A stretch of 64,000 nucleotides of DNA from Deroplatys truncata. Taxonomy: Eukaryota; Arthropoda; Insecta; Mantodea; Mantidae. This document shows positions 1 through 64,000 of this stretch, piece by piece. How positions within the stretch are numbered: the first letter of the stretch is position 1; each line of letters opens with the position of its first letter. The stretch covers positions 64,712,364 through 64,776,363 of the forward strand of contig CM060980.1 in assembly GCA_030765065.1 (NCBI GenBank), in the 5' to 3' direction. The notes under the pieces are model-generated. The model was given only the letters and a program-made list of their open reading frames with translations, was not told where the DNA came from and searched no databases. The position numbers and the translations under genes were made by a program.

Positions 1-3000
1 AATTTATAATCAATAAAGACCATCCAAGCACTGTATAGCATCATGGACATTAAATACATAAGCAATATGTGAAATAAGTTTCCAATACTTTATTGTCATT
101 GTAGCTGTCTGCTAGAAGTTTAGGGAGTAGCTGAGCGTCACTATCGGTAAAAATTGGCGTTGCGTAGAAACCTTTTTTATTGGCAATTCGCACCCGATGC
201 GCCAACTTATAATATCTAGTAAACAATGCTAAAATGGTATATAACAACAAATGTTAAATGATTTTATTTTACTCGTAGGATTGTTACACTCGGTTTTATC
301 CTCGTTCCGCAAATATTCCTACTCGGAATATAAAACTCCACTTTAATTTGTATCATAAATATCATTTAAATAAAACCAGTCACAATATATTAAAAACCTT
401 TCATGCATATTGCCCTCTATCCCAGATTTTCAGGCCTTTTATCTTCGGGAAGGTCGAAAACTTTACTGAAAGAACTAAGTTTGGCACTAAGCGTATACGG
501 ACAAAGAAGTGGATTTAGTTTGGTGGCACGTCAGCCCCACTTTGCGGAATGTGTTCTTGGACTCTCCAGGCCTCTGCGATTTTCCCACTTGGTGGAGTGC
601 TTGGAGTGAATTGCATACGAGGCTAGACTCGCGTCTCGTCATGAAGAGAAGTGATCTGTAAACATTTTGCCTAGTTGGAAGCGAGTTTCGAAGCGCTTCA
701 CATGTAAAGTAGTCCGGACTGTAGGGTGGGCGGTGCACCTGGTGGAGTCTATCGACAAGTGTCAGGGAAAGGAATCCCGAGGGTCGTGAATTGACGTATT
801 GCCCAAGCAAACATGGCAGCAGGGAGAGAAGAGGCAAGGCAAACATCGAGACTTGTCCATCAGTCTGCAGTTTATACTTCGCTCAGTGGCGTGAGCTTAT
901 ATGTTAGCAGAGTTTTATTTCACAGTGTGATATTTTCCAAATACAGAACATGATAGGAGTTTTACGATATTGTTATTGCTTTTGGCAAGCTTTAAACGTT
1001 TGCAATCATTTATTAAAATATTATGATCTAGTTCTCCTGGATTGTGAAATTATAAACTGCTCAACTTCAACTGAGAGGTCCAAGTTCGGCTCCAGATACA
1101 AATTAGAAATGTATGATGCAGTTTATCTCTTTGCAAAGATTTCTCCGGGTGTTCCGGTGATCTTTCTAATAAACATAAAGGTTATTGTTTATGTTTGTTC
1201 CTATGCTAATTGGGGTTCTTGCAGACACTTCAAAATAAAATACGTCCGGCCCAGTGCTCGAATACGCTGTGCGCCGGATCTTGCATCCAGCGGGTAAAAT
1301 ATCATGGTAAACCCCTGCTTTTCAGGTCTCCTTTAACACCGTACACTTTAAAAATAGATCACCATACTTGGATCATTCACTTTGATTTCTCGCCTAATAA
1401 AATACAAAATGAAGACAAGAGACTATAAAAGTGCCTACTGATAGAACAACTGATAAGTAAGTAGAAAGAAGCAATAGAGGAACACTATGGCTAAATTTTT
1501 AAAATGATTATGTAAGTCAGCATCCTCCTTTGATACATTTCTGTCCCTTGTCAATACCTCTTTCGGAGCCATGGCAACGGCTGAAATCCTAATGATACGA
1601 CTTCAAGGAATGTTATAAGCAACTGATGATGGCGAGGGTTGACATACACAAGACTTCTTCTGAGTTCAATGAATTAAAAGGCTAGGCAATGTTTTGTTAA
1701 AATTTCAGATATGAAGACATCAGTAGATGAATTAGAGATGAATAGTACTTCATATTAATCGTCTTTATATAACATTAACATATCGCTTTATTTAGAAATT
1801 AGCTTTATAAATATGCTATTAAATTGTTTTCATTACATAAAAGAATCTACGAGTTCCTGAAAAAACAATAACTGTTTCTTGCCATAGTTTTAGGTTGGAA
1901 ACAACTCTCATATATTTTACTGTATCATAAGAAACAATTTCAAAAGCATAAGCAAGATGCGCTTTAAAAATACAAACAAATAAATAAATAAATAAAACCT
2001 GGCGCTACTGTAATTTCATAGAAAACATCACACAAAAACAAGTCTCCTTGAATGCATATAATTTTGACAAGGTTTATATGTACATGAAACCACTTAACGA
2101 AGTTGGTGTAGGTTTCATAATCTTTATTCAAGATAGCAGGACCTTTTAAAGGATATTACAACTTACAAAAATTTCTCTCGTCTTTCCTACAAGATTTAGG
2201 AATTAATACCCTAGTCCTTACATCGGCCTTTTATACCTTTGGATCGCGGAGAAAATAATTCTAGATGTTAATGTGCTAGTCAACAGACGCTTTCTCTGGA
2301 ATCATTCCTATCTGGAGGTGTTTGCAAAGGTGTTTTACCTTTTTGTAAAAGGGGATGAAATATATATTACAATGACATAATGAAACGGAGGAATACAAAC
2401 ATGTTATTCAGGATTAGACTACAAATAAGTTATGAATAAACATTTTAAAATAATTCACAGAAACTCAGCTAAAGTAACAACTATTACGACCTATTTCTAG
2501 AATGATTCAACATCGAAGCTCATCTAAAACAGCAGTAACCAGACGATATGAACGCCACTGACTGGAGTATTAAGTATCAGAGCTTCCATATTTATGAGTG
2601 TGACTTGTTGTTGGAGGTGCAGTTTCATGTGGTAGCTGAAGTCGACAGTGTCACCTGAACTATCAGGCTGGTTGTTGGGATCCTCTTGTAGAGGTACACA
2701 AAGTTCGTGCAGGTGGAGCAAGACAAGTGGTTCTGACCTACCTCCCACATTAGTTAGCAAAATAAGGGACCCAGATGTTTATTATGATGATTTATTTGCG
2801 TTTGCCGGATGCACGTGCTTCAAAGCACCGTATGAACATGCCATTTTCATCCAAGTTATTTTCGAAACACATTTCTCGTAGTGGTTGACTCGGCTTACTC
2901 GAGTGCATAGAATTTACATTTTGGGAAACATGTATTCGGTAATTGTCTTCTATTACTCAAGCGCTATCCCTGTCGACAGTGTCGAACATGCACTATAACA

Positions 3001-4140
3001 AAAACGTCAGTTTTGCTTTCCAGACTAGTAGCTAAATGGTTTTATGTTCGATCAAAAACCTACCAAATGAACTGAATACAAGAATACTGATAAGCGTAGC
3101 ATTATTTGTTTTTATCAGTGGAATAGTCTTACGAGTCTGGTTTAGCCGTATTGCTGCTGAGACAAGCCAATTCTGTGCACAATAAGTGCTGCCATACATC
3201 TGAAAGCAAAACAGACCGCCTGTCGTCAAGAAAAGTACGACAGTAATAACAACAGAAACATGGTACTTCTGCTAAATATATGTTACCTTCTATTCTTTAA
3301 GTGCTTTGAAATTATACAACCCTGCGGAGATGAAATCATATTCGAAAAAGGTAGCTAATATTAAATTTACAAGGTGCATTAAAATAATAAAATATCCTAC
3401 AGCATATTCATTACAGTAATCATGGATGGACATTGTGTTTACCTTAATTTTATGCTCATTAAATTTTGTCTACTTCGTCAATGTGAAGACTGAGAACGAA
3501 ACTAACTAAGGAGATGAGTACTAAGAAGATTGTTACACCAACGAAGTCCAAGTCTTATTTGTGATAAGAGGTCTACAAAAACTTGTTCCATGCTCTGAAT
3601 AATGCTTAAATACAGAAACTGTAGGAAGCGTTGTTTTAAGGTACATAGCATTCTGAAGTTGGCCTTAGTTAAAATGTTCATCTAAACAACATGTTAAAAT
3701 CTTATATCGCCACTTTTTGTTTCACACCTGCATATATACCTAAGGTAGTGGAGGTCTTGCATTCGAAAAAAAAACAATAATATCGGATTTAAAGGGAAAT
3801 TTTCTTTTCAGATCAACGACACCAGAAAGGAAGCAGTTTTAGAAAAGTTCATGTGTCCTGTCCTGTTTCTGTCTAGCATTACGCAAAAATGATAAGTTAG
3901 ACGAATAATAAACTTAAGTCGGGTACATTTTAAGAATATAACTTTACTTGCAAAAGTTTTTTTATATTTATTTTTCTAAAAAATGACTAGGGAAATTTTG
4001 AAGAATTATTGTATATATATGGAAATTATGAAGAAAAGGCATATCTTCATTGCTGAAAGATTATGTTCCGTTGTAGTAGAACATGTGCCATTTTCTGTGT
4101 CATTATCAAATTCTAAAACATACGTCGTTATTTGAATTTT
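1..4140. other. AT-rich intergenic DNA, no recognised gene
   Basis: No repeat family from elsewhere in the window was recognised here. Short frames on both strands (up to 119 codons at 487-846) have no recognisable domain. A GC-richer patch at about 480-900 and another at about 2,520-2,830 stand out from the AT-rich background and could be exon remnants or old mobile DNA, but nothing specific supports either reading. A short (AAAT)n tract lies near 1,980-2,000. Confidence 0.6.
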
Positions 4141-4989
4141 TACCTTCTCTGCTACGTAAAGTAAGTAGCGGAAGTATTACATTCTACCCAAAAATTCGAT
4201 ACCAAGATTTCACTGGAAATACATGCCCTGAATCCAAATAAATCATTTTGGAAACATATCCGTGTGTGTTTCTGTGAACAGCATAACTCATAAATTAAAA
4301 GACGGATAAATAGCCAACTTCGTATTTAGGTTCAGTACCTTTCAAAGATGCGACACAAAGCTTTTCAAGAAAATCCTTCCACCCCAAACCACCCTTTACA
4401 TGAATTTTTTTTTCAATTTTTTTTTTATTTTCTAAAAAATAGTGCAAACGATTTTTATTAAAATACCGTATATTGAACATATTTACATGTCAGATAAAAT
4501 GTATATCTTAGATAGGCTATGAAGGCTATTCCCAGAAGGAAGGAATTTTACATAATCTTGTGTAACTGGTAAACGTTAAGCGCTAGACGAAAGTACTCTA
4601 CAAAAAATGTAGATCTCTTTAAAACACATAATTTATTAAAAATAGGTTTTTCTTTGTGTAAGCCGTTTCTGAGATATCCCTTATTAAAGGTTCGAATTGT
4701 TGATTTCTTGCTGATTCTCTTAAAATCCTTTCAACATTCAATTGTTTTCCGGATTGCATGGGAACAGTATGGAATTTTAAGGTCAGCATATAGCGACCTG
4801 TACTTAAACATTTGACTGCGGCTGTTCTCTTATAATGTTATAATGAAATGTGTAATGTAGCTATTTCTGCTAAGATTTATTTGAATTTAAGTGTAGTAGG
4901 TAGAAAAATAAGCTTGAGTAAGAATAACCTGTGCACCCACTAATAAACGATAGAGGATAGAGAAAGTCATGTGAAGCATCACACCAGAT
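4141..4989 (-). repeat. R880 interspersed repeat, near-complete copy
   Basis: This is a reverse-orientation copy of the R880 family. Its 3' end faces left and begins with the complement of the shared terminal GAGAAAGTA sequence, followed by the conserved GGAATAC and CGGTGAAATCT-like blocks seen in the other copies. Its 5' end faces right at the sequence complementary to ATCTGGTGTGATGC, next to an oligo-T tract. The microsatellite segment is short here (GTGTGTTTCTGTGAAC on the + strand). It is visibly more diverged than the 22.8 and 28.9 kb copies, so probably an older insertion. Confidence 0.85.
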
Positions 4990-7396
4990 TTTTTTTCAAG
5001 AGCGCATTCTGGAACATAAAGTCGCCATTATTTTGTTTCTCGTGAGTTTGTCAAAGAGAATTGTACCATAAATACTAACGTCGACATTTTTAAATAGCTG
5101 AACGTTTGCTTATTTAAAAGAATGTACGTTACATCAGAATTATCAAATTGAAACCACTTGTAGTGAATATCTGATTTGAGTAACACGAAATGCATATAAA
5201 TATTTTATATTGATTTATATCTTTAAAATGCATAAATTGTAGAAAAGCTATAAAAATAAGTTATGATTTATGATCTTCTTTCTCGGATTTTTATGAGCTT
5301 TCCAAGGAGTTTAAAAATATAGAAGTACCATTTACCAAATATCTTTTGGAGTCAAAATAGTTTGAATTATTTTTCTTAAAAGAAAACTAATCTATTTCGA
5401 AACGAGGATGATTTTGATGTTGTTCTTATTGCATTGCTATACTGTCACCTATAACTATAATTTAAAAAAAATCACGTTTGAAATCATATTTTCTATGCGA
5501 AGCTGTTGAAATACAACAATTCTTATATACAAATCGCTTTATTTTAGTAAATAGAACATTTCTAACGCATGGTTAACATTTAGTACCCGAATACCATGTA
5601 CCGACCAATGTGACTGGACTTCTTTCGTGATTCCTTCAGATAAAAAAATCCAAAAATAATTTCAAAGAAGAATTACAGAGCACATGAAGAAGGTTCAGGA
5701 AGACAATCAAATCGATAAAACAGCGTATTTTATTTTCATGATCACAAAAGTCCACCTTACGAATAAGTTGAAATAAATAAAAAAAAAGGCATTTAAAGGC
5801 GGATGCTCAACTAAGGTCATCTATGTGCAAGTTATTCTGCATAAAGACCCACTCTGAACTATGTTTAGTAAATCTTATTGGATAAGGAAAACTTTGGGAT
5901 ATAAGTTCGTAGTTGAGTTGGCTCTAAATAAGCAGAATAAAGGGATACACTCACACGCACAAATACCCGGATACCTTACATCACTGACTTTTTTAAGCTT
6001 GTAGTAACATTTCCTGTCGATTCAGTTGTTGTGTATGCTCATAACTGTCAGCATAAATTGAAACGCCGCATATCAATTGTGGATTTAACAAGTGTTCCAT
6101 TACTAGCAATGGGATGGAGTCGATGGCGAAAGCACCACTCCCAGATTAAAAGCCTAATGCTGTAAGTAATATGAGGAAGAGTGGTTTGGTAGACCCAGTC
6201 ACCTCCTGACCGCACCACAGAAGAGCTCTCGACTGAACCTTTGATGGACTACACCACAGAGAATTGGCCTTCTAGTGTTTGGTTTCATCTTGTGAAGAAC
6301 CTTTCCGGCAATTACGCCTTGCTTGTTATATTGCAAGCTATGTATGGAATGTCATTGAGAGAGTTTGCATCTGCTGTCATGAAGTGGAGATGGCTCTAGC
6401 AACTCCCACACCATCACTGTGGTAACATTCTTGGAGCATTCGAGTGGTTTTCACCACTGAAAAGAATGGTCTATTATTAAGAACAGTAATATAATATAAT
6501 GTTATAAAACTATCATTATATTATGACAGAGCCAACTATACAACATACCAATGACATTTAAAAATAAAAGGAACCTTTGGTCACAAGAGACTATTTTCTT
6601 GACTCTTACTGAAATGTTCAGTGTATGTTCAATAAGACTCATTTCAACACACATTTTCATCTAGACGCAGAGAATTTAGCATATTAAGTACAATGCAGTT
6701 TTCTTCACCTTTTAGTTTAACACTGCTCGGATAAGTTGCTTCCGAAATTATGACGATTAAAATTACCTTATGCGTGGAGGAAGGTATCAGAAAACGCACC
6801 GTTTAAAATCAAATAGAAATCATAGTAACACAAATTATATTATCAATGTTGTTGCATTTTTATAGTTCTAGAATTATTAATAACCTTTTATAACTCTTAG
6901 TTGAAACCCCAGGCAATAAAAATCGCGTACGCGGAAGCTCGTCAAATATGATCTACAGCACGTCTATGCGCTGCAAGGATAGGTTTCCAGTCCATCACAT
7001 TCGCAATGTTGTCAGCAACATTCTTACCCGCCGCCGGTAAATCCTGAGCAAATACGAAAGGTAAAAGAAAACTATAGAATAGAATGAATTTGCTTCAGTG
7101 ATAAACAGAGCAGTAGACATAATGAAATTGTTGCGCAGTTTTTAAAAACGATGAAAAGTAAGATTAAATTATTATATTTTAATTTATGGTTACAATTCAG
7201 GCCTTCATACAGCAAAATTGTATTGGAATTTTGTACTATTTGTTTAATCGAAGAATGAAATTTTGGGAGTGCGCTCTAAATAACTACTACCGTATATATT
7301 GAGCAGTACCATACATTACAGAGAAAATTAGTGTTGAATGTTTGTGGCCATTGAATCCTGTATGCGTCACAGGCATTTGCTGGAACACGTCATTTC
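4990..7396. other. Intergenic DNA with an unexplained GC-richer patch
   Basis: No gene was recognised. The stretch from about 6,100 to 6,470 is less AT-rich than its surroundings and looks different in texture (many CAC, GAGAG and ACC words). It could be an exon or an old insertion, but no motif, splice-bounded frame or similarity to the repeats here supports a specific call. Confidence 0.5.
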
Positions 7397-7562
7397 GCGA
7401 AGATCCTAGGCAGATAATGAAAATCCGGCTAACCTCTAAACAGGTCTAACTAAAATAAACTGACGTAACCTCTCTTTATCTGCCGGCTTTTAGAGACCCC
7501 ATCAGATAGAGTATGGAATAAGTTACATTACGTAAATGCCAGCGGTCTGCCTAGATCTTTGC
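7397..7562. mobile_element. Small inverted-repeat element (MITE-like), 166 bp
   Basis: The ends read GCGAAGATCCTAGGCAGA and, as reverse complement of the right end, GCAAAGATCTAGGCAGA, so 16-17 of the terminal bases pair. The interior contains CTCTTTATCTGCCGGCTTTT-like sequence that recurs in the small inverted repeat near 9.6 kb. No coding capacity. No clear target duplication was seen, so superfamily is unknown. Confidence 0.45.
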
Positions 7563-9611
7563 TAAATAATGGATATCAGCAAAAGACTACGACATATATT
7601 TGCATCCTTTAACCAAAAAGGCACAAAGTATTTCATTAAGTCCTAATAACTCCGAAGCAAAATACATAAAATACCACCACTAAAAGTTTTAAGCACTCAA
7701 AACACTTCTGAAAAAAATAAAAATGTAGAGTACTAATTAACATAGCTTTGTGAATGTGAAGTACTAATTAATCAACGAGTTGTTACTCCTGCTTAAACTT
7801 CGTCTGGCTAGATTTTGTCATCATCATCATCATCTACTGGAACAAGCTTCAGAATTACATTCTTGTAGAATGGAAATCTTTAGCATGTAGAACGCTATAT
7901 TGCTAAGATACGAGAGTATACCACGTGCCGAAAGATCGCTACAGCTAGATTAAATAAACTAAGGGACTGAACCCAACACCAATGGAAGCAACAACTGTCG
8001 CTCTAGTCAAGTGTTAAAACGAAAACTCGCTGTAATTTTAAACCAATTTCAAAAACAATGAAGAATAATTTCAGGCTTGTGTGTCATTCCGAAACCAAAA
8101 GCAATCAATCACCTGCTTGCTGACTGTTGTTAACATTTGCTTTGTTTTCATATCCTTTCTAGCTTCTCATAATCCAAGCTTTGAGATGCGCTTATGATTA
8201 TTGACAGGTTGCCAGATAAAGGTCACACTACAAGAGTTTATTCCGCACGCAAAGCGAACGTGTAAATTGAACTTTTCCCCTAGCTCTTTCAATTGAATAT
8301 TCTGTAAGAGGATTTCTTTTAATTAAGTTATACGGGTTAATCGGTTGCGCCGAAAAAAAGTTAAGGAAAATGATCCTAGAGGGATAATATTTCGCATTTA
8401 AATTTCCAAATACAACATAATGGTAATGCAGTACATTACAGACACAAGCTTTTATTTTTATTAATTTGCTAGAAATACCTTATTTCTTATGAAAAATAGT
8501 TTCCGTATTCAATTCTACGAGCGACCAATCAAATAGATAGCGCCCTCCTTAGGTCTTCTTTGGAAGCTTAAACATAACTTGCAAATTTTAAAACACTTTT
8601 GGAAAAGAAAGTATATACTGTATTAAAAAGACCAATTATTCATAACGATATCTGTCAACACTGCCTAATTTTGGTGTATATTTATTTTACCACAAAGTTC
8701 CTCAATGGACGGATTTCAGAAATTTAAGTTTTATTGAGCTATTTTCGTAGTCTGAAATGATTTTTCAGTAAAACATGTGGTAGGTTTACTATGTTCATTT
8801 CTTAAAACTTACGATGTCACATTCATTTTTAAAGAAATGTGGCATTGCTGTTTCTTGTATTTCCCCTCATAAAAAAACAGAATGTTCTTGACGCTTACAT
8901 GATTAATAGACATAGAATTTGCATGCACTAAAACCTTAAGCTTATACTTTTTGGTACTTACAATGGACATTCTTCCTTAACACATCACTCCGGTCATTGT
9001 AGTTTGATTTGCAGCATACAGTGATCATTTTCTCCAAATATTCAAACGTAAGTTTATGACGTTTATCGATCAATACAAGTTTGTACGATGATAAAGATAT
9101 TTCCAGTCTATAGATAACAAAATTTGAAAGCATTTACTAACTCTGGGGAAGGTTAGTGTGAAGATCTTGATCGACAGAATTAAAAAATTTTCATGTCTGG
9201 ATTTCACAATAAAACACTCACAATTTACAGCTTAATTAAAGCAACACTCTCAAGTTTTCTCCGAATTTCCATATTGGTGTCTCCATAGTAAGTACCTTTT
9301 CATGTTTAAACGTTAATTTTAAAATTAAAATAAAAAAAATCGCGTATTAAACGCCCGATGTATGGAAAAATAATGAAATATGCAGCAATATCGGAAATAT
9401 TCAATTATATGCACTATAAAACGTTACAAATAAGTGCAGAAAAACATTAAACACATTACAAAACTACGAGTAATTCCACATCAAAAGTAAAAACAAACTA
9501 AAATATATTTGCATACCAATCCAGTGTCTAATGATTAATCAATGGTAGAAAATCACATACCAAATGAGTCATTAGCAGTTACGCTTTTGTTTTTAGTTTA
9601 TGCAACCTGTT
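7563..9611. other. AT-rich intergenic DNA
   Basis: No gene or repeat copy was recognised. A (CAT)5 run lies at about 7,820-7,835. The only open frames are short and have no recognisable motif. Confidence 0.6.
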
Positions 9612-9735
9612 AAGCAGCAGATGTGTCTTAGGTCCCTCTTTATCGCCGGTTTTATAAACTGCTTAAATAAATAAAGGTATCACACTCAGAGAAAACTCCG
9701 TAAGAGGGACACAAATTACTCTGCATTTAGTCAGT
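9612..9735. mobile_element. Small inverted-repeat remnant related to the 7.4 kb element
   Basis: An imperfect inverted repeat built on GTCCCTCTT and AAGAGGGAC flanks about 70 bp of AT-rich sequence. The left half contains CCTCTTTATCGCCGGTTTTA, which closely matches a segment inside the 166-bp element at 7.4 kb, suggesting one small family. Boundaries are approximate. Confidence 0.3.
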
Positions 9736-12700
9736 CTTACAAATCACAGTGCCTTCTACTAGAACTAGTAAACTTTCAAGCCGATTTTACAAACTTTTAC
9801 TTTACAATGTATTTTAATACCCACTTCCGAAACCAAGTAATAAGCGAAACATCTATCACACGGCTCCAATTTCATAATCAGATAAAAAAAAAATGTCGGA
9901 ACTATGCAACTAGAGAAGGGATGGGTTATAAGCAACTAAGGCAACCCTTGTTGCAAAATGGGGGCGGCAGTCATCACAGAAGAAATTAAATTTTTATTTC
10001 TCTGGCATGAACAGCATCCCATTTATTTAATATATCATACATAATAGTTTTTCGTATTTTTAAATGAAGTTAAAACGTTCAATAGCTATACAATACGATC
10101 AAAGTTTCGAGGGGAACAAAGGCATTCTTAGTATAAAGCTAAATAAGAGCACATAATTAACGCACTTTAAGGCTAAAGACATGTCCTAATGATTATAATA
10201 GTGACTCTTGCCTAATAAATCACAAATTAATTCATAAAATATGATTACTAATTTTACTTGTAAAGTGTGTTGATACGCCTGGAAATCCAACATGATAATT
10301 GCTTTTATTTATACAACACACACTATATATATAGGGAAGAATTCGGTCGTAAGAGATATGAGAGTTTGAAGGCCATCACCAGTTGTTGCCGAATCTATGA
10401 CTCAAATAATCACGGACGTTATTTAGAATAACACAGTGTACAGCTAGCTCATTGCTACACTGTAAACGGAATTTTATTTATTTATTTTTACATTCACATT
10501 TCTCTCTTACAGTTCTAATGCAGTATCAGTAATGTGCATAGAAAGTATGAATTATAACTTACGGAAAATAAACAGAACTATTTCTCATGTTGCTGTGTTT
10601 TGGTTTTATTTTTTCCAAGAAGGATCGCATTTTTATTGTTTCATAATAGATTGAGAGAAGTTATAAAATTATAAGTAAAATTAATAATATTACAATTGAG
10701 TATTGTACAGTTTATTTGGAAAAATACTTGTTAACATAAAATTATTTGTGAATACGTATACATTGCATTCTCTAAGAATGAATGTTTACACAGACATTTG
10801 AAATTTTTGCGAATAAAAGTAGAGAAGGCATTTTCCACACAAACACACAAACCTTTCTTCAAAGGCATCAGTTTCTTGGTCATAAGCGTGTTCGTATAAT
10901 AACTGAAATAAAAAGTTTGGAACAGAGGATCAAATCGAAGTTGCAAGAGAATTCTATTTGATTATCCTTCTCTTTCTGGGGCTGCAAAAGCATTCAAGTA
11001 TGAAGTGCGACAACTGCGAATTCGTTCAAAGAATACCGAAGTGAAATGCAAAGTGATTTACGAGTTGATTAAAAGCGAGTGTTTAGATAGCATTTCATAA
11101 GAACGAAGTGTTAATTTTGAATTAATTATTTACTAACTACCTCTTAATAGCACACATCCTCTAAAACCTCCTATGATATTGCTATGAACTCTCCTTCATT
11201 CTCTCTCTAGTAATATCAAATGGACGGCTACCACTCCACACAGTGACGACTGATACACTGTTTTGATTCACTAGCCACTTCATGTAAGAGGCAGTATCAG
11301 ACAGGAATGTCAACATGAGGTAAATGGCATGCTTTTAGGTCTCATAGACGAAGGGGACGTAAAATGATAATTAGCTAATTGTGTTACTGCACTCCAGCCA
11401 ACTGACATTTTCACACCACCGCCTCGGGTCAGCACAAGCAAGCAACCCTTCTCACTCGGCTACTGTTGCTAACGAAATTGCTTCCCCTTTCATGTAACTA
11501 AGTTAGCTAATGAACTAACAAAAGATTTAATTACTATAATAAAACCTTCTCTTTCGTTAATGGAGTACAGAAATAGCCTCTGCAGTGTTTTAATTACGTG
11601 CATTTTTCTGTCCTTTTTAATACTCATGGAATCTTCAAGTCTTCTTTACTCTGAGATGTCTTATGAAGTGAAAATCATCCAGTGTCTATTTCGCTCACTA
11701 AAATTGGCGAAGTTTGCTAAAAACGGTAATTGTAGTTCCTGTGTAGCTTATAAATTGGAATTTCTTCTATAATTGGATATATATTTTATCATTGTAGGTA
11801 TACAACCTTTTTACATTTTAAATATATTTTTAAGAATGATAGTGCATCTGCCATTTGTACCATGAATTCTGCCTCACTTCACAGAAAAGAAACCTCCTGG
11901 CCTTTTTGAAGTAGAGCTATATATTTTGGTTATATTTTAGGGAAAACATTACTCTAGATATTGGTACCACTTTAGAAGTGGCAGCTTCCGTATTTCAAGA
12001 AATGCTTTTGCTTTGTAAATGTATGTGAGGTTATTTTTCTCCATTTTTACTTTGAACACTGTTTTCTCTGATGACATTTTGTAATATAAATGACTCATTT
12101 TCTCACAAACCATTGAAGATAAAGGCGTCTTAATGGTGTTATTAATTTAATTTGGTATTAAAAATCATATCTTCATTAATAAATAATATTATTGTATAAA
12201 ACTAGATCACTGAACTGAGAAGCCATGCATCCACATTCTATAAAATTTCAGTATGATATCTTAAAACAGTTTGAGATAATGGGTCATGGAGTTGGTGAAT
12301 TTAACAGTGGAGGAATAGGGCTTTTAGTCTCACCTTAAACAACACAGTAAATCAATCACAATTTCCGTCCAAAGAGAAGCAGGGTGTTTCAATAAAGATC
12401 GATTTTCCCTTTCCTTCATCTCCATGTGGACCATTTATCTTAATATTACCTATCATCAGAGTTATGTTTCTTAAAACCCGACAAGCAGAAAGTTACGTGA
12501 ACTCTTGACAATTTCTTTTTGTAACAATTTGTTGTTATACTAATAATCAAACTTTACAGGGGAACATTCATATCTCATTTAATTAAGTTATGGCAACTTA
12601 TTAAAATGCACAACTTTAATATCAACTTCGAATTTCTATGTGGTAGCTGCCATGTGCACTATAAATAAAATATGAAATTTCAATATCTAAGTTAAACTAT

Positions 12701-12972
12701 TATTGAGAAAATAATTACCTACCTACTTACTAAGATTTTAGGTTCTAATTTTGCACTTTTTAACATGCTACTTGCGATGAACAATTACGGATTTGTGACT
12801 CAAAATTTAATTTTTGCACCACTAAACTATAAAAAAATGCCTGATTTGTTTTTTCTAGAAATGTTCATTAGTTTGATTGTAAAATATTCTCAGATGTTGA
12901 TTGCGTGCTTTTCTCATTTTTCACTAAGTGTTATTTAAAATGTGTAATTGCACAATCACACACAAGCTACAA
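9736..12972. other. Intergenic DNA with a candidate regulatory island
   Basis: No gene was recognised. Most of it is AT-rich. The segment at about 11,280-11,480 is more complex in sequence and holds a perfect 12-bp palindrome AATTAGCTAATT at 11,369-11,380, a double homeodomain-type site. It matches none of the repeats here and is treated as a candidate cis-regulatory element by inference. Confidence 0.45.
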
Positions 12973-13272
12973 GACGTCTCCCGTGGTCTAGGAGTACCAT
13001 GACCGGTAGGGTCATGGTATCCTTAGGGTTCTCGAGTTCGCGGGTTCAAACCTGGCGGAGAGTGATTAATTTTGTCGGGCGTCAAAACCTTTAGCATGGC
13101 TTCCTTCGGAAGAGAAGTAAAGCCTGTGGTCCCATGTGGTGGATTTACGGCACGTAAAGCAACCTCAAGCCTGATAAAGAGGTCTCTGAGCAAAATTTAC
13201 GGTCTTTCACGCCTAATACACATAGACTGGGGCACTAAGAAGCATATAGTTAAAGAGCGTCAAAAAATTTAA
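12973..13272 (+). mobile_element. tRNA-headed SINE, family S2
   Basis: The head has an A-box-like CCGTGGTCTAGGAG and a B box GGGTTCAAACC about 55 bases later. The body carries GGATTTACGGCACGTAAAGC, similar to a core sequence I recall from arthropod SINEs. A second copy lies in reverse at 58.3 kb, with shared sequence across the middle of the body. Unusually, the head contains a long hairpin (TACCATGACC and GGTCATGGTA around a 5-base loop) where the anticodon arm would be. The 3' end is A/T-rich. A possible 7-bp duplication ACACAAG flanks it but is not conclusive. Confidence 0.75.
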
Positions 13273-15308
13273 CACAAGTATGTTAGGTTTTAGGAAGCAA
13301 GACCATGGAGGTGTATTTAAATAAGACCAAGGAAAAATGGTTAAGGAAAGTAAAAAGAAGATTATATCAAACAATTCCTAATCAGATTCTTTGTTCAACA
13401 GTTTAACCACAAATGCTGAAGATTTCAGCAAAATTGGTTGAGATTTTCATCACGTGGAGCAATTTGAATATTGCAAGGCGCTGAAAAAATGCATTGGAGA
13501 AAAATACATTTCAAAATTATAGGTAGTAAGCAGTAAAATTCTTGTGCAATAAATTTTAAATTTCTGAACTCCTTAAATATTACAGCTATTGGAATGCTGA
13601 AAGCAGAATATGAAACTGGAAAGCACAAACAGAATGTAATACTAAAAATCTGAAGAGAGACTTTTTGACCACTTTTGGACAAAATTTCACAGATGGATTA
13701 ACTTAAGAAGCATGTTATAACTAAGGTCCCATATATTATGCTGTATATTGCATCTGACGACATATTCCCTATATGTGAGATAGTTGATGCCGTCTCCAAT
13801 TCATTGATGAATCTGCTGCCGGCTGCTACAGTGGTGAGCTATAGGATCTTTCTCCGCGCGTTGGTAGGTATGAGACACCAGTTCAGTTGACTGATAAATT
13901 ATATGGAGCTATCTGAAGCGAGCTGCCGACAGTTTCAGGATGGAGAAATTTTTAGCTGTTTCTGAATCTTAACGCGAGAAAACTTTAACTATTGAGGTAT
14001 CAAGAAATTTACGGCTTAAAATAACTGCTTCCGTAATAACAGTGAGAAGCATAAGTTGCCGTGAATCGCTGAAATGCTAAACGGTGAATCCCCTTGCGTT
14101 TACCACCAAGTACATGAAAACCCTAGGTCCGTCTTTAGACGCTATGGACTGCCAATAATGGATCACAGCAAAATACATCTGCAAAATGTAAAAGACTGTA
14201 AGACCCTAATTTTAGAAATAAACGCTCCTTTTTCAAATTAAGTCCTGCCTACTTCATGACTACCCCACCAAAGTTCCTACGTTACATGTTATCAAACCTT
14301 AAGCTCTTATTTGCATCCGAAACAACGTTTATTCCTTGACTTACTAAATTCTAAAAATTATTTTCTTTTCTAATTTCAGAACTTTTATACGTGCATTTTC
14401 ATGCAACTCTCTGATTTCTAAACGTACTGAGTTCTAATTACCTGAATCTTGAGCTAATGGGTTTCTTATTGACCGAGTTCACGGAACACCTAATTGCCTC
14501 AGCTATTGACTTCTAATTAATGACTCCTTGTCCATTGAGAGAATTGTAACTATACATTGATTTTAATGTATGAAAACAATTTATTATAATTATTTATCCA
14601 TCCCCGTATCATGTCTTTATAGAGTTATTAATCAGACAAGTCAATAATTCCGGTATCACTTCATGGGTTTTGATTTCGCATCAGTGCATTTCTGACAATG
14701 GAATTTACTTTCCTCTCTTGACCAGTTTTTCTCTGGTACACATGTCAAAACTAGCTGTAGCCCCTGCTCTGACAAGCTGTCAGTGAGGTTAAGATAAACT
14801 CGACAAAGCGCAGGATCCCACTTCACAAGCGATGAACACATCACTTTAGGCGTGACATTAGCGTTTTATTGGCTTAGTTTCGCCTGGCCAATTTCGAGAT
14901 CCTATCAAACTGAAATAAAAACACTATTGCTTTTTGACCACGACCAATATTTTCATCATTGGCACAGCAATTAAAACATCAATAACCAAAAACTGCCAGA
15001 TTGAGAAGTATTTGAATAATGAGCTGTCATATTGTTTTTGATTCTGTTTAACGCAAATGAAATTTAAAACAACTATCCTTTATTGTTATTTAAATATTAA
15101 CAGTTCAACAAACCAACAAATCGCCATCTGTGTTATACATCAATAGAAAGAACTTGCTCTCAACAATCCAATAGACTTAATACTGATTGCTGAATATAAT
15201 TCAAAGTTTAAAAGCTAAATGTAGAAGCGTTTTATAAGCACAACGTACCTCACGCTCTCATTTGTTTGATGTTTATTTGGAAAGAAGATGCATGCTTCAT
15301 TGTGCTCA
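13273..15308. other. AT-rich intergenic DNA
   Basis: No gene or known repeat was recognised. Slightly GC-richer segments lie at about 13,790-13,960 and 14,650-14,870; the latter contains a 62-codon minus-strand frame with several cysteines but no recognisable domain. Confidence 0.5.
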
Positions 15309-16476
15309 ATTATAATCGGACAGGGGTTTTAGTAAGTAAACCAGCAAGTTAGAAACGCACCGAGAGTTAGTGGCGAGGGAAGGTGGAGGCGAATGTGACC
15401 AAGTAATCTTCTCTGTAAATAAATATGAATAGTTGAAGGCACTGCACTCTGCTTCAAAAGCAGGTAAATCAGGATTATGGATAATCGGAGGAAAACAATA
15501 TACAGAGGTACCTTCAGCTATTGTTGGTGTGCACTAAAGTTTCTTCATTATTTAATTAAGATATTAATATACAGAAATCGGAGTTACATTGACTTTTCTG
15601 TTACATCGTGAGTTTAACAACATACAATAATGTATTACATGGAACATAAATCGCATGCGATTATCACGCAGACAGTTGTTATATTTTAAAAAACTACGTT
15701 CCATATCATCGACATAGTAGGAGCAAATAAAGAACGAAATTTCATATATTGCTGGAGATTCCCAACTTCCCTAACGCGTCCCTCGTTTCACACTTTTCTG
15801 CGTACCCTGAATTCTTCTCTAGAATACCTTTAAGCTTTTTGTCACTCTTCCCTTAAAGCTGCAGCTTTATACCTTACTCAGTGTTTCTGAAACCTGTACT
15901 ATTGCCACAAGAGCTTCTGAAATTTTTAGCTTAAGTGCAAATACATATGTTATCGTAGTTCAGTATTACTGCAACTATTCTGAATATATGAAAGATCTAG
16001 AAACAAAGCTGGTGAAATTATTTCCTTCACTGCACGTATAGAGGCATTTTTCTATCGTCAAAAACTTTAATTACATTACCAACTTCGTTGTAACATTGAG
16101 CGTATTACATTGCAGCCTGCAGTAATGTCCCCCACCGAATTATTGGTTATTAGCTAAGGGAAATCTAGTTCCGTCCCCTTAAATATTTTGATTTCAGATG
16201 GTTGTACCGAAGGTTTCCTCTGCCGAATTCCGCCACAAACGATGTTAATTGTGATGATAGTTTTGATGTGTGATTATTTTTTACTTTAGGCATATTAATT
16301 GTCACAGTTCTCCACTGGTTTGTATGCAGCGAATAAATGGAACAGTCGCAACGAAACCGGGTGTTATGAAGAGAAGGGGAGGAAAATGTGCGTCACAATA
16401 TCTGATGTCACCTACACCCCGTGCGGTAACACCATTGCTCTGTTTACTTACTAAAACCCCTCCGCCTGATTATAAT
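15309..16476. mobile_element. hAT-like non-autonomous DNA transposon with 8-bp target duplication
   Basis: The 8-mer ATTATAAT occurs at 15,309-15,316 and 16,469-16,476. Just inside, the left end reads CGGACAGGGGTTTTAGTAAG and the right end, reverse complemented, reads CAGGCGGAGGGGTTTTAGTA; the match continues through GTAAAC, about 20 paired bases. An 8-bp duplication and a CAGG-type end are typical of hAT elements. The 1,152-bp interior has no recognisable transposase, so it is a non-autonomous or degraded copy. The duplication is itself palindromic, so part of it could be terminal repeat. Confidence 0.7.
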
Positions 16477-18035
16477 TTATGGTAGATTGAAACCCTTTAT
16501 GTGTCTTAAACGTATAACATAAAACTGATTTGCCATCACGAATCACTGCAAAACAGCAGTTCTCTAATACGACTGAGGATGGTTAAATCGTCACAAAGCA
16601 TTACATTTAAGTTGAGTTTTCAATTTACTCTCCACCTGCCTTTTCTTTTTTTGCAATGAAATATTACATATTTTGGTTTAGATGTTTATCTCCTTTACTA
16701 ACCCTAAATATAAGCAAAATATAAGAATATTAAGTATCCCTAAATGAGATTAAGAAGGCGCCCAAGAATGTGAATTGTGGTGTTACGTTACACATTCGCC
16801 ATAATACATATAAAGTTTTCATAAAGGATAGCTGGATTAGGTATTCATGTCGAAATATTACTGTAAATGTTGTTATAAGCATCGTACTTAATTTTCAGAC
16901 ACTCTCAGACGAGACGTTTTCAAATTTAAATGGTGAACGCCCATTGCAATCCACAATGATTTATATCTAAAATAGCAAGCAAACAAAATATTAAAAGATG
17001 GTCTACTTAATGACAATTTCATGAATAATCTAGGAAAATGCTGTGGTACTATCTCTATTGTTCAATTTTCTGATACTCGCGCCAAATTCTAGAAGCAGTC
17101 TCTAGTTTGTTCAACTTTAAGACGCAAATACTTGGACATACTCCTTGCCTCCCCTCTCAATGCAACGAGCACTCTTAGACAACTGGAAAGAAAGGCAGTG
17201 GTTGAGCGGTTTTAAGGCGTCTTTGATGCCATGAATTAAACTGTTGAATTTGTAACTGAATGCGCAGAATATTATATTGCCTTAATATAACTTCATACTT
17301 GAACCGATTCCCCAAGTTTTTTTCTAAATGCAATGTTTAAAAAACATGTTTCCTAAATATACAGTTTTTCCTAACTCATATTTCCTGAATTTATTTTCTT
17401 AGACACCGATTTTTAACACCGGTTCCTAACATATATTATTCTTTAATTTTATTCCTAATTCCTTCGTTCAAACATAACATTCTTAACAAGAAAATTCCCT
17501 AAAAATTACCAAATTATGATTATAGTGTTTATTTATTATTGGTAACTGCGTTATATTATTATGGGCATTTATTTCCAAAGTTGTAGGGCTTATTTATTGT
17601 TCTTCGTTATTTGTTATGGTAACAAACATTTTGAAGTATAATCAGAATTACAACTTATTCCTTTTATTTTTTAATATTTTAGTTAGTTGTGCTAAGTAAT
17701 TTACACATTCGGTATCTGTTGGGATTGGCCCTTGTCATTTTTCCCCAGATTTCCGATATTACATTCTGAGTCATATCTCTTACATTCTTAAATTCTACAA
17801 TTTTTCTCACCCTCCCTTTTTTCACATACTATTTTCAAGTTCTCCCAACTTCTCATTTCCAGTTCCTTCTCACATTCCATAAACGTTGTCCTAAACCTCT
17901 TACCTGAGATCTAAAAACCGATCTACAAACACTTTATTTAGTTTTACAACGCTATTATTCTTTAGCCATTTCTCTCTAATAAACATTATCTTCCTTTACG
18001 TACCATCATGTGTTTTAACTTATACCTTAACATGT
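16477..18035. other. AT-rich intergenic DNA
   Basis: No gene was recognised. From about 17,290 to 17,960 the + strand is pyrimidine-rich with many scattered TTCCTAA and TTCTTA words, possibly a decayed low-complexity tract next to the coding relic downstream. Confidence 0.5.
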
Positions 18036-18463
18036 GTGGGATGCAAAATTGTGTGGAAACAAGTAGTGGATGGGTTAGTGTATTATAAAACTCGAATCTG
18101 TACAGCAAATGTCAGTGAGAGAGACATTGTCTTTTTAGAGCAAATGTCAATCTATGAGAATGTCAAAAATGCAAACAAAAGAGGAACGAACTGGAATCAG
18201 GATTTTGAAAGGAATTGAAAAATCACCTCTCATACGCCCGCCCAACAGAAAAGAAGCAAAGGCAGAAAAAGGCACATAGCAGCTTAAACGAAAATCAGAA
18301 GAAAGACCTGAAATAGCTCCTACACAAAGATTGCGTATGTGATTGAGAAGTGTCCTGTCAGAAGTACTAAGCTGCTTGCCAGACCGGGAAATTTTTAAGA
18401 GCAACATTGGCGAGAACAAAGACGTGAGCAGACTGCCAAATCCATCGACTTTACGGCACCTTC
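18036..18463 (+). pseudogene. FLYWCH/MULE-like coding relic
   Basis: A first frame (18,036-18,218) carries WKQVVDGLVYYKTRICTANV, which resembles the strand and chelating region of a FLYWCH finger without its full Cys/His set. After a frame change, the segment from 18,229 reads PPNRKEAKAEK, then QLKRKSEERPEIAPTQRLR, then SEVLSCLPDRE, then LPNPSTLRHL. This order resembles the region after the finger in insect FLYWCH proteins and FLYWCH-bearing Mutator-like transposons. Two in-frame stops (TAG after EKGT, TGA after RLRM) and the frame change make it non-functional. No transposase core was found nearby, so I cannot say whether it came from a transposon or a host paralogue. Confidence 0.55.
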
Positions 18464-20947
18464 ATTCATTACAGTTTTAGGACAACTTATACACGCACAA
18501 AAACGCAAACACAAATTGAAGCATTGTTTATAAACAAGTAAAGAAACACGGAAAGGAAACCACTAGTTTATAGATTTAAAACAGATAAAAATAAACATGT
18601 GGTTGTGTTGTGTCGTTTATACGCCGCAGATGTTTTCGAGTTGATCTATAGAACTACGGATTTTCTTTAATTTCAGAAGAAGGGCTGCAAATTCCCTATT
18701 GTGGTAAGTAGGAAACACATGTGTGACATTCCATTTCAAATCGTCCCTAAATAGAAGGAAAAATCGACCTTGTATTTTTTTTAAACGAAACGAAACTTTT
18801 TGTATTTGTAGGCAAGCCCGATGCAATGCTTTATGCAAACTCTTAACATTTAGAACATTTTTGCAATTAAAACAGTTCAAATGTATAGCATCTTCCTAAA
18901 ATTTCCAACTTAAAGCTGTAATATCTTTGAAACCCTTAATCTAATTATTTCAATCGAGCTTTATTTTGATTCTCCAAAATTTAATCTCATATTGATAAGC
19001 AAACATGTTCTTATTTTTATTTAAGTGAAGAATTTTCTATTTTTACAAGTGTAGGCGGTTACAGATTAAGAAACACAATTTAATACAAATGGTTTGATTC
19101 CCTAATTTAAACACAATCAAATATATATTTTACTGTAATGGTTACTGATAAAGTTTGGTGTAAATTAATTAAAGAAGTAAATTACTCTACGTGCTCATGC
19201 TTGTTTTGACCTGAAGGTTAGGAGGCAAGCTGCTGTGCATGGTTAAACAATGACGCTTACTAAGCATTATGCAGTTCTGAGTATTTCCTCACAGATTCAC
19301 GGAGCACTTGGTGATGATCGTGCATCAACTACGTAAATCGCTGCGTTTATTCTCTTTTTGTGTTATAACTATGAACAGCCAAACATAACCACTTTACCAG
19401 CATTGATGATTTCTCTTAATGACCTTTTGAATTATTCTTAATCTAATATTTTAGGTTTATAAAAATCCGGAGACGCCTAAAATAAGCAAAAAACTCTATA
19501 CAGATTTTTGTGAGTACTATAAAAATAATTAATATATTTTGTAATGAAATGCGGACTTTTATCTACAAAATCAGATTTGGTGCAATATTCTGAAATAAAG
19601 GATTCCGGAGCTATGCGAACATAAAATGCATCAAAATGAATTAATACATACATTCATCGTTCAATAAAGTGTGTTTTAGATGCTAATATTTCATAAGTAT
19701 GCTTTCCTTAGTAGATTATTAATAGGAAAAATTACAACGAAAACAAAAAAATGCGAGTTTTTTTGTGCTTCGATTTCACATGGGATGTCCCATGTTTTAT
19801 TTCTGAACCAGGGCAGCAGCGTTCACTCCCTCCGCTGCGTAATCCCCCCCACCTCTGAATTGTAGGTGGACTCCAACACGCTTTGAAGCCATACAGCAGC
19901 AAAGTCTGCTATTTTCACCAGTTCAAGGATAGATTGTCACTTCCTATGATCATACTCGTTATGATTCATTGGAAGCAAATTTATTAAGAGTTTATTTTTT
20001 TGCGCAGACTTCTTTGTACCACAAAAAATGCGTGTTCGTTAAAAGAAACCCTGAATTAAAAATATTAATAAGTATTATAATACCTTAACAATATGGACCT
20101 AAAAACATTTTCTTGTGTCTTAAAAAACGGCATTCCATTATAATATCAGAACACAGACTTTAGTGCACTATACATCTGCTTCATTGGCTAATCAACTATG
20201 GTGCATACTGTGAACTGCACTCTGCTTCAGTAGGACTTTACTTTAATTTTGAGTACCTCTGTGCAATTTAATTACTTTCTGTTATCGACTATACACAACC
20301 CTACTATCTGCTGAAAATGTTTAGTTCAGTTAACGCTGTATTTAGCCATAGTTCAGACTTAAAGGAACCTAATAATATACTTACGCCAGCAAAAAATCAA
20401 ATGTGTCAAAAAGTAGGTATTTATTGCATACTTACTATTCATTTTTCATTCTGCATTAATCCTAAGGAATTAATATTGGGGAAATGGTTTAAATATTCTT
20501 ATTATTTAAAAGAGCTGTTAGAAGTTGCACACCCTTATTCAGAAGTTTAAAAATACTTATATTAAAGAATATATTTATAACTCTTTACTTTTTATGAAGG
20601 TTAACTTAAATAATTTCGACATTCAATCTCAGCTTCAAAAATATCTTACTCTTAATTTTCTGTTTGTTGCACCCAATGTAAGATCATTAAAACTCAGTGG
20701 TTCCTGCCAATGCTATAGATATGTTTAATCAATTGCCTAGGGATGCCCACTTCATTGGCTTAAATACCTTTAAGCGCGTTTTAAAAAGCTGCTAATTGAC
20801 CATCCCTTTTATAACATTAGGAAGTTTTTAACTGCAATATAGATGTTTGTATTTTAACGCCGTCTTTTTACTATTGTTCATAATATCTTGTGGAATTTTA
20901 TGAAAAGTATATAAATACTAAATACCACTACTTCTTTAACGGATTAC
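18464..20947. other. AT-rich intergenic DNA
   Basis: No gene or repeat copy was recognised. Frames of 60-90 codons exist on both strands but contain no recognisable motif. Confidence 0.55.
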
Positions 20948-21155
20948 CCTTCTCCTTGTAGGACTTAAACCCTCAAGGACTTATAAGCCAATGCCTTGGG
21001 TCAGTAGCCTGTCGGGATCATAGCATATCCAGGATGGGTGATCAGCCCAATGCCTGTATGGCGGCAAAGAAGAAGGAAATGAAATGTAGTGACAAAAGGG
21101 ATGATAGGAAAATCGCGGATGAAATTAACCAAACCAACATTCGCCTAGCGATCAA
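20948..21155 (-). mobile_element. SINE body fragment, family S1
   Basis: In reverse complement this contains GGCGAATGTTGGTTTGG and TTGTCACTACATTTCATTTC, matching the S1 copy at 53.3-53.7 kb, followed by CAGGCATTGGGCTGATCACC and a TAAGTCCT-containing tail, matching the S1 copy at 49.9 kb. It therefore links those two copies into one family. The tRNA-like head is missing, so it is truncated at its 5' end. Confidence 0.65.
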
Positions 21156-22795
21156 GAAAATTAGAAACTAAATACTAAAATACTATAAACTATTTTGGTT
21201 GCATTATCTTGAAAGTACATTCTATAATTTGGATCGTTATTAAAAATGATTGTGATATTGTGGCGTATTAATAATTTGGGGGGTTTCCATTGTCATTACC
21301 AGACATGTTGTTGTTTTCGTGACATCACTCCTGGCTGGGAGTTTTGCTAGCCACGAGTGGTGGGGATATAGCATATGTCTTGCTGAGTAGTCTGAGAAAA
21401 GCGGATCGCGCGTGCAAGCCGGCTTTTGGATCGGTGGATATCCCCCTCACCTTTCATATTTTAATAATGTAAGAACCCCAAACGGTTGGGAAATAAATCT
21501 AGGAATATGTAAGTAGAGTTGTGTTATGGATTTTGTACAGTGAAAAACTCACGCCTTATTTTTAACCTCCACACCATGTTTTGGTCCTCCGCGGTCAAGT
21601 GAGTATACATCCCCTAAATGCATGTGCTGGTACTAAAAATTAATTTAATTTTTCATGTGAAACTTTAGGTCTCTACCCAGTATGCAGTAATATCCGCCCT
21701 TGAATAATAAGTTGGATTTAAGAGGATGTAAATGACACAAACATAACTTTCAAACAGCAATGTACATAATAATAAAATAGATTATTATAAATTTATATAA
21801 ATTATTATAATGAGTGTCTCTTAACAAATGATATTCACCCACCAGGTAGCTTCTGGTGTATCGCTTTGAAACGATGAATTGTGAAGAACTTAATCCGATC
21901 GAATCTAAGCAGCGCATTGGCAGGGTATCTTGGAGAAGGCGAACAGCCTGTGTGTGTGTAACTCAAGAGTTAATTACCCGGTGCCTGCAAACGGCACGAT
22001 TTTCCAGTTCTACTTCTTCGCTTGCTAGATCTTATCTATCTCAATTAGTACTACACACACTTGATAGGCTTTTATCATGTATGCAATTTCACTTGCACAA
22101 CAGGTGATCGGCCTTGGCCATGAAGTTCCCTGAAAGTGTTTTTAACTAAAAACAAATACAACAACAATGGAAACGTAAATAAATAAATGGAATTGAAACA
22201 AAAGCTACTTATAACAAGTACTGAAAAAGCATGATGTAATTGAAATTTCTAAAGTTGTCAAACCCTACAAATATGATGAAATTAGTATTTTGCATGTAAA
22301 CTTGAATGAACATGCGTCCTAAATAATTTTCGGATGCCTAGTTTTCGAGCGAGATATATAGAAAAATTCAGGTAAAACCTGGAAAGTAACGCAATGCTTG
22401 AAAATGTCCATTTTATGTAATCTTACCAAAGTTAAATTTTGCATGATAAAGGAAATCCTCTATAGCGCTAATGCTACTAGAAATGGTTGTGCCTTTGAAT
22501 TATGCACGAGTTGCATACAACACTTCATGGATCACATGGATTTATTATAAAAGTCGAAGCCAAATTTGAAGTCGTTTAAACATAAGTTCCCATTTCTAAC
22601 CGCAACTGAATAAAAAGGCACTGTTACTCAAAGGTTTGAAATTTTGCAACCTAAGTGGAAATTAACACTGGAATCAAGTATGATTGCATATCGTGTCAAT
22701 ATATTACGTCATTTATATGGTTGGAATGTCTTAAACACGATTTTAAGACCATCAACACATGGATAAAGAAGATTTTCTATTTTCAGAAAAAAACA
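21156..22795. other. Intergenic DNA, no recognised gene
   Basis: GC-richer patches at 21,290-21,460 and 21,840-22,130 do not match the repeats found here. The second contains an 83-codon frame with no recognisable domain. Confidence 0.5.
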
Positions 22796-23670
22796 ATCTG
22801 ATGTGTTACACTCACATGACTTTCTCTACTCTTGTACAAACTATTTTTACAAACGCTTATTCTCCATCTACTTCATGTTAATCGAGATAAACATTTCCAG
22901 ACTCTATCTTATTGCTAATTTTCTTGTAGATGTAAGGGGAATATATATTTACAAGGGCAATATAGAAATACAGTAGCCTTTAAGCATCGACATATCTCTT
23001 AATAGCTGGTTGCTAGGTGCAGCACCATTCCCTTTCCCACAGATTAATACTCTTTGCATATCCAAGACAAAAAAATGAATAACGAATTCCCATTTGAGAA
23101 AATAAATATTGAAAAATTTAAGGGAATAACAAGCAATATCTCGAAAATGGTTCACTCAACAAAAAAATGTATATGACATAAATTGTGTATTTTAACGCGA
23201 TCTACATTTTTTGTGTAGTAAACTTTTGTCTATCTCTTATGGTTTACCAGTTATCCAAAAGTCGTTCACAATGAAGAATACTTATGGAGACATTCCCAGA
23301 AAATTCAATATATAGGTTTTATTTGTCATAAAAATATCTTAAACATATGATATTTTAATCAAAATCGTTAGAGCCATTTTTGAGAAAATTAAAATTTTCG
23401 AAAAATCTTGCATGTAATGGGTAATCTGGGGTGGGGGGATTTTCTTGAAAACCTTCGTGTCGCATCTCTGGAAGATACTGAACCTAAATGCCAAGTTTGG
23501 TGTTTATCCGACTGTTCGTTTCTGAGTTATGTTGTTCACAGACACACAGACACACACACGGACATGTTTCCATGGGGTCTGAAAACATGTATTTCCGGTG
23601 AAATCTCGGTATCGATTTTTTGGGTGGAATACAATACTTTCCCTACTTACTATACGTAGTAGAGAAAGTA
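22796..23670 (+). repeat. R880 interspersed repeat, near-complete copy
   Basis: It begins ATCTGATGTGTTACACTCAC next to an A-rich flank and ends GTAGTAGAGAAAGTA followed by AAAA. It shows every family hallmark: a 5' hairpin (ATGTG/CACAT), ACTTTCTCTAC near the start complementary to the last 11 bases, an internal CACACAGACACACAC tract about 140 bases from the 3' end, and a terminal hairpin. It is strongly similar to the 28.9 kb copy, so both are relatively young. Short frames of similar sequence recur in several copies, but only because the copies are alike; no coding signature is seen. Confidence 0.9.
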
Positions 23671-24474
23671 AAAATTAGGATACCATTTAAAATCTTCAAA
23701 TCAATGAAAATACTTGTGTCGATTACTTAACTGGCTCGGTTGTTTTTAAACGATAGATTAATTAATCCTGTTGTGTACGCGTCTCGTTGGTTTATTAGCT
23801 TGCACCAGATCGGTTAGAAAAAATTGTATTAAAGAGCTGTTGCAAGGCTGTACATGGTCTACTGTTGCATGCACTTTCTCTGCTGTCAGGATTATTACAC
23901 TCTATAACTTGCATTGACCTTTACTTTTCTGAAAATAGTAGCGTCTCATGTAATTCTACCACATAAAAATACACATAACATACCTAAAACATAATAAAGC
24001 AAATGAAGTGTATTCCGGTACAAGTGCGGTAAGTGCATCATTGGAGGACGAGGAAGGGTTTGAAAATACGAGACTAAGTCGAGTACTTTATATTTGCCAG
24101 ATTCACCAATGCACGTACTGCTTGTGTATTTTTTTATTAAAGTTTATTTAAGGTCGCTTTAACCATGTTGAACTATTTTTTGACGATAAAGAATAATAGA
24201 AATAGTACTTATAGCAAAATAAAATTAATTACTAACAACTGTTGAACATGGTGGTTCCGATTATCCTTGCCTGGTTACGACTTAAAAAAATTAATAACAG
24301 TAACTCATACTTATCTCATGCATGAATTAAATATAAAGTAAATATTTAAAAAATAAAAGCGTGGCAAAGAACCAGGTAAGATTTGTATGGTAAAATTAAA
24401 CCATCAAATATGATTATATTTCATGTCTGAAATACTATTTATATCAAAAGTAAGATGATTTAATATAGTTCATG
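23671..24474. other. AT-rich intergenic DNA
   Basis: Nothing recognisable on either strand. Confidence 0.6.
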
Positions 24475-24810
24475 TACAGTCCGGTGCAAAAAACGTGCTG
24501 ATGCTTTTGGTTTCCTATAGTGTTTTTCTTTATTTAATGCTGGCAGAATACCCTTATCAGTCATGTTCAACACTACTGAGATGTGCTAATTTCTGGTTTG
24601 AACAAAGTGAGTTGCGAAAGGGGTGGTGGGAAACGGAAGCATTTTACCTGAATGGTAGCAAGGTACTCGCCAGACAAAATCTGTGCATTTATTATTATTT
24701 GATGATGTCAAAATCTGGCACTCAAACCCTACCCAACGAAAAGTGGTCGATTTGCGGCTCAGGAGCGAAAGAAGGGAGGGGATATGACAAACATTGTGTG
24801 ATGAGAGATG

Positions 24811-24842
24811 TATGGATGGATGGATGGATGGATGGACGGATG
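24811..24842 (+). repeat. (TGGA)n microsatellite
   Basis: Seven near-perfect TGGA units with one C substitution near the end. Confidence 0.95.
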
Positions 24843-25031
24843 CATATTTTTATCTTGTATAGCTTACGAGCCACAAGAGTAATATACAATTACAACTTTA
24901 GTAAAAATTAAGTAACGCAATCATGGGTGCACAATTTAATTACAAGTGATTTATAAAGTGTAATTCATGAAGCGATTGGATAAAATTGGCTTGTAAACAA
25001 TGCCCCTTTTTCTTGTCTCTTTATACGTCAT

Positions 25032-25280
25032 TTGAATAGAACAAAGGATGTGGACAATAAACCGAAAATTATTGCCCTTAATGAGCAAAGTTATAGCGCA
25101 GCGAGGAGCTATGGAGTATCTCCAAAAAGAGCGTCAAGTTGGTGGAAGAAATACCACGAATATGGCTACTTGATACGCAAACCATGTAGCGTATTTGATT
25201 ATAAACACATAACACAGTGGCACCAGAAGCTTCAAAGGCATATCACATCGGGATATAAAGCAAAATTAAAGGACATGTGA
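25032..25280 (+). pseudogene. Helix-turn-helix relic of a Tc1-type transposase
   Basis: The 82-codon frame contains KPKIIALNEQSYSAARSYGV, then SPKRASSWWKKYHEYGYLIR. This matches in outline the first helix-turn-helix of Tc1-like transposases (IIALHEQG..., GVS...V..W..KY.E.G.L). It ends at a stop after KLKDM without reaching a catalytic core. The position inside the TA-flanked element supports the call. The similarity is short and judged by eye, so a chance resemblance is possible. Confidence 0.4.
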
Positions 25281-25371
25281 AGAAAACAGTTTGACAAATA
25301 AAGTTTATAGGCGAGATTAAAAAAATATTTTACTTTGAATAACTCATTTAATAGATCAGGCCATTATGGGG

Positions 25372-25374
<3 letters not shown>

Positions 25375-25402
<28 letters not shown>
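25375..25402 (+). repeat. (TTA)n microsatellite
   Basis: About nine uninterrupted TTA/ATT units. Confidence 0.95.
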
Positions 25403-25649
25403 CTTGTATTAATAATAATTGTTTACAAAGCAACAAGAACAACAGACAAATTGGTTTTGAATTACAAAATATCAAAAGCAAGCATGGTAAGGAACTGAGT
25501 TATACGAAATGAACCACATAAAACGAAAAGGCATTTCCTCACTACTTGAAAAGGGTTGGCAAACCTCCTTTACATTCCTTTTCTTACAAAACTCTTGGTA
25601 ATGAAATTTATTTATGAGTATACTAATTCTAAAATAAATATGGAAAGGT

Positions 25650-25745
25650 CGAATCAAAATAAAAAATTCAGTGCCATAGTTCGGATTCAAACCATTGATC
25701 TTCACCTTCCCGTACCGTTGCTCTGCCATCTGAGCTGTGATGTCG
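25650..25745 (-). mobile_element. tRNA-headed SINE fragment, family S5
   Basis: The reverse complement reads AGCTCAGATGGCAGAGCAAC (A box) and GGTTTGAATCC (B box), followed by ATGGCACTGAATTTTTTA. The same head-plus-TGGCATTGAATTTTT arrangement occurs at 55.06-55.14 kb, so these are two copies of one family. The body downstream is not delimited. Confidence 0.6.
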
Positions 25746-26141
25746 ATGTGATACGTCATGAAATTTTCCACGTGACTTTAAAATTTCCCGGTAAAACACA
25801 AGGTGTCCTTAAATTCTCTTGAGATAATATACTCCATTGAAGAATTACATACTTTTTCATTCTGATTCTACCTTCCCAATCTACGGAAGAACAATTAATA
25901 ATACTGAATTGATTATGCTTTCTCAAGACTCTAAAGCTGCGTTTGATCTTAGCCTCTGGAGAACCTCCGCAATTGCGAAACAAAAGCCATGCAAAAGCCC
26001 TTATCAACTTAGATTGCTAGAGCTAGGTAAGAGGCGGGGTGGAGCCATACATGGGGAGGTGCTGGTTTACTAATTTCTTGACAACTTAAAATGCAGTTCA
26101 TTATACCGGTACGTTTATTTTTTTTTTGGCACCGAAGTGTA

Positions 26142-27439
26142 CATACGTGCAGCATAATGGCAGACAGGTTAGGTTAACATCGCTGAATTAATATTTATAA
26201 AGGACCTTTACAACAAATTAATTAATAAACTTTTACTGAAATTCACTCTGAGTGCAGAAAGTCCAACTTTCCACCATGTCAGTATGACAAAAAGCACTAT
26301 CGTCGAAAAGATGCATTACAACACTTAAATCATGTATGAGCTTTTATACGAAATAATCCATAAGAGTAGGTGTTGCACGCCAGTTGCTCTCCAGCCCGCT
26401 GGCGAGATCCAAGCTGAACTATTTCTCAGTTCTAATTTTACTTCACGTTATATGAAAACAAGCATACGCTACCTACATAAGTTAGGCAGATCAAAGCGAA
26501 GCCTTTGCTTTAGACAAAATTCAGCGTACTCGCACGAACTACCCGACTTCACCCTATTTCGCCATTTGTAACAGACAGCTGACATGCGTGTGCAAAGATA
26601 AAAAGGGCAATGCCCAAATTCTTGGCATTATCTTACTCCTATTTCACCTTGTTACTTCATTCGCCTTTAGGGTGAATGTTTCGGGATTGGCGGTCGTGTG
26701 TAGGAGTGTGGTGATGTTTTATGCTAAAGATAAGAGATGGAAAACAAGAAACATTCCCGCGAAAGAATACCAACACGGTTTAACAACGTTTTTGATGTTG
26801 TTTTGTTTCTAATACAATGGCCGTGCGATTAAGGAAACATCTTCTCACCAGAGAAATTATGTTCTATGTTGTATTTTGGTATTTTTATTATCTAGACCAG
26901 CGTTTCTGAAATGTGGTCCACGATCTGTAGTGGATTCAAGGGGATAAAATACCTACCTTCATGGGGTATTTAGAAGGGTCCCAGTATGAACCGCGTAGAT
27001 TTGCCTGGGTAAGGATTTCTCCGGGGCTTTTCTTTATCCTGAAAAGACAAATATCAGGTAAATCTCGCCTCTTAAGTCACCGAGCTCATCTGAGCATTTC
27101 TTAATCCTCACCACTTCATTCATCCTCTCTGTAAGATGTTATAAGGGATGTTGTACTAGAAGAAAAAATCAGATGTATAACAGCCACAATAATTTCTCCA
27201 TCGGTATCAATAAATCATACAAAACTAATTCAACTAATCACAAATGCTTAACTAGAAAGGGATTTAGATAGGAAAATACAGATTTCGTTATAAGCAAGAG
27301 GCAGAAACAACACTCAAATATTTATACTTATATAATAAACCCATTTTGCTAGGTAATCAGCTAAAGCGGAAAGATGGAGAAACAAGCACATTTTCCAAGT
27401 CTTGTGGATCACACAACAAATATTCAGAAGCGGCTGCGA
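26142..27439. other. Intergenic DNA with a possible hAT terminus
   Basis: No gene was recognised. At 26,898 the sequence CAGCGTTTCTGAAATGTGGT resembles the common hAT terminal consensus (CAGyGTTTCTCAAACTGTGG). No partner terminus in the opposite orientation was found downstream, so it may be a truncated element. Confidence 0.4.
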
Positions 27440-27560
27440 TACAAAAAAATACGTCTTTTGTATCTACTTTATATCTTAATGCGATCTACATTCTTCCTGC
27501 AGTAAGTCTTCGTCTGCCTCTATGATTTTCCAGTTATATGTATAGCATTCAAGAAGAGTA
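27440..27560 (+). repeat. R880 internal fragment
   Basis: It contains TTAATGCGATCTACATTCTT, CAGTAAGTCTTCGTCTGCCT and TTTTCCAGTTAT in the order of the corresponding R880 mid-section (ACGCGATCTACATTTTT, AGTAAACTTTTGTCTATCTC, TTTACCAGTTAT). Both ends of the element are missing, so this is an old remnant. Confidence 0.6.
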
Positions 27561-28911
27561 CATGTTTACCGAAGCAGTCGACCTCACATATATAACACGA
27601 AAGAATTAAAGAAAGAAAAAAGAAAAGCAGGAGCATAAATATATTATAACAATCATTTTTTATAAAATTCCATACGCTTAAGCTTTACAACAGCCTGAGA
27701 GTTTCTTGACTAAGATGGAACGTGAATTCCAACTGTAGTAAAGAATAGAGGTACGTTCATGGACGAGGATAATATTTAAGAGGCATTTTTCAAATAGATC
27801 ACCCTCGGCGTGTTCCAGAGTTTCCCTTCCATGTTTTTCTCATAGCAGCACTTACTTATAAGAAAGGTATATCATAAACACTCCTTTACGTAATCAACCA
27901 ATGAAACCTTAATTTTGCTTATCACTCCAAATTTTATGCACCCAAAATGTGCGTAAATCTGACGCTCCGTTCCTTGGTTCCATTGTGACAACAATTATCA
28001 GGTATTTTGTTTTAATTATTCGTGTATCGATAAGTCTATCAGGCGTAGAAATATATACAGTATAATATTCTATATTAACAATATTTTTGGTCCCTGCAAT
28101 GGAGAGGGGATGCTTGTGTATGTGTGTGTATGTTTCTTTTCTCCCATCTCCGAATAAAATATCTCTTTCTTTTTCGGCCAGTAAATGCAGCATGTAGTCT
28201 GCAACTGATTGGCAAAGATTTATTAGGAAGGTAAAGTCATGCATTGACTTTAATTTCATTAACTCATGAATATTACGAATATTCTGCAATCTGTTAACAT
28301 TACTTGTTCTGCTTGATCCTACATTATCAACTCCGTCTTAGTTTGCCTCTTGGTAAGAAAACATAATAAGAATTTGAAACATGTTTTTCCTAACCTCAAA
28401 GATAAGAAGATTAATATCTCTGCAATTCTCACTTTCGTTCCCTCTCACCTCCTTTCCCGCTCATTTTTATAGGGATGGAGGTGATGATTTGTTATCTTCT
28501 GATGGTGTTCATGATTTATTCTTACAAAATCCATAACCCTGATTATTCTTTTGTTATTTCAATAAAAATAATAAAAAAAGGCATTAATATAAAAATAATT
28601 TTAGCTTCTTAAGGGATTTTATTTTTCACAAGCATTTAATAGACATGATATATCAAAGAAAATAAGAGAGAATAATAGAAGCAGGCACTTAATGACACTA
28701 TCGAAAACAAAAAAGTAAATAATCCCCCCAAAAATTTAAAATAAGCAGCTAAAAGGAACACTAGGGCGTGCTCATATGAAGTTATCATTCAAAACCTCTG
28801 TAGACTCACAGTCACCTAGAAAATTAGTTCAAAAAACAATGCGAACTGGACAAGGGGAAGTGAGGAAGAAACTTGAATTCTTGGAAGTTGGGTCACACCA
28901 AATAAAAAAAA
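27561..28911. other. AT-rich intergenic DNA
   Basis: No gene or repeat was recognised. A 126-codon minus-strand frame at 27,909-28,289 has no recognisable domain and is treated as chance. Confidence 0.55.
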
Positions 28912-29822
28912 ATCTGATGTCTTACACTCACATGACTTTCTCTACTCTTGTACAAACTATTTTTACAAACGCTTATTCTCCATCTACTTCATGTTAATCG
29001 AGATAAACATTTGCAGACTCTATCTTATTGCTAATTTTCTTGTAGATGTAAGGGGATAATATATTTAAAGGGCAATTTGGAAATACAGTAGCCTTTAAGC
29101 ACATACATATCTCTTAATAGCTCGTTGCTAGGTGCAGCACCACTCCCTTTGCCACAGATTAATACTCTTTGCATATCAAAGACAAAAAAATGAATAACGA
29201 ATTCCCATTTAAGAAAATAAGTATTGAAAAATATAAGAGAATAACAAGCAATATCTCGAAAATGGTTCACTCAACAAAAAAAATGTATATGACATGAATT
29301 GTGTATTTTAACGCGATCTATATTTTTTGTGTAATAAACTTTTCTCTATCTCTTATGGTTTACCGGTTATGCAAATGTCGTTCACAATGAAGAACACTTT
29401 TGGAGTCATTCCCAGAAAATTCAAGATATACGTTTTATTTGTCATGACAATATATTAAACCTGTGATATTTTAATCAAAATCGTTAGAGCCCTTTTTGAG
29501 AAAATTAAAATTTTCGAAAAATCTTCCATGTAAAGGGTATCCTGGGGTGGGGGGATTTTGTTGGAAACCTTCGTGTCGCATCCCTGGAAGATATTGAACC
29601 TAAATACCAAGTTTGGTGTTTATCCGACTGTTCGTTTCTGAGTTATGCTGTTCACAGACACACAGACACACACACAGACAGACACACACACGGATATGTT
29701 TCCAAAAATGCTTTTTTGGATTCAGGGGGTCTCAAAACATGTATTTCCGGTGAAATCTCGGTATCGAATTTTTGGGTGGAATACAATACTTCCCCTAATT
29801 ACTATACGTAGTAGAGAAAGTA
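28912..29822 (+). repeat. R880 interspersed repeat, near-complete copy
   Basis: It starts ATCTGATGTCTTACACTCAC after a run of nine A and ends GTAGTAGAGAAAGTA. Its internal microsatellite is expanded (CACAGACACACAGACACACA and onward), making it the longest copy at 911 bp. It is strongly similar to the copy at 22.8 kb throughout. Confidence 0.9.
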
Positions 29823-30035
29823 ACAGGTTTAACATGCAGTGTTTTCACTATATGGATTTTGGTAGCGTTGTAAAAGATACAAGAAAGAAAGAAAAGTCTT
29901 CCCTCTGAGTATTTCAGTAAAAAGAGAGCTAAAGTTACTGCTGCTTCTTTGTCAATTTTACCAATTGTATGAGGTATTGTAATGAGGTATGTAATTTCTC
30001 GGAAATTTTGTATAATGATGCCTTGTCCAAATAAA
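29823..30035. other. Unique-looking spacer between two R880 3' ends
   Basis: These 213 bp are not similar to R880 or the SINEs here. They lie between the end of the 28.9 kb R880 copy and a second isolated R880 3' terminus. Confidence 0.6.
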
Positions 30036-30078
30036 AATACAATACTTCCCCTACTTACTATACATAGTAGAGAAAGTA
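30036..30078 (+). repeat. Isolated R880 3' terminus (43 bp)
   Basis: The sequence matches the last 43 bases of R880 almost perfectly (AATACAATACTTCCCCTACT through AGAGAAAGTA), with none of the preceding 800 bp. It lies 213 bp downstream of a near-complete copy in the same orientation. Confidence 0.85.
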
Positions 30079-30796
30079 ATAAAAGCAAAACTCCAGGAGT
30101 ATATAATGGGACCAGGTTTGCCACAGATTCAAGGAAGATCTTTCACAAAAAGTTTTAAGGTAAACAAATGGTGTCAATTTGACCTATAGCAGCTATTTTA
30201 AGAATGAAACTAAATTGGTTAAAAGCTGGACGGCTCAAAGACAAGAGACACTGCTAATGCATGCAAGAAAGCACACCTTTTAGGTACAATGGATTCTAGC
30301 AAAGTCAGAAAATTCATCGAAAATGGATCATATGAAGTTACAAATCAGGTTGTATGTATCGGCAGTGCTCTGTAGGTTTGAACAAATTAAAAATTCATTT
30401 TTAGGATGGTTCACAAAATTATCTGAAGTATTTTGATCAGTACAGCTGATTTGTGAGAATCTCAACTCTGCCCCAGATGAGAACGGAGGTGAGGGTCAGT
30501 GAAAGGAACTTAACATTTGAAAACTCTATACATAACAACGGATTTGTTGGTAGACATGTAAACTCTTTCGGAGACCCTTGGAAAACCTTTGTGAGGAATA
30601 CGGAACATTATTTTTAAAGGCCATTTGTTTTTGTTTTTTATTTATTTATTTTTTTGGGAGCTGAAATGGGCGATCTATCTGAAAATGGCTCAAACATGTT
30701 TCGAGTTTGAGGCTGCGAATAACACACAAACCAGGAAGAGGTAATTCTCATGTAAACGGAAAATGTGTGGTATTTTATAAAAATAAGTGTAAGAAA
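30079..30796. other. Intergenic DNA, no recognised gene
   Basis: Nothing recognisable. A T-rich tract at about 30,625-30,655 includes repeated TTTA units. Confidence 0.55.
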
Positions 30797-31653
30797 GTGG
30801 AAACGTGTTGCATTCACGCGACTTTCTCTATCCACTATCGTTAATTTTATATAGCTCCTACAAACTACTCTTACGAAAGCTCATTTTTCTGTTTACTCCT
30901 TATAAGCGAAGATAAACGTTTGCATAAATAGTTTAATTATAGACGTCGTTGAATGTACTAGGCGGGATAGAAGAAACCGAATCGAATTACATGTTTAAAA
31001 GCGACTGTCTATATGCTGGCCTTGAAATTCCACATGCTTTCCATGACATTGTGAGAAACATGCGAATAGGGAGCATCTGAAAAAATTTGTACTGAAAAAT
31101 GTAAACCAATATTAACGAATATCTCGGAAATGCTGATGCCACAGAAACGGATATTTGAAATAAATTATGGGTTTTAAATAGATCTACATTTTTATGCAGT
31201 AAGTTTTTGTCTACTTCTTATGGATTACACGTTGTGTAATATTACACAAAATTCCTGTGAACCTCACAGGCTATTCCAGAAAATTCAAGATTTACATATT
31301 ATTTTGTCATGTAAATATGTTAAGTGTGTGGTATTTAAATCAAAATGGTTAGAATCATTTTTTGAAAATAAAAAATACTAAAAAGAAAAAAAAAGGTTTG
31401 CATGTAAAGAGTAGTCAAGGGTGGAGGGATTTTCTTAAAAACCTTCGTGTCACATCTTTCAAAGATACTGAACTTAAATACCAAGTTTTCGTTTTTGAGC
31501 TATGCTGTTCACAGACACACACACGTGAACCTTTCTCAAAAAGTGCATTTTTTGCATTCGGAGGGCCTGTAAACATGTACTTCCGGTGAAATATCGGTAT
31601 AGCATTATTTGGTGGAATACAGTGCTCCTACTAGATACGTGATGGAGAAAGTA
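30797..31653 (+). repeat. R880 interspersed repeat, diverged near-complete copy
   Basis: The 5' end reads ACGTGTTGCATTCACGCGAC and the 3' end GATGGAGAAAGTA. The 5' hairpin stem is CGTG/CACG instead of ATGTG/CACAT, with both arms changed. The microsatellite is reduced to ACAGACACACACACG. It is clearly older than the 22.8 and 28.9 kb copies. Confidence 0.85.
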
Positions 31654-32257
31654 AAAATGTAACATCACAAGTAAGAAGTTAGATTCTGTATATGTTTGAG
31701 AGCTAGGTTCTTAACTGGCCTTTATGGAAAGACAGGCAACAAGCCTTAATAAATAGGTTGCCCAATACAGTACCAAAACCTCTTCAGAATACACAAGTAC
31801 CTATTAAAACAGGAACTGTAAGAGAAAACAAACTGGATATCGTACTAACTTCATTCGTATTAGAAAGTGGCAAGACTTTGATATGTCCAAGTAACTTATA
31901 TTATTTTGATTTACTAAAAGTGCTTTGCAGCATTAAAACACATTATATAGTTGAAATTTATCCTCCTGCTAAAGTGGATTTATACGCGCTAACTACAGCC
32001 GCTAAGCTTTTGTTTATAATAATTGAAAGTGGATTCATACCTATTACAGCATAGAACATCCTGTATAATTCGGCTTCTGCGGTTGCTTCTGCCGATAGTA
32101 AACACTTTTGCAGCAATCACTGCTACATGGATATATTATATTTACTTTCTCTGCCCTTTATGTTCTACACTGCATCTAGCTTTACTTCATTCAGTAAATG
32201 TTAACTAAGTTACCGATTCAGAATATCTAACGTTAAACACAAATTATTTACTCTCCT
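31654..32257. other. Intergenic DNA with one 98-codon frame
   Basis: A + strand frame at 31,758-32,054 stays open for 98 codons but shows no domain, and nothing around it marks exon borders. Probably chance. Confidence 0.45.
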
Positions 32258-32494
32258 AATTATGGAAGTAAATAAATATTTTGTTTGTTAACGACGCTGT
32301 CAATTGCCAGGATCATATCAGCAATGTGACGGAATTTCTTCTGCAGGAGTTCTTTTACATACCAGTAAATCTACTGACTTGGGGCTGTTACTTTTAAGCG
32401 CACCGGTCTGGGACAGATTTGAACCCCGACTTTGGGACCATAAGGCCAGCGCCTAACCAACTGAGCCACCCAGACCGACAATTATGGAAGTAAA
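32258..32494 (-). mobile_element. tRNA-headed SINE, family S3, with 15-bp target duplication
   Basis: The perfect 15-mer AATTATGGAAGTAAA lies at 32,258-32,272 and 32,480-32,494 and brackets a 207-bp element. In reverse complement the head reads GGTCTGGGTGGCTCAGTTGG (A box) with GGGGTTCAAATC (B box), and its first bases pair with CCAGACC. The body contains GTAGATTTACTGGTATGTAA and AAAGAACTCCTGC, a core I recall from SINEs of many arthropods. The perfect duplication indicates a fairly recent insertion. The degraded T arm argues against a functional tRNA. Confidence 0.9.
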
Positions 32495-32585
32495 ATACTT
32501 GAGCATCTCATGTATTTTATGCTCCACAAAATACATTAGTGGACGTGTTAATTGCTCCTTGGAAATGTAAACATATATAGAGAGA

Positions 32586-32609
32586 AATAAATAAATAAAT
32601 AAATAATTT
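32586..32609 (+). repeat. (AAAT)n microsatellite
   Basis: Six TAAA/AAAT units in a row. Confidence 0.9.
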
Positions 32610-32720
32610 ATTTCAAGCAATTTTTTAAAAATATTCAACATCATTCATATTTGCATAGAGCGCTTATGCAAAAGAATACTCTCCGCATTAAAACAAATGC
32701 TGAAAGCTACGAAAACATTT

Positions 32721-32971
32721 GTTTTTGACTGCCTATATGGTCTGGTGGTTAGCATGCTGACTTCTAAATCCGGAGTCCGGCGTTAGATTCCCGGCTGGGG
32801 TTGGAAATTTTTCTTTAGTTAGGATTATTCCCATCCTCTCTAAAGTCTGAAAGTATGAATGAGAGAGTAAATGTGCGTCTGAATTTAATGTAATAACCAA
32901 AAGTAATACCACCCCAAAGATTAACACCACTGTAAGCGAGTAAAATTGATATTTCAATAGTTTTTGAATGC
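32721..32971 (+). mobile_element. tRNA-headed SINE, family S4, with target duplication
   Basis: GTTTTTGACTGC at 32,721-32,732 and GTTTTTGAATGC at 32,960-32,971 form a 12-bp duplication with one mismatch around a 227-bp element. The head reads TGGTCTGGTGGTTAGCATGC (A box) and GTTAGATTCCC (B box). The body, with GGGTTGGAAATTTTTC and ATTATTCCCATCC, matches a reverse copy at 54.7 kb. Confidence 0.85.
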
Positions 32972-33688
32972 AAATCAAATGTTATTATTAACTATAACCC
33001 TAATTATATTAAGTTGGGCCCTTACGATAAATAAATTAATGTAATAAATAAGTTTTATAATGGACTACAATCATTATTGATTACCAATTGTTCCAAAAGG
33101 TAAAAAGTCCCGATATGATCTTAGTTGTTAAATGCGGCATGCAAATGGAACAAAGATTTTTTTTGCGTTAAAACCAAATAGGATAATAAACTGAAGCGTG
33201 ACGGTGGTTTATTGTGCGCCATGATTAGGGTAAGGAAATCACTTTGTGAGATTTCATGCTTTTTATTTTTATTAATATAAGCAAATTCATAAAAAAATCT
33301 AACACACTTTTTCATTGTTCATAAAGACACATTTAAAGTTTCACTTTTGTTTGCAGTTTAAAATTTAACTTAAAGAAGGTAACTGTGGTAGCCTGCTGGT
33401 TTTATTATGAAGACAAAAACGAGTTTATACCGTCTTCTCAAAGATGTCTTAGCTGGAACCAGTGAGAAAAAGAAATACCCTTATGCTTTTGATCTCAGTG
33501 ATTCACATGTACATTGTTCACTACCCCCAAAAATGCAAGCTTTCATAGCAAAACAACAGCGATTTTAAAGTATCAGCAACAAATTAAGCTTTAATGTCTT
33601 GTTAGATTTATTTTCAAAATATAATATTACAAAGGAACTACGGTATTACATGTAGAGGAAATGATTCCTTTCTCTCTTGTCCATTGTC

Positions 33689-33723
<35 letters not shown>

Positions 33724-33975
33724 AGAACGAGAGAAAAGCTTACGACAGTCTTGTATACAATAAACTGTTTACAGGAAAGTATATTGATATTGACATGTTG
33801 AGAAACTGGTAAGAGGAGAATATAGCGTTTCAAAGTATAACAAAATTGAAAATGCTTGCACCCAGAATGTTCAATTTTGGATGCATTTTCATTCGTATAA
33901 TATGTTCCAAAAGTTTTGCCTCAACTGTCTACGATTTTCCAAAGTGCGATTTTCATAGATGTTTCCTCTTACCAT
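32972..33975. other. AT-rich intergenic DNA
   Basis: No gene was recognised. It includes a (GA)n microsatellite at 33,691-33,720. Confidence 0.6.
33691..33720 (+). repeat. (GA)n microsatellite
   Basis: Fifteen uninterrupted AG units. Confidence 0.98.
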
Positions 33976-34541
33976 TTAAGCCCCATTCACAATGAAAATT
34001 AAGCGTAAGCATAACGTAAACTTATAATCTAGATGATATGTATTGTAACGGAACAGTTCACAATGAATGTAAAACACTGAATTAAATATAAACCTAGAAA
34101 CTTATAGGATCCAAGATTTCAAGTTTGTGTCTAGTCAAACATAAGAAACTAGCCAATCAGAGAGTGATTATCTCGCGTGAACAGTCTGCTATTTTACATC
34201 ATGTGTTGACTTAATGACAGCCTTTCTGTACAAGATCACGGTGCAGGAATTACTGGGTTATCTATAAAAATCGTAGCAAAAGAAATTGTGAGGGCAGAAG
34301 GTGCTTTTTGTAAATTTAACGTCCTTTAACCGCGTGGACAGCTGAAGTTCATTTTAATACATGTACGTAACCTCTTCTGTCGTGTGTACTCTCGGTTGTC
34401 GCTTCGCAAAACACTATTTAATTCAGCTGTATTACCCTCCCATGAGATTGGCTGTTGGTTATGTCTCCATTTGTTGTTATGAACGACATATCGTGTCAAG
34501 TTTATGCTTAATGCTAAGTTTTCATTGTGAATGGTCCTTTA
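33976..34541. mobile_element. PIF/Harbinger-like MITE with TTA target duplication
   Basis: TTA occurs at 33,976-33,978 and 34,539-34,541. The enclosed 560 bp begins AGCCCCATTCACAATGAAAA and, read from the other end, AGGACCATTCACAATGAAAA; the similarity continues through a further TTAAGC-type stretch for about 35 bases in all. A 3-bp TTA duplication and a CCATTCACAATG-type end fit PIF/Harbinger elements. The interior is AT-rich and has no recognisable transposase, so it is a MITE. A further copy of the TTCACAATGAATG motif lies inside the left half. Confidence 0.75.
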
Positions 34542-35061
34542 CTCTGCTCCTTGGTTAACTGCATCCCTCCGAATGGGCATATAAAAGAGAAAGCTCTCCA
34601 CGATGTAGCACGATGTCTGAACTCTGCGGTCTATCTCCGGGAAACTGTTAAAATGGAAGGCGGAGCGCTGAAACCTTAAATATTTCATAAGGAAACGCCG
34701 AGTAGCTCTGATATAGATACAGGCAAGAGCCGAAGAGATGGGCTTTTAACACTTTATGCGAGGAGCCTTAAAAGGCAGCTTGCATGACGAGGCTGTTATT
34801 GGGAACCGTATGCAGCTCACTCCAGCCAGTCTGTCGTGCGGTCAACAAGAAATACCGTACTACGTGAGCCGATAAATCGAAATCACCGCCGCAGCGAGGT
34901 GGTCTTCGTCTGATGTGACGATTTCCTGCATGGAGGTTTTCTCGCCTCAACATTGCTGAATAGAGAGATACCTAAAATTGGTGGGCCTTTTAAATAATTG
35001 AGGCTTTTAACACCTGAATTCAATGACTGGATGATTTAATGAATAATAATAAATAATAACA
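34542..35061. other. GC-richer candidate regulatory island
   Basis: About 34,560-34,960 differs sharply from the AT-rich background and matches no repeat here. It contains CATATAAAAGAG (TATA-like), TTTATGCGAGGAGCC, GATAAATCG and several dyads. There is no convincing open frame. A conserved non-coding element or a short exon are both possible; this is inference from composition only. Confidence 0.35.
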
Positions 35062-35279
35062 AATCGAATGTGTTGCATTCATATAACATCCGCCGACTCT
35101 GTTACAAACTATTCTTAGAAATTTTCTTTTGTCAATTTTATCTTAATCGAGATAACCTTTCATTTTACATTTATGCATTCGTTATACTAATAAGAAGTAT
35201 ACCTACAGTAAGCTAAAGGATAGTCAGATAGCTATGTGGGGCTACGAAATTCCTTGTTCCTTGTATCTTCAAACTTTAA
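35062..35279 (+). repeat. R880 old copy, left part (split by a younger copy)
   Basis: It begins AATCGAATGTGTTGCATTCA and follows the R880 5' section (GTTACAAACTATTCTTAGAA, TTTTATCTTAATCGAGATAA) until the younger copy starts at 35,283. Its continuation resumes at 36,145. Confidence 0.75.
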
Positions 35280-35282
35280 AAA

Positions 35283-35981
35283 ATCTGATGTGTTACACTC
35301 ACCTGACTTTTTCTACTCTTGTACAAACTATTTTTACAAACGCTTATTCTCCATATGCTTCATGTTAATCCAGATGTTAAATCTTATTGCTAATTTTCTT
35401 GTAGGTGCAAGGGGAATTGGTAGTCTTTAAGCGATAGTCAAATCTTTTAACCGCTGGTTGCTATGTGGCGCATTCCATTCTCTTTGTATGTCCAGGACAT
35501 AAAAAAGTGAGATTATGAATTCCCATCTCAGAAAAAGTATAAGTATTGGAAAATTTAAGGGAATAACAAGCAATATCTCGAAAATTGTTCACTCAACAAA
35601 AAAACGTATATGACATAAATTGTGTATTTTAACGCGATCTACATTTTTTGTGTAGTAAAAGTTTGTCTATCTCTTATGGTTTACCAGTTATGCATCGGTC
35701 GTTCACAATGAAGATACTTTTGGAGACATTCCCAGAAAATTCGAGATATACATTACATTTGTCATGAAAATATCTTAAACATATGTTATTTTAATCAAAA
35801 TCGTTAGAGCCATTTTTGATAAAACTAAATTTTAGAAAAATGTTCCATGTAAAGGGTAACCTGGGGTGGGGAGTTTCTTGAAAACCTTCGTGTCGCATCT
35901 CTGGAAGATACTGAACCTAAATACTAAGCTTGGTGTTTATCCGACTGTTCCTTTCTGAGTTATGCTGTTCACAGACACACA

Positions 35982-36015
<34 letters not shown>

Positions 36016-36144
36016 CATGCTTCCAAAATGCTTTTTGGGGGATTCAGGGCGCCTCAATACATATATTTCCGGTGAAATCTTGGTATCAAATTTTTGGGTG
36101 GAATACATAACTTCCCCTACTTACTATATGTAGTAGAGAAAGTA
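35283..36144 (+). repeat. R880 younger copy inserted into an older one
   Basis: It starts ATCTGATGTGTTACACTCAC and ends GTAGTAGAGAAAGTA. Its internal (CA)n tract is long and uninterrupted (about 35,982-36,012). It interrupts the older R880 copy whose parts lie on either side. Confidence 0.9.
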
Positions 36145-36722
36145 AAAAGCATTAGTATTTGAAAATTCAAACCAATACCAAAAAACACCTTTGAAATAGT
36201 TAAAGCCATAACAATTTTTATTGAACATGAATTGTATCCTTCAACAAAATCCTTGTTTTCTTTGTAGTATGATTTTGTCTATATCCTAAAGTTTACGAGA
36301 CAGACAAAAATAATTTTGAATGAAAAAGACTTCACAGACCATTTCCAGAAAATTCAAGGTGTACATTTATTTGTCATACAAATATCTGAAGTATGTGGTA
36401 TTTTGATAAAAATAAATATTAAAGCCATTTGTGAGAAAATAAAGAATAACATCAAATTTCCATCCAAAGTATAGTTTGAGCTGGAGAATTAATCTTGAAA
36501 ATCTTCGTCACATTCTTCGAAGTTTGGTATTTAACCAACGTTTCGTATTTTAGTTACGCCGTTCATATACACACATATGCACACATACACACACCCACGG
36601 AGAGACTTTTTTCTAAAAATATTCTCTTTTTTTATTTAGGAGCGCTCGAAACACATTTACATTAAAATCTCAGCATCGAATGCGATAGATACTTCTCTTA
36701 CTTGCCTTAGGTAAGGAGAAGA
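36145..36722 (+). repeat. R880 old copy, right part
   Basis: It resumes the R880 mid-section with GTATTTGAAAATTCAAACCA and ends with ACTTCTCTTACTTGCC and AAGGAGAAGACA, a decayed version of the terminal hairpin. Much more diverged than the inserted copy. Confidence 0.7.
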
Positions 36723-37151
36723 CAAATTAAAAATAATTATCCTGTGTGTTTAAGATCTGTATATTCCTGTGGCATGTTTATGTAGTTTTCGTGAGATTCA
36801 CATTAAGGGAACCAGCAAATTTGAAACTATCTAATTTTTATTTAATTTGTAGTATTTAACTTTATGCTATTTTAATTTATAACATTAGAATCCTTTTGAG
36901 AAAATTAACATTTTTTTTTTTTCAAATTCGAATGGCTATTTATTCTGAAAAGCTTCCTTAAAGTCTCAAAAAAAGCTGTATTAAATACCAAATTTGGTAT
37001 CTGTATGGTTTTTTCATAATTGGACAGACGAATACACGTATGTGTGAATATTTTTATAAAATTAAGGAGATGTTAATTTGCAGCGAATTCTTACAATTCA
37101 TTTTTATCTCGAATGCAATACTTCCACCTCAAGTAAGCATTAGAGAAAGTA
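36723..37151 (+). repeat. R880 truncated old copy (3' half)
   Basis: It runs from a decayed mid-section (GTGTGTTTAAGATCTGTAT) through ACCAAATTTGGTATCTGTAT to GCATTAGAGAAAGTA. It directly follows the previous copy in the same orientation. The 5' half is absent. Confidence 0.65.
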
Positions 37152-39857
37152 CAACATAAACAGCCTATTTTTCACAAAAAGGGTTTAGGGTACTAAGATG
37201 TGCGAGTTAAAACTTAGGATTTTAATCTGTAGCTATGCTGAAAAATGGATTCAGAATGGATAATTGATCGTCAGTCTTAAAAACAAACTACAGTACTAAA
37301 CAATATGTTAAAAGAATCAACGTTAAATATTAAATAAATCACTAAATTTAGAGTGATAAAGAATTAAGTGGTTTTTTGCTAAATTTAAAAAAGAAAAATA
37401 ACTTAAGATTATCTATTTCGAATTCAAGGGATCATTCCCAGGCAGTCCATCCTCTTTTATCTTTCTTTTTTGATGAAACCTTCACTTGAAAGCTGGTTTT
37501 AAATAATAGGTTATTCAGCCTTCAGGACCAATTAATGCAAAACATAAGAATATATACTCGACAAACAGGTTAAAAGTTAAGTTAATTCTAATACAACAAA
37601 ACGTATTACGTACTACGTATTCCTTTCTCTTCCCATAAAGCATGTTGGCCTATGCCTGAAACATCGTTTTGTTTACTTTATTCTCCCAACTCCCTGTTAT
37701 ACATCCAACATCTAACGACACGTTGTCAAAATGCATAACACAATAGGGCCACACATCGTGCCCTTAATTGTTAAGCAATAATTAGATCAGCTGCAGGACA
37801 AAAGACTGTCGGCGCGCGTTTCTCCAGCACAGGGGGTTCTGGCTGCTAATGCGTTTTTAATGTCATCCCATCAACGCTTGGTGTTTGCGAGACCGTTCCA
37901 TTCCCCTGCCGAAACAAAATAAAACGAACACGAACTTGTAGCACTGTTACAGGTGTTTACAACGTGGAAAACACTAAGCTAATAAGAAGGGGAAGGGAAA
38001 CTCGTTGCGCCTGCTTTACATTTGCTAATCCACTTCCCTCTCTGGATTAGAATAATTGCCGTTCAATCGATTAAAAAGGGTATCGATAATAATCGCTAAC
38101 TGTATCAGTGGATTCTAAGAACCTCGTGTAATTAGCTTGTTTCAATTGAGATCAGTGTATAGCGCGTTAAGATTAATTGCTGATATTACGCTCCAGGAAT
38201 AAGGAACTTAAGGCGATAGATGAGCAAAAGTGTTGTTTAGTTGTGTTACAGCTTCCAAACAATAATTCTAACATCTGATTGGGTACGAACTGGTAGTTTA
38301 CTATTATGATGCAATGATGCACATATTAAACTAAGGTAATAATTTCTTTATTTGTACTAAGCTTTTTACAGTGTTTATATGGTCTGGAGCTAAACAGGTT
38401 CTATCCCTCTCCATATAAAATAATAAATAACTACTTTCTACTATTGGTACTCATGAATTGTATTAAATGTAACATTTTTATTTCAATTTCATTTTTACAG
38501 CAGTGTGGAATATAGTTTAAAGACCATATAAATAACGGATTGAAAGATCGAGTTACAGTTCACACTAAACCACATGGGTGTATATGTAACTTAATTGCCA
38601 CACTTTGCATATGAAAGTTTCTCACGAGAGGAATATCAAACAAGCTAACACTCAAGGAAGTGGATAAAAACAATACAACTTGCTTTGGGACGAGTAAGAA
38701 AGTATTCCAACAAGTTGTAAGATGGAACTAAAAGGCCTTGGGCCAAATAAAAATATGAGAAACGTTCCAGAATATTGCTATCGTTATTAAGCGTAGCCTG
38801 CTCTTACAGCAATAAACTTGAATATATGAAAAAGAAAATAAAAGCAAACGAATGCCGGAAAGCACTTGGCTCATTAGCACTGCTAGTCCTTTCTCCCACA
38901 ACGTGAGAAAGAAATCATCAGGCCTTCCGAGAATTTTTCAGTGCTTCCCGAGGTCGTATTCTCTCATCATAAATGTCCCACCTAGCTTAGCTTTCTTAAA
39001 TGAGAATGAAAAATATATTTAAACATTTAGAAATCTCAAAACAAAGAAAAAATAAGAATAATGAGCTTAAATACAAGTCAGCAAGTTTAGGTATTTCATC
39101 TGAAATGTTAAAGATATTAGACAATAAATGAGTTAGCAATAAAAAGCTTGTGTGTCACTCCTCGCATTAAAGGAGCGTTATTCTTCATTTGATTGTCTTA
39201 AACAGAACCGAGTTCGGCTCTGTTTTATAACAAATTGGGTCGCGACCATAAAGGTTGTCGTTACAGAACAATGAAACTTCACTGACACTAATATTGTCAG
39301 ATATGCTGCACAGTTTTCCAAAACAGTGAAATCGATTATCAGATATCTAACTATTTTCTAAGTTTTCAATTGAATTCTTGCAAGAATTAGGTTGAGAGGT
39401 ATAAAAATATATTGGATATTCATGCAATTTCACATATTTTCACTGGTTTACGTTTCACATATTTTAACTGGTTTATCATCAAAATAATATCGATAAATTG
39501 AAACTACTTTTTTGCTAAATTTAACAAGCATGTTATCATATTTACAATCATATATATTGCATTAATTAGAGTGATATTAAGGTATAATTACGTCATTTTA
39601 TAAATAAGTTATATGTATTTTATTTAATATTTTGTTGGACATATTTTACGAATATACAAGACGCATGATATTTCAACTTCTACATACTAATTCACCAAGA
39701 AACAAACAAAAGGCGGGGGAAAGTTTTAATGCAAAAATCTTTTTATTAGGGCGTAGTGCAAGAAGGACTTATTCCACCGAACTCCCAAGGAACCCCAAAA
39801 TAAACTGGAAACATGGGATTCCTGTATTGTTTTACGTCTCTGAAGGGCGATCATAAA
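37152..39857. other. Intergenic DNA with a candidate regulatory island at 37.74-38.23 kb
   Basis: No gene or repeat was recognised. The segment at about 37,740-38,230 is complex and repeat-free and contains TATCGATA at 38,081-38,088 (the Drosophila DRE consensus), GTGTAATTAGC, TTAATTGC and GCTAATTAGCTT-like homeodomain words, and CAGCTG. The rest is AT-rich. Confidence 0.45.
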
Positions 39858-40046
39858 AGTACAAGTCAATTTTTGGCCAAATTAGGATATGTAGATTTTT
39901 CTCATCATCAGCTAGAGATCCATGTCTGGTAAAAAGAGGAAAAATAAAAGCCTGCTATGAAACCATGCATTTTCTAATGCTCATAACAGTACAAGATAAA
40001 TCCTCAAAATCACGTGCGATCAAAATAATATAAGTTGACTTGTACT
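39858..40046. mobile_element. 189-bp MITE-like element with 12-bp perfect inverted ends
   Basis: AGTACAAGTCAA at 39,858-39,869 is the exact reverse complement of TTGACTTGTACT at 40,035-40,046. A partial third copy, CAGTACAAG, lies inside. No coding capacity and no clear target duplication, so superfamily is open. Confidence 0.55.
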
Positions 40047-41595
40047 GTTAACACCACATAATAGTAATGCAATTATCTGACTTCTACTGTTCAGACAGTA
40101 GCTATTTTCCATAGTAGCTCCATATAGTGTGACTTGGTATATGTAGCATTTATATATAGTTATAATGGTTTTAATGTTGTTGGCAAAACTGTATGACTGT
40201 CAGTTCTGTATTAACTAATGAAAGTCATGTACACATGTACACCATTTGTGATACAAGAAGTATTGCACTATTGAACAGGAAAGGTAAGTGATTTATATTA
40301 ATATACATATTTTAACTGTAAGCTCGATTTCCTAACTTTACTCAGAATGAATCAGTGAGTTAATACCTGTGATAGATAAAATTGCGAAAATATTTTTTTG
40401 TTTTCATAAAACATACTACAAACAAAATAATTTTATTACGCTTATGTATGAAAGTTGTTAGAAACAGCACCTTTTTGAAAATCCCAAAATCCATTAGAAA
40501 TTATATTTTACAGCAGTATTTATATAACTTTAGTCTAAATTTCAGAGGCAACATCTAGAAGTGATGTAAAATTAAGGCGCAAATTCAGTGTTAGGAAACA
40601 TTAACAATAAATAATAACAAGCGACAAGTACTCAAATACCAAAGAATATAAGAATGTGTTCTTCACATGATCTATTTATAATTACATGCTTCAGATATGT
40701 TCAATTCGTGACATCAAGTATTCTTTCTTACGCACTATACCTTTGAGATATCTGTTACCAGTCTCATGCTAATTTAAAAGCAGATTCCGACAGCAGCCGA
40801 GGTCAACAAAAGAAGAGAAACACAAAGTCAACATAGAAAGATTCTTCCACCACTTCGTAGAGAACATCAACACCAAGAAGACACGAGACTTGTAATTCGA
40901 ATAGTCACACAAACAACTGCCGCATAGTAATTAGCCCCTAATCGTGCGGTCTGATAAATATCAGAACGACCGCTACATAATAATTGGCTCTCCAAAGGTG
41001 GGACCCGATAAAACAAGAGTATGGTTCTAAAATTTGATTATAAAGAACAAATTATAAAAAAGAGTATGACCAACATTGGACGTATGTGCTATTCAAGTAC
41101 TCGGTAATTAGAATAGTTAAAACGTGTACAATTTAAATTAGTAGTAACAATAATTCACATATTAGAACAAATTATTTAACTACACCGTTTTAACCAGTAA
41201 CGTTTTACAGATTTATGTAAGCGATATAAAATACAGATTTAAGATGAAAAAAGGCAATGAATCACGTAAATTCAACTAACATTATCCACTACTTCATTTA
41301 TGCTATAAGCGTTTCAATCTCCCGACCACAAGCCTGTGGCTCCGTCTTTTATTGGCCAGGGTATGTGGTAGATTTCACATGCATTGCATAAAAGTCTATC
41401 ATCATGTTATATGGGAGTAAAGGGATATAAAATAAATTCATTAAAAAGTTTACGGTGGAGAACACTTCAAGTAAAGAAATGTATACTATTTGTCACCCAT
41501 AAAATTAAATATATTTAAACAAATGCGCTCCATAATATGAAGAAATCTAAAGAGACAAAATGATAGATAACAATTATTCCATATGCTCCTAGGAT
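40047..41595. other. Intergenic DNA with a dyad-rich island at 40.8-41.0 kb
   Basis: Mostly AT-rich with no gene. At 40,920-40,973 two dyads overlap: CCGCA..TAATTAG paired with CTAATCG.TGCGG, then GCGGTC.TGATA paired with TATCA..GACCGC. This puts homeodomain- and GATA-type half-sites in symmetric arrangement within a repeat-free stretch. Confidence 0.45.
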
Positions 41596-41958
41596 ATGGG
41601 CATTGACAGAAGTACAATAAAATGCAGTACAAGCACTCAAAATGCGATTCTAAGAGTAGGTGGAAGATATTCCACACTGCATAAAAAAAGAAACACCGTG
41701 ACTAGAAAAGAGCTTAAGATTTATAGTTTAAAAGAACAAATTATAGAAAATACAAATAACTGGAAACAATATGTACTGAGATTGGACGACTCAATAATAC
41801 CAAAAAGTATGCTAGACTATAACCCAAGTCGGAACGAAGAGGTGGACGTACGCTTTTCTTCAAGAGGAGGGAATAGTTCAGTGTTGGACTAAACCTGATG
41901 ATTCTGATAATGATGATGGTAATAATAATAATAACAACAATAATAATAATAATAAATC
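41596..41958 (+). pseudogene. LINE 3' end: RT-protein C-terminus and trinucleotide tail
   Basis: The frame contains KELKIYSLKEQIIENTNNWK then QYVLRLDDSIIPKSMLDYNP. This resembles the C-terminal end of many insect non-LTR retrotransposon RT proteins, where KI.EN...W..HV.RMDD.RIPK is followed by a GRP-type box. The GRP-type part is out of frame here (a frameshift near 41,830), and the upstream RT is absent. An AAT/GAT-type microsatellite follows at 41,903-41,957, typical of such elements. The copy is 5' truncated and dead. The clade is not assigned. Confidence 0.6.
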
Positions 41959-42649
41959 CTAAACAAACTTTACAGGCAGGCAGCATTTCCGATAACAACA
42001 CGCGTTTTCAGTATCTGAAAATATGAGTGGAAACAGAGTTTCATAGTACTAGGATTAAAGACAGTACAGGAGTGCACGTCGTTAATACCACTCCTTCGTC
42101 CAGCTTCTCCGTCCACCACTCTGTTAACTCGGTGTGAATTAATGTGGGCAACGGAATTTCACGCTCAGCGATGCGCAAAAATCGTCATCAACGAAACGAA
42201 AACAAGAGAAATTTATCAAGTGCTAATCTGCCTCCTCCCCTACGTTTCGTGAACGAACACATTACACATGTAAGCCCCGTCTAAGATAGTGGGAATTGAG
42301 CTGAGTCGCAGATGTTGCGATATTCTAACCAGTCGAAGACTTCTCAGAAAGCTTGATGAACTCGTAGAGTCTAAGTTTCTTGAATTTCCGAAACGGTAAA
42401 TCTGCTGTCATTGCCAACGTGTGTATAGAGATTCTTGAGCTTTAATTTTAATTAGGTATTAACCGCTCAAGTTTAATAATGCGGTTTATAGATCTTGAAG
42501 CATGATGGTAGTTCAATTAATGAATCTAAAATATCAGCAGTACCAGTAATGCTATATTACTTCGATGAAAACTTAACTAAAAACGCTTATATTTACATTT
42601 ATAATGTTCTATTTTTTGCTAAAGTAACGAGTATAAGTAACACTATTTT
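41959..42649. other. Intergenic DNA with a candidate regulatory island at 42.06-42.44 kb
   Basis: The segment 42,060-42,440 is repeat-free and GC-richer and contains GTGTGAATTAATGTGGGC, ATTTATCAAGTGC and AGTGGGAATTGAG words. No open frame of note. Candidate conserved non-coding element by inference. Confidence 0.35.
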
Positions 42650-43201
42650 TACTTTCTCTACCATCTTCCCAAGATAGTAGATAAGAGAAAGTATTGTATT
42701 CCAGCCAAATATTCGATATCGAGATTTCACTGGAAATTACGTTATGAGGCCCCCTGAAAAAAGTATTTAGAAAAACGTTAATGTGTGTGGGGGGGTTATT
42801 TAGTTTCAGCATCTTCCAAAGATGTGACGGATTCAAGAAAGTCCCCCACCTTAAACTAGCCTTTACACTGAAGATTTTTCGAAATTTTGGATTTTCTCAA
42901 AATGGCCCTATCGATTTTGATTAAAATACCATATATTTAAGATATTTACATGACAAGTAATATAAATTTTCTCGAAATAGCCTCTGAAGCTTCATCATTT
43001 GGAAGAAATTTTATGTAACTCGTTAACCATAAGGGCTAGAGAAAAACGTACTACCAAAAATGTAGTTCAAACACACTATTTACTTCAAATAACTTACATA
43101 ATATTAGCCATTTCCAAGATATGAGGGTGTAGTTTCAAAATGAGTATTTTCTATACTAATTAGTTTCGAGAAAAACAAGAAAAACATATTCAGAGAAAAT
43201 A
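42650..43201 (-). repeat. R880 3' portion, cut by a DNA transposon
   Basis: It begins with TACTTTCTCTACC, the complement of the R880 3' end, and follows the element in reverse up to a TTTCGAGAAAAAC stretch near 43,180. The terminal hairpin is more complete here than in other copies: ACTTTCTCTACC and its partner GATAAGAGAAAGT pair with only small bulges. The copy stops at the TA where the mariner-type element begins. R880 sequence was not recognised immediately beyond that element. Confidence 0.75.
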
Positions 43202-44659
43202 AAGAGTGGTCCCTCAGCGCTCTGGCCGGGAATTGCACGGCAGACTTGTGCGACACGTCTGAATGAACTCAAGGTCACGGGCTCTTCCACTTATCGGACA
43301 TGTGGCAGCGGGTTTCAGTCAGTTGTTATTGCTTCTTGTGTATATACGCGAGACGCGTGTGTATTTGTGTGCGATTGAATTATCGAATCATTACAACCCA
43401 GAAATGGCACTCAAATTTTCGCTTGAACAAAGACTTTTTATGTATGACACGTATGTGAAAACCGACTCATGTAGACAGGTTATAGGCAATTTCACGATAA
43501 ATTTCCTGTTGTTCCAGTTCCGAGTAGAGAAACAGAAATATAGTGAATAAAGTGAAGAGAACGGGATCATTTAGTGTTGTAAGTTGTAAAAAGAAACGAA
43601 GGGCTCTAACGGAAGAAAAATTTGATGAAATTGGCGAAGCATATGAACGGTCTCCGAATAAATCTTTATGACGTGTAGCACAACAAGTCAGTGTTTCAAA
43701 AACCTGAGTACATAGGTCTCATAAACTGTTGAAATTAAAACCATACAGAGACTATTGTCCATCAATTACGACCACGTGATGATGAAGCCCGCGTAAAGTT
43801 CTGTAACTGGATGTTACAATATATTGTTGGCGGTACTGTTGACCCACATCTAATAATTTTTTCAGATGAGGCATGGTTTCATTTGACTGGCCGTGTTGCT
43901 TCTCAAAACAGTAGGTATTGGTGTACTGAAAATCCGAATTTAATTCACGAGGTTTCTTTACAGGAAGAAAAACATGGTGTATGGTGTGCTGTAACAGCAG
44001 AACGGATAATAGGTCCCATATTTTACAACGATACCGTAAATTACGATAGTTCCGCAAAAATATTCTCGCGCCATTTTTGCAATGTTGACAGATGAGAGGG
44101 AATGTGGCTATTTTCAACAACATTCTGCCACAGCTCATACTACGGAGGCTTCCTTGGAAGACATCAAGAATATTTTTGATGACAGAATAATCATTAAAAG
44201 TTTATGGCCGGCACGATCGCCGGATCTTACTGTGGGAACTCTCAAAAATAGAGTCTATAGGAATATTCCTCGCACCATAGACGATCTTAAAAACAATATA
44301 AGAACAGAAATTAGGGAAATTACGCAACAAGAACTTATGCGTGTGAATGGTAATTTCATCAGAAGGTGCCAAGAATGTTTATCTGCCGAAAGACACCACT
44401 TTCAACACCGACTGTGAAAAAGGTTAGTACTGATAAAATAAAAAGTAATTATGTTTGTTCAATAGGTAATCAATATATCGTAATAATCATCATAAAATCA
44501 GTAATAACATGGTATCAGTATCAATAATGAGAATAATAAACAGATACACTGAATATAGCGCGCGGAACACGCATCGCGACTACTGGCCAGATAACTGAGG
44601 GATCGCGCGCGGAACACGCATCGCGACTGCCGGCCACATGACTGAGGGACCACTTTTTA
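43200..44659 (+). mobile_element. IS630/Tc1/mariner-type DNA transposon with TA target duplication
   Basis: TA at 43,200-43,201 and 44,658-44,659 brackets 1,456 bp. The left end is AAGAGTGGTCCCTCAG and the right end in reverse complement is AAAAGTGGTCCCTCAG, with 15 of 16 bases shared; both continue into a CTGGCCGG- or GGCCGGCA-type block. Near the right end a unit of about 50 bp (GCGCGCGGAACACGCATCGC and onward) is present twice in tandem. It encodes a broken transposase. It sits next to an R880 copy and so arrived after it. Confidence 0.85.
43404..44417 (+). pseudogene. Transposase relic, DUF4817-type helix-turn-helix plus DDE domain
   Basis: The protein would bind the ends of its element and cut and join DNA. 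It starts MALKFSLEQRLFMYDTYVKT, the N-terminal helix-turn-helix start of a transposase family common in insects, followed in another frame by ALTEEKFDEIGEAYERSPNK. The catalytic part has FSDEAWFHLTGRVASQNSRY (first Asp), HGVWCAVTAERIIGPIFYND, then CGYFQQHSATAHTT, where the second catalytic Asp is replaced by His, and WPARSPDLT. The usual CDFFLWG segment after SPDLTP, which carries the third acidic residue, is deleted. It ends FIRRCQECLSAERHHFQHRL. Several frame changes and a stop in the N-terminal third (SPNKSL then TGA) add to the damage. It cannot be active. Confidence 0.85.
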
Positions 44660-44789
44660 CAAATACAGACATACACTTTGCCATTGTTGTGATCTTTATA
44701 TGTATATTTACCAACTATTGCAGTTTTGAATTCTAATGTTTATGTAAACTTTGATATACTAATTTAAAATGTGGAAATAACTCACTTTG
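44660..44789. other. Short AT-rich spacer
   Basis: Nothing recognisable between the transposon and the downstream coding relic. Confidence 0.6.
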
Positions 44790-46440
44790 ACAATAACAGG
44801 TCAGATGTGTAAATCTCCACTTTCTTCATGAGGCTCGTAGAATACTTCTTCAGCTGTTCGAGGCTCTTCAGTTTCTGTTTCCTTCTGTTTCAGTGTGTTC
44901 ATGTAGAACAATAGGATCTTGTTTTGCTTCCAGTCATCACTGAAGTGTTTAAATTAACAGCTATCAACGTCTTTCAGATTTTCTTTCTTAACTGTAACAC
45001 CCTCTCTTGGAATTGTACTTGGGCTTAACATTGAAATGTTTTTGCCCACTTTGAAGACACTCTTAGGCATGGATAAGGAATCAGTTTTATAAAGCTGTTC
45101 ACCTGTTACTAACATAACCACGGCAATGTGTAATGGAAATCCTCTTCGTCAAGTTGAATTTAAAATAATACTGTGATGGTAATTTTAACACATTTCTCAC
45201 AATAGTTTTCCAGTCATGAACCGAATAACCTGTTCCTAAATTGAAAACTTTTCCAAATGTAGAGAAAATTTCATTGTATTCATTTGGATTTATGATTTTT
45301 AGGCATCTTCTTCAGCCGTGATTCGATGTTGCCAAAAACTTCGTCCGGTGGTAGGAAACTATGTCCTGGCACTGGGAATAGCATTTCACTTTTTTGTACA
45401 TTCGGTGGAGTTGTTGACAACCATTTCATCAGCAAGCCTATCATGTTGTATTGCGATTTTGCTACATCCATCTGCTATAAGGCGAACATTATTTTTGTTT
45501 TCAGGAATGTGCTCATGCTATTTGCTGATGCTATTTGTTTTGAATCCTTATTGTGCTCATTTTCAGTCCAAGTATGTGTACCGGCTGTTTCAGGAATAAC
45601 TTTTAAATGGAACATCCCTGAACTACAATAAAGTTATTTTTGTACAGCTGTCGAGAATAATAAGCTGCCTGGTCGGGTACCATGGGCAGCACTAAATTTT
45701 TCTGACTGTCATAGCTAAATGTTAACACATTTGATTCTGGCTGTTTCAAGAAGCCATTAAAAGCATTATCTTCAAGTTTGTGGATTCTATATTCTATTAT
45801 AAATTGGCTCTTTCGTTTTATATCCTGCTCATTGCTTATTCGTTCTTTTTACTCCAAACATTTTGAGCACACGTCTTTCATAGGATTTCCAAATCCAATG
45901 CTGTAATCAACGTTAAGAACCTTCCTGAAGAGAGATCCCTTAACTTTAAGATGTGCTCCTCGATATTGAACATACGCTGGTTTTTTGTGTTAAGCTCACT
46001 TGGTAAATAAGTGACTACTGCAAATCACTTGAATGAGATTTGCAGTGGTGACTTTCTGTACATTTTGATGATTCAATGAACTTGTGTTTAGCCTTTCTTT
46101 TAGATCCAAAACAGTCACCACCAGGACTTTCTTTTGGGTAGCATACTAGTCATATGGAACTTCCTAGTTCCATGTGTATCGCCAATATTCCACTAGTCAT
46201 ATGATCGGCCTTGTTACCCTGTCTTTCTTAACATTAAGGATAACAATAAATGTACTTTTACAAACTGGAATCATCATTCTGTGTGTTCCACTCTACGCCT
46301 TGTACTTTCAACACAGACTCCTCGGTCTAACAGAGGCTTCATACCGCTTCCTCTTCGGTGCTGTATTTGAAATATGTTTTAATATAAAGGTTGTCCTGTT
46401 CTACTTTGTTTTATATGCATGACATTTTTCATGAATATCC
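44790..46440 (-). pseudogene. Relic of an insect multicopy protein family with GHSFLPPD motif
   Basis: Read on the minus strand, conserved pieces appear in order but in different frames. Near 46.3 kb is a VCKSTF-type piece. Near 45.9 kb is LFRKVLNVDYSIGFGNP followed by KDVCSKC. Near 45.6 kb is a TYTWTENEHNKDSKQIASA piece. Near 45.4 kb is MIGLLMKWLSTTPP with LFPVPGHSFLPPDEVFGNIE. Near 45.0 kb is IPREGVTVKKENLKDV. I recall this series from large families of uncharacterised insect proteins that look transposon-derived; their biochemical role is not known to me. Here the sequence is broken by several interruptions and has no intact frame. Terminal repeats were not found. The motif identification is from memory and the exact borders are approximate. 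Confidence 0.6.
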
Positions 46441-47099
46441 TCCATAGTAAGCAGCCGACACTGAAATGCCTGGTGCGATTTTCCTCTATGCTGACGCTGC
46501 GGGTATAATGGAAGAGCCACCGGTCTGTATTTGGAAATTAATTATTATGCATAATAAAAATGTTCCATTTCCACATTTCTGTCATATAGATTTAGTAAAA
46601 TTTAATATTATCTCCTTGTTATCCTGATTAGGTGCAGTTCAAAGTATAAAAATTACCATTCAGCTTACCGTTCTCTCTTCTCTATTTGTCTCTTCGAGTT
46701 TTCTGAATGTCTTACCTCCTCCTTCCACGTCCAGGTGGAGGAGGAATAATACATCTGTCCATTTGGCTTGAAATTATTACTTAAATAACTACAATAATAA
46801 TGATCTACAAGTGCAGAATTTGATATGTTTTGCACATGATGCAATAATCTCGCAAATTCTTATTAATGTCGTTTTTCCTTTCTGCTTCCTGATTGGCTGA
46901 ACGGAAATCACGCGTTCTGAAATCAAGAAGAGCGCCCTTTGATACTAATACGCTGTTTCCACATGATTTTTATGTGGGAAAGATCTCAATATACTATTCA
47001 TTGTCATATTTTGACGAAACATAACCTCTCCAACTTTCTATTAATATCAATACTTTGAGGAAAAATGGAAAAGACTCGTTTTGAAACTAGCCCCATATA
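46441..47099. other. Intergenic DNA, no recognised gene
   Basis: Nothing recognisable; pyrimidine-rich near 46,670-46,740. Confidence 0.55.
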
Positions 47100-47418
47100 T
47101 ACATTATTATTGGTTTGAATTGTTCAATATGCTGTCTTTTTTAAGTGCTGTCATTATTCAGTTTTTTCGCAAGTCATGGAAAGAGTGTGGATTTCTTAGG
47201 CCAGCATAAAGAGACCTGGTTATGAAACATCTAACTATTGATTCAGTTTCCTCGGTCTCCTTTGTACATTCCACGAATTGTGTAATAAAACTATTTCTGG
47301 AAAGGTATATCTCAATTAACATGCAGTAGACAGGAAAACAGGCTTTTGTAAGGAGAGTTTGTAGAAGTTATATAAAATAAACGATTGTTGGTAGAGAAAG
47401 TAGCGTGAATTTAACCAA
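47100..47418 (-). repeat. R880 5' portion, old copy
   Basis: In reverse orientation it matches the R880 5' section: TTATTCAG..TTTTCGCAAGTCATGG, AGAGTGTGGATTTCTTAGGC and CTCAATTAACATGCAGTAGA, then the 5' TAGAGAAAGTAGCGTGAA end. It overlaps in content with the copy at 42.65 kb, so it is a separate truncated copy and not the other half of that one. Confidence 0.65.
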
Positions 47419-47438
47419 CACATACACATAAAGTTAGA

Positions 47439-47440
<2 letters not shown>

Positions 47441-47475
<35 letters not shown>
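47441..47475 (+). repeat. (TA)n microsatellite
   Basis: About 17 uninterrupted AT units. Confidence 0.98.
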
Positions 47476-47476
<1 letters not shown>

Positions 47477-47739
47477 CTAATGCATTGATGCATTATAGAA
47501 GTACAAACTTACTTTGGCTTCTTCAGATTATGTATTTACACTTTAGTATAAAACAGTTTGCTGATTTTCAAACGGTGTTGAGAAGTGACGAAATTTAAAC
47601 ATATTTTCCTATAATACTCAATAGTTCATATTTTTCAGTTTTAAGTAATTAAGTATTATTACCAGCAAAGCCTTAAGATATAGAGCAGTATAGTGCAAAA
47701 TGAAGTGCTATCACTATTAAAGGAAAATTCAATTAATTG

Positions 47740-47742
<3 letters not shown>

Positions 47743-47777
<35 letters not shown>
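47743..47777 (+). repeat. (CA)n microsatellite
   Basis: About 17 uninterrupted CA units. No R880 sequence is recognisable around it. Confidence 0.98.
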
Positions 47778-47780
<3 letters not shown>

Positions 47781-48260
47781 TTTCCGAAGAAACTTTTATT
47801 GGAAAAATAATATTTGTCCATTTATAGTCGCCGTATAGCACTGAAGAAGCAAAATAAAGTCCTAATGGGAAAGCCGATGGAGGGCGCACCCCTCAGGGCA
47901 AAGTTCGCAGTGATCCTAGTAAAAGTTGATGCTTCCAATCACCGAGCCACAGGCTGGAGATACAAGTAACAGCCGATGTGCATGTCTCTCGATAACGACG
48001 CTTGTTACACCTTAATGACATGGACAGCGCGTTCCTCGCCATCTTTATCAGTTTCCTCTCTACAATAGTTTTTCGACGGCTGACTGATTTATGACAAGAG
48101 ATTTACGCGCTGATTTAACGAAGTCATCGTGGTTACTGCTATGCTGATGTCAGGCTGGCTACAGAGAGTGAAGACAAAGCAATAACTGTTTATGACAGAG
48201 CCAGTCCATCTTTTAGCTCAACGTGATGCCCCCAAGCAATACTATTTAGGAGTTGTCCTC
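47778..48260. other. GC-richer stretch, possible regulatory DNA
   Basis: About 47,880-48,180 is repeat-free and complex, with CTTTATCAG, TGATTTATGAC and GATTTACGCGC words. No open frame. Candidate non-coding element, low confidence. Confidence 0.3.
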
Positions 48261-48317
48261 CCAGATAAGTTGTGTTCATCAGTAACAGAAATGCGTATCC
48301 GTTGAGTTGTCCATCCA

Positions 48318-48560
48318 TCGCGCCGGCCACTTCTGACCATGTTTTATTTCGTGGTATCCCCGGGTCGATAGGCGAATGCTGGGGTGTTTCCCTTCTGCCA
48401 CGAATGTCCTTTCCACCATTTTCTTTCATCCGGTTTACCTCATCTGCTTCAGGACGTAGGATCAGGCAGCGCCAGCAGGACATTGAATTTTACGATATGG
48501 AAAGATTTCTCCCTGACACTTGGCGTGACTGCTGGGGCCCCCTTCTTTCCTGGACCGTCT
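48318..48560 (+). mobile_element. SINE body fragment, family S1
   Basis: CCCCGGGTCGATAGGCGAAT and GCTGGGG, then TTTCCACCATTTTCTTTC, parallel the S1 body in the 53.3-53.7 kb copy (CCCCGGATCTCTAGGCGAAT, GCTGGGA, CACCATTTC). The tRNA head is missing. GC-rich sequence continues to about 48,790 and may be the rest of the element. A 183-codon open frame across it is not considered a gene. Confidence 0.5.
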
Positions 48561-48839
48561 CGTCTACACTCGGGACTCCCAGGTTGCGGGTCACTAAGGC
48601 AAGGCTACCCGGCGTCAGGATCGGTGTCATGTCTTTAGGGACCCCATCCTTGTTAGCGAAGTCATCGTCCGGATCTGGATGCCCTCCGGCTCTCCTCCTC
48701 AACCCTTCCTCCAAGGGGTCAGGTCGGAAGAACAATGGAACCACTATGGGCGTTGCTGTGCTCCAGTTACTGGAGGCCCTCGGTCTGACTACTTTTAACT
48801 TACAGCTGTCATCCAAGAAATAGTTCTAAAGCTTGTTCT

Positions 48840-49870
48840 TGTGCAGCTACCACGTATCCACTCTAGAATTGATTTTAAATTGTATGTATCTAGATAGAAG
48901 AACTGTTTTGAGTGAGATATATGGCAGAGATTGTTATGAATGGTTATTAAGTTATGTAAGTACTAAACTACAGAGTTTGTATTTTTTCAGCAGGTTGTAA
49001 TGGATTGAAATTTGTTTTTTATTTTTAGTAGTTTACTATCAAAATATTAGTGGTAACCAAGCTGACAATAATGCACGAGGATGGAAGAAAGCGATCATTA
49101 ATCCGAGTTATATACTAGTATTTCAAATGTTTCCAAATTATCAAAATAACAAAATGTGTGAAAGTAATAAAAGTGGTGTTCTTATGGTTTGAGAACCGGG
49201 GCAAAGTGCATCATGATAGACGTAATTAAACAGTGGAATGGATAAAAACAATCAGAGCTAAAACTAGAGTTATGAAGTCTAAACTGAAAACTAATTAACC
49301 CTGAACCATCCCAAGAACATTGTCCTTTGCGCAGGACCACTTAACATCAGATAATTCTTTTTGATATCTGTTCCGTATTTCCGTATTTAAACGAAATTAC
49401 ACATATGCTCTACCAGATTTTTAGATTCTGGAGAATATAAGTCTATTGGAACTGGAACATTTTCATTTAATATTTTGGTATTGAGCACGTCTCTTTAGTA
49501 ACATGTGGTAAAATGTTTATCTCCCATTACTCGTTACTGCGGATCAGTAATCACTCGGTATTTCTGGAGCTTACGTATCGCTTCTGTTGTTTGTTTTTGT
49601 TTTTTTGATGCTTCAGATGAAGGTGTAACGTTTAGTTTGAAGCTGCGTAGGTTTTCTTGTATTCATCAAGTCTCTCAATTAGCTTGTAATCGGGAGTAAA
49701 ATGATATTATAAAGCATCTTAGTTACCATATTAGTGGAGACATAAAAGCTTTCTGAGGCAAATTATGAATGAAATTTGGTAAAACATTACTTTAAATTTT
49801 TTGTTTTTTGAATTGTTATCATACTTTATAACTTTAATTCCATGTTAAACATTTGGGTTTTAATATCAAC
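48840..49870. other. AT-rich intergenic DNA
   Basis: Nothing recognisable on either strand. Confidence 0.6.
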
Positions 49871-50277
49871 TATTTTAAAGCCGTGGCGGCGCCGTGGCCG
49901 AGTGGTTAGACCGCTCGCCTTCCACCGAGGCGGCCCAGGTTCAATCCCAGGGACCTGCATGTGGGATTTGTGGTGGACGAAGCGGCGTCTGGGCGGGTTT
50001 TCTCCGGGTTCTCCGGTTTCCCCCGCCATTCATTCCACCAACTGCTCCACCATCACCTTTCCTTTCATCCATTTCACCAACATTTCGTTTCATCTACTTC
50101 CTTCATCCCATACCAGGCATCGGGCTGATCATCCATCCTGGCTGTTCTGTCTGATCCATGAGTGTCTGCTCCTCGACGGGCCTCTGACCCCAGGCACCCG
50201 CCTGTAAGTCCTGGGGGGTGTAAGTCCTACATAAGAGGAGTGTAAACAGATAATGAATGAATGAATATTTTAAAGCC
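49871..50277 (+). mobile_element. Full-length tRNA-headed SINE, family S1, with 12-bp target duplication
   Basis: TATTTTAAAGCC at 49,871-49,882 and 50,266-50,277 brackets a 383-bp element. The head reads GCCGTGGCCGAGTGGTTAGA (A box) and GGTTCAATCCC (B box). The body has GGGTTTTCTCCGGGTTCTCC and CAGGCATCGGGCTGATCATC, then TAAGTCCT-containing sequence, and it ends in (TGAA)n. A perfect duplication and intact promoter boxes make it the youngest-looking SINE here. SINEs are transcribed by RNA polymerase III and mobilised by a partner LINE; the (TGAA)n tail suggests what that partner recognises. Confidence 0.92.
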
Positions 50278-53040
50278 ATAAATGGCTATTTAATTGATCT
50301 GTACAATTTATGTAAAGCACAGCATTAAACTTAAAACTAAATTTTTCTCAATTCCTGCTTTTCAGCGCTGTTCAAATGCTCCTTGGGCCGCAGTTTATAA
50401 ATTATGAAATTAAAATTTGCAGAAGAGCTTTAGAAACTATGGATTTAAAATTAAAATGCACTGGTTAAAATAGTAAATAGTTCAGTTGAAGTTAATATTA
50501 TCCATAACTCACATTGTAAAAGTTGAAAGAATCAATAATATATATACAGCAATTTTTTTCTCCTGAACTAATTTAAATTAAGAAATACCTGCACAACAAT
50601 TTATATATCTTAGTAAACTAAACTGAAATTAAAATTTGGGAACGATACGATAAACTGTATTGCATATTACCATACCAAAAGTGATTAATTGTGAATAAAA
50701 CAATATCTTAACGTTTCAATATAGCTCATTAAAATTGTGTATGCACTATTTGTTTTGTGATCTGAGTATATGATTAAAAAGTCAAAGCAATCATAAGAAA
50801 ATTTGATTTTTCGATTTTCACAGGTGCATTGGCTTAAGATGTGTAATGGATGAGCTACTAACCACACGGTTTCAGGAACTATATAACAACAATTAGAATG
50901 AAACACCTACATAAGAATTATTTTTATCACAACCGCTGCATTCTTGAGCTCTATCCGTCAACAACGTCGTAAATGGATACAGTTTTGTGCAATATTTGAT
51001 ATACTCATATTTCAATAATTTCGGGAAAAGTTGACCTATCCTTAAACAAAACAGCGGATTTCTGACGGACAAGCTGCTAGAACGTAAACCACATACGTAA
51101 TAAACTCTAGCCATGCAGTCCTACAGGAACATATGGAAGATGTAGCAGAGGTACTAAAAGAATGAGTTTGACAATAATGTTCGTAATTTGCCCATCTTGC
51201 AGCAGAGTTTACGGTGAATTCAACGCGTGTATAGAAGAGCAATCTACTTGTAATAATCTGGTCAACATTGGCGTACAGGTATCTTGTCCGCAAACCATCT
51301 GCTTCAGATAATCTACATCTTAAATTATTTGCCTTCCAGTCCGTCCAATTATTTCCTTTGACGTATGCTTCTTTTATTTAAAATCAGTACAGGGAGATTT
51401 TGGGTAGCCAAGCACGTCTCTTTACAAAAGAGGTTGTTGCTTTAAGGAGCATTTAAATTACAACTAGAATCAAACTTAGCTCCGAGAGATAGCTACACTC
51501 ACTTGTCATCGGATACGAATCTCTCTGTCCCGATTAGGAGGCGTGAAAATTGCAGACTGACTCGGCTGCTGCAGGATAAATCAGATATTCAGCTTCGATT
51601 TAGACAAATCTGCTTTGGTTCTAATTTACACGCATGACGTATGGGACTGGATGCCCACGCAAGGCTATCCATGTCGAGAGACAGTCTTATAAGGCAGTTT
51701 AAGAGTTGTGGCACTAGCATACTGAAAATAGTCTATGTCCCTGTTTCAAGGTTGTCGGGTTGAGAATCAGTGGCCGAAGTGGTGAGGAATACCTGGTTTT
51801 AAATTTTTTCTGTTAGGACCTAACCTTGTCTAAGGTGCGTTCAATCTATTAAACTGAAACCAGAGTTTATTGAACTAGCTCTGAAGCAATAAATCAAGTG
51901 TCGCTGACTTTTAATTTCCGTGTGTAATGTAGGAAAACTTGCCCTGATAATTACCTTAGAAAATACCTGTTATATTTGCCTTTTGGTGTAACTCCATACA
52001 ATTACTACAGAGTTTGTCTGGTGATGCTTCAGCAGAAGCTGAACATACAATACAGCATTTCTCTTTACTTAGCTGGTTTTAAAGATCTAAATCCCTTTAA
52101 AGTAGCCGAAAAATGTTGCTACTTAAATTACTAGCAATTTCATCATTTTCACATACAGTGATAGATGTTTAGCTAAAACAGCTATTTTCATTCGTTTTTG
52201 GTTGCTAAAATACCAAATTCCATATCATAAACAATATCTGATAAAAATTTGTTCACAGTACTTATGTTAAGCTTTGCTTACTCTTTGTAATAGTTTATGA
52301 AAGCTATCTCATCCGTTTTGCTTTTTATAAATTGTTTTTCTACGTGAGGGACAGAAAGGAGGCGCAAATTAAGTCGCTTGTGCACATAAGGAATCCATGA
52401 AATTTAATGCTTCTACAAATCATATAGGAAAAGAAATAAAGCGGAGTGCATGGAATCATGCCGATGTAAAGCAAAGTGGTTTTTGTTGGTAAGGAAATAC
52501 TAAACCGCCGCTGCCACATCCAGTTATCATCCCTTACCTGGTTTTAGCACTTCACTTAATGTTTGTCTTACTCCTCCCCCCTTTTCCTTCACTCCTGAGC
52601 CTGAAACCTAACTGTTTTCTTAGGTTCAATTTTGAATGACAGACATTTGACATCCAACCATTACGAAACGGACTCATCCAGGGCTGGTGTGAACCATCAT
52701 TGTGAAGCATGCCTTCCAGCCATTCGGTGAACTGTTTCCGTACTCCTCCCCTTTCAGCGCTCACCTAGCCTGCGGTGAGACCAGATGTTAATGCGCGTGT
52801 GTTGGACTTGAATTCAAACCAACCCAGGGCTGGTGTAGAACACAGATAATAAGGAGATTCTGCCAACATTAAATACCAAAAACACTATTAGAAACCAGAA
52901 CGATTAACACGTTTCCGTGTACTGGACTCTACGTGATTAGTGCCAAAGTGGTGGTGAAAATAAATAAGCACGCATTGTTTCAGTTTTCTTAAAATTCATT
53001 TTTGATAAAACCATTTATAACCTCTATTTTAATTGTTTTT
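50278..53040. other. Intergenic DNA with two unexplained patches
   Basis: Mostly AT-rich with no gene. About 51,480-51,760 is more complex and may be regulatory. At 52,500-52,860 the 13-mer CCAGGGCTGGTGT occurs twice, near 52,678 and 52,825, within a GC-richer block that does not match the SINEs here. Confidence 0.45.
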
Positions 53041-53289
53041 TCATTTATACAGCGAGTGGTTAGTTCTTCTTAGCTGCGAATTCTAGACAGATAGTCAACT
53101 TTTACGACGCGCAGTATGATGTATGACCAGGAGCGGAGGGAGACTTGGCACCTCAGCCTAAGGAGATCTTTTGTGTCTAGGCCCCTAGACACTGTGCGCT
53201 CCCGGGAGGGAAGGATGAGGTGAAGTGAGAGGAGACAAGAAGGCGGCCGGATCAGGAGATACGACAAAGCAGAGGGCAGGGTCCCTACA

Positions 53290-53697
53290 TATTCCAAGTT
53301 AACATCCTCCGGTGACAGCTAGTACAACCGGCTCCCCTCCCGTCCTGCAGGCTTACGCATCTCACTGTGGGGCTCGGAACTCCGACACTGCCCCCATTCC
53401 GGGGACGAAGTGTTTCAGAGAGCATCGTTTTCCCTGTCATGTAACGCCAAGATTCTCGCCGACACTTGCAACCCTGAAACAACCAAGCACATGAAAGGTG
53501 AAGTGAAATGAGAAAGGAGGTGAAATGGTGGGATAGGAAATTGGGGAATATAATTAACATTCCCAGCATTCGCCTAGAGATCCGGGGAAACCCCCGAAAA
53601 ACCCATGGATGAGGAAGGTCGGCCACAGAAATCGAACCCACTATCTCCCGAATTCGAGTCAAACGCGCTACCACTTGCGCACCTCTCTCGGTTCATC
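53290..53697 (-). mobile_element. tRNA-headed SINE, family S1
   Basis: In reverse complement the head reads GTGCGCAAGTGGTAGCGCGT (A box) and GTGGGTTCGATTT (B box), followed by GGGTTTTTCGGGGGTTTCCC and AGGCGAATGCTGGGAATGTT. The body is shared with the 21.0 and 48.3 kb fragments. The 3' end is not delimited and GC-rich sequence continues to about 53,070. The antisense and sense open frames across it come from GC content, not from a gene. Confidence 0.7.
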
Positions 53698-54329
53698 GCG
53701 CAGTAAACTGTAGTACTGAGTATAGCGTAACATCATAGAGCACATATTTCTAGGAATATTCCATGTGATTGTAAATATATGAACAGAAAATTCTTTTACA
53801 CTTATTTTTTCACGCTAGTCGTATATCTCTAATATCTGACTGAGATTACTGAAGGTGTTCTGGTATACTTGAATTGGATGAAAAGATTTAATACGGTAAG
53901 ACTATCAGCACGTAGAGCCCAAGATCGTAGTTCAAATCCCGACCGTGGAATTTAATTTAAGTACGATTTAGCTTTCTAATCCTATCAAATATTCTGAAAA
54001 ATACTGAAGTGACAAAACTGTCCAAAGCAACCAAGTTAAACACATTTCGGAATCCATATTTTCCATACCATTACCCAAAGAACAATCCTAGCTGTGTTCT
54101 TCATAGACCCGTAGTTCTATTTTACGTTGTTTATCACATTACATTGTTTACATTCACAGAAAGACCTTAATCCCCATTAGCAAAAAGTTCTTAATCAGGG
54201 AATATAAATTCAAATGCGTATGTCACTTAACTTCATTAAATTGGTAGTTTTCGTTTATTTGAAACCTGACTTGCATTGCTTAAAAAGACGCATGTTCGAT
54301 ATTATATTACACTACAAAAAATCTTTAGC
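53698..54329. other. Intergenic DNA with a weak tRNA-like remnant
   Basis: Around 53,905-53,955 TATCAGCACGTAGAGCC and AGTTCAAATCCC could be the remains of another SINE head. Nothing else recognisable. Confidence 0.4.
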
Positions 54330-54450
54330 TACACTTTATAGACGAGTTTAAAACTGATGCTTACACACGGAGCAACAAAATACCGGTGTAGGATGTGCTG
54401 TTATAGGAGCAGGAGTATTTATAAGAAGAATAACACCGACCACATTCCTA
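54330..54450 (+). pseudogene. LINE RNase H-like remnant
   Basis: One frame reads FIDEFKTDAYTRSNK and the next GVGCAVIGAGVFIRR, which together recall the YTDGSK... GVG.AV segment at the start of the RNase H domain in insect non-LTR retrotransposons. A frameshift and a TAG separate the two, and the RT domain is absent. The similarity is short, so this is tentative. Confidence 0.35.
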
Positions 54451-54714
54451 AAACCAGTATGTGTAGGTCTTTCATTCAATTTTATTTTCATTTATTTTTG
54501 CTGTAGGTAAATTTATATGCAAAGTATAGTAGCTCGATGCCTACGTTCTCCGCCCCATTTTAGAAGCCACTGAACTGGTCATCTTAGCATGATCTAATGG
54601 TGATTGCTAATGTAATTCTGTAGCAGTAAAAATGTATAACGTGAAATGAAATATTATTTACTTTTAACTGGGTATCGACAGCCGTAAAAACACGCAACAT
54701 TGTTATTTTCAGGG

Positions 54715-54935
54715 ATAATGTTTTTTTGTGGGAGGGGTCCCATGGACCTTCAAGGACCAATTAGCAATCACGATTTTATATTGCTATTAAATTTACACAG
54801 ATTTGCTATCTCACTACAGACTCCAGCGGGGATGGGAAATGATTCTGGCCTAAAAAATTACCATCCTCCACACGGGAATCTACCCGGGTCCTCTGGATTT
54901 GGATTTGCTAACCATCAGATCTCGAAAAGATCGTC
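54715..54935 (-). mobile_element. tRNA-headed SINE, family S4
   Basis: In reverse complement the head reads TCTGATGGTTAGCAAATCC (A-box region) and GGGTAGATTCCCG (B box), and the body GGAGGATGGTAATTTTTTAG and ATTTCCCATCC. This matches the S4 copy at 32.7 kb. No clear target duplication, so an older copy. Confidence 0.65.
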
Positions 54936-55057
54936 GGGATGTGGTTGAATGTGGTTGATATGTAGTTTAAAGCTGTTTCCATTAGTAACATCTGAAGTGG
55001 CATAATATCAGCGGCAAAAACATGTTACAGTTTGCATATAAAGCAATTGTTATTTGA

Positions 55058-55142
55058 AAAGGAAGAACGAAAAATTCAATGCCATCACCGGGATTTGAAT
55101 CAGGGATCTTACGGTTGCCGTCTGGTTGCTATAGCGACCTTT
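55058..55142 (-). mobile_element. tRNA-headed SINE fragment, family S5
   Basis: The reverse complement has a degenerate A box (CGCTATAGCAACCAGACGGC), a B box GATTCAAATCC and then GATGGCATTGAATTTTTCG, as in the 25.65 kb copy. Confidence 0.55.
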
Positions 55143-55171
55143 CCTCCGTTGTCCAACAAGCGGTTTGTGTA

Positions 55172-55383
55172 AGATCATCACCATCATCATCATCTTTCAT
55201 GGTTTAGAACCTTTGGCTTGTTCCGGTCTCTTTATTTAAACTGTTCCGTCCATCTTCTTTTGGGTCTGCCGATGTTTCTTTGGCCTTTTGGTGTAAATCT
55301 TAAAACCAACTTCGTATTACGGTTATCATCCATCCTCTCCACATGTGTTTCCATTTGTTTTGATTTTCTTTAATTCTTTCTAG
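55172..55383 (-). pseudogene. LINE 3' end: RT-protein C-terminus and GAT-type tail
   Basis: On the minus strand one frame reads HVERMDDNRNTKLVLRFTPK then GQRNIGRPKRRWTEQFK and a stop. This is the characteristic C-terminal box (HVERMDD.R..., R.GRPK.RW) of insect non-LTR retrotransposon RT proteins. The preceding LERIKENQNKWK is in another frame, so there is at least one frameshift. A GAT/GGT trinucleotide tail (55,173-55,194 on the + strand as CAT units) ends the element. Everything upstream is missing. It has the same organisation as the LINE end at 41.6-42.0 kb. Confidence 0.7.
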
Positions 55384-55454
55384 TAAGATAGATGGATGTG
55401 TAAGATGTAGAATGTAATTATCGAGGGAGGACACCTCACCACTGCGACCAACTA

Positions 55455-55955
55455 GATCTACTGTGGCTACAACCCCCCCCCCCGAGAAGTAGGGATGAAG
55501 TGACGGAGCCGCAAGAAGTTGCAGGTCCGCTGGCAGACAGGATCCCAGAGACGCACGGAAGTCACTATCATTTCTAGTTCGAAACATCCGCACTCGGCCA
55601 GTAGACGCGGAACCCCGCGAGAGGGCGACGAAGCGACCCTTGACAGGTCAACGCGTCTTGTCGTTGCCGGGGAGAAATATTTTCCAAAGCGCAGCAACCA
55701 TGCCACCTGGCCATTACTAGATGCACTACGGAACTCGGAGACACTTCCTGAAAGTTGAAAGGGAGAAAGATGAAATGACATGAAGTAGGGGAAGGAGATA
55801 TCGTGGTAGAATACACCACAATACCATCCCCTTAGGCGACCAGAGGAAAACCTCGAAAAACCCCATGGTCAGAGCGGGCGGCTACCGGGAGTCGAGCAGG
55901 GGACCTTCCGAATGGGGGCTACAGATATTGCCGTCTGAACCATCCCGTTCGGTCA
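55455..55955 (-). mobile_element. tRNA-headed SINE, family S1-like, GC-rich
   Basis: In reverse complement the head reads GAACGGGATGGTTCAGACGG with a B-box-like GCTCGACTCCC, then GGGGTTTTTCGAGGTTTTCC, as in S1. The long body (CAGGAAGTGTCTCCGAGTTC and beyond) is GC-rich, and a run of ten C lies at about 55,472. Borders are approximate and no duplication was found. Confidence 0.55.
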
Positions 55956-58311
55956 TGGCTTATGTAGAAGAGCAATTAATTTCAATTGTTATTATAACCA
56001 ACAAATAATTGAAGAGACGTGTCAAGAATCTTCGAATATTAAATTAGCTGCCGAGGAGCAGCAAAAGATCGAGTGTCTGTATATGCACTTATTGTTTTTC
56101 AAATAACATAAGGTCAGAAAACATGTTATTTTAACGTTATCATTTTTAAACTGCCTTTCCTCCGGTTTTCATTTGTCGACACATTCTCTTTGTCAAATTA
56201 TTCCACATGATGCACTTTTTGGCATAAATCATATTTTGTATACCTCCGTTTAAATAACAATGTAAAAGAAATTATATGCATTCTTGTTAACGCACCTATT
56301 GTGATTTTATTAAACAATAATATCCATAGTGTAAATTTTTACCCGAAATATTGAAGTCTCATAATTAACGTTTATTTTCTCATAAACGAGTACAATAATA
56401 AAGACTCCATTTCTAAATACTGTTAAAGAGTTTCATCATAAGATATTTAATTTTTCAAAGAATATCTCCAACGGGTAGAGCAATTTTTCAAACAGCAAAA
56501 AAAAAGGGGGGAAATTTTAGAGGTTTCACAGATGTCTATCATTAAACATCGCACATGTAAATCTGTAACTAAACGATTTGGCGATCGTTATCTACCATCC
56601 GAGTTTGAATTTGCTCCTGGATCTTTGTCTGAACAAGGGAAAACTCTGGAAGTACAATTTTCACTGGTACGCAAATCTACCACAAACTCATTCCATATGG
56701 ACACACGCAGGCTTTATACTGTGTGTACCTGCTTAGTGCTCTCGTCTCTTCAGTACTAAATTCTATTTAGATTGCCGTTAACTCCAGATAAAGTATGGGA
56801 ATGACACTAATTTTTCTCACTTCAATGTTTTGCAGAATATCTGTGAAGCTCTTTTGAAAGAATTGCCGACACATAGAAGGCATTAAAAATATGCACTGCT
56901 ACAAAAACTTAATGCGTAGCCATAAGAGTTAACTATTTGGTAGGAATTAATATCAGTCAGCTTCTGTTATTCATACGAACATGTCACTCACTCACTCGTA
57001 TGGGTGGCAAAATAAACACATTCAAAGAAAACTGAAACAAACAACGTGATTTTTTTTACAATCTCAAAATTGCTTTGGCATCAACGTTTATACTTCTCAT
57101 CCTAAGTCACTGCTAGAATATTCAACATCAGTGATGCCCACTTTGTATTTACAGGACTCCGGAGTATGTTATTGAAATCGTATGGAAAGAAACATAAGTG
57201 TTAATAATGCCTCAACACAACTAAAAGAGTTTCCATGAATCTTACATATCACTATGTCCTAAAAATCTTGTCCATATAGAAGAGCGCATAATGAAACGAC
57301 AAAGAACTTCTTCTTCTTGACGCAATCTTCAACTCTTCTCATTCTGCCTTCCTAAGTATTGAAGGAGGTGTAACGTGTTTTAACCGGGTAAGAAATATTA
57401 AGAGTAATTAGGTCAGCATCACGATATCTTCAAAGGGGTGAAACCACATTTAGGTTATTTGCGAGTAATAGCAGCAAACTTGCTAGATTTCTTTTGCTCA
57501 TGATATATTATTTTGATCGGTTCGACTTTATTTTCTAAATTTGATTCAGGACCACCAGTGTGCACCGTCAAATTCTTCTGGAGGGATCTGAAATGTTTTT
57601 GCGTATAGCTGTACAAAGAATTTTTAAAAATGCTAGGATCTTAGTATTGTAATGTACTTGTTGTAGCTACAGTCAAGAAAAACATGACAGTGACAAATAG
57701 AATCCTGGGTGGTTTTGCTGAACTGGGTTAATTGAAAATTCAGCAAGACGAGTTTAAGTTTACATTACATCTGGATATCTGCCAACAATCAAGATGCAAC
57801 TGTCGCCTTAAAAGGCCGGAACTGAGATGTGAGTCTAAAAAACCAAGGCAAACATGCAGCTTAAAGATGCACTAGCGGTATTCAGGAGTACTCGCAGATA
57901 GCGGTAGGTTAACGCATTAGTTTCCAAGACCAAAGATTCAAACATACATCACACGATCATGCTTTTTGTTGCATGTGGAATTTCAAGTGCAATATAGATC
58001 GCAGGAACTCAACACAGTTGGCATGTTCCACAGGGAATAGAATCGGCTACTGAATGTTTACAGAGCAGCAATGGATCTCATGAGATAGATTATTATCCAG
58101 CTGCGAAGTTCTTTCCAGGTTTCCCTCAGTCTTAATTCAGGGAGGTACGCTAAACTTAGGCGTAGAATGTTTGCTTCCTAAATTTCCTTTCCCAAATAGC
58201 ATTTCATTGATATATCACCAGTATCCACCGACTGTGGTGCAATATGTAATAAGGTGTTAAACACTACTAAAAACCCTACTAACGATAAAAAATAAATTGA
58301 GTTTTACTTAT
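55956..58311. other. AT-rich intergenic DNA
   Basis: No gene was recognised. A weak tRNA-like stretch lies at about 57,895-57,950 (GATAGCGGTAGGTTAACGC, AGATTCAAAC). Confidence 0.5.
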
Positions 58312-58566
58312 GGGCGCTCTTTAACTACTGTGGCTCTTAGCGTGCCATGCTATATTTGGAACTGAAACAACTGAAAGATCAGTAATTATGCTCAGAGACA
58401 TCTGGTTCAAGCTCGAGGTTCTTTTACTGAAAAATCTACGACACGAGACCACTGGCTTTACTTCCCTTCCGAAGGAAGCCATCCCAAGAATTTCTACGCC
58501 CGAAAAAATATCCTTCGCCCTCCACCTGGGTTTGAACCCGCGAACTCCCACTAACGACGATCTCTA
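58312..58566 (-). mobile_element. tRNA-derived SINE, family S2
   Basis: In reverse complement it has GTTCGCGGGTTCAAACCC (B box), then ATGGCTTCCTTCGGAAGGGA and AGTAAAGCCAGTGGTC, closely matching the 13.0 kb copy. The A-box end and the hairpin seen there are missing, so it is 5' truncated. Its 5' side abuts an R880 copy in the opposite orientation. Confidence 0.75.
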
Positions 58567-58584
58567 ACGAAACGAATAAGAAAA

Positions 58585-59465
58585 ATCGGATGTGTTACGT
58601 TCCGTGACTTTCTATACCTACTACTGTTTATTTTTATATGACTCCACAAGCAAAGCTTATTTTTCTATCTACATCATGTTGATTGAAATGAATCTTTGCA
58701 GAAATGGTTTCATTACACGTTTCGTTGGAGAAACTAGCGAGATAGAGGAAAAACCGAAGCGATAGTCAAATTTTAAGAGATAGACGTTATTTGTTGGTCT
58801 AGAAATATCACACTCCGTCCATGACATCGCGCGAAACAAGTGAATAATGATAGTACCTGTAAAAAATGATAAAATTCAAGTCAAGTATAACGTATATCCC
58901 GGAAATGGCTAATACTATAAAAGTTATATGAAATAAATTGTGTAGTTTAAAAACATGTACATTGTTAGTGTAGTACTTTTTTCCTTTCTCTTGTGGTTTA
59001 CAAATTGTTCAAAATTATACAATATTCATTCCGAATAAAGGGAGTTCTCAGGCTATTTCCAAAACAATTAAGGTATACATTTTGTTTGGCATGTAAATAT
59101 ATTAAATATATGGGATTTTAATAAAAATAGTTAGAGCTATATCTAACAAAATCGAAAATTTTGAAAAATCTTCCATGTAAAAAATAGTTTGGAATGGGAA
59201 AATTTTCTTGAAAATCTTCGTGTCGCTTCTTTGGAAGATCAACAGCCTAAATACTAAGTTTGGTCTTTATTTGACATTCTGTTTTTGCGATATGCTGTTC
59301 ACGGAAAACACACACACAACATTCCCACATGGATATTTTCTAAAAATGCCTTTTTAGAATTCAGGAGGCTTCCAAGCATGTATTTCTGCTGAAATCTCGA
59401 CATCTAATTTTTGGGTGGAATACAGTACTTCCTCTACTTACTGTAAGTACATAGTAGATAAAGTA
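58585..59465 (+). repeat. R880 interspersed repeat, near-complete copy
   Basis: It begins ATCGGATGTGTTACGTTCCG and ends GTAGATAAAGTA followed by AAAA. The microsatellite is short (ACACACACAACATTCCCACA). Moderately diverged. The 5' hairpin is not well preserved in this copy. Confidence 0.85.
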
Positions 59466-59917
59466 AAAACGTAAGATTGCAGTGTTGCTGACTTTGTAGT
59501 CGTACTAAAAGATGAAATTAACAGTAGGAGCGCTCTCTGCGTTCGTGATTATCGTCTGCGATTCGATTTGGTTTCTTCTTCCTTTAGTTATGCGCTATGC
59601 GCTTAGTGACATTGGCTCTATTATGACTCTTATTTTGGACACGTATACACTTTTGATTTACACTGTATATACACAGACATTTTTGCGCTTATATACAGAT
59701 ATTATGCACAAAAGCATTTTATACAGGCATTAATTGCATACTACCGCTAAGCTTCCAACCTATGTCATTGGCTCATTTTGTCTTTCTGTGAATGCAGGGA
59801 GGAAAACAGGATGTTGAGGCAGTACTTTATATCACAACACTGTGAATGCCAGATTGATTGTAGTGTAAATTAACATTACTGTATGACAATGATTTGAGAT
59901 GTTTGTTAATTATAAGC
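59466..59917. other. AT-rich intergenic DNA
   Basis: No gene recognised; a 73-codon hydrophobic frame at 59,512-59,733 is treated as chance. Confidence 0.5.
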
Positions 59918-60536
59918 ATTGTTAGGAAATAAGTTTACACGACCTCACTGAAACTGACAATAGGAGCGGGTAACAATGAGCGAGAGGGTGAGTTGTTTAT
60001 TACTTAGAAGAGACAAGCAAATGACGTCAGATTAGCGCGCTTTTCTTTAGAAATGGAGGGAATATCTTCCCTAGAGCATATGTGTTCGTAATTTTGATTG
60101 GATATAAAAATAGACGCTAATGTTGGCGCGTTTTATTAACCAATAGCAGCTCGATTATAATCTTTAGGCATATCGGGGTGAGGGAGTATAAATTCTAAAG
60201 CCGGAGACGGGTAATGCGCAGTTCTACAGAATAATTCACAAGGCAAACGTCGCGCAGTTCTACATAATATTCACGCGTTACAGGTCGCACAGTTCAACAG
60301 AATCATCCACGGATTACACGTCGCGCAATTCTACAGAATCTCTCGCGTCGTAAAGCTAGTTACAAAAAATGTGAAATACTTGAATTAATAATATGCGGCA
60401 AATAAGTGATTATAGTTACATTCGAAAATACAACAGTCAGGCGTGTATCAAGAGTAAATATGTGAAATTAATAATGTGTGACCACAATAAAAGTGTAAAA
60501 ACAAATTCTTTTATCAGTGTTATTTTTTAGTAACAA
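59918..60536 (+). promoter_or_regulatory. Compact promoter-like unit, possible solo LTR
   Basis: In order it holds a perfect CRE TGACGTCA (60,022-60,029), CCAAT (60,140-60,144), TATAAAT (60,187-60,193), a four-unit tandem repeat and AATAAA (60,486-60,491) followed by a T-rich tract. A promoter and a poly(A) signal about 300 bp apart are what one expects of a long terminal repeat, and the segment can be framed as TGTTAGG...AGTAACA. No flanking duplication or internal region was found, so a solo LTR fossil of unknown family is only one reading; a small host transcription unit is the other. Confidence 0.45.
60216..60356 (+). repeat. Four-unit tandem repeat, 35-36 bp period
   Basis: Units start at 60,216, 60,252, 60,287 and 60,323, each opening with GCGCAGTTCTACAGAAT or a close variant; the first three end in a GTC-type junction. 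They lie just downstream of the TATA-like box. Confidence 0.85.
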
Positions 60537-61820
60537 CTCCTTTCCGTTTACACAACCTGTTTAAGAGATTTGCTCGAATTGTAATAATAGCTGGCCGGAG
60601 GACAAAGAACCCAAAATTCAAACCAGTAATACAATAAAAGGCGCTCAGCAAATAAGATAACACAAAGGTTACCGCGACAATGTAAACCGTCCAACACACT
60701 CTATTGTTCATTCCTGAATTACTAATTTATATATTACTATATTACTCTGTTCTCATGATTAAATTTAGATTTTTAATACATCCAACTTTTCTTACTTTGT
60801 TATCGCACACGATGTTGATTAAGAAACAATATTAACACGTCTTCTAAACCATACGTTTTGCAAAGGAGAATTTAATTTATTCTGTTTCGATGCTAATGGA
60901 TGCTTACGATGTATGCACACGCCATTCGTGTTTCAAAATTGGTCTGTGGTTTTAAAAGCGTTATTTGCTGCGACGAGAAAAGATCTTAAATGATGCTTTA
61001 AGTTGGTAGCCATAAAAGTGAGGAGTCTCCTTCTTTGGTTTTCTTTTTATTGGTTCTTCGCGCTCTGATACTCCAACAAGGAAAGGTTTACAATGAAACA
61101 TCACGATGTTTATGAGTCTGTCGCACTTGTCTCCATGAGAAATTGTACCACAAAGGAGATTTCCTTCCTGTTGCTGAACATTGCCTGTTTCCAAAAAAGT
61201 TTGTCCTACCATAACTCTCAATTCCTTCTCAGTCAGCAAAAGTTTTCCTTGATAAAAGACAAAAATAGAAAAGCGAAGAATCGCAAATCCTAAGAATTAA
61301 GGTCCTAGAAGTGCATAACATGTCTCACTAGAGAGGAACGCTGGAAATCTTCTTCCTTGTTTTCAGCCAAACAGCAATATTAGTTGTGTAATATTTGCAT
61401 TTTGCGCTTTCATAAGCACATATTTTTATATAATTTTCAGTTTTTAAATTAATTCATGGCATAGGTAGAATCCTTGGCATCACTTAAGCCCCGATTTTGG
61501 GGGAAGTGTATTTTGGCCACATAATACCTCTCGTATTATCTGCTGCCTGCTATTACTATTTTATAATTCTCCTATTTTCCTTGCACAGAATGTGTATTCT
61601 GAATTCGTAATTTTCTGCATTACACTGTGTGCTATAAAACACATTTCAGCCGACGCATTTCAATATCAATATTCATTCAAATGTTTTTTCTTTAAAAACT
61701 TAAACTCAGTTTAATACTGTCGTATGCCAAATCATATTTATTTACCTCAATTCTTGCCTTAAGTGTTTAGTTTATTAATGTCTTTGTTAAGACTTTGTAA
61801 CATATTTTCTCATAGCTGAA

Positions 61821-61838
61821 ATGATGATGATTATGGTG

Positions 61839-61869
<31 letters not shown>

Positions 61870-61879
61870 TAATAATAAT
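61821..61879 (+). repeat. (AAT)n/(GAT)n microsatellite
   Basis: GATGATGATTATGGTG followed by about 13 AAT units with one AAC interruption. Confidence 0.95.
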
Positions 61880-62072
61880 ACCTAACTCGAATAAACATGC
61901 TGTCAAAATTGCTACTATACAGCCCCACCAAAGCAGGAGAAAAGCAATGTGTGAACATTTCAACATGACAAACCTTTGCTTTATTATTTTATTACTAGAT
62001 ATATGAACACAATATAGGAAGCTTTAAATAATTTTAAACTTTTGAAATAAAGTAAGATGCTGATAATGTATA

Positions 62073-62104
62073 CTAATTATCCAGAGATAACTCTGGATAA
62101 TTAG
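62073..62104. repeat. Perfect 14-bp hairpin with 4-base loop
   Basis: CTAATTATCCAGAG pairs exactly with CTCTGGATAATTAG around ATAA. No run of T follows, so it is not an obvious terminator. Confidence 0.9.
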
Positions 62105-62590
62105 CATTACACGACGTACATTACTTATAGATCCTTAGGGATAACTGGGTACCATTATTTTGTACCATTATTGACTATTATCACAGCTACATTGTTGCTA
62201 TGGCAATAGTTTTATGCTAGCATATTTTAGGAACAACGCGATACTACACACTGATACCACAATTCATTTCGGATTTAAATAATTGTATATAGATAAATTC
62301 GGTTAACATAGCATTTCGAACACCTCTATACAAAGTGCACCACTTATACGATTTAAAATGGAAGTAATTAATGTGGTAAACGAATTTATAACAGGCGTAC
62401 ACTTTCTTTATCGGATGTGCACGCCAATGTTACATTACAGAAATTTACGCACATTGTCGCAGTTGTAGCAAATATGGAAAATACTAAGTTGATAAATCTT
62501 ACGAATGAATTCAGTTAAAATGTCACTATTTGAGCTATACACATATAAGAGGTATTAAATACCCAGTCGGGTCGCTGCTATGTTTCTAGA

Positions 62591-63117
62591 TATAACTAAA
62601 CCTGCCTAAACCGGACCCCCTATATACTGGAAATCTGAATAAACGAAAAATAAACCCTGGAACGCAACTAATTCCTACTAAATAATACTCTACATCTAAA
62701 AACTGCCTAATGCGGAAACGGAATTCGTGGAACTGCACTACAACGGATTTAGGAATATATTCGTAATACCCTGCTAAATTTTTAAAATTATGGCCTTTAA
62801 TTTTGAGTGCGACTGCACTTGCACCGAAGTTTTAGAATTGTTTATGAGAGATTTAACTTGGCACAAAATAGGTGGGGACAGAAAAGCTCGCAGAGAAGCT
62901 GCAATTATTATATGTAAGTTGAAAATACAGCAATCATAAATTGAACGTTTTTTATTTATAGGCCTATTTTAAATTTTACCTTCATTGTAATTCCATGTGA
63001 TCACATTTTTTTGAACTTTGTTTTATTAAAGTACAACTCTTTGTAAGGCGAATACCTGTTGAAACACAATAAAATTATCGGGACAATCGCATTCCGTTTT
63101 AGGCAGGTTTTATTGTA
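62591..63117. mobile_element. pogo-like MITE flanked by TA
   Basis: TA at 62,591-62,592 and 63,116-63,117 brackets 523 bp. The left end reads TAACTAAACCTGCCTAAACC and the right end in reverse complement CAATAAAACCTGCCTAAAAC, both continuing GGA. A further internal copy, AACTGCCTAATGCGGAA, lies near 62,700, as is common in pogo/Tigger-type ends. No transposase frame. Assignment to pogo rests on the TA duplication and the look of the ends only. Confidence 0.6.
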
Positions 63118-63518
63118 TTTATTTTATAAACAATGGAACATTAATGGAAGAGCCCCCCCCACTAATACAACGAAAATTTTGAAAAAGGTAGATTTTAAAT
63201 ACCAGAGTCCATTTTAAGGTTTATTTCTCCAGAAAAAAATGTATGAGGTACATCATTGTCATTCAGCTAGAAAAAGAAATTACAAACCAGTTTTCAAACT
63301 ACAGTGGTAAGCACGGAGCTACTTTAAGTGCGGAAAGAAGTATGTATAGGTAAAGTACATATATATTCCTCTTATTCCGCTAGTCTTTTTCTAACTGTAA
63401 GTTCGCTTTCCCTTGTTCTACACATCTCATCGAGTCCTAGTCTCAGAAATAGGAACAAGAGACATTGTCGCTGAAGTCATAAAGCATTCAGTTGGCTGAC
63501 ACTGGTTTAGGGAATTTT

Positions 63519-64000
63519 TACTTTCTCTACTACGTATAGTAAGTAGGGGAAGTATTGTATTCCACCCAAAAATTCAATACCGAGATTTCACCGGAAATAT
63601 ATGTTTTGAGGCCCCCTGAATCCAAAAAAAAGCAATTTTAGAAACATGTCCGTGTGTGTGTCTGTGTGTCTGTCTGTGAACAGCATAACTCAGAAGCGAA
63701 CAGTCGGATAAACACCAAACTTGGTATTTAGGTTCAGTATCTTCCAGAGATGCGACACGAAGGTTTTCAAGAAAATCTCCCCACCCCAGATTACTCTTTA
63801 CATGGAACATTTTTCGAAAATTTTAATTTTCTCAAAAATGGCTATAACGATTTTGATTAAAATATCATATATTTAAGATACTTTTATGACAAATGAAAAT
63901 GTATATCTCGAATTTTCTGGGAATGTCTCCAAAGGTATTCTTCATTGTGAACGACTTTTGCATAACTGGTAAACCATAAGAGATAGACAAAATGTTACTA
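63519..64000 (-). repeat. R880 interspersed repeat, cut by window end
   Basis: It starts TACTTTCTCTACTACGTATA, the complement of the R880 3' terminus, and runs through the microsatellite (GTGTGTGTCTGTGTGTCTGT) and the conserved mid-section to the last base of the window. It is close to the 22.8 and 28.9 kb copies, so relatively young. Confidence 0.9.

Follow-up and report, generated by a model that had tools for sequence, protein, structure and literature searches.

The window, a 64,000-nt stretch of the Deroplatys truncata genome, contains many copies of an interspersed repeat, R880, whose reference copy is listed first in Table 1 (positions within it are given as q1–875). A first-pass annotation had described R880 as a repeat with at least ten recognisable copies or parts in both orientations, and its coordinates for the reference copy hold to within the flanking A-runs. 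Our blastn comparison agrees, returning 17 rows for R880 against the window, three of them full length, and many parts in both orientations. In a search with six in-window seeds, R880 and its relatives together occupy 7,243 of the 64,000 nt, on both strands and in 15 merged stretches, of which one (47742–47777) is a CA run only. We found no reading frame of at least 120 aa in the reference copy, and neither Rfam against the window nor Pfam against six window frames gave a match. Separately from R880, the window holds a 125-aa frame (44040–44417) that by eye resembles a mariner-type transposase, with no match in Pfam, a tandem repeat of a 36-nt unit in 3.5 copies (60216–60339) and a doubled 47-nt unit (44558–44649). 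The solitary terminal hairpin in Table 1 lies about 210 nt from a full R880 copy.

Table 1. Copies of R880 in the window and features of the reference copy
Feature	Position	Strand	Basis or remark
R880, full non-autonomous copy (very probable HINE)	22796..23670	-	strand is the coding direction of the autonomous partner
Second full R880 copy	28912..29822	-	blastn, 90%
Third full R880 copy, subtype here named v352	35283..36144	-	blastn, 80%
Older R880 copy	4139..4967	+	blastn, multi-seed search
Older R880 copy	30805..31653	-	blastn, multi-seed search
Old R880 relative adjoining the third copy	36156..36681	-	blastn, multi-seed search
Old R880 copy, split in two	42674..43122	+	blastn, multi-seed search
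Old R880 fragment with part of the coding 3' region	47097..47401	+	blastn, multi-seed search
Older R880 relative, near full length	58585..59465	-	blastn, multi-seed search
R880 copy, 89% identical, interrupted by the window end	63519..64000	+	blastn, multi-seed search
Solitary 43-nt 5' terminal hairpin, exact intact terminus	30036..30078	-	blastn
5' terminal hairpin (coding sense), starts T-ACTTTCTCTACTACG	23635..23670	-	folding
5' member of the asymmetric terminal inverted repeat, at 1 nt from the 5' terminus	23658..23669	-	all 12 nt complementary to 22819-22830
3' member of the asymmetric inverted repeat, at 23 nt from the 3' terminus	22819..22830	-	sequence comparison
3' terminal stem-loop CATGTG...CACATCAGAT, 5-bp stem	22796..22818	-	folding
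Internal CA microsatellite, varies among copies	23538..23560	.	sequence inspection and repeats
A7 run, query position ~276; recurrent self-insertion site in other family copies	23069..23075	.	
AAAA target flank (coding sense: TTTT just before the 5' end)	23671..23674	.	

The ends of R880 are named here in the coding sense of the autonomous elements described below, two of which we call B1 and B2. This inverts the polarity of the first-pass annotation, as ATCTGATG, which it had placed at the 5' end, is the 3' end. Its observation that a motif near one end is the exact complement of the opposite terminus was accurate, the 12-nt inverted repeat being perfect. R880, B1 and B2 all begin with T-ACTTTCTCTAC within the predicted hairpin, and in all three GTAGAGAAAGT lies 23 nt before the 3' end. 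Hairpins had been proposed at both ends: the one over the last 36 nt at the GAGAAAGTA end was predicted in all five elements folded, with one base of the stem differing from R880 in each of B1 and B2, while the 5-bp stem ATGTG/CACAT at the ATCTGATG end was predicted in three of the five (R880, B1 and B2). This weak 3' stem is absent from the window copies at 28912 and 35283, both of which are altered there. The CA tract near the GAGAAAGTA end is also present, about 110–130 nt from it. A 5' repeat a few nucleotides from the 5' end and a 3' repeat before a 3' stem-loop make up the end plan of HINEs. R880 ends in T-ACTTTC and CAGAT(TTT) rather than in the 5' TC and 3' CTRR of canonical Helitrons, the absence of CTRR having been recognised in the first reading, and it shows no symmetric terminal inverted repeats with a fixed-length duplication of the kind that marks TIR transposons and MITEs.

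A search of the 4.29-Gb host genome with R880 yielded 5,164 first-look candidates, and all of the best 40, which were scored, matched; E was 0 in 40 of the 46 rows, one for each scored candidate. R880-family-like bases numbered 883 of 10,000 in random genome pieces (3 of 20 pieces) and zero in letter-shuffled pieces. With E = 0 rows and no coverage of shuffled sequence, R880 matches exceed chance. Among 20 further loci (class A, below) the corresponding figure was 914 of 69,411, from two loci. Because the random-piece and class A figures conflict, and each comes from a small or biased sample, we claim no genome share for the family.

The first-pass annotation had proposed looking in the same genome for a Rep/helicase element with the R880 termini, and we found one. 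The Helitron Rep domain profile PF14214 gave 152 matches in this genome, among which we distinguish two sets, class A (L031–L050) and class B. In the class B element B1 (L061+L062, 1338–11034), the left end corresponds to R880 q151–875 at 86% identity and the right end to q1–34 (32/34), both inverted; B2 (L063+L064) has the same arrangement, with its left end at 89%. R880 thus shares 725 nt with these elements at 86–89% and the opposite terminal 34 nt at 32/34, and in coding sense both start with the reverse complement of q151–875 and finish with that of q1–34.

The partner element is about 9.7 kb long, with an open frame of 2,182 aa in B1 and 2,324 aa in B2 that is predicted to combine Rep and a PIF1 helicase in one protein (Helitron_like_N, PF14214, 9.5e-28; PIF1, PF05970, 1.8e-29, both in B1). 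In B1 the predicted domains are a herpes-tegument-protease-like stretch (1.1e-8), DUF6570, Helitron_like_N and PIF1. The C-terminus of B2 matches the endonuclease domain Exo_endo_phos_2 (PF14529, 1.8e-6) at 28.3 bits, just above the Pfam cut-off of 27.4; the domain has an internal stop in B1 and none in B2, and a PDB search with it gave a single match, of unrelated name, at E 0.37. NCBIfam returned no match for the partner protein, and a scan of viral contigs found no relatives. The protease-like match (Herpes_teg_N, residues 67–212, at the frame start of L061:3253–9798 and also in L063) is a single Pfam match; after it come tandem repeats, also coding, about 63 nt in period, the number of which may explain differences in copy length. 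OTU proteases appear as additional frames in the Helentrons of PMC4067079; here the protease-like part is fused.

Rep motif 2 of the partner reads VEFQMRGSPHEH, with S between G and P, at all 12 class B loci read. These are 11 distinct elements, since L058 and L061 denote one place. Across about 3.6 kb, eleven class B loci are mutually 96.5–99.8% identical, four of the 11 having stops in the compared frame. Class B matches lie in long open frames. Counted by hand and irrespective of class, the listed Rep matches fall in open frames of at least 1,000 aa in 30 cases and of at least 2,000 aa in 18. When we searched with the 3' end alone (the last 937 nt of B2), 20 of the 40 scored copies, B2 included, print 100% identical to B2. 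With near-identical copies and long open frames, the autonomous copies look recently active. Class A has the highest Rep scores and is mostly broken. Its Rep motif is RGLPH, with the L of Helitrons, in 10 of the 20 loci, which are all those where the motif was found, and L033 matches Helraiser at 8.1e-67. Helraiser-type canonical Helitrons resemble the partner in joining Rep to a PIF1 helicase; they differ in having L where the partner has S, and in this genome they form this separate set. We rejected a canonical Helitron identity for R880, as ends and Rep motif both disagree with it.

We determined the insertion preference of R880 from its flanks. Among right ends in the collected sequence, A follows directly in 66 of 66 and the full AAAA in 49 of 66, which places R880 insertions at T-runs, as TTTT|T, and hence in T-rich DNA. 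In 35 full copies, seven have a flank other than AAAA and none of the seven repeats that flank on the opposite side, with the qualification that these copies are not young, so that flanks may have mutated, and that two of them (L012 and L019) deviate from AAAA at the fourth base only. Both flanks were also fetched for 17 autonomous copies: in the collected sequence, an uninterrupted counterpart spans the join in 13, at 90% identity or more in 10, and in those 10 the filled sites hold 2 to 7 extra T's relative to the counterpart (exactly 4 in five). The extra T's fit the T's of the 3' end, which are reported to belong to the element in other Helentrons (PMC4067079). On their own they are also compatible with a TTTT duplication, which within a T-run is indistinguishable from the element's own T's; the seven informative copies speak against it.

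Taken together, these observations indicate that R880 is very probably a HINE, in other words a non-autonomous element derived by deletion from a Helentron that resides in the same genome. The assignment follows from a partner that carries both R880 ends, encodes Rep, helicase and endonuclease, and bears the Helentron Rep signature. In PMC4067079, Helentrons are defined by an endonuclease fused to Rep/helicase, with S in Rep motif 2 as diagnostic, and the predicted C-terminal endonuclease makes the partner a Helentron in that usage. The first-pass reading of R880 as HINE-like and non-autonomous gains support from the partner, its Rep signature and its endonuclease. That reading had named two observations that would speak against it, fixed-length target duplications and a TIR-type transposase partner: we saw neither, bearing in mind that a TTTT duplication in a T-run would be invisible. 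R880 and its relatives make up about a tenth of the window, and with the autonomous partner found we regard their class as settled at this level of probability.

R880 is non-coding and has its ends in common with the Helentron, as expected of a HINE, while q35–150 is found in neither B1 nor B2 and does not derive from them. The inverted repeat of at least 11 bp by which a family is recognised (ACTTTCTCTAC / GTAGAGAAAGT) is identical in R880, B1 and B2. Over the last 60 bp, on which subfamilies are judged, R880 agrees with B1 at 39/60 and with B2 at 39/60, outside the subfamily rule. Under the published rules, these values place R880 in one family with the autonomous copies examined but in a different subfamily. 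The 39/60 agreement and the absence of q35–150 from B1 and B2 suggest that the closest partner of R880 may be another subfamily.

This last point bears on the idea that R880 is mobilised by an endonuclease-free Helitron2 and not by a Helentron proper, since its nearest partner is not fixed to subfamily. The end plan is the same: Helitron2 elements (PMC3627910) have a 5' repeat 0–2 nt from the end within a hairpin and a 3' repeat 20–30 nt from the end followed by a stem-loop. One Helitron2 family inserts, without duplication, where TTTT is followed by T or C (same source), much as R880 inserts after TTTT, mostly without duplication. We nonetheless consider this origin improbable, because the partner found adds a C-terminal endonuclease and its Rep residues are of the Helentron type. 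The perfect 12-nt inverted repeat near both ends might recall a MITE-like derivative of a cut-and-paste DNA transposon, a very improbable reading given that the repeat is asymmetric (1 nt versus 23 nt from the ends), that duplication is absent in the seven testable of 35 full copies, and that the coding element with R880 ends encodes Rep and a helicase. A SINE-like retroelement inserted into A-runs by target-primed reverse transcription would account for A-rich flanks on both sides, yet its probability is close to nil: both ends are precise, the right end is hairpinned, the A-run after it is exactly four in 38 of 66, L027 and L030 have ATAA and lack an A tail, and the ends are common to a Rep/helicase element. 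We rejected the MITE and SINE readings on account of the Rep/helicase partner and the asymmetric ends.

HINE/DINE-1 elements (PMC4067079) resemble R880 in many respects: R880 is likewise non-coding and present in many copies, has near-terminal inverted repeats, a 3' stem-loop and an internal microsatellite, inserts in T-rich DNA without detectable target change, and has a Helentron partner with the same ends. It differs from the mite HINEs of that paper in the position of the 3' repeat, 23 nt from the end as against 38–60 nt, and from HINE/DINE-1 elements as portrayed there in that the R880 family inserts repeatedly into itself at one internal A-run. In the PMC literature that we searched we noticed no account of the R880 family, none of a Helentron lineage whose 5' ends are mostly doubled (see below), and nothing under Helentron combined with stick insect.

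By analogy with the family, the partner protein would nick the 5' end between TTTT and T, and its helicase would peel one strand away. The strand would then terminate at the first 3' end met, that is, at the inverted repeat with its stem-loop, and the copy would insert at another T-run. R880 would contribute the ends only and borrow the protein of the partner. Its A7 run and other T-runs would make R880 a frequent target of its own family, giving rise to nests, tandems and composites.

All three arrangements occur in the collected loci. L025 is an R880 nested in an R880 at the A7 run near q276, as are L074 and L075, and in L066 and L069 the host of the nest is the v352 subtype. Head-to-tail neighbours are seen at L005, L009, L028 and L029. 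A piece of about 600 nt, q276–875, forms head-to-tail arrays at L065, L073 and L074, a possible beginning of satellite DNA. We had considered that all joins of q875 to q276 (875|276) are composites, which longer sequence ruled out by revealing L066, L069, L074 and L075 as nests. Nests and same-site insertions mimic such joins; we therefore excluded one-sided joins, including the opposite-kind L070 and L015, as evidence of direction. The junction scan covered joins at the q276 A-run; at least one join lies elsewhere, that of L067 at q317, also beside AAAA.

The autonomous elements themselves frequently carry two 5' ends. We queried the genome with the 5' region of B2, itself composite, and scored the best 40 of 18,167 candidates. 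Of the scored copies, 32 extend into the autonomous part: 19 of these, B2 included, have two 5' ends and one 3' end and seven have a single 5' end (start 628–665), a composite share that applies to the best-scored copies of a composite query. The remainder of the 40 comprise four that start at 310–347, including C12, which further sequence showed to be complete, two that start further inside, and eight that stop short of the autonomous part. A private form of the join is common to B2, C4 and C12. The 3'-end search offers a fairer sample, with the best 40 of 348 candidates scored. Its 20 copies at 100% over 937 nt comprise 16 full composites, two that start at 310, one that starts further inside and one absent from the 5'-query list; a single 5' end occurs in none. 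Three of the seven copies with one 5' end were among the scored copies of this search, at 95–96%, and the other four were not among them; six of its 99% copies are absent from the 5'-query list and are left out of the 5'-end counts.

To define the unit that moves, we analyzed the flanks of these copies. The same exact 5' terminus was found in all 20 copies with a fetched 5' flank (17 composite, three single-end). Both flanks were available for 16 composites, eight of which are inserted into a host R880 or v352 at its q276 run, and the flanks of these eight are contiguous in uninterrupted copies. A reading of the q277+ flank as part of the composite was rejected, as in these eight it belongs to the host repeat. 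L078 is likewise inserted, at another T-run of R880; L077 lies in the CA region of R880 and L080 directly follows the 3' end of another copy. The 150 nt that precede the 5' end have no R880 similarity in L084, L086, L088 and L092 and some in L087 and L090. Flanks at such varied targets indicate that the unit moved extends from the outer 5' end through the 3' end, as would be predicted for copying that begins at the outermost 5' end and halts at whichever 3' end comes first.

For Fusarium, it has been proposed (PMC5148889) that such forms arise when an element inserts into a copy of itself and copying is afterwards initiated at the outer 5' end and terminated at the first 3' end; the composite observations fit that proposal. 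The composite FoHelis described there likewise have two 5' ends and one 3' end; the 5' piece duplicated in them is typically shorter than 200 bp, compared with about 600 bp here, in the 19 of 32 scored copies. We give an even chance to the reading that the main recent autonomous form is a composite of two complete 5' ends and one 3' end, born by self-insertion at the A-run and now moving as a unit. The doubled 5' end might instead be a tandem duplication by unequal crossing-over, later mobilised, and no trace of self-insertion. Crossing-over could lengthen existing q276–875 arrays such as L065, L073 and L074, but the 875|276 join lies at the very A-run where full nests occur (L025, L074 and L075), and we consider this origin of the doubled end unlikely. 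If the self-insertion reading is true, the composites provide natural evidence for copying from the outermost 5' end, past the second 5' end, to the first 3' end, and show a Helentron end on its way to becoming a 600-bp tandem array. In this sense the composite copies test, in a natural setting, where the copying of a strand begins and ends.
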